Positions 1-64,000 of a stretch of 64,000 bases of DNA are shown one piece after another. Both the position numbers and the translations under genes were made by a program. Each line of letters starts with the position of its first letter. The first letter of the stretch is position 1. A model generated the notes under the pieces. It was not told the DNA's origin and searched no databases. It saw nothing but the letters and a program-made list of their open reading frames with translations. Where the stretch lies: positions 254,989-318,988 of the forward strand of contig JBBFLE010000001.1 of the NCBI GenBank assembly GCA_037481695.1, written 5' to 3'. This DNA is from a bacterium (GTDB lineage: Bacteria > Desulfobacterota > Desulfocorpusculales > Desulfocorpusculum).

Positions 1-521
1 CCCGGGGGAGTCAAGTCCTCATGGTAATCATGGGCAAACCATCCCCCTGAACAACTCCAGCCGTGGATATTGCAAGAAACCAGGTACTGCTCGGAAATAT
101 CCTCCAGCAGATCCATTCGGATCTTGAGCAGGCTCTCTAGCACCCCCACGGTGGCAAATGCCCAACAGGAGCCGCAATTTGCCTGGTTTTTCACAGGTGG
201 CAATGCTGCGTGCTCCCGCCAGTCAAACCGGCTTGGGAGAGAGAGCTTGGGCATGGGGCCTGAAAACCTGGCCTTTTCTTTCCAGTTCGCTGGCTCCACA
301 AGCCCACAGAGCTGCTCCAGGGGATAGTCCATGGCAGGATTGTATCCCACCAGGAAATTAAATCCCTTCTCGGAAACCTCTTCCTGGAGCCATTGAAGTT
401 TGGCTTTCACATCCAGACTCTCGGCCTGAGCCTGGGCCCCAAACCCCTGTCCCGAAAAAGTGAAAAACAATCCCAGCAACAAAAGTCTTGTGCCCGCACT
501 CATGAAATTTCGCCACAACAT
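1..521 (-). CDS. Secreted papain-family (C1) cysteine protease, 5' part only
   Basis: The reading frame runs off the left edge; 173 codons are visible. Residues 1-33 form a Sec signal peptide (Arg4, then a Leu/Phe-rich core, likely cut after AQA). A short pro-region follows, with a VGYNPAMDYPLEQLCGL stretch typical of bacterial and archaeal C1A proteases. The mature domain opens SRFDWRE and carries the active-site signature QANCGSCWAF, giving oxyanion Gln113 and nucleophile Cys119; Cys116 would form the conserved disulfide with the later CSGGW segment. The catalytic His and Asn lie outside the window. The ATG at 521 is preferred to the one at 503 because GGGGAG sits 7 nt upstream and it adds the positively charged N-terminus. 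It should act in the periplasm or outside the cell. The family assignment is firm; the substrate is unknown. Confidence 0.9.
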   Translation of the reverse strand, partial: MLWRNFMSAGTRLLLLGLFFTFSGQGFGAQAQAESLDVKAKLQWLQEEVSEKGFNFLVGYNPAMDYPLEQLCGLVEPANWKEKARFSGPMPKLSLPSRFDWREHAALPPVKNQANCGSCWAFATVGVLESLLKIRMDLLEDISEQYLVSCNIHGWSCSGGWFAHDYHEDLTPP

Positions 522-928
522 CTTCCGGCTCCCCACTCTTGTTACTGTTTGGTAATGCAATGTTACCTTTTGGAATCCAAGGCAAACCTCCTCGCAACCC
601 GAAGTCCCCAGCAACATCAACGCATCACTGTGCTGGCCCCAGGCTCAGCTGCCCTGTATTAAAGGCTCAAAGCAAGGAGCATGCCTCCATGGTCCGGATG
701 GGAGTCAGAGGTCCCAGATCACTGAGTTGTTCACATCTGGGATCATTCTTGAGGACAGGTACTCACAGAGGCTGTTCCTTGGGGATCCTTCAGCATCAAG
801 AGATTTTTTGAGCCTGGAATCATGGCTTGAGCCCAAGACAGGAATCGAGGCCTTTGGGCTCCAGAGGAGTCCTTGCAGGCACAGGGCCTGATGCCCTATG
901 ATGGGTTCATTTCTTGAGGAGGGTTCTC
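522..928. other. Divergent intergenic region with stem-loop
   Basis: About 400 bases separate the protease (minus) from the DUF6125 gene (plus). I see no credible gene. It contains an 8-bp perfect inverted repeat, TCCCAGAT at 712-719 and ATCTGGGA at 735-742, with a 15-nt loop and no U-run, so it is not an obvious terminator. Close to the protease start is a smaller dyad, GGTAA (551-555) and TTACC (563-567), that could be an operator. No convincing -35/-10 pair was found by eye. Confidence 0.4.
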
Positions 929-1444
929 ATGCGCAGGAATCCCTTGGATGGAATGACTCGGGAGGAGCTTAGGAGCTATCTGGACTTCCTTCTTTGGCAT
1001 TACAGGGTGGTAGATGCCTTCTGGTTCCTGTACGTGGAGGAAAAATACGGCAGAGCAGAGGCCGAGTCCTTGAATGAGCGGGTCTGGGCCAGGGTGGCTG
1101 GGATGGCAGCTAGAAAGCTCAAGGAGCTCTTTGACATTCCTGGGAATGCTCTGGAGAGATTCGTTAATGCTTTGGAGCTTTTCCCATGGTGCATCCTGAT
1201 CGGTTACCAGATCAGCACATCCCCAGATCAGGTGGAACTGACTGTGCCTTCCTGTGCCAGTCAGGAGGCCCGAATTCGCAGGGGTCTCGGAGAATACAAT
1301 TGCAAGGAGATGCACAGGGGGGAGTTTGTGCAATTTGCAAAGGAAATTGATCCACGGATTCAGGTGGAATGTGTCTTCGCCCCACCAGATTCTCACCCTG
1401 CAGATATGTTTTGTAAGTGGAGATTTTACTTGATGGCAGAATAG
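929..1444 (+). CDS. DUF6125 family protein
   Basis: A 171-residue soluble protein of unknown function. The C-terminal half carries the family pattern: a Cys followed by ARxRRGLGEYNC, then FAKEIDPRIQVEC, then PPDSHP and FCKWRF, that is, a set of conserved cysteines around an IDPRI core. The N-terminal half (LLWHYRVVDAFWFLYVEEKYG) is helical and aromatic-rich. Some relatives are annotated as related to L-2-amino-thiazoline-4-carboxylate hydrolase, but I would not assign that activity. An upstream in-frame TTG at 914 exists. The ATG at 929 is chosen because AGGAGG lies 7 nt before it. The gene stands alone on the plus strand, facing the minus-strand FmdB gene. Confidence 0.75.
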   Translation: MRRNPLDGMTREELRSYLDFLLWHYRVVDAFWFLYVEEKYGRAEAESLNERVWARVAGMAARKLKELFDIPGNALERFVNALELFPWCILIGYQISTSPDQVELTVPSCASQEARIRRGLGEYNCKEMHRGEFVQFAKEIDPRIQVECVFAPPDSHPADMFCKWRFYLMAE

Positions 1445-1575
1445 AGCTCCTGGGCTGGGAAAGCTCCCCCGTACCTGACATGATCCCATAATAGCTCCCG
1501 TACGGGGTGCCGGATGGGTATTCACAGCAAATCTATGGTCCTGTCTTAAGAAAGGGCAGTGGCTTTTCTTGAGGT

Positions 1576-1911
1576 TCACACATCGTAACCGGCCTTCTTA
1601 TAGTTCTCCATGGCCCTTTCCTTGAGGTGGGCTTTCTCAGGCTTTTCACTGACTTTGTCGGCCAGCTCTGCCGCATGACTCCACATCCCTTTCCTTTCAT
1701 AGTCAGCTATTTGACGTTCTACTCGGTCTTTGCCAGCTGCAGTGCCAGGGATGGAAACCCTAAACACAGAAAATTTTCTTCTCACAGGCCCCCCGCAGTT
1801 GGGACATCGGCTCAGGGGTTCCTCTTTGAGAGACTGGACGAGTTCGAAAGACCTACAGCAAAGGCTGCACCCTTTGGCGGGCTCCAGGGCTTCGTACTCG
1901 AAAATGGGCAT
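1576..1911 (-). CDS. FmdB-family zinc-ribbon protein
   Basis: A 111-residue protein with the FmdB/CxxC_CXXC_SSSS N-terminus: MPIFEYEAL, then GCSLC and RCPNCGGP, which give two Cys pairs for one zinc ribbon in residues 1-45. The tail is charged and helical and looks like tetratricopeptide-type helices (MWSHAAELADK). The family was named after a putative regulator of formamidase; its function in this group is unknown. AGGAGG 8 nt before the ATG sets the start. It is the last gene of a short minus-strand run after the HEAT-repeat gene and a possible small ORF. A paralogue of almost the same length lies at 34451-34789. Confidence 0.8.
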   Translation of the reverse strand: MPIFEYEALEPAKGCSLCCRSFELVQSLKEEPLSRCPNCGGPVRRKFSVFRVSIPGTAAGKDRVERQIADYERKGMWSHAAELADKVSEKPEKAHLKERAMENYKKAGYDV

Positions 1912-1929
1912 ATCTTGGACCTCCTACAA

Positions 1930-2073
1930 TCATCCCCATGCAAGAGTCTGCTGGCACACATGAAGCTTTGCCACTGGACAACAGATGGCCGCTGCTTCGG
2001 TTCTTGCAGTGGTTGGATCCGCCATTAAGATAAGAATGGTTCCCCGCTTCTGCAATTCAAGCCAGATCTCCAT
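1930..2073 (-). CDS. Possible 47-residue small protein
   Basis: The frame starts at ATG 2073, 10 nt after the stop of the HEAT-repeat gene, and ends 18 nt before the FmdB start, so it fills the gap between two same-strand genes almost exactly. The translation begins MEIWLELQKRGTILILMADP and contains three cysteines (a CC pair and a VCQQ). There is no clear ribosome-binding site, only a weak TGAG, so translation would depend on coupling to the upstream gene. I do not recognise the sequence. The positional fit is the main support; chance is a real alternative. Confidence 0.3.
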   Translation of the reverse strand: MEIWLELQKRGTILILMADPTTARTEAAAICCPVAKLHVCQQTLAWG

Positions 2074-2083
2074 TCTCAAAAAC

Positions 2084-3214
2084 TCATGGAGCCCGGGAAC
2101 GGACCCTCTGCAGAGCAGCCCAAAGCCTCCTTTCTCCCTGGGAGAGCCCGGCCATGCCCTGTTCCACCATCCAGCACAGGGTGTCTTTCATCACCTCTAT
2201 GGAATCAAGAGCCTCTCCCTTCCAGATCCTCTCATCTTCTGTTTCCTCGGGCAATTGAAGGGCCTCCATCTCATGACGGTCCAGCTCGTCTAACACCTCA
2301 TGAATGTCTTCCCACTTGTGGGCTAGCCACTCCCTCACCCTTTGAAGCTGAAATTCTATGAGATCTTCCTCAATTTCGTCACACAGCGGTATACCCGTGG
2401 GGCTTCGGAACCTTTGGCCGCAATCTGGACAAAGGTTCTCCTTTGCCTTGGCCCAGCCTCTATTTCTCAGCTCCTCTAGGGAAACAGGTACAGCCCTCAT
2501 GTCCGGCCGGAACATATGGCGGTTTTCCCACATCATTATGAGCACATCAGGCCAGCAGCGGTGCACCTTCAGGCCTTGACGAGGTTGACGCCTGTAGCGC
2601 AGGCGCCAATCTTTGAAAGGTACGCTCCAAGGAAAGCGGCCTCCCAGCATTCCAGCTATGGTTTCCTCAAAAGCTGCCCGCTTCCAGTTCTCTGTCTGCA
2701 AGTACGCCCGATAGAGGAGTTCTTCATCCCCGGGCCGGGCCATTTCTGCCAAGGCTCTCGCCACTGCGAAGTCCAGCTCTGGATCTTCCTCCAAAGCCTG
2801 CAATAGCAGCTGCCGAGCATCAGGTGTTTGGATTCCCGACAAGGCTGCATATAGAAAAATCCTTGTCCTAGGCTGAGGTCTCTCTTCCAGGAGCCTCTCT
2901 ATGGCCTCTATGGCAGGTTGTCCAATCTTGGCTAGAGCTTCGGCTGCGGCAACTGGAACCTCCAGACCTTGCGCTTCTTGGAGCAGCCTCAAGAGCATGG
3001 GAATCCCCTCTGGATCCCTAAGCTCTCCTAGCACTACCGTAGGCCATAGCAGCTGCTCTTCATTGGTTCCAATTGCCAGACGCTCTTGCAGGAAATCCAG
3101 AATAGGCTTTAGGGCTTCCCGGCCAAAAGCCAAGAGATCTTCCATGTCCCTTACCGGCACACCCCAGCTATTGGTGCTCATCAGCTCCAGGAGCTGTTCT
3201 TGAAAAAGACTCAT
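2084..3214 (-). CDS. HEAT-repeat protein with a CPDCG zinc-finger segment
   Basis: A 376-residue soluble protein. Residues about 30-200 form degenerate HEAT/armadillo helical repeats (LGELRDPEGIPMLLRLL, then AAEALAKIGQPAIEAIERLL, then ALAEMARPGDEELL), the pattern of lyase-type HEAT proteins. Around residue 262 a CPDCGQRF motif followed by a later PLC could bind a metal. The C-terminal part is acidic and helical. HEAT arrays mediate protein-protein contact; no enzymatic motif is visible. GGAGGAGG just upstream of the ATG supports the start. It heads a short minus-strand unit with the small ORF and FmdB. The specific role is unknown. Confidence 0.75.
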   Translation of the reverse strand: MSLFQEQLLELMSTNSWGVPVRDMEDLLAFGREALKPILDFLQERLAIGTNEEQLLWPTVVLGELRDPEGIPMLLRLLQEAQGLEVPVAAAEALAKIGQPAIEAIERLLEERPQPRTRIFLYAALSGIQTPDARQLLLQALEEDPELDFAVARALAEMARPGDEELLYRAYLQTENWKRAAFEETIAGMLGGRFPWSVPFKDWRLRYRRQPRQGLKVHRCWPDVLIMMWENRHMFRPDMRAVPVSLEELRNRGWAKAKENLCPDCGQRFRSPTGIPLCDEIEEDLIEFQLQRVREWLAHKWEDIHEVLDELDRHEMEALQLPEETEDERIWKGEALDSIEVMKDTLCWMVEQGMAGLSQGERRLWAALQRVRSRAP

Positions 3215-3267
3215 TTCCTCCTCCAGTTAAAAGATCAGCGCATTACCTTGTCTGGCCCAGGCCATGG

Positions 3268-3288
3268 CGCTCAGACCCCCCCTGAGCG
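3268..3288. other. Stem-loop between cyclase and HEAT genes
   Basis: CGCTCAG (3268-3274) and CTGAGCG (3282-3288) form a perfect 7-bp stem with a C-rich 7-nt loop. It lies downstream of the cyclase stop and upstream of the HEAT gene start, both on the minus strand. No U-run follows on either strand, so it is not a canonical intrinsic terminator. It could slow or protect transcript ends. Confidence 0.4.
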
Positions 3289-3336
3289 TGGGAAATGGCT
3301 GATCCCCCAGAAAACCTTCTTTCAAAGACTACCCCT

Positions 3337-4830
3337 TCAATGAACATCCAAGACCACCTCAAACACGTGCACCGAACGATTCAACCCTTTGAAGTGCACA
3401 TCCCCCATGTGATTCACGGGCATCCGCGAGCCCAAGAGCCTCCGTGTGTTTTCTGATATGAGGATCTGTCCCCCTCTTGCCATGGCACAAAGCCTGCTGG
3501 CCACATTTACTTCCTGACCTATGACAGTGTAGTCGAATCTCTTGGCAGAACCCACGTTGCCTACAAACACCTGGCCCGAGGAGATGCCCACACCCAAAGA
3601 CAGGTCTTGGACTACCGGATGTCTCTTCATCCAACTGCCCCTCATTTTCTGAAAGCTGCCCAGCATGGCCATGGCGGCTTTCACAGAAAGAATTCCTGGA
3701 TCCTGCACCGCCAGAGGAGCCCCAAAAAAGGCCATTACAGAATCTCCTATGAACTTGTCCAAGGTGCCCTGATGCTGGAAGATGATCTCGGTCATGCGCG
3801 TGAAACACTCATTTAGAAAGCTCCTTACCGTCTCTGGACCCATTTTGTCCACTGCAGCTGTGAACCCTCTTATGTCAGCAAAGAGTATGGTCATGTCCCT
3901 CATCTCGCCCAGGTTTGTCCAGCCCCTTGGGTCCTGGGTGAGAGCTTTGGCCACGTGAGGCGGAACATATCCTTCCAGAATGGCTTGCAGCCTTGCTCTT
4001 TCCCTGGAGGCCTTCAGAAGAGAGGCGTTGCGGATGGCCACAGCCGCGTGGTTGGCGTATAGCATCAATAGCCTCAGTTCGTGGTCTTGAAATTGCCTTC
4101 CCTCCTGGGTCAAGGTGGCGTTTAAAACCCCTAGAATCCGTCCACCCACCTGCAAAGGAACGGAAACTGCTGATACAATGGGCTTGTCCTTGGGCTTGAA
4201 GGCCCTGAACTCCCTAGCCTCCACAGGTCCTTGCAACAACCTGGGCTTTCCATATTGGGCCACCCATCCTGCAACCCCATCTCCCAGCCGCACCTCGGCC
4301 CCCTTTATCATCTCCAAATCCACCCCATAGGCTGCTGCTGTTCTTAGGACTGTTCTGCTCTTGTCCAGAAGCATGACAGAGGAACGATCAGCATCCAAGG
4401 TCCTTACTGCTTCCCTAGCTATGATCCTCAGAAGAGAAGAGAGTTCCATTCTGGAGTTTATGGATGCCGTTACCTTCAGCAGGCTTCTGACAGCCTCCAA
4501 ATCAGTGGCCATGCCCTTCAATCTTCTTCTTTGTCTCTCAACCCTGTATTCCAACGCTCCCAAAGCCTGATGGGCCTTTCTGAGATAAAGCCCCAGGGCC
4601 ACCAGGAGCAAAGCTATGCCTGCGGCATAGAAACTGGTCCCCATGTCTTGGGAGATGGGCAGCAGTTCCAAGCCCAAGGTCCTGCCTACGGGTGTAAGCA
4701 GAACACCCAGAACGACCCAACCCACGGTGACTCCCACCAGAGTCCAAAGCTTCCAGCGTGCCGGAGCCTGGGGATAGGGCTCTTCTCCAGTTATCTCCGA
4801 AGTCTTCAAGAATTCCTGGCTAAAGTTCAT
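3337..4830 (-). CDS. Membrane-anchored GAF-domain adenylate cyclase (class III)
   Basis: A 497-residue signalling enzyme predicted to make cAMP. Two hydrophobic segments (about 27-46 and 66-83) anchor it. A coiled stretch leads to a GAF domain at about 115-270 (DADRSSVMLL; VSAVSVPLQVGGRILGVLNA), followed by the class III catalytic domain at about 305-490. Metal-binding aspartates are Asp319 in ILFADIRGF and Asp363 in KFIGDSVMAFFG. Lys359 of that motif and the VIGQEVNVASR segment, with its transition-state Asn and Arg, point to ATP rather than GTP. The start overlaps the end of the histidine-phosphatase gene by 4 nt (ATGA), so it is the last gene of the nfn-led minus-strand run. The GAF ligand is unknown. 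Confidence 0.88.
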   Translation of the reverse strand: MNFSQEFLKTSEITGEEPYPQAPARWKLWTLVGVTVGWVVLGVLLTPVGRTLGLELLPISQDMGTSFYAAGIALLLVALGLYLRKAHQALGALEYRVERQRRRLKGMATDLEAVRSLLKVTASINSRMELSSLLRIIAREAVRTLDADRSSVMLLDKSRTVLRTAAAYGVDLEMIKGAEVRLGDGVAGWVAQYGKPRLLQGPVEAREFRAFKPKDKPIVSAVSVPLQVGGRILGVLNATLTQEGRQFQDHELRLLMLYANHAAVAIRNASLLKASRERARLQAILEGYVPPHVAKALTQDPRGWTNLGEMRDMTILFADIRGFTAAVDKMGPETVRSFLNECFTRMTEIIFQHQGTLDKFIGDSVMAFFGAPLAVQDPGILSVKAAMAMLGSFQKMRGSWMKRHPVVQDLSLGVGISSGQVFVGNVGSAKRFDYTVIGQEVNVASRLCAMARGGQILISENTRRLLGSRMPVNHMGDVHFKGLNRSVHVFEVVLDVH

Positions 4831-5483
4831 GAGAGCCCCCCAATGGAACTCCTCAAACGCGGAGGCAGATGAGAGCGATCATCCACTTTTTCTACTCTGA
4901 GTTGGCCGGACTCATAGCTCAGGCGGTTTAAGGATCCGTTGGTCTGCCCTATCTCCCTGAAGCGGTTCAAGGGTATTTTTAGCACATGGCACAAGACAGC
5001 CAGTATCACGAAGTTGTGAGTGCAAAGCAGAATCTTTTCTCCGGGCTGGTGAGCCCTTGCAATGCTCATGACCGCCGCAAGCGCCCTGCTTTGGACCTCC
5101 TGAAGCGTCTCCCCGCCGGGCATCCTGAGTTCTGAGGGCTCTTTTTTCCAGGCATCCAAGAACTCTGGATATAAAGCAGCCCAGTTCTCTGCTTTCATGC
5201 CCTCGAACTCGCCCAGGTCCATTTCCACCAGATCAGGTTCTATGTAAACAGGTACCCCCGGATGATGCAACCCAATTATCAGGACGGTTTCTAGCGCTCT
5301 TGTGAGGGGGCTGGAGTAAAAGGCAGAAAAACGTTCCTTACGCAGCGCCAAACCCAGGGCTTCTGCTTGGGCGATTCCCCATTGATTCAGCGGGATATCA
5401 GATCGCCCCTGGAACCTGCCATGCTTGTTCCAATCGGTCTGCCCATGACGCACCAGAAGGATCCTCACAGGGATGGGATCCAT
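4827..5483 (-). CDS. Histidine phosphatase (phosphoglycerate mutase-like, GpmB/CobC type)
   Basis: A 218-residue branch-1 histidine phosphatase. The phosphorylated-His motif is LVRHGQTDWN near the N-terminus; the second half of the active site is FYSSPLTRALET, and LLCTHNFVI carries the second catalytic His. GGETLQEVQSR, with the conserved Glu, is also present. Members dephosphorylate small phosphate esters; sequence alone cannot separate alpha-ribazole phosphatase, phosphoserine phosphatase and general phosphatase roles. No cobalamin genes are nearby, which argues mildly against CobC. It sits between the deacetylase-fold gene (18 nt away) and the cyclase gene (4-nt overlap). Confidence 0.85.
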   Translation of the reverse strand: MDPIPVRILLVRHGQTDWNKHGRFQGRSDIPLNQWGIAQAEALGLALRKERFSAFYSSPLTRALETVLIIGLHHPGVPVYIEPDLVEMDLGEFEGMKAENWAALYPEFLDAWKKEPSELRMPGGETLQEVQSRALAAVMSIARAHQPGEKILLCTHNFVILAVLCHVLKIPLNRFREIGQTNGSLNRLSYESGQLRVEKVDDRSHLPPRLRSSIGGLS

Positions 5484-5501
5484 TTTCCGCGCGCCCCTTA
5501 A

Positions 5502-6626
5502 TCACAGACCGTGTACCGGGAATATGCTCCGGCGTATTCGGTGAATTGTGGTCTCCAGAAACTCTTCTGCCACTTCCCTCCTGGCAGCAGGCCAGAGGTA
5601 TTCATCCATGAGGGACTCTCGAGAATAACCCAGTTCCCTCAGGGGGGCCCTCAAGGCTTCGGGAATCTCTTGGGGAAGCTCTTGCCCTGTCATGACAGCC
5701 CATGCCAATGTCCATGCCCTTGCCACGTTGGTCATCTCGTAACCGCCTCCACCCAGGGCGACCCATCTGGGAAAGTTTTCCTTCATCTTTTCCAAAACTC
5801 GCACAAAGCCCTGTGTGGTCAAATCCAGTGCTGCCAGGGGGTCTCCATGAAAAGTGTCCACGCCCAATTGGGTGACCACAATATCGGGTTTGTATGCCTG
5901 GATCAGAGGAAGCACCACCTCATCAAAGGCTCGAAGGTACAGCCAGTCATCGGTTCCTGGCCAGAGGGGTATGTTCACCGAGTAACCAGCCCCCGCACCT
6001 CTTCCCATCTCCTCCACTGCCCCTGTTCCCGGAAACAGGGTTCTTCCATCCTGATGCAGCGAGATGGTAAGCACCCTGTCGGTGTCGTAAAAGGCCCATT
6101 GGACCCCGTCGCCGTGGTGCACATCTACATCCAAGTACACGACCTTAAGACCCCTGTCCAGAAGCTCAAGAATGAGCAGCACAGGGTCATTCACATAACA
6201 GAACCCTGAGGCCCTGTTGGGCCTGGCGTGGTGAAGCCCGCCTCCTATGTTGAAGGCAACCCTTGCCTTTCCTTCGGCCACCAGAAGCCCCGCCTCAATG
6301 GAAGCCCCCACAATGAGACAGGACCAGTCATACATTCCCTTGAACACGGGATTGTCTCCAGGGCCTATCCCGAACTGCTCCAGACCAGGGAAGGCCACAC
6401 CACTGTTGGCCGCCTGCAAAGCATCCAGATATGCCGGTGTATGAAACCTTTGCAAGACCTCTTTTCCCACTGGGCGTGGTTTCACCCTGATGACCTCGGG
6501 GTGATCCAATAGCCCGTAAGCCTGGATCAGATTCAAAGTCAAACCCAAACGCTCTATGCGCAGAGGATGGCATGGTCCGTAGTCGTAACCCATCATCTCT
6601 TCACTGAAAATAAAGGCTATACTCAT
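5502..6626 (-). CDS. Histone-deacetylase-fold protein (AcuC-like)
   Basis: A 374-residue class I HDAC-like hydrolase, probably a protein or small-molecule deacetylase. The family landmarks are present: YDYGPCHPLR at the N-terminus, the general-base pair in GGGLHHARP, zinc ligands Asp and His in LDVDVHHGDG and Asp in QLGVDTFHGD, and the catalytic Tyr in GGGGYE. Bacterial AcuC acts on acetyl-lysine of acetyl-CoA synthetase, but no acs gene is nearby. The frame extends upstream to a GTG at 6689 overlapping nfnB. The ATG at 6626 is chosen because relatives begin at MSIAFIFSEE and GGGAGG precedes it. It lies in the nfnA-nfnB-led operon. Confidence 0.85.
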   Translation of the reverse strand: MSIAFIFSEEMMGYDYGPCHPLRIERLGLTLNLIQAYGLLDHPEVIRVKPRPVGKEVLQRFHTPAYLDALQAANSGVAFPGLEQFGIGPGDNPVFKGMYDWSCLIVGASIEAGLLVAEGKARVAFNIGGGLHHARPNRASGFCYVNDPVLLILELLDRGLKVVYLDVDVHHGDGVQWAFYDTDRVLTISLHQDGRTLFPGTGAVEEMGRGAGAGYSVNIPLWPGTDDWLYLRAFDEVVLPLIQAYKPDIVVTQLGVDTFHGDPLAALDLTTQGFVRVLEKMKENFPRWVALGGGGYEMTNVARAWTLAWAVMTGQELPQEIPEALRAPLRELGYSRESLMDEYLWPAARREVAEEFLETTIHRIRRSIFPVHGL

Positions 6627-6685
6627 CCGGGTTTGCCCTCCCAAGCTGCCAGCTTCCCAAGCTCGGCCCTCAAGCCCCCACAGCT

Positions 6686-8955
<2,270 letters not shown>

Positions 8956-9091
8956 CGCTTCCGCCCTCCTTCCCTGCAATTGTGGCCCTCACATATGAGA
9001 CAAGTTCAAGAATTCACTGGAACAGGGGCATTATGCAGCCCCAAGCCGACTTCTGTGTATTTCGGCAAAGAATCCTGGCTAAATCGCGCCC

Positions 9092-9120
9092 ATGATAGTC
9101 TGAGACCCCTGGTTTGTCCA
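9092..9120 (-). promoter_or_regulatory. Sigma-70-like promoter for the nfnA-led operon
   Basis: Read on the minus strand, TGGACA (9120-9115) and TATCAT (9097-9092) are separated by exactly 17 nt. Each differs from consensus at one base. It lies about 135 nt upstream of the nfnA start, between that gene and the thioesterase gene. Confidence 0.6.
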
Positions 9121-9229
9121 GTCAGCTCAGGGCAGGCTCAGTCCTTTGTATACAGACTTAAACCTCTTCAGGATTCCGTGGCTTATGTCTCCTGGCCCTG
9201 GAAGTAGGGCTTTGCTTTAAGAGCCCCAT

Positions 9230-9706
9230 TCAGGTATCCTCCTGAAACACCCTGAGGGTCTGTGGCTCGTAAATGAGTAACTCGTCCACCCTTTTTGTCT
9301 CTTCTTGGCTCATGGGGAGGTACTTGCCTTTGGCTGATGCATAGAGTTCTCCAGCCTCATCCTTGACCTGCCCACTCACCAGGGCCATCCTGCGGCTTAC
9401 CCTCTCCGGCCAGGCCTCAATTAACATGGCCTTTCCAATGGGAAAGGGCTTCAGGTAACGCACCGTAAGTTCAGCTGTGACAAACATTCTTTTTATGGCC
9501 AGTGTAGGGGCCCACCCCATGGCCTCATCCAGGAGCGTGGAGATGACCCCCCCATGCACAACCCCAAGATAACCCTGGCGATGCACCTCTGGGACGTGTC
9601 TGACTCGTACTCTTCCTCTTTCGGCTGAGAAGATGACCTTGAAGCCCAGGGGATTGTCCTTTCCGCAAACATAACACCATTTGCTATAGGGAAGCGGTTT
9701 CTCCAT
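9230..9706 (-). CDS. PaaI-family hotdog thioesterase
   Basis: A 158-residue single hotdog-fold protein expected to hydrolyse acyl- or aryl-CoA thioesters in the cytoplasm. It shows the family landmarks CYVCGKDNPLGF at the N-terminus and VVHGGVISTLLDEAMG on the central helix, with the acidic catalytic residue in LLDEA, then TAELTVRYLKP. Of the two adjacent ATGs, the second (9706) has the better spacing from AAGGAGG. It is transcribed away from hisH and sits between two CoA-rich regions. The substrate cannot be read from the sequence. Confidence 0.8.
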   Translation of the reverse strand: MEKPLPYSKWCYVCGKDNPLGFKVIFSAERGRVRVRHVPEVHRQGYLGVVHGGVISTLLDEAMGWAPTLAIKRMFVTAELTVRYLKPFPIGKAMLIEAWPERVSRRMALVSGQVKDEAGELYASAKGKYLPMSQEETKRVDELLIYEPQTLRVFQEDT

Positions 9707-9748
9707 CATTCCTCCTTACCATGCCGGACAAACTGACACATCATGACC

Positions 9749-9778
9749 TTGTGCAGAGGTTCCATGGAATTCTATGAT
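9749..9778 (+). promoter_or_regulatory. Possible promoter for hisH
   Basis: TTGTGC (9749-9754) and TATGAT (9773-9778) are 18 nt apart. The -10 is close to consensus and the -35 is weak. Transcription would begin near 9785, downstream of the ATG at 9743. This favours the TTG at 9812 as the hisH start. Confidence 0.35.
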
Positions 9779-9811
9779 AGGTTAAAGCTCAATGGAAAGG
9801 AGAAATGGGCT

Positions 9812-10450
9812 TTGATCGCCATAGTGGATTACGGCATGGGGAATCTGAGGTCTGTGTGGAAGGCCTTTGCATATCTGGGAGCACAGGCCAGGCTTACCAA
9901 TAGCCCCTTGGACATAAGGGAAGCCAGGAAAATCGTGTTGCCTGGTGTTGGAGCCTTCAGGGATTGTATGGCCAATCTGGACAGAATGGGATTGCTGGAA
10001 CCCATAATGAGAGCTATCAGAGAGGGAAAGCCATATCTTGGAATTTGTCTCGGGCTTCAGGTGTTGTTCGAGCAAAGCGAAGAATTCGGCAAGACCCCAG
10101 GCATGGGAATAATTCAAGGCCGGGTTGTAAGGTTTCCCCCTGACATGCCTGTTGAGGGACAGGGCCCCCGGCGATTCCTCACGGTGCCTCACATAGGCTG
10201 GAACAGCATCAGGCTGCTCAAGAATGCCCCTCATCTGGATGGAGTGCCCCAGAAGGCATACTTTTATTTCGTACACTCCTATTTCGGGGTGCCTGAGGAA
10301 ACCTCTGTTGTGGCAACTATCACTGATTACGGTGTTGAGTTCGTATCCAGCCTATGGAAGGACAACATCTTCGCATGCCAGTTCCATCCTGAAAAGAGCC
10401 AGGCACCAGGGCTTAGAATCCTGAGGAACTTCCTTGCTCTGCCTGATTGA
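9812..10450 (+). CDS. hisH: Imidazole glycerol phosphate synthase, glutaminase subunit
   Basis: A 212-residue class I glutamine amidotransferase that supplies ammonia to HisF in histidine biosynthesis. It begins IAIVDYGMGNLRS, has the nucleophile in GICLGLQVLFE, and the catalytic His/Glu pair in FACQFHPEKS; PHIGWN and the SYF segment near the C-terminus are typical. An in-frame ATG exists at 9743. The TTG at 9812 gives the usual family N-terminus, has AAGGAG 8 nt before it, and lies after the putative promoter. No hisF, hisA or other his gene is present nearby, so it is an isolated hisH. An amidotransferase partner outside histidine synthesis cannot be excluded. Confidence 0.85.
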   Translation: MIAIVDYGMGNLRSVWKAFAYLGAQARLTNSPLDIREARKIVLPGVGAFRDCMANLDRMGLLEPIMRAIREGKPYLGICLGLQVLFEQSEEFGKTPGMGIIQGRVVRFPPDMPVEGQGPRRFLTVPHIGWNSIRLLKNAPHLDGVPQKAYFYFVHSYFGVPEETSVVATITDYGVEFVSSLWKDNIFACQFHPEKSQAPGLRILRNFLALPD

Positions 10451-10533
10451 GCAAAAAAGGCATGCACCAGCTCTTTGCTGAGCCTCCCAGAGCTGCTTCA
10501 ACCCCACATCAACCCGCATCACACAAGAGAGGC

Positions 10534-11775
10534 TCAGTTCTCCTCCAGCTGTTCCACAAAAGCCTCTATGTTTGTCACTGCCTGTTCCTCTGAATAACAC
10601 CGAAGGTCATTTAGATCTCCATGAATTACAAGGCAAGGAATACCCAGCCTCTTCTGCAGCCTCTGGGGCATGCTGTAGCGGCTGTTGGAGTTGTTGGGAC
10701 AGGTCTTGGCGTCATGAAAAAGAATGCCATCTATTTGAAACTGATTGACTATTCTCTCTATGTAGTCTTCTTTCCAACCCTCGGCATGGCATATGAATAT
10801 GTTGGTATAGGCCTTGGCCATGCTGTGAAAGGGATCATCCGGGTCAAAGTCCGTAAAGATCCAGCTGTTGCAATATGTAGATGCCACTATGCATGAGTGC
10901 AGCCGCATGAAAAGGTTGGCCAGATCCCTCAGCTTTCCCCAAATGGGCATTCCTTCCCAGTACAGGCGGTGTCTTTCCTCCTCCACTGCAGCCACCCCAT
11001 TTTTGACCCTCTCTTGGAGCTCTTTGAGCAATATTTCATAATAATCCACCGCCTCTTGGGTTCCTCTGGCCACCACTGCGGGCCCCATGTGGATCGTATG
11101 GTCGAAAAAGGTCCAGGGAGAAGGCACTGCCGAGGCGGTCTCCAGGACCTCCTTCCAGAGGTCCGAACAACGCCTGGACAGGCCCACCACATGGCGCAGT
11201 CGATCCATGTCCAGTTTTGTACCCGAGACCTGTTCCAGGGTGGGCACCAGCCCCTCCATTTGTCTGGCCACATCCTTGACATGGGCCTCTGTGACCTCTT
11301 CCACTCCCCTTGGTGAGGTGATTCCTATGACCGGAACCTTGAACTCCCTGCCGTAAAAGTGAAACCAGTCCTGAACGTCCCTGCACTGGTTGGTGTTGTA
11401 AACCAGCACGTCTGGCTTGGGCACACCGCTTATTCCATAGGTCTGTACAAGGGGAGTCTCTCGGCGCAGATAGGCCCCCACATCACTCGTGAGATAGGAG
11501 CAAATATCGGGTGAGTAACCCAGGGCATTGGCTACGGGTATGTAGTCCATGGCTTTGCGGGAAGCGCCCAACACCGCCCCATGGTTTTCTGGAAAATATA
11601 CAAGAAACCCCATGGCTCGAAGAAGCTCCGCGGGCCCTACACTGGTACACCAGGCAACCTTGGGTGATCCCCTCTTTACAGCCTGGTCCAACTCTTGAAA
11701 GTGCTGTGCCATGACTTGCTTGAGTTTTTTTGTAGCACTGAACTCCCTGCGATCAGAGCTTTGTCCCAAACCCAT
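10534..11775 (-). CDS. BcrB/HgdB-type 2-hydroxyacyl-CoA dehydratase or benzoyl-CoA reductase subunit
   Basis: A 413-residue member of the HgdB/FldC/BcrB family of iron-sulfur proteins that use one high-potential electron from an ATP-driven activase. Similarity to BcrB is clear by eye: EQVSGTKLDMDRLR, then GPAVVARGTQEAVDYYEILL, then QIDGILFHDAKTC. Ten cysteines are present; Cys92 (DIC), Cys131 (NQC) and Cys359 (KTC) fall where family members bind a 4Fe-4S cluster. It is the last gene of the hbd-led operon, 49 nt after its activase. Normal enzymes are heterodimers, and no second subunit gene lies beside it. It could be a homodimer of the YjiM/double-cubane type or pair with a subunit encoded elsewhere. 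Confidence 0.82.
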   Translation of the reverse strand: MGLGQSSDRREFSATKKLKQVMAQHFQELDQAVKRGSPKVAWCTSVGPAELLRAMGFLVYFPENHGAVLGASRKAMDYIPVANALGYSPDICSYLTSDVGAYLRRETPLVQTYGISGVPKPDVLVYNTNQCRDVQDWFHFYGREFKVPVIGITSPRGVEEVTEAHVKDVARQMEGLVPTLEQVSGTKLDMDRLRHVVGLSRRCSDLWKEVLETASAVPSPWTFFDHTIHMGPAVVARGTQEAVDYYEILLKELQERVKNGVAAVEEERHRLYWEGMPIWGKLRDLANLFMRLHSCIVASTYCNSWIFTDFDPDDPFHSMAKAYTNIFICHAEGWKEDYIERIVNQFQIDGILFHDAKTCPNNSNSRYSMPQRLQKRLGIPCLVIHGDLNDLRCYSEEQAVTNIEAFVEQLEEN

Positions 11776-11824
11776 TTAGAGCCCCCTCTCCCCTTACCTG
11801 CATCTGGCAAAACGGCAGGACCCT

Positions 11825-12649
11825 CTAGCCTGCCCTGTCTTCCTCCAGCCCGTAAAGGGCTGCTCCGAAGGCCCCGGTGAGTTGAGGATGGGGAGGGATA
11901 AACACATTGGTCTTCAACCTTTCTCCCAAAGCCTCAGCCAAGACCGGGTTGTGTTCCACAACTCCCCCGGTTAACACAATAGTCCCATCCAGAGGATCCA
12001 TCTCCAGGATTCTCTGAACCACCGAGTCGAAGAGCCCTCTTACTATGTCCTCCACCTTCTCTCCCTTTCTGATGAGGGTCAGTATCTCCGTGGAGGTGAA
12101 TACAGTGCAGTAGGATCCTATCTGGACTTTTCGGGTTGAACGCCTTGCCAATGAGTCCAGTTGGGATATATCCAGGCCCAGCCTCAGGGCCACCTCCTCC
12201 AGAAAAGCCCCAGTTCCTGCAGCGCACTTACGGTTCATTCGGAAGGCCACCCTACGGCCCTTCTCGTCCACCCGGATCACCTTGCAGTCTTGGCCTCCGA
12301 TGTCAACGATGGTGGCTGCATGGGGAAAGTAGTGATAACAGCCCTTCATGTGGCATGAGATCTCCGTCTTGATGCGCTTGGCCATGGGCACGTTGTAGCG
12401 GCCATATCCAGTGGAAACCACACAGCTCAAGCTCTCCAGCGAAACTCCAGCCTTTTCCAAAGCCTTTTCCAGACATGCGGCAGAGCCTCCTGCATAGTCC
12501 ACGCCCGAGCGTTGCACATGGAAACCCCTCATTGTGGCTTCCAGATCTATGACCACCGCCTTGGTCGTGGAGGCCCCCACATCCACACCAGCCCAAAAGA
12601 ACTTTTCCAAGCCGCTGCCGTGGATCCTCCCTTCGCCTTTGGTATTCAC
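11825..12649 (-). CDS. ASKHA-type activase (BcrA/BcrD/HgdC family)
   Basis: A 274-residue ATP-dependent electron donor for the adjacent dehydratase/reductase. Phosphate-binding motifs are GVDVGASTTKAVV and DIGGQDCKVI. The bridging 4Fe-4S cluster of the homodimer would be held by the Cys in KCAAGTGAFLEE and the Cys in YCTVFTSTEI. Hydrolysis of two ATP drives transfer of a low-potential electron to the partner. The start is a GTG at 12649, 18 nt after the acyl-CoA ligase stop. It is a single-subunit activase (HgdC/YjiL-like) rather than a BcrA/BcrD pair. Confidence 0.9.
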   Translation of the reverse strand: MNTKGEGRIHGSGLEKFFWAGVDVGASTTKAVVIDLEATMRGFHVQRSGVDYAGGSAACLEKALEKAGVSLESLSCVVSTGYGRYNVPMAKRIKTEISCHMKGCYHYFPHAATIVDIGGQDCKVIRVDEKGRRVAFRMNRKCAAGTGAFLEEVALRLGLDISQLDSLARRSTRKVQIGSYCTVFTSTEILTLIRKGEKVEDIVRGLFDSVVQRILEMDPLDGTIVLTGGVVEHNPVLAEALGERLKTNVFIPPHPQLTGAFGAALYGLEEDRAG

Positions 12650-12667
12650 TTGAGCTTCTCTACGATG

Positions 12668-14221
12668 TCAAGCGCCGAATCTTTCCCTGAGCAATCTGTG
12701 CAGGATCTTTCCCGTGGCGGTCCTGGGCATCTCCTCCTCCCGGATAAAGGAAACAGACTTGGGCCTCTTGTATCCAGCTATTTTGTCTCGGCACCAATCT
12801 ATTATCTCTTTCTCGGTGGCCTCCTGCCCTTCTTTCAAGATCACCACCGCGTGGACTGCCTCACCCCATTTTTCATGCGGTATACCGATCACGGCCACAT
12901 CCTTTACCTTTGGGTGACCTCCGATGCAGTTTTCCACTTCCGAAGGATACACATTCTCCCCACCCGTTATGATCATGTTGCTCTTGCGATCTACCAGGTA
13001 GTAGTAACCTTCCTCATCCCTACGGGCCATGTCTCCGGCTGAGCAATAAGGACCTCTGAAGGCCTCGGCCGTCTTTTCCGGAAGCTTCCAATAGCCTTGA
13101 AAAGCATGTGGGGTACGGGAAAACAGCTCCCCAACCTCCCCTTCCGGCACCTCATTGCCTTTTTCATCCAGAAGCTTTATGCGGCCTGAACCCGTGATTT
13201 CCCTGCCTATGGATCCCAGCTTGCTAAATTGCTCCTCAGGTCTGAGCAATGTCACCAGGCCCGCCTCTGTTGAACCATAAGCCTCGAACAACTGGGAATT
13301 CTTGAAGAAATCCATTATGGCCAGCTTTGTATCCCTTCGGGCAGGGGCCGATGAGATGAGCAGCTTTGTTACAGCGTCGCAGTTGTACTTTTGCTTCACG
13401 CTGTCGGGAAGCCCCAGCATCATTATGTAATGGGTGGGCACCAGGGACGTGAAGGTGATGCGTTGCTCTGAAAGGGTCTTGAGCAAATGCTCTGGGTCAA
13501 AGCTCTTCATGTTGTAAACGCACACGCTTCCCCCGCAGTATGTGAAAACAAATGAGTAAAAAATGGAATTCACGTGACACATGGGCATGACCAGAAGCCC
13601 CGTGTCCCCTCTGTGGAAACCGAAATCCACCTCATTTATCAGGTAAAAGACCACATAACTCTCGTGGGATCGTATGGCACCCTTGGGTTTTCCAGTGGTA
13701 CCCGAGGTATACATGAAGGTCCAGGTATCCTCAGCAGTCACCTCCACATCGGGCTCTCCAGAGGAAGCCTTTTCCATCAGGGTTTCATAACCCTGGAAAC
13801 CCCTTGGGGTGGCTTGGCCTCCGAAGTGCACAAAACGCTCCTGGGAAACATCCAGGTCCTTTTTGATGGATTCCACCAGCCCCAGGAAGTCATCCTGGAA
13901 GATCATGGCCTTGGCCTCTGAGTTCTGCATTATGTACGTCACCTCTGGGCCCGTGAGCCTGAAATTGATGGGAACTGCTATGAGACCGGCCTTGGCCACT
14001 GCTGCATAGATCTCCATCCACTCCACGCAGTTGTAAGCCAGGATTCCCACCCTGTCGCCCTTCTGAAGCCCGAGTCCCAGAAGGCCGTTGGCCAGTCTGC
14101 AGGCCCTCTCATTCCACTGGCGAAACGTCATGGAACGCACCAGATCCCTGGCCCCGATCTTTTCCGGGAACAGGATGGCGTTCATCTTCAATATTTCACC
14201 GCAATGAAGAAGCTGGCTCAT
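12668..14221 (-). CDS. Acyl- or aryl-CoA ligase (AMP-forming)
   Basis: A 517-residue ANL-superfamily ligase that activates a carboxylic acid with ATP and CoA. Motifs are YTSGTTGKPKGA (P-loop), YGSTEAG (A5), DMARRDEEGYYYLVDRKSN (A7/A8 hinge) and PRTATGKI with the catalytic Lys near the C-terminus. The best family match is the FadD13/4-coumarate-CoA-ligase-like group, which covers medium-chain, long-chain and aryl acids. The ATG at 14221 follows GGGAGG by 6 nt and is preferred to the TTG two codons upstream. It sits between the FAD/FeS oxidoreductase and the activase in the operon, so its substrate probably feeds the dehydratase. This is an inference. Confidence 0.85.
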   Translation of the reverse strand: MSQLLHCGEILKMNAILFPEKIGARDLVRSMTFRQWNERACRLANGLLGLGLQKGDRVGILAYNCVEWMEIYAAVAKAGLIAVPINFRLTGPEVTYIMQNSEAKAMIFQDDFLGLVESIKKDLDVSQERFVHFGGQATPRGFQGYETLMEKASSGEPDVEVTAEDTWTFMYTSGTTGKPKGAIRSHESYVVFYLINEVDFGFHRGDTGLLVMPMCHVNSIFYSFVFTYCGGSVCVYNMKSFDPEHLLKTLSEQRITFTSLVPTHYIMMLGLPDSVKQKYNCDAVTKLLISSAPARRDTKLAIMDFFKNSQLFEAYGSTEAGLVTLLRPEEQFSKLGSIGREITGSGRIKLLDEKGNEVPEGEVGELFSRTPHAFQGYWKLPEKTAEAFRGPYCSAGDMARRDEEGYYYLVDRKSNMIITGGENVYPSEVENCIGGHPKVKDVAVIGIPHEKWGEAVHAVVILKEGQEATEKEIIDWCRDKIAGYKRPKSVSFIREEEMPRTATGKILHRLLRERFGA

Positions 14222-14299
14222 GGACAACCTCCCATTGGCTTTGTTTTAGATCCTGGAAAGTGCCGGACATCCTAAAGGCTTTGGGTCTGTCGAGCCTCA

Positions 14300-16882
14300 T
14301 CATATGGCCTTGGCCAGCACCTCTGTGATGTCCATTACCTGAATCTTATACTTCTCCTCCCTCTTGAGCTTGGCTGCTGCTGCCTGAAGCGTCCTCTTGC
14401 AGGATGGACAGGCCGAAACAATTACCTCGGCTCCAATATCCTTTGCCTGCTGGACTCTCTTGTAAGCTATGTCATCGCTCATGCTGAAATCAAAAGCCTT
14501 GAGCCCCCCACCGCCTCCACAACACTTGGCCAGCAGCCTGTTCATAGGAAATTCCAGGAGCTCCAAACCCGGCACAGCCTTAAGCACCCGCCGAGGGGGT
14601 TCAAATATGTTCATGTGGCGGCCCAGGTCGCACGGATCGTGATAAACCACCTTGGCTTGGAAAGACCCCTGGAAGTTCACCCTTCCTTCCTGAATCAACT
14701 GGTCCATGTATTCCACCAAGTGAAGAGTCTTGGGAATCACATGCTGGGTATGCTTCGGATAAAGCTCCTTGATGGTCTTGTAGCAGCCCGCACAGGTGGT
14801 GACCAGAGTCTCTGGTGAACTGTTCTGCCATAGAGCCAAGTTGGTTTCCATGGCCTTATGGAAATCTGCCATGGAGCCCACCAGGTAGGCCAGGTATCCG
14901 CAACAGTTTTCCTTGTCCCCCATGGTCCCATACCTTATCCCTGCCTGATCCATCAACTTCATCACCGAGGGCACTATCTTTGTGTCCTGGTATGAAGGCA
15001 CGCAACCCAAGAAGAGCAGGGTGTTTACCTTGCCTTCAGGCTGTACGAATCTCGAGGGATAAATCTCGGTGCGCTTGTAAGGCTCTTCGCCAAAGGGATT
15101 GCCCTTCTTGCCCATGCTCTCCAACATGGGTAAAAAGCTCTTGGGCAAGAATCCTTCATCCACCAATCTTCTTCTGGCAGCCTCTACGATTTCAGCCACC
15201 TGTATTCCCGCAGGACAGGTGGATCGACAGTTCAGGCAGGTGGTGCAGGCGTAAAAGCGGCTGGCCAGCTCCTCTGATGGAGGGACTTTTCCGGTCATAA
15301 GATTGTAGGCCAGTATGACTCGGCCTCTGGCATTGACCGATTCCACCATCCGCTCTGCGTAAGTGGGGCACCCCAGTCTACAAAAGCCGCACATTATACA
15401 GGCCATTATCTCGTTGTCCACTGCCTGGCCAAAGCTCCTGACCTGATCCGGCCTTTCCAGGAAGGCACGGTACGCGAACTGCTCCAGGATGTCCTGGATG
15501 GAGCCCTCAAAACCCAACTTTCCTGGATTCAATATGTTGTTGGGATCCAGGGCCAGTTTGATCTTTTCCATGACCTCCTTGCCCACCCCCAGCTCTTCTT
15601 GAATGTAAGGGGACTTGGCCATTCCCACCCCGTGTTCTGCGGTCAGGGTGCCTTGAAAATTCTTTGTGAGAACTATGAAATCCTGAGCGATGCGTTTGAC
15701 CTTTTCCCATTCCTGGGCGTTCCTTGGATCCATGATGATGACTGCATGCAGATTCCCGTCCCCCACGTGGCCGAATATGCACATGGGAAAATCGTGCTTG
15801 CGACCCACTTCCTGGATGGCCTCAATGGTTGCCGGGATCTGGCTTATGGGAACCCCGAAGTCCTCCACCAGAGGAATGAGCCTAGAGCCCCTCTTCACCT
15901 TGGAAAGGGCCGATACCAGCCCCTGGCGAGCCTGCCACATGGCCATTCGCCGGTTTGGATCGTCGGACCATTGTGTCTCCAGTGCGCCATGTTTGGAAAA
16001 GATTTGGTTTATCTGTGCGATGTCTTTCTCCACAGCCTCCTTTACTCCATCCAGCTCCAAGAACAGGATGCATCCCACCTCTTGGGGAATCTCCAGACCC
16101 ATGGTCTTTCGCACCACGTCTATGGAGGTCCTGTCGAGGATCTCCAAGGAGGACAGGGGAATCCCCGCACCCAACACTTCCTCGGCCCCTCTGCCTGCGG
16201 TCTCAACATTGGGGAACGAGGCCTGGGCAAAGGCAATGTATGGTGGCATGGGCAAGATCTTAACCATGACCTCGGTGATGATTCCCAAGGTGCCTTCCGC
16301 CTGTCCGAACAGATGGGTTAGGTCATATCCAGAAGAGGTCTTCCTGGCCTTAGAGCCAGTGCGCATCACTCTACCATCAGCAAGCACCACCTCCAGGCCC
16401 ATCAAATAGTCTTTGGTGGTGCCGTACTTCAAAGCACGGTTCCCGCTGGCATTGGTGGAGACCATGCCGCCTATGGAGGCCAGGGGAGCACTGGCCGGAT
16501 CAGGGGGGAAGAAATGAGTTGGAGCTAGGGCCTGATTCAATCTGTTGCATATGACTCCAGGTTCCACTCTGGCATAGCCATCTTTCTTGTTTATCTCTAG
16601 GATCCGGTTCATCCTGCTCAGATCCAGGAGGATTCCCTTATCACGGCAAGGCAAAATGGCCCCGGTAACAGATGTGCCAGATCCCCTGGGGATGATGGGG
16701 ATCTTGTTTTCATTGGCTAGTCGCAATATTTCCGAAACTTGTTCTTTGGAGGTGACAAAGACCACTGCCTCCGGGATGCCCTCGTGGACCGACATATCCC
16801 TGGAGTAACAAAGCCGCTCCACCAGCTCTTCCCGGACATTTTGCTCCCCCACGATCCGGCTAACCTGCTCCATGAACCCCAT
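14300..16882 (-). CDS. Fused FAD-linked / iron-sulfur 2-hydroxyacid dehydrogenase (GlcD-GlcF type)
   Basis: An 860-residue fusion of the two subunits usually seen as GlcD and GlcF. Residues about 35-180 form the VAO-type FAD domain (IIPRGSGTSVTGA), and about 210-460 the FAD oxidase C domain ending with TLTAEHGVGMAKSPY. Around 490-580 are two 4Fe-4S motifs (CIMCGFCRLGCP; CTTCLNCRSTCP). Two CCG domains follow (NCCGYLAYL; KCCGGGGGL), as in heterodisulfide-reductase-like electron acceptors. Such proteins oxidise D-lactate, glycolate, D-2-hydroxyglutarate or aryl-2-hydroxyacids and pass electrons to a quinone or electron-transfer flavoprotein. In this operon a 2-hydroxy aryl acid is the plausible substrate. 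AGGAGG precedes the ATG. Confidence 0.87.
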   Translation of the reverse strand: MGFMEQVSRIVGEQNVREELVERLCYSRDMSVHEGIPEAVVFVTSKEQVSEILRLANENKIPIIPRGSGTSVTGAILPCRDKGILLDLSRMNRILEINKKDGYARVEPGVICNRLNQALAPTHFFPPDPASAPLASIGGMVSTNASGNRALKYGTTKDYLMGLEVVLADGRVMRTGSKARKTSSGYDLTHLFGQAEGTLGIITEVMVKILPMPPYIAFAQASFPNVETAGRGAEEVLGAGIPLSSLEILDRTSIDVVRKTMGLEIPQEVGCILFLELDGVKEAVEKDIAQINQIFSKHGALETQWSDDPNRRMAMWQARQGLVSALSKVKRGSRLIPLVEDFGVPISQIPATIEAIQEVGRKHDFPMCIFGHVGDGNLHAVIIMDPRNAQEWEKVKRIAQDFIVLTKNFQGTLTAEHGVGMAKSPYIQEELGVGKEVMEKIKLALDPNNILNPGKLGFEGSIQDILEQFAYRAFLERPDQVRSFGQAVDNEIMACIMCGFCRLGCPTYAERMVESVNARGRVILAYNLMTGKVPPSEELASRFYACTTCLNCRSTCPAGIQVAEIVEAARRRLVDEGFLPKSFLPMLESMGKKGNPFGEEPYKRTEIYPSRFVQPEGKVNTLLFLGCVPSYQDTKIVPSVMKLMDQAGIRYGTMGDKENCCGYLAYLVGSMADFHKAMETNLALWQNSSPETLVTTCAGCYKTIKELYPKHTQHVIPKTLHLVEYMDQLIQEGRVNFQGSFQAKVVYHDPCDLGRHMNIFEPPRRVLKAVPGLELLEFPMNRLLAKCCGGGGGLKAFDFSMSDDIAYKRVQQAKDIGAEVIVSACPSCKRTLQAAAAKLKREEKYKIQVMDITEVLAKAI

Positions 16883-16912
16883 GATCCATTACCTCCTACA
16901 GCGGCTCTGGAC

Positions 16913-18214
16913 TCAACCCTTGGGCCGCTCGTCGATCACTCGCTTGGCCTTTCCCTCACTTCTGGCAATGCTCTTGGGCTCCACCAGAGTTACTCCTACG
17001 GAGATTCCCACCATCTCCCTCACATGTTCTGCTATGCGCGCCTCCACCTCTGCCCTCTTCTCTGGGCCGGCCCCGTAGATCTCTGGCTTACCCTCCACGT
17101 GCACCACCAACTGATCCAGGTATCCCTTCTTGCGAACTATCAGCACATACTGAGGTTCCACCTCAGGTATGTCCAATAGGAGCGCCTCTATCTGAGAGGG
17201 GAACACGTTCACTCCGCTTATTATCAGCATATCGTCGCTTCTGCCCAAAATCTTGTCCATCTTGATGAGGCTTCTACCACAAACACACTTTTCCCTGCGC
17301 AGACGAGTTATGTCTTTGGTCCTGTATCTTAGAAGCGGCATGGCCCTCCTTTGAATGGAAGTCAGAACCAGCTCACCTTGTTCACCCAAGGGCAGGGGCT
17401 CTAAGGTCACGGGGTCCACTATTTCCGGCAGGAAATGGTCTTCGTTTATGTGGAGGCCATCTTGGGCTTCACAGTCAAAGGCCACCCCAGGTCCGCACAT
17501 TTCCGTGAGTCCATAAGCCTCCATGGCTTTTATCCCCATGCGCTCCTCTATTTCCTGGCGCATCCCTGTGGTCCAAGGCTCTGCCCCAAACACCCCGACC
17601 CTGAGGGGCAGAGCCTTCAGGTCCACTTTCATTTCCTCTGCTCTCTCGGCTATGGTCAAGGCGTATGAAGGAGTGGCAAACAACACCGTGGTGCCAAAAT
17701 CTTTCATTATGATTATCTGACGCTCGGTCTGGCCTGAGCTGGTGGGAACAACCGTGCAGCCTATTCTCGTGGCTCCCTGATGAAAGCCCAGACCTCCGGT
17801 GAAGAGGCCGTGCCCGTAAGCATTCTGAACTATGTCCTCGGGACGCACTCCGGCTGCCCAGAGATTTCTGGCCATGCACTCGGTCCACTGCTCCAGGTCC
17901 TCCTTGGTGTAAGGTCCGGTTATGGGCTTGCCTGTGGTTCCTGAGGAAGCGTGCACTCTCACCACTTCCTTGAGGGGAACTGCACAGAGCCCGAAGGGAT
18001 AGTTGTCCCTGAGGTCGTTCTTGACCGTAAAGGGAAGTTTGCGGGTGTCCTCTAGGGAACGGATGTCTTGGGCCTTTACTCCCAGTTCGTCCAGTTTCTG
18101 TCTGTAAAAGGGCACCCTCTCGTAAAGCCAAGCCACGGTTTCCTGCAGTTTCCCCAGTTGAAATTTCTGGAGTTCCTCCACCCCCATGCACTCGAATTTC
18201 TCATCCCAAGGCAT
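16913..18214 (-). CDS. paaK: Phenylacetate-CoA ligase
   Basis: A 433-residue AMP-forming ligase of the PaaK family. Motifs are HASSGTTGKPI (P-loop), YGLTEMCGPG (A5) and LGRSDDMLIISGVNVFP in the hinge, plus the PaaK-specific N-terminus with YERVPFYRQKLDE. It converts phenylacetate, and often other arylacetates, to the CoA thioester. It sits 48 nt downstream of iorB; iorAB plus paaK is a recurrent trio in anaerobes for arylpyruvate and arylacetate use. A GAGGAGGGG sequence precedes the ATG. Substrate range beyond phenylacetate cannot be told. Confidence 0.92.
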   Translation of the reverse strand: MPWDEKFECMGVEELQKFQLGKLQETVAWLYERVPFYRQKLDELGVKAQDIRSLEDTRKLPFTVKNDLRDNYPFGLCAVPLKEVVRVHASSGTTGKPITGPYTKEDLEQWTECMARNLWAAGVRPEDIVQNAYGHGLFTGGLGFHQGATRIGCTVVPTSSGQTERQIIIMKDFGTTVLFATPSYALTIAERAEEMKVDLKALPLRVGVFGAEPWTTGMRQEIEERMGIKAMEAYGLTEMCGPGVAFDCEAQDGLHINEDHFLPEIVDPVTLEPLPLGEQGELVLTSIQRRAMPLLRYRTKDITRLRREKCVCGRSLIKMDKILGRSDDMLIISGVNVFPSQIEALLLDIPEVEPQYVLIVRKKGYLDQLVVHVEGKPEIYGAGPEKRAEVEARIAEHVREMVGISVGVTLVEPKSIARSEGKAKRVIDERPKG

Positions 18215-18262
18215 TGCTTCCCCTCCTCTTGCTTGAAATCCTAGGCGCCCAAAGCCGCCGTT

Positions 18263-18853
18263 TCATACCAGGGACCTCCCTCTTTCAAAGGCCTTCAAGT
18301 TGAGTTCTTTGAAGGCCTTGGGGACCCTCTGGGATACCACCTTCTTCCAGTTGGAGTCAGGAAGCTCCAGGAGCCTGGAAGTCATGCCCAACAAAATGGT
18401 GTTTACCAGTCTAGGATTTCCCAGCTCTTCGGCCAGATCCAGCGCATTTACCAGAATTGCGTCACCAACGTTGTTCTTGAGAGTCTCCTCGGCATCTTGG
18501 GGATAGCTGGCCAGGCCTGTGGAAACAATGGGTGGCACAACCTTCTGGGAATTCACCACCGCCTTTCCCCCTGGCTTAAGAAAACCAAGCCAACGCAAGG
18601 CCTCGGCCAACTCGAAGGAGAGAAGCACATCGGCCTGTCCCTTGGGTATAAGGGGAGAGTTCACCCTTTGACCGAAGCGCACGTGGGAGGAGACCACTCC
18701 TCCCCTTTGGGCCATTCCGTGCACCTCGCTTTTCTTCACATCCAGCCCGCATGTCATAGCAACTTCGGAGAGGATGTCGCTGGCCAGGATCACCCCCTGG
18801 CCTCCCACACCTACTATGAGGATGTTCTTTACAGATCTTTTCTTAGTAGCCAT
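18263..18853 (-). CDS. iorB: Indolepyruvate:ferredoxin oxidoreductase, beta subunit
   Basis: A 196-residue gamma-type 2-oxoacid:ferredoxin oxidoreductase subunit. The N-terminus KNILIVGVGGQGVILASDIL and the following EVHGMAQRGGVVSSHVR are diagnostic of IorB and related POR-gamma domains. It forms the heterodimer with IorA that oxidises indolepyruvate, phenylpyruvate or 4-hydroxyphenylpyruvate to the aryl-acetyl-CoA while reducing ferredoxin. A TTG at 18865 also opens the frame, but that codon precedes the GGGAGG element, so the ATG at 18853 is used. It lies 27 nt after iorA. Confidence 0.93.
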   Translation of the reverse strand: MATKKRSVKNILIVGVGGQGVILASDILSEVAMTCGLDVKKSEVHGMAQRGGVVSSHVRFGQRVNSPLIPKGQADVLLSFELAEALRWLGFLKPGGKAVVNSQKVVPPIVSTGLASYPQDAEETLKNNVGDAILVNALDLAEELGNPRLVNTILLGMTSRLLELPDSNWKKVVSQRVPKAFKELNLKAFERGRSLV

Positions 18854-18880
18854 TTTGCCTCCCAAGCCGTCTGGAGCCTC

Positions 18881-20686
18881 TCAGGCTCCTGCCATGGAGA
18901 TCGCGCCCTGTTTACAAAGCTGTTCACACACAGTGCAGCCTCGACATAAGGTAGGATCTATCTCAGCCTTGCGCCTTACCTTCCCCCCTTCCTTCTTGGA
19001 GGGTATCACCTCCCCAGGAACTATGGCAGGACAACCCAGCCTCAGGCACATGCCACAGCCTTCACAAAGCTCCGGATCAACCCTGTGAACAAGGCTAGGA
19101 TCGAATTTTTCCAGCATCACGCAGGGCCTGTTGGTGATTATCACAGAAGGTTCCTGGGCAGAGACCTCCTCTTTTATGACCTGGCTTGTGGTTTCGAGAT
19201 CATAAGGATCCACAACCCTTACTCTCTTTATCCCCAATGATTCCACAAGCTTTACAAGATCCACCTGTCTGGTGGGTTCTCCCTGGAGGGTCCGGCCTGT
19301 GCCGGGGTGGTCTTGCCCGCCTGTCATTCCTGTGGTTCGGTTGTCCAGAATCACCACCTTCACATTGCCTTTATTGTAGGCAACATCCATGAGGCTGGTG
19401 ACCCCCGAGTGGAGAAAAGTGGAATCCCCTATGACCGCGAAAACAGGCCTTTTCTCCTGGGTCTGTGCCCTCTCTATGGCCTTGGCCACCCCATGGGCCG
19501 TGCTTATGGAGGCCCCCATGCAAATGCAAGAGTCTATGGATTCGAGGGGCGGAAGCACACTGAGTGTGTAGCAACCTATGTCGCTGAGCACCAACCCCTT
19601 GGCCTGATTCAAAGCAAAGAAGAAACTCCTGTGGGGGCATCCAGGACACATGACCGGAGGCCTGGGAAGAGACGCTGTCTGAGGGGTCACGGTCCAGCTC
19701 ACAGAAACCCGTTTGGGCCTGAGAGCCTTGGCCTTGTAAAGCCCCTCCTCCACTATCTCTGGGGAAAACTCATCCAGTCTGGGGAAATATTTCTTGCCTT
19801 CTACGTGGATCCCCAAGGCCAGGATCTGCTCTTCCAAGAAAGGTTCCAGCTCTTCCACCACCAGGAGTTTTCTCACCCTGGAGGCAAATCTCCGTATCTT
19901 TCTCTCCGGTATGGGGTAACTCATGCCCAGCTTTAAAAAGGAGGCCTCAGGAATGACCTCTTTGGCATACTGGTAAGAGATCCCGCTGCATATTATCCCC
20001 ACGGAGGATTTTCCCCACTCTATACGGTTCAAGGCTGTGCGATCTGAAAGATCCTTGAGCTTCCCGATTCTTTCTAGCACCATGGGGTGCCGGATGCGGG
20101 CATATGCTGGGATCATCACGAATTTTTTTCGATCTCTTAAGAATCCTCCTGGAGCTGACTCCTTAGGCTTGCCCAGCCTGACTATGCCCTTGGAATGGGA
20201 AACACGGGTAGTCAGCCTCAAGATGGAAGGAGTGTCGAACTCTTCCGAGACTTGTAGCGCCACACCCACCATGTCCTTGGCCTCTTGGCTGTCGCTGGGC
20301 TCAAACAGAGGCACCATGGCAAAGCGTGCGAAATATCTATTGTCCTGCTCGTTCTGAGAGCTGTGCATGCCTGGGTCATCGGCGCAGGCCAGGACAAAGC
20401 CTGCGTTGACCCCTGTATAAGCAAAAGTCATGAAGGGATCTGCAGCCACGTTCAGTCCCACGTGTTTCATGGCCACAAGGGCTCTCACCCCTGCCATGGA
20501 GGCTCCGATGCCCACCTCGAAGGCCACCTTCTCATTGGGAGCCCACTCGGCGTAAACCCCCTCATACCTGGCTAGATTTTGTAAGATCTCTGTGCTGGGA
20601 GTTCCGGGATAAGCCGAGGCCACCTTGACCCCGCTTTCGTATGCCCCCCTGGCCACTGCCTCGTTTCCTGAAAGGAGTTCCTTCAT
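18881..20686 (-). CDS. iorA: Indolepyruvate:ferredoxin oxidoreductase, alpha subunit
   Basis: A 601-residue thiamine-diphosphate enzyme subunit. It begins LLSGNEAVARGAYESGVKVA with SAYPGTPSTEI, as in IorA. The TPP-binding half includes MCPGCPHRSFF, DIGCYTLS and VIGDSTFLHSGVTSLMD. The C-terminus carries two ferredoxin-like 4Fe-4S motifs (CEGCGMCLRLGCP; CRGCTVCEQLCK). Its length matches the family. With IorB it performs oxidative decarboxylation of aryl-pyruvates, which come from transamination of aromatic amino acids. It lies 41 nt downstream of hbd. GGAGG is 11-12 nt before the ATG. Confidence 0.94.
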   Translation of the reverse strand: MKELLSGNEAVARGAYESGVKVASAYPGTPSTEILQNLARYEGVYAEWAPNEKVAFEVGIGASMAGVRALVAMKHVGLNVAADPFMTFAYTGVNAGFVLACADDPGMHSSQNEQDNRYFARFAMVPLFEPSDSQEAKDMVGVALQVSEEFDTPSILRLTTRVSHSKGIVRLGKPKESAPGGFLRDRKKFVMIPAYARIRHPMVLERIGKLKDLSDRTALNRIEWGKSSVGIICSGISYQYAKEVIPEASFLKLGMSYPIPERKIRRFASRVRKLLVVEELEPFLEEQILALGIHVEGKKYFPRLDEFSPEIVEEGLYKAKALRPKRVSVSWTVTPQTASLPRPPVMCPGCPHRSFFFALNQAKGLVLSDIGCYTLSVLPPLESIDSCICMGASISTAHGVAKAIERAQTQEKRPVFAVIGDSTFLHSGVTSLMDVAYNKGNVKVVILDNRTTGMTGGQDHPGTGRTLQGEPTRQVDLVKLVESLGIKRVRVVDPYDLETTSQVIKEEVSAQEPSVIITNRPCVMLEKFDPSLVHRVDPELCEGCGMCLRLGCPAIVPGEVIPSKKEGGKVRRKAEIDPTLCRGCTVCEQLCKQGAISMAGA

Positions 20687-20727
20687 TGGAAAGCCTACCT
20701 CCTTCTTCCCGCGAAAAAGGGAATTCC

Positions 20728-21612
20728 TTATATCCCAAGGTCTACGGGCACCGGCTTCTCTCCAGAATAGTCGTAGAAGCCCTTGCCCGACTTTCTGCCG
20801 TAATAACCTGCCAGCACCATCTTGCGGAGAAGCGGCGGCGGGGCGTAGCGTTTCTCCCTGTATTCCTCAAACATGATGTTGGCTATGTTGTAGGTGGTAT
20901 CCAGCCCTACAAAGTCCAAGAGAGTCAGTGGGCCCATGGGGTGATTGCATCCCAGCATCATTCCCTTGTCTATGTCCTCTATGGAGGCCACTCCCTGCTC
21001 CAGTGCCCTGATGGCATCCAGCAGATAGGGCACTAGCAAGAGGTTCACTATGAATCCTGAGTTGTCTTTGGCAAGGATGGGCACTTTCCCAATGCTCTTG
21101 CAGAATTGGAAACAGGTATCTATGGTCTGCTGACTGGTGGCTATGGTCTTGACCACTTCCACGAGTTTCATCACAGGAACAGGGTTAAAAAAATGCAGTC
21201 CACAGAACCTATCCTGCCTCTTGGTGGAGGCGGCCATGGCCATGACCGTCAAAGAAGAGGTGTTGGAGGAAAGGATGGTCCTCTCCGGGCAGAGCTTGTC
21301 TAGGGTGGAGAACATCTCATTCTTGACCTTGAGATCTTCCACCACGGCCTCGATGATCAAGTCGCAGTCCTGCAGGTCTTCCAGCTTCAGGGTCCCCTTG
21401 AGAAGTGACCAGGTCTTGTCCCTGGCCTCCTGGGTCATCTTTCCCTTTTCCACGGCCCTGCCCAGGTTCTTCTGTATGGAGGAAAACCCTTTGTCCAGGA
21501 ATCTCTGTTCAACTTCCAAAACCGTGGTCTCATAACCCGCTTCAGCACACACCTGAGCAATACCAGAGCCCATCAAACCGCATCCCAAAACCCCAACTTT
21601 TTGGATCTTCAT
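20728..21612 (-). CDS. hbd: 3-hydroxyacyl-CoA (3-hydroxybutyryl-CoA) dehydrogenase
   Basis: A 294-residue NAD-dependent beta-oxidation enzyme. The Rossmann motif is GVLGCGLMGSGIAQ; the catalytic region shows SSNTSSLTV, the His in GLHFFNPVPVMKLVEVV and the family segment NSGFIVN. The C-terminal helical domain ends KSGKGFYDY. GGAGGAGG 5 nt before the ATG at 21612 fixes the start, 12 codons inside the longest frame. As first gene of the eight-gene minus-strand run it suggests that a CoA thioester made by the operon enters beta-oxidation. A 15-bp dyad lies just upstream. Confidence 0.92.
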   Translation of the reverse strand: MKIQKVGVLGCGLMGSGIAQVCAEAGYETTVLEVEQRFLDKGFSSIQKNLGRAVEKGKMTQEARDKTWSLLKGTLKLEDLQDCDLIIEAVVEDLKVKNEMFSTLDKLCPERTILSSNTSSLTVMAMAASTKRQDRFCGLHFFNPVPVMKLVEVVKTIATSQQTIDTCFQFCKSIGKVPILAKDNSGFIVNLLLVPYLLDAIRALEQGVASIEDIDKGMMLGCNHPMGPLTLLDFVGLDTTYNIANIMFEEYREKRYAPPPLLRKMVLAGYYGRKSGKGFYDYSGEKPVPVDLGI

Positions 21613-21638
21613 TTTTGCCTCCTCCCTTTGCGCTCTGA

Positions 21639-21653
21639 CTGGTCTCAAACCAG
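21639..21653 (-). promoter_or_regulatory. Possible operator upstream of the hbd operon
   Basis: CTGGT (21639-21643) and ACCAG (21649-21653) form a perfect dyad with a 5-nt centre, 27 nt before the hbd start codon. The position suits a repressor site, but short dyads of this kind also arise by chance and no regulator gene is adjacent. Confidence 0.25.
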
Positions 21654-21849
21654 CTTTACCCAGTGCTTATGCCCACCACCTGCAGTTTTCCGGCCCTCAT
21701 CTTTGACCTGTAATGGATTTTCTCACCATGGTCTGGTCTTCTTATCCAGCGCTCCTCAGCCACAGGAATGTTCCAGTATTGAGCCCAGAGAACTCCAGGC
21801 AAATCCAGCTCCAATTACCTGAGAACCTCGAAGTCTGAACCCTTTGAGT

Positions 21850-21950
21850 TGGACAGAGCCACCTGAAATGCGGCAAACCGCCGCAAGCTTGGAAGATGGT
21901 AAAGTCGCTTTCAGTTGAACAACCCATGGAGAGATCGCGCCCCCTGTCCA
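21850..21950 (+). ncRNA. Candidate structured RNA element
   Basis: Three perfect stems are nested: TGGACAG (21850-21856) with CTGTCCA (21944-21950); inside it CTGAAA (21863-21868) with TTTCAG (21909-21914); inside that the hairpin TGCGGC-AAACC-GCCGCA (21869-21885). The geometry is that of a compact folded RNA or riboswitch-like leader. I cannot match it to a known class: it lacks the c-di-GMP-I core, the RNase P GAGGAAAGUCC box and the tmRNA or SRP signatures. The strand is uncertain, since all stems are perfect in both directions. Confidence 0.3.
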
Positions 21951-22188
21951 CCAACCCCGAGAAGGAGCCGAGCGCCAAGACTCGAGACAAGTAAGACCTC
22001 TTTTGCCACGGCCTAAAGCACCAGCCCCAGCATACTTGTGCACCAGGTCTTTGAAAATGGTCTCCTCGTCCCTTGTGCTGTTTCATATCATACTTCATGA
22101 AAAGGTGTCAACCGATTTTAGGAGAGGCAGGGATTCCCTTCCTCCCCTTTTGATGGCTAACCAAAAGGAATTATAGGTAGTAGTTTTT

Positions 22189-22211
22189 TATCTAGTCTTA
22201 TAATATCTAGT
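22189..22211 (+). promoter_or_regulatory. AT-rich island with perfect -10 box and TATCTAGT direct repeat
   Basis: TATCTAGT occurs at 22189-22196 and again at 22204-22211, and a perfect TATAAT lies between at 22199-22204. No good -35 is found 16-18 nt upstream, so an activator-dependent start is possible. It lies about 250 nt upstream of the radical SAM gene on the plus strand. CTAG-containing repeats are uncommon in such sequence. Confidence 0.35.
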
Positions 22212-22454
22212 ATTTTTTAAGCTATCTCCCAAGAGGGTCCCAGGAGCTCTGCTCCACAGCACAGGTCAGGGGTCTGGGGATGGGGTATAATGCATTGCCA
22301 AAGGGAATGCACTTTCCCGGCTGAGGCTCTGAACCTTGTAAATCCCCGCTCTGGAGAGGAAAGCACTCGTGAACTGTTGCGCAAGAGCTTGGCACATACA
22401 ATGTAGTTTCCTTGGGGCAGATGGTTTTCCCCTGGGGCTTGTACCTGTGGGGCT

Positions 22455-23429
22455 ATGATGCCGGGCAGCTTTCTTGAGAGTAAGAGCTTGAAGGATGGGC
22501 CAGGGCTTAGGTTTCGCCGTCACATGGGCCGCTTCCTTAAACCCTGCCCTGGTACCAGCAATTACCTTTGTTGCGGATACTGGGTCTTGAACCTGGTGCT
22601 GGGATGTCCATACAGATGCAGGTATTGTATTCTTCAGGATTACCTCGGGACCTCTGAGATAGAGGTTATGGTAAATGTCCAGGACGCGCTTAAGGAAGTT
22701 GAATATTTCCTGAAGGGCAGGCAGGGTATCCTGAGGGTGGGCACAGGGGAGCTGGGAGACAGCTTGGCCCTGGAGCCCTCTGTTTGTCTGAGCAGGACAC
22801 TGGTGCCTTTTTTTGCAAGATTCCCTAACGCATTGCTGGAACTCAAGACCAAGTCCTGTCAGGTAGCAGAGCTCTTGGATCTGGCTCACAACAGACGTAC
22901 TGTGGTCTCCTTCTCCCTGAATCCTCCCCTCATAGCCAACAGGGCAGAGCCTGGAGTGCCCGCAGCCCTGGATCGCATCAGGGCTGGCGCTCTTTGCCAG
23001 GAAAAAGGCTATCCCTTGGGAATTCATTTTGATCCTCTGATCATGCTAGAGGGATGGCAAGATGCCTATAGAGAGCTTCTGGAGGAACTGTTCAAAAGCA
23101 TTGATCCTGGGAGTATCCTCTGGATAAGCATGGGGGCACTACGCTACCCAAGGAGCATGCATGAGGCCATGGTGGAAAACGGCCTGGGCTTGGGGGAAAT
23201 GGTGCCGGGCTTGGACAACAAGATGAGGTACCTTAGGCCTCTGAGGGTCCAGATGTTTAAGACTCTGGCCGGTTGGATAAAGGAACTTGGGGGGCAGGAG
23301 CCACTGATTTATCTTTGCATGGAGAGTCCCGAGGTGTGGAGGCAGGCCCTGGGATTCGCACCAGCCAGCATGGCTGATCTGGACAGGCTTTTCCAGGAGC
23401 GCATCAGGCGCTACTGGGATGAAATTTGA
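22455..23429 (+). CDS. SPL-like radical SAM protein
   Basis: A 324-residue relative of spore photoproduct lyase (SplB). The N-terminal signature [18 protein letters not shown] runs into the cluster motif [16 protein letters not shown], giving the Cx3CxxC radical-SAM site. The remainder has the expected alternating beta/alpha pattern ([33 protein letters not shown]). No sporulation gene is present, and SPL-like proteins of unknown role are common in non-spore-formers, so DNA repair is only one option. The start is uncertain: the ATG pair at 22455 and 22458 has a poor ribosome-binding site, and the frame is open back to about 22404. The stop lies 11 nt before the ltaE start. Confidence 0.82.
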
Positions 23430-23442
23430 AAGGGGGAGCACA

Positions 23443-24477
23443 ATGGTCCAAGTGGTGGATCTCAGAAGCGACACGGTCACCAAGCCAACAAAGGGAATGC
23501 GAGAGGCCATGGCCGAAGCGATGGTGGGAGATGACGTGTTCGAGGAGGATCCCACAGTAAACCTTCTACAAGAAAAGGTGGCAGATTTGCTGGGAAAGGA
23601 AGCTGCCCTTTTTGTGCCTTCGGGAACCATGGCCAACCAGGTCTCCATTCGCACACATACTCTGCCTGGAGATGAAGTGATAATAGAGGCCGACTCCCAT
23701 CCAGTGCTTTCAGAGGTAGCAGCTGCTGCAGCCCTATCAGGGGTGCAATTCAGGACCCTTCAGGGTACAAGGGGAATCCTCAAGGCCGAACAGGTGGCCG
23801 AGGCAGTGAGGCTTCCAGACATCCATCGGCCTGTTTCCCGTCTGGTTTGTTTGGAAAACACCCACAACTTCGGAGGGGGAACCATCTACCCCCTGGAAGA
23901 GATATTGCGAATCAGGCTGGTTGCAGACCGCCACAACATGGCCATGCATCTGGACGGAGCCAGGCTTCTCCATGCCTGCGTGGCCACCGGCATAGAACCT
24001 GCCAAGTATGCACAGCCATTTGACTCGGTCTCCCTGTGTCTCTCCAAAGGACTAGGGGCACCAGTGGGCTCCATGATAGCAGGTAGCAGGGAATTCATAA
24101 CCCGCGCCAGGAAAAACAGGAAGATGTTCGGTGGAGGCATGAGACAGGCCGGCATTCTGGCTGCAGCCGGACTCTACGCCCTGGAACACCATGTGGAACG
24201 TCTGGCCGAGGACCATGCCAATGCCAAGCTCCTGGCCGAAGCCCTGGCGGACCTGCCTGGTATCCACCTGGATCCCAGGCATGTGGAGACCAATATCGTC
24301 ATCATGGACATATCCACCTCTGGCCTAGAACCACATGAAGTGCAGGCCAGGCTCAAAGAGATGGGGATATTGCTGCTGCCCTTTGGAAGAGGCAGGCTAA
24401 GAGCCGTGACACACCTGGATGTGAACCGTCAGGGGATCCAAAGGGCCATAGAGGCCTTCAGAAGAATCTTTCATTGA
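23443..24477 (+). CDS. ltaE: Low-specificity L-threonine aldolase
   Basis: A 344-residue fold-type I PLP enzyme that cleaves L-threonine or L-allo-threonine to glycine and acetaldehyde. The family opening [19 protein letters not shown] is followed by [13 protein letters not shown], then [25 protein letters not shown] and the PLP lysine in [12 protein letters not shown]. The final segment resembles the standard C-terminal domain. An in-frame ATG at 23419 overlaps the previous gene. The ATG at 23443 is used because GGGGGAG precedes it and the protein then starts as in relatives. It is co-directional with the SPL-like gene and probably cotranscribed. Confidence 0.93.
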
Positions 24478-24508
24478 ATGGATTCCCTCCTCGGCCATGA
24501 ATCCCCAT

Positions 24509-25201
24509 CTAGTATCCCTTCTGCGAGAGCTGGCTTCTTATGAACGTTTCCACCTCTTTTGCTGGCTGGAATATACCAAAATGACCCTCGCAAAGCACAT
24601 CCGCTTCAAGAGCCAACAATTTTCTCATGGAGGAGGCCCACTGGTTCAGATCTGAGCCGAACTCCCGCATGAATGGACCATGGATATCCTGGCCAAAGAG
24701 CACCTTTCCCACGGGCCTTTCCCACAGGATGGAGATGGATCCTGGTGTGTGACCGGGGGTGTGAATGCACCTGAGAACAGCCCCTCCCACAACAACTGTT
24801 TCCTCCTCTTTTTCCAACACAAGATCTACTTTCACCCTGGGAAGCCTTATCCCGTACCAGGAGGAAGCCGTCTTTTTTGGATCCCCGGTCTCTATGGCCT
24901 CCAGGTCCCCCTTGTGACACAAGACCCTGGGCTTTGCATTCTTTAGGATTTGCTCAAGACCCCCGATGTGATCCACATGACAATGAGTAAGAAGCACTGC
25001 ACCCATGGGTTTTTGGGAAAGACCCCATCTCTCTAGGTTCTCTAGCAGCCGCCAGGTACCTCTGCCAGCACCGCAGTCCACAAGGGCCATCTCGGTGCCC
25101 CCATCCACTGCGTAGATCAGGCAGTCTGAGCTATCTGTCAGCCCGGGTCCCCCCACAAGGTACACATTGGGGAAAACCTCCCTGGAATTCTCCTGTGGCA
25201 A
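24509..25201 (-). CDS. Metallo-beta-lactamase-fold hydrolase
   Basis: A 230-residue MBL-fold protein with the zinc motif LLTHCHVDHIGG, a second His in CIHTPGHTPGSISIL, an Asp in LFGQDIHG and a late CEGHFG. This is the glyoxalase II/RNase-unrelated small-hydrolase layout; the substrate is unknown (thioesters and lactones are frequent). The start is TTG at 25201, 6 nt after AGGAGG. It is convergent with ltaE (31 nt apart) and divergent from the HAD gene. Confidence 0.82.
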   Translation of the reverse strand: MPQENSREVFPNVYLVGGPGLTDSSDCLIYAVDGGTEMALVDCGAGRGTWRLLENLERWGLSQKPMGAVLLTHCHVDHIGGLEQILKNAKPRVLCHKGDLEAIETGDPKKTASSWYGIRLPRVKVDLVLEKEEETVVVGGAVLRCIHTPGHTPGSISILWERPVGKVLFGQDIHGPFMREFGSDLNQWASSMRKLLALEADVLCEGHFGIFQPAKEVETFIRSQLSQKGY

Positions 25202-25356
25202 GATGCTCCTCCTATGTGCTCTCCTGAAAAACGCCAGGACTTCAATCCCCCCCCAAGCCAGATTAAAACCAGCTGAGATTTTATTATTTCAACCCCTTCT
25301 TCACAACAAGACCCAAGGCCTTGTCTGCTGGCGCCTGCTGGAGTACAAATGCTGCC

Positions 25357-26127
25357 ATGGGACAGATCAAAGCCATCGGATTCGATCTTTTCAACACCTT
25401 GGTCACCGTGGATCCGCATACCCTGACCATGGCGCTAGAAAGCCTTTTTCAAAGCCTCCAAAGCAAGGGATTCCATATTGAGAAGGAGAGTTTCAAGGAG
25501 GCGTACAGAAGGCAGGCCAAGAGATTCCTGGAAGCAACGCGTGCCACGGGCAGAGAGACCCACAACCGCTTTTGGGTGGCGGCTGCCTTGTCTGAAGCCG
25601 GTTTCCCAACGGATCCTGAAGATTCCAGGGTACAGCAGGCAGTGGAAGATTATTTCGGGGCCTTTTCCAAGAGGTGCATGCTGCTTCCAGGAACCATGGA
25701 GACACTCCAGAGGCTCAAGGAGCGATTTCCCCTGGGGCTTCTGTCCAACTTCACCCATGCCCCCGCAGCTTGGGGCATCCTTGAAGAATTGGGGTTGCGG
25801 CCTCTTTTCCAGCTCATACTGATCTCTGGAGACTTGGGCTATAGGAAACCGCACCCCAGTGTTTTCCAAAAACTTTGTGAGGGACTCGGGGTCTTACCAG
25901 AGGAACTGCTCTATGTGGGAGACGATCCGGGGCCTGATGTTTACGGAGCCCTGGGTGCAGGGGTTAGGCCGGTTTGGAGCATCTATGCCCAAAGTTTGGG
26001 AGTTCGCCACGTAGCCGACCTGGCTTACGAAGGATTGCCCCCACCAGATGGAAGGATAACCAGGATCTCCAATTGGGATGAACTCATGGCTCTGGTGGGC
26101 GTTAACTCACCTCTGGAAAGAGGCTGA
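25357..26127 (+). CDS. HAD-superfamily hydrolase
   Basis: A 256-residue HAD phosphatase-like protein. Motif I is GFDLFNTLV: the second Asp of the usual DxD is replaced by Asn, though DxFNT is common in this subgroup. Motif II is LLSNFTH, motif III the Lys in LGYRKPHPSVF, and motif IV YVGDDPGPDVYGA. The cap is the helical C1 type. The frame opens at TTG 25321; the ATG at 25357 is chosen because the fold starts there, but its Shine-Dalgarno spacing is long. The substrate is a phosphate ester or haloacid; it cannot be told. Its stop abuts the start of the DUF72 gene. Confidence 0.78.
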   Translation: MGQIKAIGFDLFNTLVTVDPHTLTMALESLFQSLQSKGFHIEKESFKEAYRRQAKRFLEATRATGRETHNRFWVAAALSEAGFPTDPEDSRVQQAVEDYFGAFSKRCMLLPGTMETLQRLKERFPLGLLSNFTHAPAAWGILEELGLRPLFQLILISGDLGYRKPHPSVFQKLCEGLGVLPEELLYVGDDPGPDVYGALGAGVRPVWSIYAQSLGVRHVADLAYEGLPPPDGRITRISNWDELMALVGVNSPLERG

Positions 26128-26856
26128 TTGGTGAGAGGTCGGACAGAGATCTTGGTGGGATGCTGCGGCTTTGCACTACCCCAGGCCCAGTATTTCAGGA
26201 AGTTTAGGCTCCTGGAAGTTCAGCAAAGCTTCTACCAGCCCCCCAGCTTGGAAACAGCCAGGAAGTGGAGGAGTTTGGCCCCAGAGAGTTTCACCTTCAC
26301 TCTCAAAGCCTGGCAGCTCATAACCCATGAGCCCACCAGTCCCACCTACAGGAGACTTGGTACTCCCATAAAACCCTCGGAGCGTTCTGCTTATGGTAGC
26401 TTTAGGCCCACACCAGAGGTTTTGGCCGCCTGGGAACGCACCCAGCAGATTGCACTCGTGTTGCGTGCACCCCTGGTGCTCTTCCAATGCCCGGCCAGCT
26501 TCAAGCCAGATCCCTGCAACCTAGAAAACATGAGGAAATTTTTTGCCCAGATTCCAAGAGAGTCCATGGCCCTGGCCTGGGAGCCAAGAGGCTTGTGGCC
26601 CCAGGAGCTTGTGAGAGCCTTGTGTCAGGAGCTGGATCTGATTCACTGTGTTGATCCCTTCAGGGGGCTTCCAGTATGGGGAGACATGAACTACTTTCGC
26701 CTGCATGGAATAACCGGTTATGGTTACAGCTTTACCCAGGAGGACTTAAAAAGGCTCCTGTCCTGGTGCCAAGGCAAGACCACATGGGTTGTTTTCAACA
26801 ATCTCAGCATGGCCAAGGATGCAGCCAGATTCCAGATCCTCCTTGAAAAGTCTTGA
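26128..26856 (+). CDS. DUF72 family protein (YecE-like)
   Basis: A 242-residue TIM-barrel-type protein of unknown function. Landmarks are LVGCCGF near the N-terminus (GxxG/W in relatives), VEVQ-like LEVQQSFYQPP, FTFTLKAWQLITH, LAWEPRG and YFRLHG followed by a late WVVFNN. The start is TTG 26128, directly after the upstream TGA, or GTG 26131, which has better spacing from AAAGAGG. It is translationally coupled to the HAD gene. DUF72 proteins are widespread, and no reaction is established for them. Confidence 0.83.
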   Translation: MVRGRTEILVGCCGFALPQAQYFRKFRLLEVQQSFYQPPSLETARKWRSLAPESFTFTLKAWQLITHEPTSPTYRRLGTPIKPSERSAYGSFRPTPEVLAAWERTQQIALVLRAPLVLFQCPASFKPDPCNLENMRKFFAQIPRESMALAWEPRGLWPQELVRALCQELDLIHCVDPFRGLPVWGDMNYFRLHGITGYGYSFTQEDLKRLLSWCQGKTTWVVFNNLSMAKDAARFQILLEKS

Positions 26857-26957
26857 GGATCTCGCGGAATCGAGGAGCTTTTGGTAGAATTGCTTCCCGG
26901 GAATTCCCGAAGGTCTCCATGGGAATAGATGCACAACATGCCACAGGAGGTAACAAA

Positions 26958-27668
26958 ATGGCCAAGGGACAGGTAAGATGGCTGGGACACGCCTTTGTGG
27001 AGTTCACCACCGCAGATGGCAAGGTGATTCTCTTCGATCCATGGACCAAGGACGACGGAAATCCCGGGGCCAAAATAACGCTGGAGGAGATCCAAAGGGC
27101 GGATCTGGTGTTGGTCAGCCACGACCACTTCGACCACGTGGCCTCGGCTTCGGCCATTTGCAAGAAGACAGGGGCTTTCTTGGGAGGACCGGTCCAGACC
27201 GTCAAGAGGCTGATTTCCGAAGGCCTAGATGAGCAGAAGGTGGTCAACTTTGGCTTTGGCTACATGGTAGGGGGGGGAGTCAATTTCGACTGGATAAGAG
27301 TGATCTCCACCCCTGCCATGCACTCCTCGGACACTGCCTGCGCCCTGGGCACCATAGTTCAAACACCCGATGGAACCACTCTATACCATGCCGGGGACAC
27401 CAGCCTCTTCGGAGACATGGAGCTATGGGCAAGGCTTTATCCACTGGATCTGGCCATAGTGCCCATAGGGGGGGTCTTCACCATGGACGCCTTGCAGGCC
27501 AGCGAGGCTGTCAGGCTCCTCAGGCCGCAAATGGTAATGCCCATTCACTACAAGTCTTTTCCCATCATTGCCCAGTCCCCTCAGGAATTCGTTGCCCTTT
27601 GCAGGCAAAAGGCTCCTGAAGTAAAGGTTCTCACGCCTGAGGCAGGGGAAGTTGTTTCACTGGCCTGA
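26958..27668 (+). CDS. UPF0173-type metal-dependent hydrolase (MBL fold)
   Basis: A 236-residue MBL-fold hydrolase of the UPF0173/YtkL group. It begins VRWLGHAFVEF (conserved LGHA), carries the metal motif VSHDHFDHV, later TPAMHSSD, YHAGDTSLFGD and the C-terminal PIHYKSFP, and is the usual length for the family. The start is the ATG at 26958, preceded by AGGAGG with 7-nt spacing; the frame begins 35 codons earlier. It follows the DUF72 gene on the plus strand and ends toward the convergent thymidylate-synthase-like gene. Confidence 0.88.
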   Translation: MAKGQVRWLGHAFVEFTTADGKVILFDPWTKDDGNPGAKITLEEIQRADLVLVSHDHFDHVASASAICKKTGAFLGGPVQTVKRLISEGLDEQKVVNFGFGYMVGGGVNFDWIRVISTPAMHSSDTACALGTIVQTPDGTTLYHAGDTSLFGDMELWARLYPLDLAIVPIGGVFTMDALQASEAVRLLRPQMVMPIHYKSFPIIAQSPQEFVALCRQKAPEVKVLTPEAGEVVSLA

Positions 27669-27734
27669 GGCAAAAAACCCAAGGGATCTGCTCATGGATC
27701 AGGGCCGAGCTAGTAATTTTGCATGAGGCGACCT

Positions 27735-27757
27735 TCCCAATAGCCGCTCTATTGGGA
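27735..27757. terminator. Stem-loop between convergent genes
   Basis: TCCCAATAG (27735-27743) and CTATTGGGA (27749-27757) form a perfect 9-bp stem with a 5-nt loop. It ends inside the last codons of the minus-strand gene. On the plus strand a T7 run begins 14 nt later, which is too far for a standard terminator. A shared transcript end for the two convergent genes is likely but not certain. Confidence 0.4.
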
Positions 27758-28465
27758 TTGGTTGCCTCCCCTTTTTTTCCCGGCCCTCATACGAGCCACA
27801 TCTTCGGCATGTCCATAAACATGAAGCCCTTTGGAAGTGGCTATGATCTCACCATCCTCCACCCCTATTTCAGAGGCCATGTACTCTTTTAGGAGCTGTA
27901 TTCCGGCCAGATTCAAAGGAAAGCCACCCCAAAGGTCCCAAGATCTGAAATAAGGCATGAAATGGAGCTTCCCATCCCTGATTCGTGTGTCGATGTGGCG
28001 TAAACAAGGGGGGTCCTCCAGGAGAAGATCTTCTGGCTCTGCCACTTGGAGCACCAACTGGTTTGTGCCGTAGCTCTTGCGGTACCTTTCTATCACAAGC
28101 TGGATCTGGGTCTTTCCATCCATCTGCCTGCACAGGCGGCTACCATAAGTATACTGTTCCCCTGGCCTTTTCTGTTCACAAAACAGGTACTCGCTGAAAT
28201 ACCTTAGCACCCCTTGCTCATCACATGGTGGAGGCACACCATAGGGAACCGTGGGAATAAGCCTTCCCAGACTTCCCTTATCTGAACCTGGAGGTCCAGA
28301 GGGTTCTTTTATGTGCACGGTAATCCAATCGAACTCCCTGCGTGTATCCCCCTGGTAACTGCCCTGTTCCACCCTGTAGGTACAGTGCTCCTCCTGAAAA
28401 AGCTCAAACAAGCACTTGAACCAAGCCTCGTCAATGGTCTTAGCCTCTATGAATGTGAGTTTCAT
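27749..28465 (-). CDS. Divergent thymidylate-synthase-family protein
   Basis: A 238-residue protein related to ThyA, closest in style to the archaeal-type synthases. Recognisable pieces are QYTYGSRL, the catalytic-Cys segment DPPCLRHID (equivalent to the PPCH/PPCxR motif), the phosphate/dUMP-binding FRSWDLWGGFPLNL and the following long helix, and a late GLHVYGH. Classical ThyA blocks such as the Trp-rich DxxLG region are missing and the protein is about 25 residues shorter than bacterial ThyA. It may make dTMP or hydroxymethylate another pyrimidine. The start is ATG 28465, which begins MKLTFIEAKT; a longer GTG-initiated form from 28510 is possible. Confidence 0.65.
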   Translation of the reverse strand: MKLTFIEAKTIDEAWFKCLFELFQEEHCTYRVEQGSYQGDTRREFDWITVHIKEPSGPPGSDKGSLGRLIPTVPYGVPPPCDEQGVLRYFSEYLFCEQKRPGEQYTYGSRLCRQMDGKTQIQLVIERYRKSYGTNQLVLQVAEPEDLLLEDPPCLRHIDTRIRDGKLHFMPYFRSWDLWGGFPLNLAGIQLLKEYMASEIGVEDGEIIATSKGLHVYGHAEDVARMRAGKKRGGNQSQ

Positions 28466-28573
28466 GCCCCGCTCTCGCTGCTCACCCGCGGTCCCTTTTT
28501 CTTTGCACACAAGGATCTTGTGTGCCCAAGGACTTGGAATCGCATGGATTTCTGCACAAGCCCTTGGATAAGG

Positions 28574-30024
28574 CTAGTTTCTGAAACTCGGGTCAATGGC
28601 CCGGATCTGGCCAAGAAGATCCTGGATGTTCTGCTGGATCTTTGCCGCATAACGATTGTTGGGATACTTGCGATTAGTCTCCTCCAGGATCTCTAGGGCC
28701 TTGAGCAAATTGACCTTGCGTTTGGATCCACCCTCCTCCCTGGCCTTAAGCACAAGGTCTGCAGCCTCTTTGCGGCGTTTCTCAGCATAGCGATCTTGGG
28801 CCTCCTGGATTCCCTTTCTGGCCTGTTCCTCGTGTGAGGAGCCCTGAACCTGCTGGAGAGTCTCTATGGCCTGCTCATATTGTTCTGCGTCCATGAGTCT
28901 TTGGGCTTCCTGCAGGCGGGCCAAATGCATCTCCTGCCCCCCTGCTGTGCTAGGAGTAGGCTGTTGGGGAACCCCGAGAGGAGCCTGGGGCTGTGGCAAA
29001 GAAAGCTGTTGCTCAGGGGGACTCTCCCTGACAGGGGGAGGCTGGGCAGCAGCAGGAGGGATCGGCTCCCTCTGAGGAAAGCTAAGGCTAGGGGCCGGGG
29101 GCTCCTGCAAAGCCTGAGTGGGAGCCTCTGAAGGTGCTTGAGCTTCCACCCGAGCCGGAGGTTCTCCTTTGCGAAGCCTTATCTGTTCGAGCCTCAATCT
29201 GGCAAGTTCTGCCCAGCGATCCCTTTCCTGACCGGCCTCCAGAAGCGCCTTGTAACGCTCGGCTGCTTTTTCCAGTTGCCCTTCCTCAAAGAGCCAGTTG
29301 GCTGTTAGATATTTCACCTGCTGTGCATCCAGAAGAAGGCCTTGCCCGGCCAATGGCTCCAGTATCCTAAGAGCCTCCTGCCTCTTGCCCGAACGTCCCA
29401 GGCAGATGCCTCTCATTATCTGCACGTCAGAGGGGGTATTGACCTCAGAATGCGCCCTGCTCAATGCCTCATATTCCTGAAGCAGCCAAACACAGTCACC
29501 CCTTTGGAAGGCAGAACGCACAGGTTCCCAGGAGATCCTGGTTTCCTCCACAACCCTGGGCGCCCCCGCGCCCACAGGAGGCTCCAATGGGGACAGGCTC
29601 AGACACTCCATCAAGAGATCCGTTATCCGCTTGGAGCGCCTGGCCCTCTCCTGAGCCTCTGGGATTGAGGACAGAGCCTGTGCCTCCCTTTTGATTTCCT
29701 GCAGCCGGCCTATCTGGTCTTCCAGAGCCGTTGCCCATGCATCCAGAACAGCCCGCCTTGTCCCGCTCAGTTCTTCCCTCTTGCTCCTGGCTGCAGCCAC
29801 GGCGGCCTCGCGTTTTCGTATTTCTCTATCCACGACCCCTGGGTCCAAGAGCTCGGCCTCGCCAGCCCAGGGCCTTACTGCCTGTGGAGTACGCCCCGGA
29901 GTCTGTGGTGCCAGATCTGCCGGGGGAGTCACGGTCTTACGAGGGGCACAGGCTCCAAGAAGAACACCCAAAAAAGCAATGAGGGCCGTCTTTGCCCATA
30001 TGCTCCTCATGCCTCTCATGATCC

Positions 30025-30028
<4 letters not shown>
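28574..30028 (-). CDS. Lipoprotein with tetratricopeptide-like repeats
   Basis: A 484-residue predicted outer- or inner-membrane lipoprotein. A basic N-terminus and hydrophobic core lead to the lipobox LLGAC near residue 27. A coiled-coil-prone Arg/Glu-rich stretch follows at about 65-125, TPR-like helices at about 175-280, a Pro/Gln-rich linker at about 300-370, and a second repeat block (AQRLMDAEQYEQAIETLQQV) to the end. No enzymatic motif is seen. The GTG at 30028 overlaps the PBP1A stop by 4 nt (GTGA); ATGs at 30019 and 30010 are alternatives. Co-translation with PBP1A suggests a cell-wall scaffold or PBP partner, an inference from context only. Confidence 0.75.
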
Positions 30029-34789
<4,761 letters not shown>

Positions 34790-34792
34790 GGC

Positions 34793-36610
34793 TTACCCTC
34801 CTGAGCCTGTTGAGCCTGACTTGCGGGAAGGAGCAATGCTCTTGATATCCTTGGAAATCTGTTCCAGAAACTTACTTCCCACAAGATACAACTGCCCTTG
34901 GGGATCGCTCCAAGCGTACCTCAGCCCCGGGCTGTCCTTTACCTGGGCTCCCACACTTAGGCTGGCCACTGGTTGCTTGCCTTCCTCGAAAACCTGGATT
35001 TGGAATTCAGGGGAATCCATTCCCATTTCGGCTTCTGAGGGTCTCTGCGGAGGGAAACCCTCGAATCTAGCCTCCCTCACGCTCCAAAGAAGGCCTGATA
35101 CCTTGTAAGTTTCCAGATCCTTTTGCTCTGGTCTTTGCAGTTGCCACTCGGATTCCCCTTTTCTTCGCAGCTCCATCTCCTGCCCCTCCCACTTGAGCAG
35201 GACCCTTTTCACCTTGGGCACCTCGAAGCTAACAAAACGCTTCTCTCTCAATTCCCAAACCGTGAACTTCTTCATATCTTCCAGGAAGGCCTTAGACACT
35301 TCCACTATTTCCTCCTGGGCCGGAGCCTTGGCATAGTGTGCTTGTCCCTCTGGGGTGGGCTGCCCTATTGTGAGCTCCAGAGGCTCATCCCTTGCCTCCA
35401 GCCAAACCCTGGCCTGCATCACCTGTGGATCCAACCACTGTTGGGACACCCCCTTACCCGGGAACCTGGCTGCCCTGACATCCTTTAAGGTCCACAGCAG
35501 GTCGCTGACCTTGACGGGGTCTGCACTGAACCTCTCTGGTTCCTCTATCTCCCATTGATTCTGGGCCACCTTTCGCAACAAGAGAGTTTGCTCCCCTGTT
35601 ATCAGCTCCAGCCTTTCCACCTTTTCCCGCTCAAAAGAGATGAGCACCTTGGAACGCCATGCATCTGGTTCCAGAGGAAGCTCTCCCACCTGGGAAGATT
35701 CCACCTGCACCACGGGGGAATCCCCCTGCAGCCTTGCCCATAGCTTGGGCTTCTTGTCAGCACCTGTATCCTGATCCTGAACTTCCCTCCCCACCAGCAA
35801 GACTCTCTCCTCCTCTGGATCGCTCAGCTTGAGCATTATGCTTCTTTCAGGAGGATCCAGCCCCAACTCTGCCAGGGACTTCCTGGGGGTGTCTTCGAAA
35901 GCTAAGGCCCTCAGTCTGGAAAGACGAAACAGCAGGGATTGCACCGCATCGGTATCTGCCTGGAGTTCTTTGGCCTCGCCAATGCTCCACTTCTTATCTG
36001 ATTCTTTCAATAGCAGGACTTCTTTCCCAGCACCCCAGACCCTAAGACTTTGAACCTTTTCCGGGTTGAAGGCCAGGACGCTCTTGTCCCTTAGCTCCAA
36101 AAGGGGCTTTTCAACATCCCTTCTCAGAATGTCCGAGACCAGAAAAACCTCTTTCTGTCCCTTGAACTGGCAGAAGTAATAGACCTCTGTGGGGTTTTTT
36201 GCCCCCAGCAAAAGGCTTCTTTCCTCCTCGGGGGATTTACCCTTGACCCTCACCAGGAACTGTGGCTCTTTCAACCCGTAAGTTTGCAGGTCAGAGGGTT
36301 CCTCGGCGATGACCCGATCCTTCTTGGAACGCAATAGCCCCTCCACCAGACGTCGAGCCTCTTCCTGATCGGCTTTTGCCTTCACAGGCTCCTGGATCAG
36401 CCATCCTTTCCCCTCCTCCTTCACCAATCTGATGGTGTCCGAGGGACGCTGAAGCACAACTTCGCTAACATCCTCCAGCTTCCATGGGAACAGCTTCTTT
36501 TGCTCTTCTTCCAAACCTTTTTGCCTGGAAACACGCTGGTGATCCCAAAGGTAAAGACCTGCCAGCAAAGCCAAAACTATTCCCAGGAAAATGGTCTTAC
36601 GCCAGCTCAC
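34793..36610 (-). CDS. DUF4340-domain membrane-anchored protein
   Basis: A 605-residue protein with a single N-terminal transmembrane segment (TIFLGIVLALLAGLYLW) followed by a large soluble part, expected to face the periplasm. It consists of repeated DUF4340-type beta-rich modules (VVLQRPSDTIRLVKEEGKGWLI; LLLKESDKKWSI; LLLRKVAQNQWEI; ELRRKGESEWQL), about four copies. These proteins are usually encoded beside GldF/GldG-type ABC transporters, as here, and are thought to belong to them. The start is the GTG at 36610, which overlaps the GldG stop (GTGA) and follows GGAGGAGG; the frame itself extends 31 codons further but that would overlap GldG strongly. Confidence 0.82.
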   Translation of the reverse strand: MSWRKTIFLGIVLALLAGLYLWDHQRVSRQKGLEEEQKKLFPWKLEDVSEVVLQRPSDTIRLVKEEGKGWLIQEPVKAKADQEEARRLVEGLLRSKKDRVIAEEPSDLQTYGLKEPQFLVRVKGKSPEEERSLLLGAKNPTEVYYFCQFKGQKEVFLVSDILRRDVEKPLLELRDKSVLAFNPEKVQSLRVWGAGKEVLLLKESDKKWSIGEAKELQADTDAVQSLLFRLSRLRALAFEDTPRKSLAELGLDPPERSIMLKLSDPEEERVLLVGREVQDQDTGADKKPKLWARLQGDSPVVQVESSQVGELPLEPDAWRSKVLISFEREKVERLELITGEQTLLLRKVAQNQWEIEEPERFSADPVKVSDLLWTLKDVRAARFPGKGVSQQWLDPQVMQARVWLEARDEPLELTIGQPTPEGQAHYAKAPAQEEIVEVSKAFLEDMKKFTVWELREKRFVSFEVPKVKRVLLKWEGQEMELRRKGESEWQLQRPEQKDLETYKVSGLLWSVREARFEGFPPQRPSEAEMGMDSPEFQIQVFEEGKQPVASLSVGAQVKDSPGLRYAWSDPQGQLYLVGSKFLEQISKDIKSIAPSRKSGSTGSGG

Positions 36611-37992
36611 TTCTTCCTCCTCCTGCGCCAAACCACCACAACCCCTACACAGAGGATGCTCAAGGGAAACAGCACAACCACCACAAGGAAGATAAGGGTC
36701 CATTGCCCGGGCTTCAGCATGACGGGTCGGCTCGGGGCAGACTTGGCCCTTATGGATATGAGATCTTCCTGTTCTGCAAGCCAGTTGAGGCCATTGAGGA
36801 AAAAGTCCTGATTCCCGGAACGATTCGGATCTATGGCCCCGTTGGAAATGAAGTCCGAGTCTCCCACCACCAGGATCCTGCCCTTTTTGCCCCCCTCCTT
36901 GCCATGAACAGTGGCCACTGCTGCCACCGCCACAGGACCCTGAATGTCCTCAGGATTCAACTCTGCCTCTCCCCGCCGAAGCCTTTCCAGATCCTTCTCC
37001 CCCCAACTTCCCGGCCCGGTACGTGCCAGAATCTCTACGTTGATTCCCTCGGGTAAGTTCTCGGCAGCTCTGACGGATCTGGCCATGGGCAGGTATACCA
37101 GATACGGGCTCTGTCTGAAATCCCTGGTAATGGGGTGGGATTCATACTCCACGATAGGAGGCACCAAGTAATCGCCACCCAGGAGCCGGCTGTTGCGGTC
37201 AACTATGATGTCATCCTCCAGAACCAGCCCATACTGGGATAGAAAATCCCCTACCCCCGGCGCGGCCTGTGGATCCACCAGGACCATGAGCCTTCCCCCT
37301 TGTTCCACATAGGCCTTGAGAGCTTGCCACTCCTGCTCCAAGAGGGCCTTTTGCGCACCGGCCAGCAGTACCACGGCAGCATCTTCGGGAACTTTGGGCT
37401 CCCTGGCCAGGAAAAGGGATTTTACTTCATAGTACTCGTTTTCCATGGCCTTCTTGGCCTCGCTGTAGCCATCCTTTTGCACGCTTTCCAGACTATGCTC
37501 CCCGTGCCCCTGAAGCACGTACACCACTGGCTTGCTCTCGCGGGTCAGCTTGACCAAGGCGTTGGTGATCTTCTCTTCTTCGGCTAGATAGACCTTCTCG
37601 AAACGCTCTGCCCTCTCCAGGACCAGGGAGTTGTAAGTGTTAACCTTGTATTGTTGAGCCTTCATGGGAAACCTGTCAGGATCCACAAACTCCCAGTCAA
37701 TCTTCTTGCCTGATTTGGTCTTATAGAGGTTCAGGAGATCTTCGGCTGAAGTTCTGGAAGGATCTGACTCCTGATAAAATGCGTAAATCTTCACCGGCTC
37801 CTTGAGGCCTTCCAAAACCTTCACAGTCTGGGGAGCCAGACTGTATCGCCTGTTTTTGGTGGTATCTATCTGGGCATGGAACCTCTGCTTGGAGAACAGC
37901 TCCAAGACCACTAGTATGGCCAGCACAATTAGGACCATCAGTCCAAGGTTCATCCCATATTTCGTGGATCTGCCGCCAAACATGCCTGCCAT
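36607..37992 (-). CDS. GldG-like ABC transporter auxiliary protein
   Basis: A 461-residue protein with membrane segments at about 14-34 and near the C-terminus (TLIFLVVVVLFPLSILCVGVVVV), separated by a periplasmic GldG/ABC-type region (DTTKNRRYSLAPQTVKVLEGL; VVYVLQGHGE; GGRLMVLVDPQA; RILVVGDSDFISN). Such proteins accompany ABC-2 permeases related to those needed for gliding in Bacteroidetes; outside that phylum the substrate is unknown. It lies 4 nt from the permease and overlaps the DUF4340 gene by 4 nt. A run of basic residues (WRRRRKK) ends the protein on the cytoplasmic side. Confidence 0.85.
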   Translation of the reverse strand: MAGMFGGRSTKYGMNLGLMVLIVLAILVVLELFSKQRFHAQIDTTKNRRYSLAPQTVKVLEGLKEPVKIYAFYQESDPSRTSAEDLLNLYKTKSGKKIDWEFVDPDRFPMKAQQYKVNTYNSLVLERAERFEKVYLAEEEKITNALVKLTRESKPVVYVLQGHGEHSLESVQKDGYSEAKKAMENEYYEVKSLFLAREPKVPEDAAVVLLAGAQKALLEQEWQALKAYVEQGGRLMVLVDPQAAPGVGDFLSQYGLVLEDDIIVDRNSRLLGGDYLVPPIVEYESHPITRDFRQSPYLVYLPMARSVRAAENLPEGINVEILARTGPGSWGEKDLERLRRGEAELNPEDIQGPVAVAAVATVHGKEGGKKGRILVVGDSDFISNGAIDPNRSGNQDFFLNGLNWLAEQEDLISIRAKSAPSRPVMLKPGQWTLIFLVVVVLFPLSILCVGVVVVWRRRRKK

Positions 37993-37996
37993 GGGA

Positions 37997-38767
37997 TCAC
38001 CCCCGCCACCGCTTGGATTCCAGGGAACGCAAGGTCAGGAAAAGGAAAAAGTAGGAAAACAGCAAATAAAAAACAATATCCCTGGTATCCAGCACTCCCT
38101 TCAGAAAGCTCTGGAGATGGTTGAATATGTTAAGATCCTTGAGGATTTCCCCCACCGAGGGCCCCACAAAACCCCCGGACCATCCCATGGCCAGAAGCAC
38201 CAGCAGCAGCCCATAAGTGCCAAAGGCCGCTATGATCTGATTTTCTGTGAGGGAGGACACGAAGATCCCCAGACAGATGAAGGCCCCCCCCAACAGCAAC
38301 ATCCCCAGATATCCCACCAGTATGGGAAGGGGCTCCGGGTTGGTCAACAAAGCCATGGTCACGGGATATATGGCGGTCAAGGCCATCATCAAAGAAAAAA
38401 CGCTCCAACAGGCCAGGAACTTGCCCAGTAGAGTCTCCCAATCTTTGAGAGGCAGCGTGAAGAGAATTTCGTAGGTGCCAGCCTTCTTCTCCTCAGCAAA
38501 GAGCCTCATGGTCAGAAGTGGCAGTCCAAATAGCATCACCAGGGCCAGGTTCCCAAAAAGATTTCGGATTACCAGCTCATTTACATTTAGGGCTTCGGCG
38601 TAATAAGGGTTCTGGGTTGCCTGCATGCTTATGATCACAAAGCGCTGAAAGTCCCAGAAAAACCACCAGACTCCCACTATGGCTATAAATACGAAGATGA
38701 TCACATATGCCACCGGAGACGTGAAATAGGATCTGAGTTCTTTCTTGTAAATCGGGATCCAGTTCAT
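37997..38767 (-). CDS. ABC-2-type transporter permease (GldF-like)
   Basis: A 256-residue integral membrane protein with about six hydrophobic helices. The N-terminal cytoplasmic helix IYKKELRSYFTSPVAYVI is the usual start of GldF/NosY-type permeases, and FAEEKKAGTYEILFTLPL is the ABC-2 family signature for a coupling loop. It must partner the ATPase encoded 57 nt upstream in the same operon and the GldG-like protein 4 nt downstream. GGGGAGG precedes the ATG. The transported substrate is unknown. Confidence 0.88.
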   Translation of the reverse strand: MNWIPIYKKELRSYFTSPVAYVIIFVFIAIVGVWWFFWDFQRFVIISMQATQNPYYAEALNVNELVIRNLFGNLALVMLFGLPLLTMRLFAEEKKAGTYEILFTLPLKDWETLLGKFLACWSVFSLMMALTAIYPVTMALLTNPEPLPILVGYLGMLLLGGAFICLGIFVSSLTENQIIAAFGTYGLLLVLLAMGWSGGFVGPSVGEILKDLNIFNHLQSFLKGVLDTRDIVFYLLFSYFFLFLTLRSLESKRWRG

Positions 38768-38824
38768 CCTAGCCTCCCCATCCAGGATCTCCCAAAGCCA
38801 AGAAATCTTGGCCCAAAGGCAAGC

Positions 38825-39793
38825 TCAGTGAGTGGTCTCAACAGACTCTGCCTGCGGCTCCTCTGTGACAAGCTGCAAGAAGATGTCCTCCAGACTCATT
38901 TCCACAGAACGAAGTTCCAGCAGATCCCACCCCCGTCCTATGATTTCTCTGGCAAGTGCTGCTCTTAGATCCCTTCGGTCTGTGGACTCCACCATATAAG
39001 CTCTCACCCCATCGGACACATCCCTCTCCCATGTGACCCTGCTTACTCCCCGCACAGATCTGAGGGCAGCCTCGACCTGGGAGGGTTCTTGAGCCCGGAC
39101 CTGAAGCTGAATGCGCATGCCCTTTTGGAGCCGTAAGGTGAGGTTCTCGGGAGTATCCGCAGCCACTATGCGGCCCTGGTTTATTATGAGGGCCCTGCTG
39201 CAAACCATGCTGACCTCAGGCAGTATATGGGTGCTGACAATGACTGTACGTTCACCTGCCAGTCCTCGTATCAGCTGACGAATCTCTATGATCTGCTTGG
39301 GGTCAAGCCCGATGGTGGGTTCATCTAATATCAAGACCTGGGGTCTGTGTACAAGGGCCTGAGCGATCCCCACCCTCTGTCTGTACCCCTTGGAGAGTCT
39401 TCCTATGAGACGATCCCCCACCTGGTCCAAACCGCACTCTTCCATGACCCGGGCCACCTGGGCCTTTCTTTGGGACTTTCCTATTCCCCTCACCTCGGCA
39501 ATGAAGTTCAAGTAGGACCAAACGGTCTGATCAGTATATAGGGGCACGCTCTCGGGAAGATATCCCACCCTCCTTCTGACCTCCAGAGAATCCTTGAAAA
39601 CGTCAAAGCCAGCCACCCTGGCCGTACCAGAGCTGGGAGGGTGAAAACAGGTAAGCACACGCATGGTGGTTGTCTTACCAGCCCCGTTGGGTCCCAGGAA
39701 GCCTACGATTTCACCCTTGTCCACTTGGAAGCTCACATCATGTATGGCGGCTACCGGCCCGTAAAATTTGGAGACCCGCTCCACCTCTATCAT
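38825..39793 (-). CDS. ABC transporter ATP-binding protein (GldA-like)
   Basis: A 322-residue ATPase. Walker A is GPNGAGKTT, the signature is LSKGYRQRVGIAQAL, Walker B is VLILDEPTIGLDP and the switch His is in STHILPE. A C-terminal extension of about 90 residues resembles the regulatory tail of GldA/NatA-type ATPases. It energises the permease encoded next to it. AGGAGG sits 5-6 nt before the ATG, and a consensus-like promoter lies at 39911-39939. It is the first gene of the long minus-strand operon that continues to the lipoprotein gene at 28574. Confidence 0.92.
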   Translation of the reverse strand: MIEVERVSKFYGPVAAIHDVSFQVDKGEIVGFLGPNGAGKTTTMRVLTCFHPPSSGTARVAGFDVFKDSLEVRRRVGYLPESVPLYTDQTVWSYLNFIAEVRGIGKSQRKAQVARVMEECGLDQVGDRLIGRLSKGYRQRVGIAQALVHRPQVLILDEPTIGLDPKQIIEIRQLIRGLAGERTVIVSTHILPEVSMVCSRALIINQGRIVAADTPENLTLRLQKGMRIQLQVRAQEPSQVEAALRSVRGVSRVTWERDVSDGVRAYMVESTDRRDLRAALAREIIGRGWDLLELRSVEMSLEDIFLQLVTEEPQAESVETTH

Positions 39794-39910
39794 GCTGCCC
39801 TCCTAACTTTTTGGCGCTTCAAACCGACGGGGCTGATGGCCTCAAGCCCCTTATGGATCGGAATTTCTTATAAAAGGAAATAGTGGGCATCTTTGAGCCA
39901 ACGTGTGAAT

Positions 39911-39939
39911 AATATGGAAATCTTAGACGCCCATGTCAA
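39911..39939 (-). promoter_or_regulatory. Promoter for the Gld/DnaJ/PBP1A operon
   Basis: On the minus strand a perfect TTGACA (39939-39934) is followed after exactly 17 nt by CATATT (39916-39911). It lies in the 154-nt gap between lgt and the ATPase gene, about 118 nt upstream of the latter's start. Confidence 0.55.
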
Positions 39940-39947
39940 GGGAAGGT

Positions 39948-40733
39948 TTATCCGGGCCCTTTTCTTAGGCTCCTCCTGTGCAACATCCAAGCCCCCAGAA
40001 TGGCCATGGGCAGGCTAAGCAACTGGCCCATGGACAGCGGCCCCAGAACCAGACCCAACTGTGGATCTGGTTCCCTGGCAAACTCTCCCAAGAAACGAAA
40101 AAGCCCGTAGAACATCACAAAACTCCAAAATACAATACCCGGTTTTCTTTCCACCCGTCCCAATCTCCACATGATGAGAAAAAGTATCATTCCCTCGAGC
40201 AAGGCCTCATAAAGCTGAGAGGGGTGACGGCATTGGGGTCCACCCTGGGGAAAGACCATGCACCAGGGCAGGTTCGACGGTCTGCCAAAGAGCTCCCCGT
40301 TTATGAAGTTTCCTATTCTTCCCAGTCCCAGGCCTATGGGAAGCGGCACCACAGCCACATCGGCCATTTCATAGAATCCCACTGAATTTCTCTTTGCAAA
40401 CCACATGCCGGCCAATATCACTCCTGCAAACCCACCGTGAAAAGAAAGGCCTCCCTTCCAGATGGCCAGTACCTCCAGGGGATTTTCAAGATAGTAAGGA
40501 AGGTTATATATGAGCACGTATCCCAACCTACCTCCCACCACTAGTCCCAAGGCCACAAAAGCCAGGAAATCCAGCAGCAGGTCCCCCTTGAACCTGCCCT
40601 TTCTCCCCTCTGTTAGTTTTCTCAGGATCAGGTAACCCACAACAAAGCCCAGCAGGTACATGGTGCCGTACCACCTGAGCTGAAAAGGTCCCACCGAAAA
40701 GATGACCGGAGAGATGTTGGGATAGGGGATCAA
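39948..40733 (-). CDS. lgt: Prolipoprotein diacylglyceryl transferase
   Basis: A 261-residue inner-membrane enzyme with about seven helices that transfers diacylglycerol from phosphatidylglycerol to the lipobox Cys of prolipoproteins. The invariant signature GRIGNFINGELFGRPS is present, with FHGGFAGVI before it and the RxxxQLYE-type segment HPSQLYEALLEG after it. The start is a TTG at 40733, 8 nt after GGGAGG. Its own promoter lies just upstream. It would modify lipoproteins such as the one encoded at 28574-30028. Confidence 0.94.
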   Translation of the reverse strand: MIPYPNISPVIFSVGPFQLRWYGTMYLLGFVVGYLILRKLTEGRKGRFKGDLLLDFLAFVALGLVVGGRLGYVLIYNLPYYLENPLEVLAIWKGGLSFHGGFAGVILAGMWFAKRNSVGFYEMADVAVVPLPIGLGLGRIGNFINGELFGRPSNLPWCMVFPQGGPQCRHPSQLYEALLEGMILFLIMWRLGRVERKPGIVFWSFVMFYGLFRFLGEFAREPDPQLGLVLGPLSMGQLLSLPMAILGAWMLHRRSLRKGPG

Positions 40734-40754
40734 GTCTTATTCCTCCCATGAGGC

Positions 40755-40783
40755 ATTCTCACAGTCCTCTGAGCTCCTGTCAA
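40755..40783 (-). promoter_or_regulatory. Promoter for lgt
   Basis: A perfect TTGACA (40783-40778) and GAGAAT (40760-40755) are separated by 17 nt on the minus strand, about 22 nt upstream of the lgt start codon. The short leader fits a simple housekeeping gene. Confidence 0.5.
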
Positions 40784-40846
40784 TCACAGCATCCCAAATG
40801 TGCTGCCATGGCCTGGATCCAGGCCCCGTAGAAAAGGCCCAGGCCG

Positions 40847-40875
40847 CTGACACAGAACCCTTTTGATGATATAAG
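40847..40875 (+). promoter_or_regulatory. Promoter for the acyl-CoA dehydrogenase genes
   Basis: CTGACA (40847-40852) and TATAAG (40870-40875) are 17 nt apart, each one base from consensus, 41 nt upstream of the first acyl-CoA dehydrogenase start. It is divergent from the lgt promoter. Confidence 0.5.
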
Positions 40876-40916
40876 AGACACGATTCGGCAATATACCCAC
40901 CTGCCGGAGGTGAGCC

Positions 40917-42095
40917 ATGGACTTGGATTTCTCACAGGAGCAGAGGATTTTTCGGGAACAGGTCCTTAGTTTTTCTCGTAAGGAGATAGCCCCCCTGGGA
41001 GAGGATTCGGATCTCAAAGGGGAGTTTTGCTGGGAAGCATGGCGCAAGATGGCCAGCTTCGGGCTCCTGGGTCTGCACTTTCCAGAACAGTACGGCGGGG
41101 CTGGCTCTGACATTGTAACAGCCTGCCTTGCAGGGGAAGCTCTGGCAGAGGGGGGAGCCGACGGCGGGCTCACTCTTTCCTGGGGAGCGCACACCTACCT
41201 GTGTGGAGACACCATATTACAACATGGCACTGCTGAGCAAAAAGCCAGGTACCTGCCCAAGATAGCATCCGGGCAATGGATAGGAGCCTTGGGGCTCACA
41301 GAGCCCGAGGCAGGATCCGATGCCTCGGCAATTCGAACCGTTGCCCATAGAAAAGGGGACTACTATGTCCTCAATGGCACCAAGATGTTCATCACCAACG
41401 GCCCCATAGCCGACGTTCTGGTGGTAATAGCTTCCACGGATCCGGCCAAGAAGGCCTTGGGTATCTCGGCCTTCATAGTGGAGAAAAGCTACCAGGGATT
41501 CACGCCGGGCAAACCTCTGAAGAAGATGGGATGCCGCGCTTCGCCAACCTCGGAGCTTGTTTTCCAGGATTGTAGGGTGCCGGCAGAAAATCTTTTGGGC
41601 CAAGAAGGGGATGGTTTTGTCAAGATCGCCCTTGGAGCTCTGGAATGGGATCGAAGCTCCCTCATGGCGCCTTTTGTAGGGGGAATGCGTTATCTTTTGG
41701 ACCTTTGTGTAGCATACGCCAACCAAAGGGTGCAGTTCGACAGGCCCATAGGCCGATTCCAGGCCATTCAGCACAAACTGGCCGAAATGAAGGTGATCTA
41801 CGAGGCCAGTCGTCTGCTCATGTACAGGGTGGCTTGGTGCAAAGATCAGGGTAGGCCTTTGAATCACCTAGAGGCCGCAACAGCCAAACTCTTTGTGGGA
41901 GAAGCGGGCATGCGTCTGGCCCACGAAGCGGTCCAGATCCACGGCGGTTACGGATACATTCACGAGTACCCCGTGGAGCGTGCTTTTCGTAACGCCAGAT
42001 TGGCCTCCATAGGAGGAGGCACGAGTGAAATCCAGCGAGCCATAATAGCCCGAATGATAATGAATCTGGATTACAGTCATGGCAGGGCCATTTGA
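40917..42095 (+). CDS. Acyl-CoA dehydrogenase
   Basis: A 392-residue flavoenzyme that introduces a C=C bond into an acyl-CoA and passes electrons to ETF. Family marks are LTEPEAGSDASA, MFITNGPIAD, the middle beta-domain with KKMGCRASPTSELVF, and the FAD-contacting QIHGGYGYIHEYPVER. The usual catalytic Glu position near the C-terminus (YEGTS in MCAD) reads IGGGTSEIQ, with Gly367, so that Glu is absent. At the alternative helix-G position the sequence is ALEWDRSS, offering Asp245 or Glu243. Enzymes with Asp as base occur among alicyclic-CoA dehydrogenases. GGAGG precedes the ATG. A second dehydrogenase gene follows at 42239. Confidence 0.88.
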   Translation: MDLDFSQEQRIFREQVLSFSRKEIAPLGEDSDLKGEFCWEAWRKMASFGLLGLHFPEQYGGAGSDIVTACLAGEALAEGGADGGLTLSWGAHTYLCGDTILQHGTAEQKARYLPKIASGQWIGALGLTEPEAGSDASAIRTVAHRKGDYYVLNGTKMFITNGPIADVLVVIASTDPAKKALGISAFIVEKSYQGFTPGKPLKKMGCRASPTSELVFQDCRVPAENLLGQEGDGFVKIALGALEWDRSSLMAPFVGGMRYLLDLCVAYANQRVQFDRPIGRFQAIQHKLAEMKVIYEASRLLMYRVAWCKDQGRPLNHLEAATAKLFVGEAGMRLAHEAVQIHGGYGYIHEYPVERAFRNARLASIGGGTSEIQRAIIARMIMNLDYSHGRAI

Positions 42096-42238
42096 ATCCC
42101 AGAATTGACAGGTGCTCTGAAAAACCAATATGCCTGATCCCTTGGGATGCTTTGATCCGGGAAGATGTGTTTTCACAAAGAATCTCATCTCAGACACATG
42201 CCTGGCCTCAGGAGCAATGGAGAGCAGGGGGGAGAGCC

Positions 42239-43390
42239 ATGGATTTTGACCTCAGGGAAGAGCAGAAACAATTCCAAAGGTTCCTCAGGGAGACTTGCGA
42301 GAGAATCCTTAAACCCAAGGCAGTCCAGGTGGATGAGCTGGGGATGGTGCCGGAGGAAAATCTTCAGGAACTGGCCAGGGCGGGTTACATGGGACTTTTG
42401 ATCCCAGAGGCCTTGGGAGGAAACAATGGTGATATGACCTGTTTCCTCGTGGGCACAGAAGAGGTGGCCCGCTGCTGCCCCTCCACGGCCCTTGTGGCAG
42501 GAACCTCCTTGATGCGCTTCGGGCTTCCGACTATTCTGTACGCAAGTCAGGCCCAAAAGCAAAGGATTTTGCCCAGACTGGCAAGGGGAGACTTGAGAGG
42601 GGCTTGGGCTCATACAGAATCTCAAGGAGGATGCGATACAGAGAATCTCACCACCTGGGCCAGCTCCAGGCAGGATGGCTTTTCCTTGTGCGGCAGGAAG
42701 GACTATGTTCTAAATGGGCCTGAGGCATCGGCTCTGTTGGTTGCAGCCCGTGTGAATGCTGAGGCAGGTTGCGGGAAGTCCACAGGGGTCTTCTTGCTGG
42801 AGGAGCCTTGCCAGGGGCTCAAGAGAAGCCCCGTGGTGCGCACAGTGGGGGCCAGAGGGGCCAGAATCTGCAGCCTTGAACTGGAAGATTGCATTTTACC
42901 CAGGGACTCTCTTTTGGGGGGGGAGGCGGGGCCCTCGGCCCAGGCAGTGGAGGAATTACCACATATGCCTCTTTTGATGGCTGGTTACAGCATTGGAGTG
43001 GGACAGGCAGCGCTGGAGTTGAGCATTCATTATGCTCGTCAAAGGGCTACCTTTGGGCGGCCCATAGTCTCTTATCAGGAAGTTCACTTCAGGATCGCAG
43101 ACATGTATGTGAACGTGGATGTGGCCAGGCAGCTGGCTCTTAGGGCAGCCTGGCTCATAGATGTTGGCAGGGGCTCCACGGTGGAGTCATCCCTGGCCAA
43201 GCTCTTTGCCTCTGAGATGGGCCTCATGTGCGGGCAAAGCTGCGCACATATCCACGGGGGAAGGGGGCTGCTGGATGGAAGCCAGGCCGACAGGCTCCTG
43301 CGGGACAGCAGGATGGGGCTGATATTGGGGGGCACAGTGGAGATGCATCGCCTGGGCATAGCTAGGCAGGTGTTGGCGGGGAAGGCCTGA
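42239..43390 (+). CDS. Divergent acyl-CoA dehydrogenase-like protein
   Basis: A 383-residue acyl-CoA dehydrogenase homologue, less canonical than its neighbour. The FAD/substrate motif reads AHTESQGGCDTENL instead of LTEPxAGSD. The C-terminal catalytic segment is ILGGTVEMHRLGIAR, with Gly replacing the Glu of MCAD, and no clear helix-G Glu replaces it (EELPHMPLLMAG). HIHGGRGLLDG corresponds to the flavin-contacting loop. The ATG at 42239 follows GGGGAG; the frame is open 49 codons earlier but lacks family sequence there. It may form a heteromer with the first dehydrogenase, as paired FadE proteins do in steroid catabolism, or catalyse an unusual oxidation. Confidence 0.78.
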   Translation: MDFDLREEQKQFQRFLRETCERILKPKAVQVDELGMVPEENLQELARAGYMGLLIPEALGGNNGDMTCFLVGTEEVARCCPSTALVAGTSLMRFGLPTILYASQAQKQRILPRLARGDLRGAWAHTESQGGCDTENLTTWASSRQDGFSLCGRKDYVLNGPEASALLVAARVNAEAGCGKSTGVFLLEEPCQGLKRSPVVRTVGARGARICSLELEDCILPRDSLLGGEAGPSAQAVEELPHMPLLMAGYSIGVGQAALELSIHYARQRATFGRPIVSYQEVHFRIADMYVNVDVARQLALRAAWLIDVGRGSTVESSLAKLFASEMGLMCGQSCAHIHGGRGLLDGSQADRLLRDSRMGLILGGTVEMHRLGIARQVLAGKA

Positions 43391-43487
43391 GCTCATTTGG
43401 CTTCCCATGTTCTTTAGAAAAGGTGCTGCTTTCATATTGGATTGCGCTTTCATTGCCGAGCCAAGGGAATAAAGGGAGTTGGTGGAA

Positions 43488-46400
43488 ATGTATTCATCTG
43501 ACCGAAAAGATCTCTTCATAGGTCTGGATGTGGGATCCATTAGCCTCAACACGGTGCTCATGACCCATGAGGGGGCCGTTCTGGAAGAAGACTATACAAG
43601 GGTGCAGGGAAGGCCACTGGAGACGACGCTGAGGGTTCTTTCAGAACTTATGCAACGCTACCCTGGGGATCGTGTGGGAGGGGTAGGGGTGACCGGAGTG
43701 GGAGGAAAGCTGGCAGCCCAGCTCCTGGGAGGTTCTTTCTTTAACGAGGTGGTGGCCCAGGCCAGGTCCGTGGAACTTCTGGCCCCTGAGGCTCGCACCA
43801 TCATAGAGATGGGAGGCCAGGACGCCAAATTGATTCTTCTGGCCGGAAACTCCGGCAACGGAAGGCTTCAGATAGAGGACTTTTCCATGAACAGCCTCTG
43901 TGCGGCCGGCACGGGCTCTTTCTTGGATCAACAGGCCAGCCGTCTGGGATTGACCATCGAGGAATTTGGTCAGCTGGCACTCAAGTCCTCTTGCCCTCCT
44001 CGCATAGCAGGCCGTTGCTCGGTTTTTGCCAAGAGCGACATGATTCACCTCCAGCAAGCAGCCACCCCGGACTATGACATTGTGGCTGGATTGTGCTTTG
44101 CTGTGGCCAGAAATTTCAAGGGAAGCGTGGCGAGGGGAAAGCCGGTCAAACCACCTGTGGTTTTCCAGGGCGGTGTGGCAGCCAATCCTGGGATGATAAG
44201 GGCCTTTAGGGAAGTCCTGGAACTGATGGAAAAGGATCTAATGGTCCCGGCCCATTTTGCCTCCACAGGGGCCATAGGGGCTGTCTTGATGTTGCTGGAT
44301 GAGCCAGCTTTGCGTAGGCCTTTCAAGGGCTTGCAGGACCTGGAGGCCTATATTAGAGAGCATCGCAAAGTTGAAAGTGCCAAAAGTTTGGCTCCTCTTT
44401 GCAGACCTTCGAGGCTTCGCAGGGGCCCCACTGAAGTTTTTCCCATTTCTGCAAGATCAGGACGCATCAGGGGCTTCTTGGGGGTGGACGTAGGATCCAT
44501 AAGTACCAATGTGGTGGTCATTGATGAAAAAGGCAGGGTGCTCTCCAAGCGGTACCTGATGACCGCAGGGCGGCCTCTGGAGGCTGTCAAGAAGGGTCTT
44601 CGGGAAGTGGGAAAGGAAATAGGAGACAAGGTGGTCATTGCAGGGGCCGGCACTACGGGTTCCGGAAGATACCTCACTGGTGATTTCATAGGCGCGGATG
44701 TCATCAGGAACGAGATAACAGCCCAGGCCACTGCCGCAGTGGCCATAGACCCTGAGGTGGATACCATATTCGAAATAGGAGGCCAGGATTCCAAGTACAT
44801 CAGCATTTCCCATGGGGCTGTTGTGGACTTTGCCATGAACAAGGTCTGCGCTGCGGGGACGGGTTCTTTCCTGGAAGAGCAGGCCGAGAGGCTGGGGATA
44901 GCCATACAGGAAGAGTTTGCAGAGCTGGCCTTCAGTTCCAAGTGCCCTGTGCCCTTGGGGGAACGCTGTACGGTTTTCATGGAGTCGGACTTGGTCCATC
45001 ACTTGCAAAGAGGGGCGCCCACAGCCGACCTGGTGGCCGGACTGGCTTACTCCATAGTGGAGAATTATCTGAACAAGGTGGTGGAGACCCGAAGCATAGG
45101 CCAACGTATTTTCTTCCAAGGTGGGCCGGCTTTCAATCATGCCATAGTGGCGGCTTTTGAGCAGGTATTGGGAAGATCTATTACGGTCCCCCCTCATCAC
45201 GAGGTCACAGGCGCAATAGGAGCAGCTCTCTTGGCCATGAGAGAGAACCCGAAGCCTTATAGCAACTTCAAGGGCTTTGAATTGGCCGAAAGGCCTTACC
45301 AGGTTTCTCCCTTTGAATGCAAGGCTTGTCCCAACAGATGCGAGATAAAAAAGGTGATCCTGGCCGGAGAAGAAGATCGGCCTCTTTTCTATGGAGGCCG
45401 CTGTGAGCGCTATGAGAGAAGACAGCCAGGTCAAGACAACAAGATGGTGCAGGTAAGTGATCTTTTTTCCCAGAGGGAAAAGCTGCTCCTGGAGACCTAC
45501 CCTGGCGAAGGACCTGACTCGGGTGTGATGGTGGGCATACCCCGGACCCTTTTCTTTTTGGAGCTGCTTCCTTTTTGGAAAGCCTTTTTTTCCAATATGG
45601 GTTTCAAGGTGGTGGTCTCGGATCCCACCACCAAGGAGATCATCCATAAAGGGGTGGAAAAGGTTGTGGCTGAGACCTGCTTCCCCATCAAGGTGGCCTT
45701 CGGCCATGTGGAGAACCTGTTACAAAAAGGGGTCAGCCTGCTTTTCCTTCCAAGCATCATAGACATGAGACAGGCCAGCGAGGATCTGCCTCAGGGCTTT
45801 AACTGCCCGTATGTGCAAACCATCCCTTACACGGTGCGTTCGGCCTTTGACTTTGAGGCTGCTGGAGTCCAACTCCTGGATCCACCTTTTCGCTTCGGAG
45901 CTCCTCGTAAGGAGCTTCACAAGGACCTTGTTAGATTTGGGCGTTCTTTAGGGGTCAAGGCCTCAATGGTAAAAGAGGCCATCAAAGCTGCTGAGGATGC
46001 CCAAGAGAGATTTGCCACAGCCTTGAAGCAAATGGGTGAAAAGGCCTTGGAGGAGCTAAGGCCAGAGCAAAAGGCCATGGTCATAGTGAGTCGTGTTTAC
46101 AATGGATGCGACTCAGGCCTAAACCTGAATCTCCCTAGAAAACTCAAGGACTTGGGAGTGCTGGCCATCCCCCTGGATTTCTTGCCATTGGAGAAGCTAG
46201 AGCCTGACGAGGAGGTATTGGGGCACTATTGGCGCTACGGCCAGAGATTCATGGCCTCAGCCAAACTTCTCAGAGAAGATCCCAGACTCTATCCCATATA
46301 CATAACCAACTTCGGGTGCGGTCCAGATTCCTTCATACAACATTTTTTTAGGAACGCCATGGGCGAAAAGCCGCTCTTGCAACTGGAAATAGACGAGCAT

Positions 46401-47723
46401 AGCTCGGATGTGGGAGCCATAACGCGCTTGGAGGCCTTTCTGGACAGCCTCAAGAACGCCCCTGCCAAGGCCTCCGGGCCATTGAGACCCATAAGAAGAC
46501 AGGGCCTCCACTCCATAGGCAGGGAAAGGAAGGTCTTTCTTCCTTATATGACCGATCAGGCCAGGGCGGTGGCAGCGGCCTTTGAGGCAAGCGGAGTTCC
46601 AGCTGAGGTTCTTCCCAAGACCACAGAGGAGACCCTTCGTGTGGGAAGACGCTATACCTCGGGCAAGGAATGCTATCCAGCAATCCTTACCACCGGGGAC
46701 ATGTTGGCTTGGGCCATGAGACCCGGGTTCGACAGGGCTCACAGTGCCTTTTTCATGCCAGGAGGCTCTGGCCCTTGCCGTTTCGGCCAATACAACAGAT
46801 TTCATCGCCTGGTCCTGGACCAGGCCGGATTCCACGATGTACCCATCTATTCTCCGGTCCAGGACCAGGAAATGTACAAACAGCTCGGCCTCATAGGCAA
46901 GACCTTTGTGCGGCTGGGTTGGCGAGGAGTAGTGGCCATAGATTTCCTGGAGAAAGCGCTTTGGGAGATAAGACCCCTGGAGGCCAGAGCCGGAGAGGCA
47001 CAGGAGGTTTACGAAAAGGCGGTGGCCATGGTGTGTGAAGAGCTTCGGCAGGGCAACGGAGATCTCTTTCCAATCCTGCAGGAGGCCAGGCAGGCCTTTG
47101 AATCCATATCCCTGCGCACGGATCAGGCCAGGCCCGTGGTGGGCATTGTAGGAGAGATATACATCCGATCCAATCCTTTTGCCAACGAGGATGTCATCCG
47201 CAGACTGGAGCAGTTGGGGGTAAGTGTTTGGATGCCTCCCATTTCCGAGTGGCTCCTTTACATCAATTGTATATCCAAGCGCCACGCCATGAGAGACCGA
47301 AGGTGGAAGAACTATCTGCGAACATCCCTCAAGCAATGGTTTCAAAGAAAAGACGAGCACCGCATGGAGGAGATCTTCCATGGGCTGGTGCGCAACCTTA
47401 AGGAGCCCACCATAGAGGAGACCATGCGTCTGGCAGGTCCTTATGTACATCACTCCTTTGAGGGGGAGACCATCTTGAGCATAGGAAAGGCTGAAGATTT
47501 CTATAGAAAAGGCGTCAGCGGACTCGTCAGTGTTGGGCCCTTCACCTGCATGCCGGGCACCATAGTGACCGCACTGCTCAAGAGATTCAGAGAGGAACAC
47601 GATGGGATACCTGTGCTGAATCTTTTCTTTGACGGTCAGGGAGAAAGTTCCAATCAGAACCGTTTGGAGGCCTTTGTTCACCAGGTACATAGTTTTAGAA
47701 GCAAGAGGCACTGGCCCCAATGA
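43488..47723 (+). CDS. Giant CoA-activase/dehydratase fusion (two ASKHA domains plus DUF2229 and HgdB-like part)
   Basis: A 1411-residue protein combining two activase modules with dehydratase-like sequence. ASKHA domain 1 (about 8-270) has GLDVGSIS, MGGQDAKL and LCAAGTGSFLD; domain 2 (about 328-590) repeats GVDVGSIS, IGGQDSKYI and VCAAGTGSFLEE, so each has its cluster Cys. A Cys-rich bridge (CKACPNRCEI, about 611-620) leads into a DUF2229-type region (VGIPRTLFFLELLPFW; ETCFPIKVAFGHV). The C-terminal third resembles HgdB/BcrB proteins (NFGCGPDSF; GKECYPAILTTGD; PCRFGQYNRFHR). It is known from many anaerobes as an activase-related protein without a proven reaction. The ATG at 43488 is preferred to TTG 43479. 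It lies downstream of the two acyl-CoA dehydrogenase genes. Confidence 0.88.
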   Translation: MYSSDRKDLFIGLDVGSISLNTVLMTHEGAVLEEDYTRVQGRPLETTLRVLSELMQRYPGDRVGGVGVTGVGGKLAAQLLGGSFFNEVVAQARSVELLAPEARTIIEMGGQDAKLILLAGNSGNGRLQIEDFSMNSLCAAGTGSFLDQQASRLGLTIEEFGQLALKSSCPPRIAGRCSVFAKSDMIHLQQAATPDYDIVAGLCFAVARNFKGSVARGKPVKPPVVFQGGVAANPGMIRAFREVLELMEKDLMVPAHFASTGAIGAVLMLLDEPALRRPFKGLQDLEAYIREHRKVESAKSLAPLCRPSRLRRGPTEVFPISARSGRIRGFLGVDVGSISTNVVVIDEKGRVLSKRYLMTAGRPLEAVKKGLREVGKEIGDKVVIAGAGTTGSGRYLTGDFIGADVIRNEITAQATAAVAIDPEVDTIFEIGGQDSKYISISHGAVVDFAMNKVCAAGTGSFLEEQAERLGIAIQEEFAELAFSSKCPVPLGERCTVFMESDLVHHLQRGAPTADLVAGLAYSIVENYLNKVVETRSIGQRIFFQGGPAFNHAIVAAFEQVLGRSITVPPHHEVTGAIGAALLAMRENPKPYSNFKGFELAERPYQVSPFECKACPNRCEIKKVILAGEEDRPLFYGGRCERYERRQPGQDNKMVQVSDLFSQREKLLLETYPGEGPDSGVMVGIPRTLFFLELLPFWKAFFSNMGFKVVVSDPTTKEIIHKGVEKVVAETCFPIKVAFGHVENLLQKGVSLLFLPSIIDMRQASEDLPQGFNCPYVQTIPYTVRSAFDFEAAGVQLLDPPFRFGAPRKELHKDLVRFGRSLGVKASMVKEAIKAAEDAQERFATALKQMGEKALEELRPEQKAMVIVSRVYNGCDSGLNLNLPRKLKDLGVLAIPLDFLPLEKLEPDEEVLGHYWRYGQRFMASAKLLREDPRLYPIYITNFGCGPDSFIQHFFRNAMGEKPLLQLEIDEHSSDVGAITRLEAFLDSLKNAPAKASGPLRPIRRQGLHSIGRERKVFLPYMTDQARAVAAAFEASGVPAEVLPKTTEETLRVGRRYTSGKECYPAILTTGDMLAWAMRPGFDRAHSAFFMPGGSGPCRFGQYNRFHRLVLDQAGFHDVPIYSPVQDQEMYKQLGLIGKTFVRLGWRGVVAIDFLEKALWEIRPLEARAGEAQEVYEKAVAMVCEELRQGNGDLFPILQEARQAFESISLRTDQARPVVGIVGEIYIRSNPFANEDVIRRLEQLGVSVWMPPISEWLLYINCISKRHAMRDRRWKNYLRTSLKQWFQRKDEHRMEEIFHGLVRNLKEPTIEETMRLAGPYVHHSFEGETILSIGKAEDFYRKGVSGLVSVGPFTCMPGTIVTALLKRFREEHDGIPVLNLFFDGQGESSNQNRLEAFVHQVHSFRSKRHWPQ

Positions 47724-47756
47724 AATCTTGAAAAAGCCCAGGAGGTTCTCATAAGC

Positions 47757-47969
47757 ATGAAAGAAGATTCTTGCAGGAATCACAAAGAAAACCTAAAGCG
47801 TTGCAACTGCACCTACGAGCCTTGCCCCAGGAAAGGATACTGTTGCGAGTGCCTTCATTACCATCGCTCCCATGGTGAAGTGCCGGCATGTTTCTTCCCT
47901 GCGGAAGTGGAGCGCACCTATGACAGGAGCCTGGCCCGTTTCCTATCCTTGCATAGAGGGAGGTCATGA
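47757..47969 (+). CDS. DUF6485 family Cys-rich small protein
   Basis: A 70-residue protein with the family core [18 protein letters not shown], then [15 protein letters not shown] and [11 protein letters not shown]. Seven of its cysteines lie in a 40-residue block, which suggests a zinc or iron-sulfur site. Its function is unknown. It starts 33 nt after the giant activase gene and its TGA overlaps the start of the radical SAM gene (ATGA), so it is co-translated with that gene. Confidence 0.85.
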
Positions 47970-48943
47970 GGTTTCCCAGGGCAGCCCATCCATTGCGCAG
48001 GATAACCTACGGCCCGGTTCCTTCCAGGAGGTTGGGCAGATCCCTGGGCATAGACCTGCTGCCCATGAAGAGCTGCTCCTACGACTGCGTATATTGCCAG
48101 CTGGGCCCCACTTTAAGGCCCAGGTTCAAAAGGATGGAGTTCATCCAGCCGGAGCTGGTGGGTAGGGCTGTGAGGCAGGCCTTGGAGAAGGGCGGCCCGG
48201 TGGATGTGTTGAGCTTTTCAGGATCTGGTGAACCAACCCTGGACAAACATCTGGGGACAACCATCAGGCTCCTTAAGAGGCTCTTCGGCCTACCGATTGC
48301 TGTGATAACCAATGGTTCCCTTCTTTACCGAAGAGACGTGAGGGAAGCCCTTCGGGAAGCTGACCTGTTGCTTCCATCCATGGATGGCTGGACAGAGCCC
48401 ATGTTCAGAAGGATCAACAGGCCTCACCCGCTCTTGAAGCTGGAGAAGGTTTTGGATGGGCTCGTGTCCCTTAGGAAGGAATTCAAAGGCCAGATCTGGT
48501 TGGAGGTGTTTCTGGTCCAGGATGTCAACGACTCCCTGGAACATGTTCCTGGGCTCATTCAATGGCTCCAGAGAATAAATCCAGACAGAGTCCAGCTCAA
48601 CAGCTTGAGTAGACCTCCTGCAGAAGCTTGGGTCAGGGCCCCCAGTCCTGAGCGCATCAAGGAGATCAGAGATGCCCTGGGGCCCAGGGCCGAAATCGTG
48701 GTTCCTTTTAAAGGGCTCCAGGAGAAGGCCTCCATTGAGGATCTGGAACAAAGGATTGTGGAGACCGTTACAAGAAGACCTCTTTGCCCAGAGGATCTGA
48801 GTTCTCTGTTCGGCTTGGAACCAGCCTTTGCAAGACGTCTGATGCAGGATCTGTCCAGGAAAAACTCTTGGAAGGCTCACAGCGTGGGCGGCAGGACCTA
48901 CTACAGGGCAAAGCAGCTTCGGCCTGGGGAACCGTCCAAATGA
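47966..48943 (+). CDS. Radical SAM protein (COG0731-like)
   Basis: A 325-residue radical SAM enzyme. It begins with [21 protein letters not shown] and the cluster motif [13 protein letters not shown] (Cx3CxxC); the SAM-binding GSGEPTLD and the TNGSLLYR segment follow. The C-terminal 90 residues ([24 protein letters not shown]) look like a small winged-helix domain, perhaps for substrate or nucleic-acid binding. The GPVPSRR start is typical of a large uncharacterised group of anaerobe proteins. It is coupled to DUF6485 upstream and map downstream by 4-nt overlaps. Confidence 0.87.
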
Positions 48944-49689
48944 TATTGAAGGGACCCGAGGAAATGCAGTTTCTGAGGCAGGCCAACAAGATCGTGGCCT
49001 GCATTCTGGAGGAATTGACCCATCTGGTGACCCCGGGAACCCTTACCAAGGACTTGGACAGATTTGTGGAGCAAAGGATCCGGGACCTGGGAGGTGAGCC
49101 CGCATTTTTGGGTTACAGGGGTTATCCTGCCTCCAGTTGCATATCCATCAACGAGCAGGTGGTCCACGGCATACCAGGAAATCGCAAGATCCGGGAAGGG
49201 GATCTGGTGAGTGTGGATCTGGGGGTTGTGTACAGGGGCTACTACGGTGATGCGGCCCGCACTTACGGTGTGGGAAAACTCAGCCAAAAGGCGCGCAGGC
49301 TCATGGAGGTCACAGAGGAGGCCCTCTATAAGGGAATAGAGAAAGCAGTGGCAGGCAACAGGCTCTTTGATATCTCCAAGGCCATCCAAAGTTGGGTGGA
49401 ACGCCACGGCTTCTCTGTAGTAAGGGAGTTCGTGGGACACGGCATAGGCCAAAGCCTTCACGAGGATCCCCAAGTGCCCAACTACGTGCCTCGAAGTCCT
49501 TACAATCCCCTGTTGGAATCGGGATTGGTCTTGGCGCTGGAGCCCATGGTGAATGCAGGAGATTATCGCGTCAAGGTGCTGCCAGATGGCTGGACGGCAG
49601 TGACAGCCGACGGTTCCCTCTCTGCCCACTTCGAGCACACAATAGCCATCACCGAAGACGGCCCTGAAATCTTGACCCTATGCCGCTAG
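48940..49689 (+). CDS. map: Methionine aminopeptidase, type I
   Basis: A 249-residue dinuclear metalloprotease that removes the initiator Met. Metal ligands and catalytic residues are visible in order: His in NEQVVHGIP, the two Asp in VSVDLGVVYRGYYGDAART, His in EFVGHGIG, Glu in LALEPMV and Glu in HFEHTIAIT. Length matches E. coli Map. The ATG at 48940 overlaps the radical SAM stop (ATGA) and gives the normal N-terminus; the longer frame from 48784 is read-through inside that gene. It faces the convergent MTH1187-type gene 17 nt away. Confidence 0.95.
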   Translation: MILKGPEEMQFLRQANKIVACILEELTHLVTPGTLTKDLDRFVEQRIRDLGGEPAFLGYRGYPASSCISINEQVVHGIPGNRKIREGDLVSVDLGVVYRGYYGDAARTYGVGKLSQKARRLMEVTEEALYKGIEKAVAGNRLFDISKAIQSWVERHGFSVVREFVGHGIGQSLHEDPQVPNYVPRSPYNPLLESGLVLALEPMVNAGDYRVKVLPDGWTAVTADGSLSAHFEHTIAITEDGPEILTLCR

Positions 49690-49706
49690 GTCCCCCTACT
49701 CCCAGA

Positions 49707-50018
49707 TCAACCGGTCACGAATTTCCTGCCTGCCTTCTCTTCCACGGATTGTATCTTGGCTACGAGTCTGCCCTTGTGGCCCTTTCGATAATCCACCTTG
49801 ATGAGAGCAGCTATACGGTTGCAATCCTGGCTCATCCGGTCAAAACATTTTCGCACCACGTCAAAGACCTGGTCCCACTCTCCTTCTATGACCGTGCCCA
49901 TAGGGTTCATGCGGTACTCCAGCCCGCTCTCAGCTATTATCTGCATGGAACGGGCCACATATGGGCTGAGGCTCTCACCCTTGTCCAAAGGGTACATGCT
50001 GAACTCCAGAAGCACCAT
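49707..50018 (-). CDS. MTH1187-family thiamine-binding protein
   Basis: A 103-residue ferredoxin-like-fold protein. It starts MVLLEFSMYPLDKGESLSPYV and continues GLEYRMNPMGTVIEGEWDQVF, both diagnostic of the MTH1187/YkoF-like family, whose members bind thiamine-like ligands. It acts in the cytoplasm; no thiamine genes are adjacent. The ATG at 50018 follows AGGAGG by about 10 nt; the frame opens 11 codons earlier. It is a monocistronic minus-strand gene between map and the enoyl-CoA hydratase gene. Confidence 0.85.
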   Translation of the reverse strand: MVLLEFSMYPLDKGESLSPYVARSMQIIAESGLEYRMNPMGTVIEGEWDQVFDVVRKCFDRMSQDCNRIAALIKVDYRKGHKGRLVAKIQSVEEKAGRKFVTG

Positions 50019-50218
50019 GTCCTGCCCACCTCCTGCCGAAATTCTAAGCACAAGCCCTCAGATAAGGCTTCACAGGCAGAAACTATAACATATGCCTGGC
50101 AGGGGCCACAATGCTTGCCGGGTCTTTACACGCTGGAGGCCTGGCCCTAGAATCATGGGGCAGTTGCTGGCTCTTGTCCACGTGGCAGATGAATCTGGAT
50201 CTTCTAAGGAGGTGTGTT

Positions 50219-51010
50219 ATGGCCTACGAGTTCATCAGGGTGGAAAAGCAAGAACATCTAACCATACTTACCATCAACAGGCCAGATGTGATGAACGCCT
50301 TGCATCCACCTGCGTGCAAGGAAATGGATGAGGCCTTCGAGGAGTTCTCACAAGATCCCGAGGCATGGGTGGCCATAGTGACCGGAGCAGGAGACAAGGC
50401 CTTCAGCGCGGGCAATGACCTTAAGTGGCAGGCAGTGCACGGAGGAAAGGCTCTTAGGGAGGGCATCGACTCCCTCAAGGGTGGATTCGGGGGCATAACC
50501 AGGAGATTCGATCTTTTCAAACCGGTCATTGCTGCTGTCAATGGTTTGGCCTTGGGTGGAGGCTTCGAGATAGCCCTGGCCTGCGACATCATAGTTGCTT
50601 CGGAGAATGCCAGCTTTGGTCTGCCTGAGCCCAGGGTGGGAATGATAGCCGGAGCAGGAGGGGTGCATAGACTTCCCAGGCAGATTCCATTTCATCTGGC
50701 CATGGGCTTGATCCTGACCGCAAGGCGCATCTCAGCCAGGGAGGCCCAGCAGATGGGTCTCGTAAACGAGGTGGTGCCAGCCCCCCAGCTCATGGAGGCG
50801 GCCCGCAAATGGGCAGAGGCGATCCTGGAATGTGCCCCCCTGGCCGTTCGGGCCAGCAAGGAAGCTGCCTTACAGGGGTTGGGACAACCCTTGGAGGATG
50901 TGATGAGAAAGATTTTTCCAGGGGTGGCTGCCATGGCCGCTTCCGAAGATTTCGTGGAGGGCCCTCGTGCCTTTGCACAGAAGAGAAAACCTCAGTGGAA
51001 GGGCAGATGA
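50219..51010 (+). CDS. Enoyl-CoA hydratase/isomerase (crotonase) family
   Basis: A 263-residue crotonase-fold enzyme. The oxyanion-hole segments are FSAGNDLKW and NGLALGGGFEIALACD; both catalytic Glu of the hydratase are present (GGGFEIA and FGLPEPRVG). It should hydrate trans-2-enoyl-CoA in beta-oxidation, although isomerase or related reactions are possible. AAGGAGG 6 nt before the ATG at 50219 fixes the start; the longer frame upstream is non-family sequence. It stands on the plus strand before the M20 hydrolase gene and could act with the dehydrogenases at 40.9-43.4 kb and hbd. Confidence 0.9.
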   Translation: MAYEFIRVEKQEHLTILTINRPDVMNALHPPACKEMDEAFEEFSQDPEAWVAIVTGAGDKAFSAGNDLKWQAVHGGKALREGIDSLKGGFGGITRRFDLFKPVIAAVNGLALGGGFEIALACDIIVASENASFGLPEPRVGMIAGAGGVHRLPRQIPFHLAMGLILTARRISAREAQQMGLVNEVVPAPQLMEAARKWAEAILECAPLAVRASKEAALQGLGQPLEDVMRKIFPGVAAMAASEDFVEGPRAFAQKRKPQWKGR

Positions 51011-51072
51011 GGGACCCCAATCCCAGGCTTAAAAATCAAGACAGGCCATGATGTAAGGGCAGAAAACTGTGG

Positions 51073-52299
51073 ATGCGGGGTGGAACCTTGAACCAGGCAA
51101 TGCTGGCCGTCAGGGCTGAGATAAGGGAAATGACCCCCTGGCTTGTGGAGGTACGGAGGGATTTACACAAGCATCCAGAACTCAAGTTCCAGGAAGTAAG
51201 GACCTCCAGCAAGGTTGCCGGGCTCCTCCAGCAGTGGGGCATGGAACCCAAGACAGGGGTAGCTCACACGGGCGTGGTGGGGCTTCTGGACACAGGCAAA
51301 CCCGGTCCTGTGCTGGCGTTGAGGGCGGATATGGACGCCCTTCCCATTCAGGAGATTCAAAGCAGGGATTATGCCTCCCAGAATCCGGGCCTGATGCATG
51401 CCTGCGGTCACGACGCCCACGTGACAATGCTCCTGGGGGCCGCCAGAGCCTTGGCCACAGCTTGCATGCCTCCCAGGGGTGCGGTCAAGTTCATATTCCA
51501 GCCGGGAGAGGAGGGAGGTGCAGGGGGCCTAAGGATGGTGGAGGCCGGAGTCCTGGAAAATCCAAAGGTTAGCGCGGCCTTGGCCCTCCATGTGTTCCCA
51601 ACCCTTCGCGTGGGTGAGTTGGGGCTCACCCCGGGGCCAGCCCTGGCCTCGGTGGATGATTTTGTAATAAAACTCAAGGGTCGGGGAAGCCACGCAGCCC
51701 ACCCACACACCGCCAGGGACCCCATACTGGCTGGAGCAGCCTTGATCCAGGCCCTTCAGTCCATTGTCAGCAGAAACACAGATCCCTTGGAGTCTTTGGT
51801 GGTCAGTGTGACCCGCTTTCAGGCAGGAACAGCCTTTAACATCATTCCGGAAGACTCTGAGATATGGGGAACCATAAGGGCCCTTAAGGAGCCAGTGCGT
51901 CTTCAAGCCCAGGCCAGCATAGAGGAGGTTGCCAGGGGGATAGCTGCGGCCCACGGAGTAATGGCAGAGACAGAGATCAGAAGGGGTTACCCGGTCTTAT
52001 ACAACGACCCTAGCGTGATTGCTTTTGTGGAGGATGTGGCATGCGACTTTCTGGGCAAGGAGGCAGTCCTTCACCTTCCGCCTTCCATGGGCTCTGAGGA
52101 CTTCTCATATTTTCTTGAAAAATGCCCTGGGGCATTCGTGGTCATTGGGTGCTCGGAGCCAGGAGGAACTCCGGCTCCCATGTTGCACACACCACAGTTT
52201 GATATCAGCGAAGAGGTGCTGCCCATAGGAGTGGAGCTCTTGGTCAGGCTGGTTCACCAGTTCATGCAAGAGCCTCATGCTCGTGAGTTTGCCGGTTGA
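51073..52299 (+). CDS. M20-family amidohydrolase (hippurate/IAA-amino-acid hydrolase type)
   Basis: A 408-residue M20D peptidase-like enzyme that cleaves N-acyl or N-aryl-acyl amino acids, for example hippurate. It has RRDLHKHPEL, LRADMDALPI, the metal motif HACGHDAHVTMLLGAA with Cys and His ligands, FQPGEEGGAGG with the catalytic and bridging Glu, LHVFP, GRGSHAAHPHTARDP in the dimerisation domain and a late LHTPQFDISEE. Start choice is uncertain between ATG 51073 and an internal ATG that begins MLAVRAEI. It lies 62 nt after the enoyl-CoA hydratase gene. Release of aromatic acids from conjugates would suit the aromatic-acid CoA ligases in the window. Confidence 0.88.
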   Translation: MRGGTLNQAMLAVRAEIREMTPWLVEVRRDLHKHPELKFQEVRTSSKVAGLLQQWGMEPKTGVAHTGVVGLLDTGKPGPVLALRADMDALPIQEIQSRDYASQNPGLMHACGHDAHVTMLLGAARALATACMPPRGAVKFIFQPGEEGGAGGLRMVEAGVLENPKVSAALALHVFPTLRVGELGLTPGPALASVDDFVIKLKGRGSHAAHPHTARDPILAGAALIQALQSIVSRNTDPLESLVVSVTRFQAGTAFNIIPEDSEIWGTIRALKEPVRLQAQASIEEVARGIAAAHGVMAETEIRRGYPVLYNDPSVIAFVEDVACDFLGKEAVLHLPPSMGSEDFSYFLEKCPGAFVVIGCSEPGGTPAPMLHTPQFDISEEVLPIGVELLVRLVHQFMQEPHAREFAG

Positions 52300-52368
52300 G
52301 GGCCTTGTGCCATCATTGGAATCGCCTAACCAGTCTTGAGGGGATATGCGCACTAAAGGAGGTAAGAA

Positions 52369-52473
52369 ATGGCCAGGCACAAAAAAATCGAAAGGAGAAA
52401 GGAGCTGGATCGCCGAAGAAGAAGAAAGAAGAAAAGGGCTAAACTCAAAGCCAAAGGTCAAAACAAGCTTTGA
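52369..52473 (+). CDS. 34-residue highly basic protein
   Basis: A very short gene with a near-perfect ribosome-binding site (AAAGGAGGT, 5 nt before ATG 52369). The product begins MARHKKIERRKELDRRRRRK and continues KKRAKLKAKGQNKL; more than half of its residues are Lys or Arg, and none is Cys. The strong Shine-Dalgarno, the clean stop and the terminator downstream argue for a real gene. The composition suggests RNA or ribosome binding, similar in style to tiny basic proteins found in related genomes, but no function can be assigned. Confidence 0.7.
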   Translation: MARHKKIERRKELDRRRRRKKKRAKLKAKGQNKL

Positions 52474-52536
52474 CCTTCACTGTTTGGTTCTTGTGAATAA
52501 TGAGAGCTAGGCCTGAAAAAAAGTAGATGTACCTGA

Positions 52537-52560
52537 GACTTGGGGCCTAGCCCCAAGGTC
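52537..52560 (+). other. Strong stem-loop after the small basic protein gene
   Basis: CTTGGGGC (52539-52546) and GCCCCAAG (52550-52557) form a perfect 8-bp stem with loop CTA; two further pairs extend it with one bulged G. No U-run follows. It may stabilise the 3' end of the upstream transcript or act as a processing site before the true terminator about 70 nt on. Confidence 0.45.
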
Positions 52561-52626
52561 ACTGATTCTGGGGAAAAATCCGGGCCAAGCTTTTGGGTTT
52601 TTGAAGGCCAGGATGTTAAAAATTTA

Positions 52627-52664
52627 AGGGCCGGCAGCCCTCTCCATGGGTGCCGGCCCTTTTT
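52627..52664 (+). terminator. Bidirectional intrinsic terminator
   Basis: AGGGCCGGCA (52627-52636) pairs perfectly with TGCCGGCCCT (52651-52660), and TTTTT follows on the plus strand (52660-52664). On the minus strand the same stem is followed by TTAAATTTTT, so it can also end the hppA transcript. It separates the plus-strand small gene from the minus-strand hppA gene. Confidence 0.85.
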
Positions 52665-52682
52665 CTGGTCTACTGCCCTTCT

Positions 52683-54704
52683 CTAGACTAAAAGCGGAGC
52701 AAGGATCAGTGAGATGACGCTCATGAGTTTGATGAGTATGTTCATGGTGGGGCCTGAGGTATCCTTGAAGGGATCACCCACCGTGTCACCTATGACCGCT
52801 GCCTTGTGGCAGTCAGAGCCCTTGCCTCCCAGGTTCCCCTGCTCTATGTACTTCTTGGCATTGTCCCAGGCGCCTCCGGCATTGGCCATGAAAAGGGCCA
52901 GGAGGACTCCGGAGATGGTGGCTCCCACCAGAAAACCTCCCAGGGCCTCTTTCCCTATGATGAAACCCACGGCCACTGGAGAGACAACCCCAAAGAGCCC
53001 CGGTGCTATCATGTAGCGCAGGGCTGAACGAGTGGCTATGTCCACGCAGGTGGCAGGATCTGGATCGGCCTTGCCTTCAAGCAATCCCTTGATTTCCCTG
53101 AACTGTCTTCTAATTTCTTCCACTATGGCAAAGGCAGCCTTGCCCACAGCAGTCATGGTCAGAGAGGCCACGATAAAGGGCACTATGGAACCCAGGAAAA
53201 CCCCTATCACGGTGTAAGCATCCGTTATGTCAATGCGCTCCACTCTAGCCGACTGGCCGTAGGCCACAAAAAGCGAAAGGGCTGTCAGGGCAGCAGAGCC
53301 GATGGCAAAGCCCTTTCCGATGGCTGCAGTTGTGTTTCCAAGAGCATCCAGAGTATCTGTGATCTTTCTGGTCTCAGGGCCCAGATGGGACATCTCGGCA
53401 ATGCCTCCGGCATTGTCCGCTGTGGGACCATAAGCATCCACGGTCATGGTCACACCCACTGTGGCCAACATCCCCACAGCCGAGATGCCTATTCCGTACA
53501 TGTCGGCCGAGACGTAAGCAATGTACATGGCCAGGCAGATCCCGCACACAGGAAGGGCAGTGCTGACCATGCCCACGGCCATACCTGAGATGATAACTGT
53601 TGCCGGGCCTGTCTTGGAGGAGTCAGCAATGTCCCTGATGGGTTTGGCAGAGGTATAGTACTCGGCCAAAAGCCCTATGATCATGCCCACTATCAGACCG
53701 CTGACCACCGCCCAGAAAGTACCCATGGGAAGCCCCAAGCCGCTTTGAATCAAGAGGGTCAGCACTATGAGCACAGCCCCGCCGATGAAGGTGGAATACC
53801 TAAGGGCTGCCTGAGGCCCAGCACCCTTGAGGGGCTTGATGGAAAGCACCCCCACCAAGGAGGCGATGAGACCTGCCATGACTACCAGCAAAGGCATGCT
53901 CATGTACCTGAACTTTATGGCCCATTCCCCCTGCCCCGGGAAGTACTTGGATACCCAATCCGGACTCAGGGTCATGGTGGCTGCTATGGCGATTGTAGCC
54001 ACTGTGGCACCAACGTAGGATTCGAAGATGTCGGCTCCCATGCCGGCTATGTCTCCCACGTTGTCACCCACATTGTCTGCTATGACCCCGGGATTTCTGG
54101 GATCATCCTCCGGTATGCCGGCCTCCACCTTTCCCACCAGGTCTGAGCCCACATCTGCGGCCTTGGTGTAAATGCCTCCCCCCATCCTGGCAAAAAGCGC
54201 AATGGAGCTGGCCCCCATGGCAAAACCGTTTATGTACTGAGCGGTCTCAGCGCTTCCACCCCAAACCCAGAACCAGATACCTACGCCCAGAAGTCCCAGG
54301 GAGGCCACGGAGAGCCCCATGACAGAGCCGCTCATGTAAGAGACTATCAGGGCCTTACCCATGCCTTCCTGGTTGGCCGCCCAGGCCGTCCTGGAATTTC
54401 CCTTGGTGGAAGCCGTCATGCCGAAGAAGCCGGCGAACATGGAGCAGAGAGCACCGGTCAAGAAGCAGATGGCTGTCCAGATGTTGATGCCTATGGTGAG
54501 AAGAATAAAGACTATCACCACGAAGATCGCCAAGGTGGAGTACTGGCGTTTGAGAAACGCCATGGCGCCCTGTCTTATATACCCCTCGATCTTCACCATG
54601 AGATCGGTCCCGTTGGGCTGGCTTGCCACCCAGCGGTAGATCAGAAACGCCATCAGAAACCCAAAGACCCCCAGAAACGGCGCCACCTTCGTCAGTTCCA
54701 GCAT
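52683..54704 (-). CDS. hppA: Membrane-bound ion-translocating pyrophosphatase, K+-dependent type
   Basis: A 673-residue integral membrane pump with about 16 helices that couples pyrophosphate hydrolysis to H+ and/or Na+ export. Catalytic loops are [55 protein letters not shown] and [14 protein letters not shown]. The K+-dependence position reads [10 protein letters not shown], with Ala where K+-independent enzymes have Lys, which points to the K+-requiring subfamily. Whether it moves H+ or Na+ is not settled by eye. It lies 41 nt after pth on the minus strand and ends at the bidirectional terminator. It would recover energy from pyrophosphate produced by the AMP-forming CoA ligases. Confidence 0.94.
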
Positions 54705-54745
54705 TTTCCCCGTACCTCCTTCTCCGCTTGATGGTTCTGCGCCTG

Positions 54746-55345
54746 CTAAGAAACGCTCCCTTTGGTTCTGCTCTGCTCGGATGGAAAAGGGGCATGGCAG
54801 ACCCTCATGGCCTCTTCCAACCCCTTGTGGATCAGAATCTCCAAACCCTGGAGAGCCCTATCCAAAACCTTTTCCACCAGCTCTTTCTCCTGATCTTGAA
54901 ATGACTCCAGCACGAACTGCACAGGATCAACTCCACTAGGGGGTCTGCCTATTCCAATCCTGAGTCGCAGGAACCCGTCGTCTCCTAGAGCTTCCAGGAC
55001 GGAACGCACACCCCTGTGTCCCGCATCACCTCCTCTCCACTTGAACTTGAGTCTGCCCAAGGGTAGATCCATGTCATCGTGGACCACCACAAGACTCTCC
55101 GCCTCACAGCCCTTTTTCCTAAGAGCCAACACCGCCTTTCCGCTCAGGTTCATGAAGGTCTGGGGCTGGGCGAGCCTCAACCTTTGCCCAAACCACTGAC
55201 CTTCCCCCCACCAGAGCTCCCGCTCCCTATGGGAAAGGCTGATACCAGCAGCCCGACATACCCTGTCCACCACCCGGAAGCCCACGTTGTGCCTGCTCCA
55301 CACGTAGCGGGGCCCCGGGTTGCCAAGCCCCACGATGCACCACAT
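54746..55345 (-). CDS. pth: Peptidyl-tRNA hydrolase
   Basis: A 199-residue esterase that recycles peptidyl-tRNA dropped from ribosomes. The landmarks are [20 protein letters not shown] with the catalytic His, [11 protein letters not shown] with the tRNA-binding Asn, [11 protein letters not shown] with the catalytic Asp, and [16 protein letters not shown]. It belongs to the conserved order ispE-prs-rplY-pth and starts 18 nt after rplY. The C-terminal tail after RVCHAPFP is species-specific. Confidence 0.95.
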
Positions 55346-55362
55346 GGGCTTCTCTCTTCAGA

Positions 55363-55968
55363 TCAGGCTTCGGCTGGCTCGGCTGGTTGCGCAGTACCTG
55401 CCTCTGCCGTGGCCCTGCCTGTGACAGTCACCACTGCCGTGGATGGATCGGTCAAGAGCTTGACCCCTTCCGGCACCACCAAGTCCTTGGCGTAAAGAAG
55501 GTCCCCCACATTGAGCTTCGTGCAGTCCACCTTAATCTCATGGGGTACCTTCTCTGGGAGGCAGGAAACCTCCAGACTCCAAAGAAGCGGGCTCAAAGTG
55601 CCCCCTAGGGTGACTCCCCTGGGTTCCCCTACAAACTGGAGGGGAACCTCCACTCGTATGGCCTCCTCCAAAGAGATCTCGTACAGGTCCACATGTCTGG
55701 GCACATTTTTCAAGGGATCCAGATCGCACTGCTTTACCATGGCTATACGACTCTGCACCCCTTTGTCATCCTGGATGGAGAGATCCACCAGGACATTCTC
55801 GCCAGAGGCCAGCACCTGTTTCAGTTCTTTGGGCCTCACAGCCACGGCCAAAGGCTCACGATGAGGTCCGTAAAGGACTGCCGGGATCAGCCCTTCCCTT
55901 CTGATCCTGCGGGAAGGTCCCTTACCCGTTTGTTTCCTGACGATCGCCTGCAAAGCTATTCTTCCCAT
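55363..55968 (-). CDS. rplY: 50S ribosomal protein L25, long (Ctc) form
   Basis: A 201-residue L25/Ctc protein that binds 5S rRNA. The N-terminal L25 domain shows KQTGKGPSRRIRREGLIPAVLYGP and the C-terminal TL5-like beta domain follows (VPLQFVGEPRGVTLGGTLSPL; ADLVVPEGVKLLTDP-type segment). The Ala/Glu-rich tail is usual for the long form. The frame opens at TTG 55980, but the ATG at 55968 with GGGAG upstream is preferred. It lies 16 nt downstream of prs, in the standard translation and nucleotide cluster. Confidence 0.93.
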   Translation of the reverse strand: MGRIALQAIVRKQTGKGPSRRIRREGLIPAVLYGPHREPLAVAVRPKELKQVLASGENVLVDLSIQDDKGVQSRIAMVKQCDLDPLKNVPRHVDLYEISLEEAIRVEVPLQFVGEPRGVTLGGTLSPLLWSLEVSCLPEKVPHEIKVDCTKLNVGDLLYAKDLVVPEGVKLLTDPSTAVVTVTGRATAEAGTAQPAEPAEA

Positions 55969-55984
55969 GCCTACTCCCAACTGG

Positions 55985-56926
55985 TCAGACGAACAAGGAG
56001 CTCACCGATCGTTCGTCGTGGATTCTCTGGATGGCCTCGGCCAGGAGCCCTGCCACGGAAAGCTGCCTTATCTTCCCGCAGGTCTTGGCCCTTTGGCTCA
56101 AAGGAATGGTGTTGGTGACCACCACTTCGGTTATTCGAGAAGCCTCTATCCTCTCCATGGCCGGTCCTGACAACACCGGGTGAGTGCAGGCAGCATAAAC
56201 CTCTCTGGCCCCCCGCCCCAAAAGAGCCTCTGCAGCCTGAGTGAGAGTGCCTGCAGTGTCTATCATATCGTCCAAGATCAGAGCCCTTTTGCCCTGAACC
56301 TCTCCTATGATGTTCATGGCTCTGGCTTCGTTGATGCCCTCTCTGCGCTTGTCTATGATGGCCAGGCTCACCTCCAGCCTCTTGGCAAAGGCTCTGGCTC
56401 TTTCCACGCCGCCGGCATCTGGGGAAACTATGACCAGATCGTCCTGATAGTTGCTGCGTATGTACTCCAGGAGCACCGGGGCTGCAAAGAGGTGGTCAAA
56501 TGGAATATTGAAGAAACCCTGGATCTGCCCTGCATGTAGGTCCATGGACAAGACCCTGTTGGCCCCCGCAGCTGTTATCAAATCAGCCACCAGCTTTGCC
56601 GAGATGGGCACCCTTGGGGCCACCTTACGGTCCTGACGGGCATAGCCGTAGTAGGGTATCACAGCGGTTATCCTCCTGCTGGAGGCCCGTTTCAGAGCAT
56701 CTATCATGATAAGCAATTCCATTATGTTATGGTTCACAGGAGGACAGGTGGACTGGATCACGAAAACATCCGTGCCTCTGACATTCTCCTCCACCTCCAC
56801 AAACACTTCCCCGTCGCTAAAGGTTCTGACCTTTGCCTTGCTCAATGGAATCCTGAGACACTCAGAAATCTCCCGGGCCAGCTCTAGATTGGAGTTACCC
56901 GAAAAGAGCTTTAACTTCTCCGACAT
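55985..56926 (-). CDS. prs: Ribose-phosphate pyrophosphokinase (PRPP synthase)
   Basis: A 313-residue class I enzyme that makes PRPP from ribose 5-phosphate and ATP for nucleotide, His and Trp synthesis. Motifs are [24 protein letters not shown], the flexible loop [27 protein letters not shown], and the PRPP-binding [13 protein letters not shown]. Length matches E. coli Prs. The ATG at 56926 follows GGAGGAGGG, 8 codons inside the longest frame. It is 42 nt downstream of ispE. Confidence 0.96.
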
Positions 56927-56968
56927 GCCCTCCTCCGCCACCCTCCACACTCTTGGGACTCTGTGCCT

Positions 56969-57838
56969 TCACTCTTCTGGTCCAAGACCACTGGTGAGGC
57001 AAAGCAGCTCTTCATCTCGGGGAACTATCTTTTCCAAAGCCCTCTTGGCCTCCGATTCCCCCCTGAACAAACCAAAAACAGTGGGACCGCTTCCGGACAT
57101 CAAAACCCCCTCTGCTCCAGCCTCCCGAAGCCGGGTCTTGGCCTCTTTCACCCAGGGGTAATGCTGCGCCGTTACGGTCTCAAGATCATTATGAAGGATC
57201 GCGATGACGTCTTCGAATCGATCAATAAGTTGCGGAATCGTATATTCTTTTGACCTGCTTGTCAATCCCAAATCCAAGTTTTGGTATACCCAAGCGGTGG
57301 ACACAGGCCAACCCGGATACCATAGAACATAGTATAACGGAGCCCTTAAACACATGGGTTCCAGCTTTTCCCCAATGCCCCTTGCCAGGGCTGCCCCCCC
57401 CTTCAGAAAAAATGGCACATCTGCCCCCAGCCTGGATGCCAGCTCCAGAAGTTCTTTGTGCTCCAATGGGTCTCCCAACAATCTGTTCATTGCCCCCAAG
57501 ACACCAGCCGCATCGCTGCTGCCACCACCTAACCCTGCGCCTATGGGAATCCTCTTGGTAAGGTGGATCTTTACTCCTGGCCACATCCTGGTGTGCTCCT
57601 GGAAAAGCCTGGCAGCCCTGTAAGCCAGGTTTTCCTCGCCCAAGGGAAGCCCTGGATGGTTGCATGAGAGCTCAATGCTTTGGCCTGCCAACTCCATCTC
57701 CAGCTCATCAAAAAGGCCCACGCATTGCATCAGCGTGATGATCTCGTGATAACCGTCGGGCCTTCTCTCCAGGACCCTCAGATGTAGATTCACCTTGGCC
57801 GGACAACGCAACTTGATTCCCTTGAATTCCCTTGCCAA
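56969..57838 (-). CDS. ispE: 4-diphosphocytidyl-2-C-methyl-D-erythritol kinase
   Basis: A 289-residue GHMP kinase of the MEP isoprenoid pathway. The catalytic Lys segment CPAKVNLHLRV, the ATP loop PIGAGLGGGSSDAAGVL, the Asp in LGADVPFFLKG and the closing MSGSGPTVFGLF identify it. The start is a TTG at 57838 with a G-rich but atypical ribosome site; a second TTG nine codons on (after AAGGGAATCAAG) is an alternative. It is the first gene of the ispE-prs-rplY-pth-hppA run. Confidence 0.93.
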   Translation of the reverse strand: MAREFKGIKLRCPAKVNLHLRVLERRPDGYHEIITLMQCVGLFDELEMELAGQSIELSCNHPGLPLGEENLAYRAARLFQEHTRMWPGVKIHLTKRIPIGAGLGGGSSDAAGVLGAMNRLLGDPLEHKELLELASRLGADVPFFLKGGAALARGIGEKLEPMCLRAPLYYVLWYPGWPVSTAWVYQNLDLGLTSRSKEYTIPQLIDRFEDVIAILHNDLETVTAQHYPWVKEAKTRLREAGAEGVLMSGSGPTVFGLFRGESEAKRALEKIVPRDEELLCLTSGLGPEE

Positions 57839-57840
57839 AG

Positions 57841-57880
57841 CCCCCCCAAAAGCAACAGGGGCGGGTCAGACCCACCCCTG
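57841..57880 (-). terminator. Intrinsic terminator-like hairpin before ispE
   Basis: CAGGGGCGGGTC (57856-57867) and GACCCACCCCTG (57869-57880) pair over 12 positions with one non-Watson-Crick position. On the minus-strand RNA that position is a U-G wobble, and the stem is followed by TTGCTTTT. It would end the upstream htrA transcript. It ends only a few bases before the ispE start, so partial read-through or attenuation of the ispE operon is possible. Confidence 0.5.
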
Positions 57881-57913
57881 ACTAAGATCATTCTTTAGAT
57901 GCCTTCATACCCC

Positions 57914-57937
57914 AGGGCTCAACCAAGCCCTTTTTTT
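57914..57937 (+). terminator. Plus-strand intrinsic terminator with no plus-strand gene upstream
   Basis: AGGGCT (57914-57919), loop CAACCA, AGCCCT (57926-57931) and a T7 tract (57931-57937) make a canonical rho-independent terminator on the plus strand. Both neighbours (ispE and htrA) are on the minus strand, so it would stop antisense or unannotated plus-strand transcripts. Confidence 0.6.
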
Positions 57938-58050
57938 GTATTGGAGTTCCATCCCTTCTCGAGCCTCTTCCCTTGGGCACCCATCTAGGGTCAGATCCAG
58001 GGTTCAAGGACAGGATTTGCTCTGCCTTGTTGCCCACGGCCGGATCATCT

Positions 58051-59517
58051 TCAATCCTTGATATGGACCACCACGTATCGCCTGTTCTTCCCCCTTTGAA
58101 TCCACAGCAACACGCTGTCCTTGCCAGCCTTGGCCAGAGCCTTTTGATAGTCCTTGACGCTCTTGACAGCCTGGCGCTCTATTTCGTGGATCACGTCCCC
58201 CCTTTGAAGCCCAGCCTTGGCAGCCGGACTGCCTGGCTTCACATTGGCGATCAAGACACCCTCTGCCTTTTCAAGGCCCAGACGCTCTGCTATTTCAGGG
58301 GATATTTCCTGCACAGTCAATCCGATACGGTCTTCCTTGCTAGGGGTAGGCTCTGAGCTCATCTCGCCTTCAGCAGGTCTTTCCCCGAGCTCCACTGTGA
58401 GGCTCAACTCCTTTCCATCCCGCCACACAGTCACCTTGACCTTCTGGCCCGGCTGCAGCCTAGCTACCGTGTTGAGCAGATCCTTTGTGTCCTTGATCCT
58501 GTGGCCTTCCACCTCCAGAATCACATCCCCTTTCTTGATGCCTGCTTTCTCCGCTGGCTCTCCCTCTATGACCCTTCCCACAAGAGCCCCTCTTTCCTCC
58601 TTGAGCCCGAACTTCTGAGCCATTCCAGGCTCCCATCCCTGAATCTGAACCCCCAGCCAACCCCTTGTGACCTTGCCCTTCTCCCTGAGCTGGGGAAGCT
58701 CCTCCTTGGCCACGTTTATGGGAATGGCAAAGCCGATGCCCTGCCCGCTGGCCACTATGGCTGTGTTTATGCCCACCACCTCGCCCTGCAGATTGAAAAG
58801 GGGCCCCCCCGAGTTGCCTGGATTTATGGAAGCATCCGTCTGTATGAAATCATCATACGGACCCGAGCCTATGACTCTGCCCTTGGCCGAGACTATGCCT
58901 GCTGTGACTGTGTGTTCCAGCCCAAAGGGATTTCCGATGGCTATCACCCACTCTCCTACCCTTAACCTGTCTGAGTCTCCCAAGGTGGCTGCCTGCAGCT
59001 CTTTCTCCGGTTCTATTTTCAGCAGTGCCAGATCCGTTGTGGCATCTGCGCCCACCACTTTGGCCGAGTACTCCCCTTGCTTGTCAGGAAGCCTCACGAT
59101 TATCTCGTCGGCACCCTCTATGACATGGTTGTTGGTAAGTACATAGCCCTCCTTGCTTATCACCACCCCAGAGCCCAATCCCTTCTGTTCGAACTCTTTG
59201 GGCACTTGGTCTCCGAAGAACCTCTCAAAGAAGTCCCTAAAGGGATCCCTCTCCCCTCTGGGGCCGCGGAAAAAGGGAAAAGGCCCTGTCTGGACCTTCT
59301 TGCTCACCTGAATGTTCACCACGGTGCGCTTTAGCCCCTCCACCAGATCCGCCAGGGAGGGCAATCCAGCCACAGAGGGCTTTACAGCAGCCCCTGCTTC
59401 GGACTCCTTCCAGAAAGCCTTACCCCATGCCTGGGGAACACCTTCCATGAGCCCAAATCCCATCACAGCTATTACCAAGACTCCCAAGCCCAGCCACTTC
59501 TTATTTCCAAGCTTCAT
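58051..59517 (-). CDS. degP: Periplasmic serine protease HtrA/DegP (Do family), copy 1
   Basis: A 488-residue trypsin-like protease with two PDZ domains. A Sec signal ([13 protein letters not shown]) ends near QAWG. The catalytic triad is in [10 protein letters not shown] (His), TTDLALL (Asp) and [10 protein letters not shown] (Ser). PDZ1 follows at about 285-380 (GWLGVQIQG) and PDZ2 at about 400-488 ([16 protein letters not shown]). It degrades or refolds damaged envelope proteins. AAGGAGG 8 nt before the ATG at 59517 sets the start, 21 codons inside the longest frame. A second copy lies at 61114-62511. Confidence 0.93.
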
Positions 59518-59627
59518 CTGGCTTGCCTCCTTACAGTTTTGTAGGTCTTTGGGGAACATAAGCTGGAATTGCTCTTTCAACCCCTCATACTCACCCCTGA
59601 GCGCTCATGGCCGGGCAAGCACCCATG

Positions 59628-60050
59628 TCATATCTTCACGGCCTTCACATAAAGCAGGCGCAGATCTGCCAAAAGCCCGTCCAGATGTCTTTGCTCCTCC
59701 GAGGTAAGATTGCCCTTTGTCTTCTCCTGGATTATACCCAGGGTGTCTATCAGGTACTTGGCCATGGGCAGGTTTCGCTCTCTTTGTTGGGTTTCTGGAT
59801 TGGGGATTTCCCCCAAAAACGTGAGCACCTGCGGCAGGAAAAAAGAAGCCAGAAACCCCGAGAACGTAGGCTGTGGAAGAGGTATTTCCCTGGGTTCTCC
59901 TCGAGCCTCCTGCCTTTTGGGCCCCTGGGACTCCCCCTTGACCGCCCCGGCCTCTCTTGCTGGGCTCTCCTGTGCCCCTTGATCTTCACTCCTGGAAAAA
60001 GCCCTTCTATCTCTCACGGTAAAGCCCTGGCCCTGTTCCTCCCCTGCCAT
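59628..60050 (-). CDS. DUF1844 family protein
   Basis: A 140-residue protein. The C-terminal 65 residues are the DUF1844 module (FLASFFLPQVLTFLGEIPNP; AKYLIDTLGIIQEKTKGNLT; LLADLRLLYV). The N-terminal half is charged, Pro/Gln/Glu-rich and probably disordered. Function unknown. The ATG at 60050 follows GGGGAGGAG; starting earlier would run into the upstream gene. It lies in the minus-strand run between the two HtrA genes, 31 nt after the hypothetical gene upstream. Confidence 0.8.
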   Translation of the reverse strand: MAGEEQGQGFTVRDRRAFSRSEDQGAQESPAREAGAVKGESQGPKRQEARGEPREIPLPQPTFSGFLASFFLPQVLTFLGEIPNPETQQRERNLPMAKYLIDTLGIIQEKTKGNLTSEEQRHLDGLLADLRLLYVKAVKI

Positions 60051-60081
60051 GGCTACTCCTCCCCAAGAGTCTTTTTCTAGA

Positions 60082-60507
60082 CTATAAGCCCTCCCCAGGG
60101 CCTTGTCCACCGGGGTCCTGCTCACAGACCTTCTCCATGATCCTCTTTAGGCCCGCCTCGGCCCTCTTTAAACCCAACTCATCCCCCAGGATCGAATATG
60201 CCCTTCTGGCATCACTCCAGCGTCCCTTTTCCTCGGCCCTTTTTGCCAATTTTCTTATTTCTTCGTTCCAGTTCCCCTCTTTATTGCTCAAGAGGGTCTC
60301 TTCAAAGAGCTGCAGGTCGCCAGAGTCTATGGCCTTCTGTCTCAAGCCTTCCAGGCCTTCCTCATAGCCGGCTCTACGGTAAAAGGCTGCGGCGTCATTA
60401 ACCCTTTGGGCTTCCCTGAACCTGTCTCCCCATATCCGGGCCTCTTCTGGAGTCGTCTTGGGAGAAAACAGCTTTTCTTTCTTCTCCATAAAATTCAGCC
60501 ACTTCAT
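60082..60507 (-). CDS. Hypothetical 141-residue helical protein
   Basis: A soluble, highly charged protein I do not recognise. It is built of helices resembling TPR units (EEARIWGDRFREAQRVNDAAAF; WSDARRAYSILGDELGLKRA). GGGGAG 7 nt before the ATG at 60507 supports the start. It overlaps the CDP-alcohol transferase gene by 110 nt in another frame, so its first 36 codons are shared with that gene's tail. A later start would remove the overlap but lose the good ribosome site. The last residues are Gly/Pro-rich. Confidence 0.6.
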   Translation of the reverse strand: MKWLNFMEKKEKLFSPKTTPEEARIWGDRFREAQRVNDAAAFYRRAGYEEGLEGLRQKAIDSGDLQLFEETLLSNKEGNWNEEIRKLAKRAEEKGRWSDARRAYSILGDELGLKRAEAGLKRIMEKVCEQDPGGQGPGEGL

Positions 60508-61117
60508 TGCCTTGCTCCCCCAATGGAATTGAGCCTCCCCCCCTTGGCAGCTCTCTCCAACAGTAATGGATCCTCTGCAGGACCGTCAGATTGGCCAGTA
60601 GGGCCAGAATCCCAACAGCCCAATCCATTACCTGGAAAAGGGCTCCTGCTGCCAGCACCAAGATGCGCTCTGGTCTCTCCATCCAGCCCACGGTGCATTT
60701 GGGCAAAAAGCACTCTGCCCTGGCCCGGGCATAGGGCACAAGAGATGTCCCAATCATGGCCAGGCAGCACAGTCCCACCAGAGCCACGTTCCCCTGTCCT
60801 GCAAAATAAAGCGTCAGACCCGTAAGTAGGAACAGGTCCGAATAACGATCCACTATGGAGTCCAGAAAGGCCCCAAGACGGTTCTCCAGCCCTCGGACCC
60901 TTGCCACCCCCCCATCCAGCATATCACAGAGCCCTCCGGCCAGCATGAACAGGCCAGCTACTCTAAAGCTGCCCATCCAAAGCAATGCAGAGGCCAACAG
61001 GCTCAAGCCCAGGCCCGTGAAGGTAAGGAGGTTTGGGGAAATCCCCATGCGATAAAGCCCCTCAAACAGAGGCCTACCCAGTTTTTCCAGCTGGCCCTTG
61101 ACGAATCCTCCTATCAA
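60398..61117 (-). CDS. CDP-alcohol phosphatidyltransferase
   Basis: A 239-residue membrane enzyme of phospholipid head-group transfer. The signature DGGVARVRGLENRLGAFLDS with the final Asp in IVDRYSD matches DG(x)2AR(x)8G(x)3D(x)3D. About six hydrophobic helices surround it. The acceptor (glycerol phosphate, inositol phosphate or other) cannot be told. The last 45 or so residues, after RIHYCWREL, are polar and lie mostly inside the next gene, which suggests that the stop codon was displaced by a frame change. It begins with a 4-nt overlap (ATGA) with the second HtrA gene. Confidence 0.82.
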   Translation of the reverse strand: MIGGFVKGQLEKLGRPLFEGLYRMGISPNLLTFTGLGLSLLASALLWMGSFRVAGLFMLAGGLCDMLDGGVARVRGLENRLGAFLDSIVDRYSDLFLLTGLTLYFAGQGNVALVGLCCLAMIGTSLVPYARARAECFLPKCTVGWMERPERILVLAAGALFQVMDWAVGILALLANLTVLQRIHYCWRELPRGGGSIPLGEQGNEVAEFYGEERKAVFSQDDSRRGPDMGRQVQGSPKG

Positions 61118-62511
61118 CCTCCACCTCCCAGCTCCAGGGTAAGGTAGTAACCGTAGCTTCCCCTCTGAATCAACAGGGTCACGCTTTCACGCCTCAGGGC
61201 TCTGGCCATGGCAGCCTGATAATCCTCCAAGGAACGAATCTCTTTCTCATTGACCTGTCTGATGAGATCCCCTTCCCGAATCCCCACACGGTGGGCCAGG
61301 CTCTGGAACTCCACACTCTTAACCACCACCCCCTGATTCGGGTATTCTCTTGGGCCCCTCCTCTGGGCCGGTGGAGCAGCCACCGTGAACCCCAAGAGCC
61401 CTTCGGCCATTTTGGCCGCATCCTTGGAAGACAAGGATTCCGCCTTCACCTTGAGTTCCAACTCCCGCCCATCCCTGACCACCCTCAGGCTGATTTGACT
61501 TCCGCCCGTATAGGCTGAGAGCGCCTCCTGGAACTCCTGCCTCGAGGAGACCTTGGTGGCTCCCACGGAAAGAATCAGGTCTCCTTTTCTGAGCCCTGCC
61601 TTCTGTGCAGGTCCCCCGTTTATGACTTGGCTCACCACGACACCCTTTCTGCCTTCTAAACCCAGGGAACGGGCCAGAGCTTCCTCCAGGCTCTGGACTT
61701 CCACTCCGATCCAAGCCGGATGCACCTCTCCATGCTCCATGAGTTCCCGCATTATCCGCTTGGCCCTGTCTATGGGTATGGCGAATCCAACCCCCTGGGC
61801 CTTTTGGTAAATGGCCGTGTTAATGCCTATGAGCTCCCCATCTATGTTCAGCAGGGGGCCCCCACTGTTTCCCGGATTGATGGCAGCATCGGTTTGAATG
61901 AAGTCCTTGTACACCCTGGACTCGGTTCTTATGGACCGGTTCAGAGCGCTTATGACCCCGGTGGTCACGGTATGGGAAAGGCCAAATGGATTTCCTATGG
62001 CTATGACCGTCTCGCCTATCATGAGATCATTGGAACGACCCATGGGTATGACAGGCAGTTTTTCCTTGGCCTCTATGACAAGCAAGGCCAAGTCAGATGG
62101 AGGATCCGCCCCCACCAGCCTGGCCTGATATTCCCTCTGGTCGCTCAGGGTCACCTTGATGGAACTGGCCCCCTGGACCACATGTTCATTGGTTAAGATC
62201 ATGCCTTGGGAATCCACTATGACACCGGAACCCAGACTGGTTCTGGCCTGGCCCCTGGGAAAAGGAGACAAGAAATCCCGGAAAAACTCCTCGAAAAGAG
62301 AATCCCCCCTGAAGCCCGGGAGCATTCCCGGACGCCTTTGGATCTCCTGCTCTGTACTTACGTTCACTACAGCCGGGCTGGCTCTCTCCACTGCTTTGAC
62401 AACTGCGCTTCTCCTCAGTTCCGATGCCTGCAAACTCCCACACAGACAAAGCAATGCAATCCCTGTGGCCGCTGCCCCATGAAGATATCTGGCCCCATTC
62501 CCTAGGATCAT
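61114..62511 (-). CDS. Periplasmic serine protease HtrA/DegP, copy 2
   Basis: A 465-residue Do-family protease. The signal peptide ends near LQAS. Triad residues are in LTNEHVVQGA (His), PSDLALLVI (Asp) and [10 protein letters not shown] (Ser), followed by PDZ1 (WIGVEVQSL) and PDZ2 (NQGVVVKSVEFQSLAHRVG). It is clearly diverged from copy 1. The start is the ATG at 62511 after GGTGGTGGG; an ATG six codons earlier is possible. It is the first gene of the minus-strand run with the CDP-alcohol transferase, the hypothetical protein and DUF1844. Confidence 0.92.
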   Translation of the reverse strand: MILGNGARYLHGAAATGIALLCLCGSLQASELRRSAVVKAVERASPAVVNVSTEQEIQRRPGMLPGFRGDSLFEEFFRDFLSPFPRGQARTSLGSGVIVDSQGMILTNEHVVQGASSIKVTLSDQREYQARLVGADPPSDLALLVIEAKEKLPVIPMGRSNDLMIGETVIAIGNPFGLSHTVTTGVISALNRSIRTESRVYKDFIQTDAAINPGNSGGPLLNIDGELIGINTAIYQKAQGVGFAIPIDRAKRIMRELMEHGEVHPAWIGVEVQSLEEALARSLGLEGRKGVVVSQVINGGPAQKAGLRKGDLILSVGATKVSSRQEFQEALSAYTGGSQISLRVVRDGRELELKVKAESLSSKDAAKMAEGLLGFTVAAPPAQRRGPREYPNQGVVVKSVEFQSLAHRVGIREGDLIRQVNEKEIRSLEDYQAAMARALRRESVTLLIQRGSYGYYLTLELGGGG

Positions 62512-62674
62512 TTCCCACCACCTGTACATATGTTCTTCCTGGCCCGCCCCTGACTCCCGGGATCCGGCTCGGCCTTAGGCAAAAAGCAAGTCATTTTCGT
62601 AAGATCTCTCTTTTTTTTCAAGGCAAAAAGGGTGAATTCACTAGGAATCCCTTTGCACTTTTGTTCCAAGCAGG

Positions 62675-62695
62675 CAGCTTTAGCTGTGCTATACT
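62675..62695 (+). promoter_or_regulatory. Palindrome next to a -10 box upstream of ampD
   Basis: CAGCT-TT-AGCTG (62675-62686) is a perfect dyad lying 3 nt before TATACT (62690-62695), a good -10 element on the plus strand, about 55 nt upstream of the ampD start. No matching -35 is visible. The layout suits a regulator bound in the spacer. Confidence 0.35.
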
Positions 62696-62749
62696 ATCTT
62701 TTCCATTGGATGAGACACAGCAGTTCAAGTTTACGACACCAGGAAGCTC

Positions 62750-63316
62750 ATGCACAGTCTTTGCCTCCCTGTACCGGTTCGATGGTGGCCTAGCCCTCAT
62801 TTCTCAAAGGGCCGCAGCTCCATGGTGGACATGGTAGTGATTCACGCCATAAGTCTTCCGCCAGGGGTATTTGGCACCGGATGTATCATAGATCTCTTCA
62901 TGGGAAGACTGGATATCAAAGCCCATCCTTCATTTCAAGGACTTGAGGGACTCAGGGTGTCGGCCCATTTTTTGATCGAGAGGGATGGACAAATTCATCA
63001 ATTTGTACACACGGATGATACGGCCTGGCACGCTGGAGAAAGCCAGTTTCAAGGAAGGCAAGGCTGCAACGATTTCTCTGTGGGTGTGGAGCTAGAGGGA
63101 GATCAGATAAACTCCTTCACAGATGCTCAATATCAGGCACTGGAGATCCTTCTGGTAGCTCTCATGAGAGCCTATCCAGCCATAACCCCGGCCAGGGTGG
63201 TGGGCCACAACCAGGTGGCTCCTGGCAGGAAGTGGGACCCGGGCCCCATGTTCGATTGGGAAAGACTCAGAAGAGCTTTGGAGCACAGCAACACTTTGCG
63301 CGTACAGAGGAAGTGA
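62750..63316 (+). CDS. ampD: 1,6-anhydro-N-acetylmuramyl-L-alanine amidase
   Basis: A 188-residue zinc amidase of peptidoglycan recycling, cytoplasmic (no signal peptide). Similarity to E. coli AmpD is strong: VVIHAISLPPG with ligand His32, RVSAHFLIERDGQIHQFV, AWHAGESQFQGRQGCNDFSV, the catalytic Glu in VELEG, and RVVGHNQVAPGRKWDPGP with ligands His153 and Asp163. It removes the stem peptide from anhydromuropeptides. Its stop overlaps the nagZ start (TGATG), so the two recycling enzymes are co-translated. Confidence 0.93.
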   Translation: MHSLCLPVPVRWWPSPHFSKGRSSMVDMVVIHAISLPPGVFGTGCIIDLFMGRLDIKAHPSFQGLEGLRVSAHFLIERDGQIHQFVHTDDTAWHAGESQFQGRQGCNDFSVGVELEGDQINSFTDAQYQALEILLVALMRAYPAITPARVVGHNQVAPGRKWDPGPMFDWERLRRALEHSNTLRVQRK

Positions 63317-64000
63317 TGGTTATTCCCCAGGTAGGTCAACTCTTGATGGTAGGATTTGCTCCCCACGAGATGGATGAGGTAAGGACTCTGGCAGCCCAGG
63401 GAAGGCTTGGGGGGGTGATTCTGTTTCAGAGAAATGCAACCAAGGCTGTGGAAGTTTATGATATCACAAGGCGTATTGTCTCAGATGCAAGGGGAGGGGC
63501 CTCTCTTCTCGTAGCAGTGGACCAGGAGCATGGCAGGGTTTGCAGGATCAGGGAAGGGGTCACCCTTTTCCCGGGGCCTTCCCAGTTGGGCCTTCTCAAC
63601 AGGCCTGCAACTACGGCCCGGGTGGCCAAGTGGGTGGCCAAGGAGCTTCTCTTGCTGGGCATAAATTTGAACCTGGCCCCTGTGGCTGACCTGCCAGAAG
63701 CCCATTGGTGTCCCCCGGTTTTGGAAGGCCGGAGCTTCTCCACAGACCCTCTGGTTTGCGCCCGACATGTGGCCGCCTGGGTGAGAGGTTCCCAAGAGGG
63801 GGGGGTTGCCTCTTGTGCAAAGCATTTCCCTGGGCATGGGAGCGTTGTGGGGGATACCCACAAAGGAATCCAGGAGGATGTTTCACAAAGACAAAGGATC
63901 CTTGGACATCATCTCATCCCCTTCAGGGCAGCAGTGAAGGCAGGCGCACCATGCGTGATGATATCCCATGTGGTTTACCCAGCCCTGGATTCTTCTGCCC
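63316..64000 (+). CDS. nagZ: Beta-N-acetylhexosaminidase NagZ, 5' part
   Basis: The first 228 codons of a GH3 glycosidase that removes GlcNAc from muropeptides in the cytoplasm. It starts IPQVGQLLMVGFAP and shows AVDQEHGRVCRI with GVTLFPGPSQLG, LNLAPVADLP, the active-site loop CAKHFPGHGSVVGDTH and the start of the next strand (CVMISHVVYPALD). The gene continues beyond the window. The ATG at 63316 shares a base with the ampD stop. The catalytic His/Asp pair of the mobile loop lies in the KHFPGHG...GDTH segment. Confidence 0.92.
   Translation, partial: MVIPQVGQLLMVGFAPHEMDEVRTLAAQGRLGGVILFQRNATKAVEVYDITRRIVSDARGGASLLVAVDQEHGRVCRIREGVTLFPGPSQLGLLNRPATTARVAKWVAKELLLLGINLNLAPVADLPEAHWCPPVLEGRSFSTDPLVCARHVAAWVRGSQEGGVASCAKHFPGHGSVVGDTHKGIQEDVSQRQRILGHHLIPFRAAVKAGAPCVMISHVVYPALDSSA

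Follow-up and report, generated by a model that had tools for sequence, protein, structure and literature searches.

The gene at positions 43488–47723 (+) of the window, the whole 64-kb stretch of DNA analyzed here, appears to hold in one chain all four subunit types of the class I benzoyl-CoA-reductase/2-hydroxyacyl-CoA-dehydratase (BCR I/HAD) system, for which related enzymes use separate proteins. The open reading frame is intact from ATG to stop, and its translation gives the 1,411-residue fusion of the original prediction, whose parts were assigned with Pfam and NCBIfam. We think it probable that this fusion works as an ATP-driven Fe-S reductase of low potential and of the BCR I/HAD type, complete in a single chain, with putative clusters, a predicted ATPase activity and a reaction proposed from its anatomy. 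The family and its architecture are already known from databases as DUF2229/“CoA enzyme activase” fusions, and a protein in Ruminococcus MAGs that joins two YjiL-type ATPases to DUF2229 has been remarked on in a passage of PMC11362221, which also proposes an acyl-CoA reductase role for it; the domain 3/4 duplication, cysteine map, split forms and radical-SAM linkage described below go unmentioned in that passage. The protein had been predicted to be widespread and to lack an established reaction, and this stands: of the 297 genomes sampled from the window’s phylum, 229 have DUF2229, phyla that differ in their catabolism share the fusion gene, and no established reaction for it turned up in the literature searched. 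Rfam and tRNA scans of the whole window were empty.

Two activase domains make up the first half of the chain. Both PF01869 (BcrAD_BadFG; E = 4.4e-82, 276 bits against a cutoff of 31.5) and TIGR00241 (CoA_E_activ; E = 4.4e-92, 308 bits against a cutoff of 125.4) match the fusion in two stretches, which define domain 1 (residues ~8 to 275; 43509–44312, +) and domain 2 (residues 326 to 590; 44463–45257, +). The CAAGTG cysteines C138 and C454 align with the activator cysteines of 4eht, 1hux, and 9gai_D, and so do the partner cysteines C177 and C494; by this alignment, all four are putative cluster ligands. The double matches and the aligned C138 and C454 bear out the claim of two complete ASKHA modules, each with its CAAGTG cysteine. 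The AF2 model of the activase half is confident (pLDDT 92.2, pTM 0.87), and its structure matches to activases reach a VIA Z of 26.8 to 32.7, headed by MBR MbdQ, HadI, HgdC, and DCCP-R, with domain 2 scoring 32.7 against MbdQ (9gai_D) and 31.5 against 1hux_A. An intramolecular activase dimer, as originally proposed, is made plausible by the presence and conservation of the four bridging cysteines and by the confident fold of this half.

The linker that follows carries the motif C611-x2-C614-x3-C618-x20-C639 (45318–45404, +), seen in 90 of 90-91 full-length relatives; its four cysteines precede domain 3 and are a possible extra [4Fe-4S] site. Domain 3 (residues 651 to 1000; 45438–46487, +; cysteines C731, C773, and C944) includes the DUF2229 segment named in the original prediction, which PF09989 places at residues 682 to 898 (E = 3e-66), and domain 4 (residues 1014 to 1411; 46527–47720, +; cysteines C1062, C1097, and C1354) is a second HgdA/B-like domain, recognized by hhalign. 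PF06050 (HGD-D) has no match at E ≤ 0.01 in the whole-protein Pfam scan, both domains miss its gathering score of 28.4 (domain 3 with 16.9 bits, domain 4 with 13.8 bits), and the last third scanned alone gives sub-threshold scores to HGD-D (0.043) and DUF2229 (4.3e-5). In profile-profile comparison with hhalign, domain 3 matches HGD-D with 95.9% probability (E = 6.5e-9) and domain 4 with 93.9% (E = 1.6e-7, against 26 trimmed HGD-D sequences; 28% against a thinner HGD-D alignment), compared to 1 to 3% for activase controls. This comparison supports the predicted HgdB-like third, which lies below the Pfam threshold. Domains 3 and 4 also match each other (96.3%, E = 1.8e-9), with all three cysteines in register, so that one HgdA/HgdB-like domain occurs twice, as the DUF2229 region and as the last third, and the fusion thereby has all four BCR I/HAD subunit types; this duplicated pair argues for the suggestion that the polypeptide contains its own electron acceptor. 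A profile search of PDB sequences with the acceptor half gave weak matches only; the model of this half is confident (pLDDT 91.5, pTM 0.89). All 14 Foldseek matches of this half at E ≤ 0.001 are BCR/HAD acceptors (E of 5e-6 to 2.6e-4), and domain 3 matches chains of HadBC, DCCP, BzdNO, and MbdON (VIA Z of 10.8 to 15.0); among the VIA structure matches listed, which domain 3 fills, domain 4 has none of its own.

Fourteen cysteines are invariant or nearly so, each in 90 to 91 of 91 full-length relatives, and all of them are present in the window protein: two per activase domain, four in the linker, and three per HgdA/B-like domain. Loss of the conserved cysteines in homologues, named beforehand as an outcome that would speak against the original prediction, is not what we found, as the four activase cysteines are kept in 91 of 91 full-length relatives, which also argues against chance. 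The domain 3 cysteines are likewise kept in 91 of 91 and those of domain 4 in 90 of 91, and in the alignment, members with as little as 26 to 28% identity still keep the activase and domain 3 cysteines. An apparent loss of the activase cysteine in some relatives, which arose from an overly narrow motif, was dismissed, since the CAGGTG and CSSGCG variants retain it in the alignment. In some relatives, domain 4 is a separate, adjacent open reading frame, providing natural splits of the chain.

Comparison with known systems places the fusion close to several enzymes and apart from each of them. Class I benzoyl-CoA and 3-methylbenzoyl-CoA reductases (BzdNOPQ and MbdONPQ) share with it two different activase and two different HgdA/B-like units with matching folds, but they consist of four separate chains, and a benzoate context like that of class I benzoyl-CoA reductase is not conserved around the fusion. 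The scores also fall far short of the NCBIfam equivalog cutoffs for BCR subunits A, D, and Q (165.3 against 578, 128.6 against 312.85, and 128.0 against 380.2). According to PMC11971306, BzdN bears a six-cysteine double cubane, which the conserved cysteines of the fusion cannot supply, whereas BzdO has a three-cysteine [4Fe-4S] site (Cys95, Cys128, and Cys380) whose [4Fe-4S]-OH2 cluster adjoins the catalytic Glu65 and His131. With three invariant cysteines per domain in 91 relatives against the six needed, a double cubane in domain 3 or 4 is rejected on cysteine number, and the count fits [4Fe-4S] sites such as those of BzdO and HAD; the four linker cysteines ahead of domain 3 might or might not join it. 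The residues three positions after C773 and C1097, located by offset with BzdO outside the alignment, are Val and Gly, neither being His. HadBC/HgdAB with HadI/HgdC resemble the fusion in the activase cysteine positions and in the three-cysteine acceptor sites of both domains; their activator, however, is a homodimer encoded by its own gene, and the four-cysteine linker site is an addition of the fusion. In HAD, the clusters corresponding to those proposed for domains 3 and 4 lie 12 Å apart (PMC11574389). DCCP with DCCP-R gives structure matches for both halves, yet DCCP, as described in PMC11971306, has a double cubane per monomer, and NF040772, its point of comparison in NCBIfam, is not among the NCBIfam matches of the fusion.

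If the pieces act as in these relatives, domains 1 and 2 would pair intramolecularly, with a single [4Fe-4S] cluster between them held by C138, C177, C454, and C494. Ferredoxin or flavodoxin would supply this activase pseudo-dimer with an electron, perhaps via the linker Cys4 site, and ATP hydrolysis would drive the electron into domains 3 and 4, which would pair like HgdA/HgdB with one three-cysteine [4Fe-4S] cluster each; an open coordination site on these clusters would be the place of substrate reduction. We favor reduction over dehydration, but the same anatomy would also suit a redox-neutral dehydration or a role in activating an enzyme. That the chain is instead a cluster-less ATP-dependent switch or scaffold, in one or both halves, is very improbable: a divergent relative (L051) keeps the activase cysteines without those of the linker and domain 4, but the window protein has all 14, and the sites retained in the most distant members point the same way as the full-length relatives.

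The gene neighborhood bears on which substrate such a reductase might serve. Two acyl-CoA dehydrogenase genes (40917–42095 and 42092–43390, both +; Pfam/NCBIfam) lie directly upstream, and the original prediction took them as a context for function. Among 99 loci with the fusion, they adjoin it in 2, the window and L039, both of the window’s own family (f1), and they were not found around it in the other 97; as a general functional context they were therefore rejected. A catabolic role on acyl-CoA, in which the fusion would be an aryl-CoA reductase or a 2-hydroxyacyl-CoA dehydratase acting together with these dehydrogenases and a nearby crotonase, therefore seems quite unlikely, even though structure matches place the protein in the same superfamily and an acyl-CoA reductase role was proposed in Ruminococcus; the gene also occurs across phyla of unlike catabolism, and the window’s own genome already encodes each of the four subunit types on its own gene, within distinct BCR/HAD sets that have activases of their own. 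Wide spread without conserved catabolic neighbors suggests a housekeeping role rather than the breakdown of one particular acyl-CoA. The same distribution, the low-potential ATP-driven design, and a radical-SAM partner in one clade would suit an enzyme of general service in anaerobes that activates or repairs by reduction, passing its electron to another metalloenzyme or cofactor. We consider this unlikely, as the three cysteines of domains 3 and 4 are conserved like those of catalytic subunits and no target protein was identified. DUF2229 is only loosely specific to anaerobes: it occurs in 71 of 105 COX1-bearing genomes and in Thermus and Deinobacterium controls.

Downstream, 33 bp after the fusion, lies the gene of a cysteine-rich, 70-residue DUF6485 protein (47757–47969, +; PF20095, E = 1e-7). 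Its identity was correctly predicted, but its value as context is restricted, since 3 of 101 sources have it close to the fusion, and these are the 3 of 3 loci of family f1. Overlapping it by 4 bp is a radical-SAM gene of the GPVPSRRLG type (47966–48943, +; PF04055), absent from the original prediction, and it is this gene, not the dehydrogenases, that recurs and is the better partner clue. Of 91 genomes examined, 32 have it no more than 8 kb from the fusion, 31 of them on the same strand, and nearly all of the 32 belong to a single clade. The gene calling around the fusion took in 20 additional loci selected because they show the linkage. On the tree, linked fusions fall in one supported set (30 of 109 rows), except for L112, a locus unlabeled as linked on the tree whose radical-SAM gene is 3.3 kb away. 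Among 80 named loci, 6 show the link, in one case with the gene on the opposite strand, and it may thus reflect a single ancestral event. DUF2229 and the radical-SAM family co-occur in the whole sample (p = 0.006) and in COX1-positive genomes (p = 0.006), but the signal vanishes among COX1-negative genomes (p = 1.0), which indicates confounding with oxygen lifestyle; our argument uses physical linkage only. A literature search on COG0731 listed nothing on this radical-SAM family. In the window’s lineage, the radical-SAM gene may belong to the same functional unit as the fusion. Going further, one could suppose that in Thermodesulfobacteriota the fusion, the adjoining radical-SAM protein, and the small cysteine protein form an undescribed module, in which the radical-SAM protein acts on the fusion or on its substrate by modification or maturation. 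The pair would then catalyze a new kind of radical reduction, driven by ATP and with four Fe-S sites in a single polypeptide, and anaerobes of many phyla would have this system, some with the partner and some lacking it; we regard this as improbable.

By paying for single electrons with ATP, BCR I/HAD enzymes reach potentials that are among the lowest in biology. That 229 of the 297 sampled genomes of this phylum, and many others, have a version in one chain for which the literature searched gave no reaction leaves a large gap in the picture of anaerobic metabolism. Because activase and acceptor lie on the same chain, a single construct gives access to the geometry between them, and the function can be tested directly with the help of the 14-cysteine map, the natural splits, and the linked radical-SAM gene. 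Were the module real, it would add another nitrogenase-like way of carrying out chemistry at low potential.

The original prediction of a 1411-residue activase/dehydratase fusion proved real and can now be better defined than when first described, yet the protein is one member of a very common family, which presumably goes by the names COG3580, COG3581 and PTHR32329. Its ORF (43488-47723, + strand) starts at ATG, is uninterrupted, and encodes two activase domains and DUF2229 (residues 682-898) according to Pfam and NCBIfam; with 54% G+C, the gene has the same base composition as the window. DUF2229, present as a single copy in the fusion's own genome, occurs in 229 of the 297 genomes sampled from the phylum (158 of the 192 genomes lacking a COX1 match versus 71 of the 105 that have one), and named relatives come from Thermodesulfobacteriota, Nitrospirota, Planctomycetota, Bacteroidota, Armatimonadota, Zixibacteria and others. 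Control genomes with matches were Thermus composti, Deinobacterium chartae, Thermotoga and Lactococcus; because they include T. composti and D. chartae, which we take to be aerobic, a role exclusive to anaerobes fits poorly.

Three lines of evidence—modelled structure, homology between domains 3 and 4, and profile comparison—show that the DUF2229 part (domain 3) has, and the last third (domain 4) very probably has, the fold of HGD-D, the acceptor-subunit family of class I benzoyl-CoA reductases and 2-hydroxyacyl-CoA dehydratases (BCR/HAD); in the Pfam scan of the whole protein, the HGD-D score of the last third was not significant. The predicted model of residues 600-1411 (pLDDT 91.5, pTM 0.89) matches the HadBC, DCCP, BzdNO and Mbd acceptor chains via domain 3 (VIA Z 10.8-15.0; 265-281 residues aligned, rmsd 3.8-4.4), and all 14 Foldseek matches at E<=0.001 are BCR/HAD acceptor-type proteins. 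In profile-profile comparison, domain 3 aligns with domain 4 over 273 columns (96.3% probability, E=1.8e-9), placing three cysteine pairs in register (731-1062, 773-1097 and 944-1354). Against 26 trimmed HGD-D sequences, domains 3 and 4 reach probabilities of 95.9% and 93.9%, and domains 1 and 2, which served as controls, 2.8% and 1.0%. The predicted activase half (pLDDT 92.2, pTM 0.87) has MbdQ, HadI, HgdC and DCCP-R as the nearest structures to its domain 2 (Z 32.7 to 26.8), and its cysteines align, in 4eht, 9gai_D and 1hux, with those of the CAAGTG and C(T/S)VF motifs.

We mapped conserved cysteines in 100 relatives from 100 fetched loci, 91 of them full length, chosen by two activase peptides or by DUF2229, independently of the mapped residues. 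C138, C177, C454, C494, C731, C773 and C944 are kept in 91/91 full-length relatives, C611 and C639 in 90/90, and C614, C618, C1062, C1097 and C1354 in 90/91. Divergent relatives (26-28% identity) retain the activase and domain-3 cysteines, as does L051:8010-12029 (- strand), a divergent relative without the linker and domain-4 cysteines and thus a candidate for altered function. In PMC11971306, BzdO is described as binding [4Fe-4S]-OH2 through three cysteines and BzdN a double cubane through six, the double cubane having been lost in HADs; judged by cysteine number, domains 3 and 4 would hold two HAD-type sites. The C-x2-C-x3-C-x20-C linker is similar to C-x2-C-x3-C-x11-13-C, a motif to which a [4Fe-4S] cluster is assigned in other enzymes (PMC11574389), and by this analogy may carry a putative [4Fe-4S] cluster.

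In G027, G064, G098 and G225 (all family f27) and G284, domains 1 to 3 form one ORF and domain 4 a separate one that overlaps or adjoins it, on the same strand but in a different frame; G004 has a similar pair, and L188:1276-7728 a split fusion of 1022 aa and 456 aa with a radical-SAM gene upstream and an extra 281-residue gene in between. These natural splits indicate that domain 4 can exist as an independent subunit. In the fusion's own genome, HGD-D and activase are also encoded by separate genes lying side by side (C1:210025-214116), so that a four-gene counterpart coexists with the fusion. Within the window, 10534-12649 (- strand), ~30 kb from the fusion, holds another HGD-D gene together with an activase of its own, and the contig therefore bears more than one BCR/HAD-type system. 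Elsewhere in this genome, contig C10 has an HGD-D pair, and contig C24 (L140, 410-15532), which gave no match to HGD-D, has two adjacent activase genes beside a gene set that we take to be class II benzoyl-CoA reductase-like.

No widely common neighbour gene was found among 99 fusion loci. The proposed acyl-CoA dehydrogenase context did not hold as a general one, the pair lying beside the fusion only in the window and L039, a locus of the same family (99 loci), nor did that of DUF6485, which neighbours the fusion in 3 of 101 sources, each belonging to the window's own family, f1. Both window dehydrogenases (40917-43390), like the first one of L039, read GGT, presumably lacking the Glu that such enzymes usually have there as part of an EGT motif. 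The short DUF6485 gene (47757-47969, + strand) begins 33 bp 3' of the fusion and overlaps by 4 bp a radical-SAM gene (47966-48943, + strand), which a methionyl aminopeptidase gene follows.

The radical-SAM gene is the more widespread neighbour. Fusion and radical-SAM gene are both present in 158 genomes of the phylum sample; where positions were comparable (91 genomes), they lie <=8 kb apart in 32, from 10 families and in 31 on the same strand, against a chance expectation that we estimate at ~0.5/91 (16 kb in a ~3-Mb genome), the relatives not being independent. Among named loci, the gene lies <=4 kb away in 6 of 80, once on the opposite strand. It is mostly immediately upstream (in L044, L177 and L186 the two ORFs abut or overlap) and is downstream in 3/3 members of the window's family. 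In nine loci, a 60-residue protein with a C-terminal CQLGCF just precedes the upstream radical-SAM gene (L053:3712-3900, L180:5869-6075, L194:5636-5821 and six others); Pfam assigned no family at cut-off to three of these or to that of L087. In the tree, the window groups with L039 within a supported 30-row set. Linked fusions fall within one 30-row set, except L112 (gene 3.3 kb away), so a single origin of the linkage, retained over time, is possible.

The only paper found that names DUF2229 describes Ruminococcus MAGs in which two YjiL ATPases are fused to this domain, and proposes that the protein is an acyl-CoA reductase (PMC11362221); our literature search found no functional study of the DUF2229/PF09989 family, archerase or YjiL. 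The fusion probably has a homologue in SMU_0438c of Streptococcus mutans. This similarly annotated protein is up 2.2-fold in low manganese (PMC6952196). We propose that domains 1 and 2 would act as an ATP-driven electron pump and domains 3 and 4 as an acceptor with two three-cysteine clusters, so that an electron from ferredoxin would pass through the pump, with ATP hydrolysis, to a substrate at an iron with an open site. We weakly favour reduction over dehydration, given the lack of a conserved acyl-CoA context. What the present work newly contributes to this family is its interpretation as a four-domain protein, with a map of the cysteines, along with the split forms and the linkage to a radical-SAM gene.
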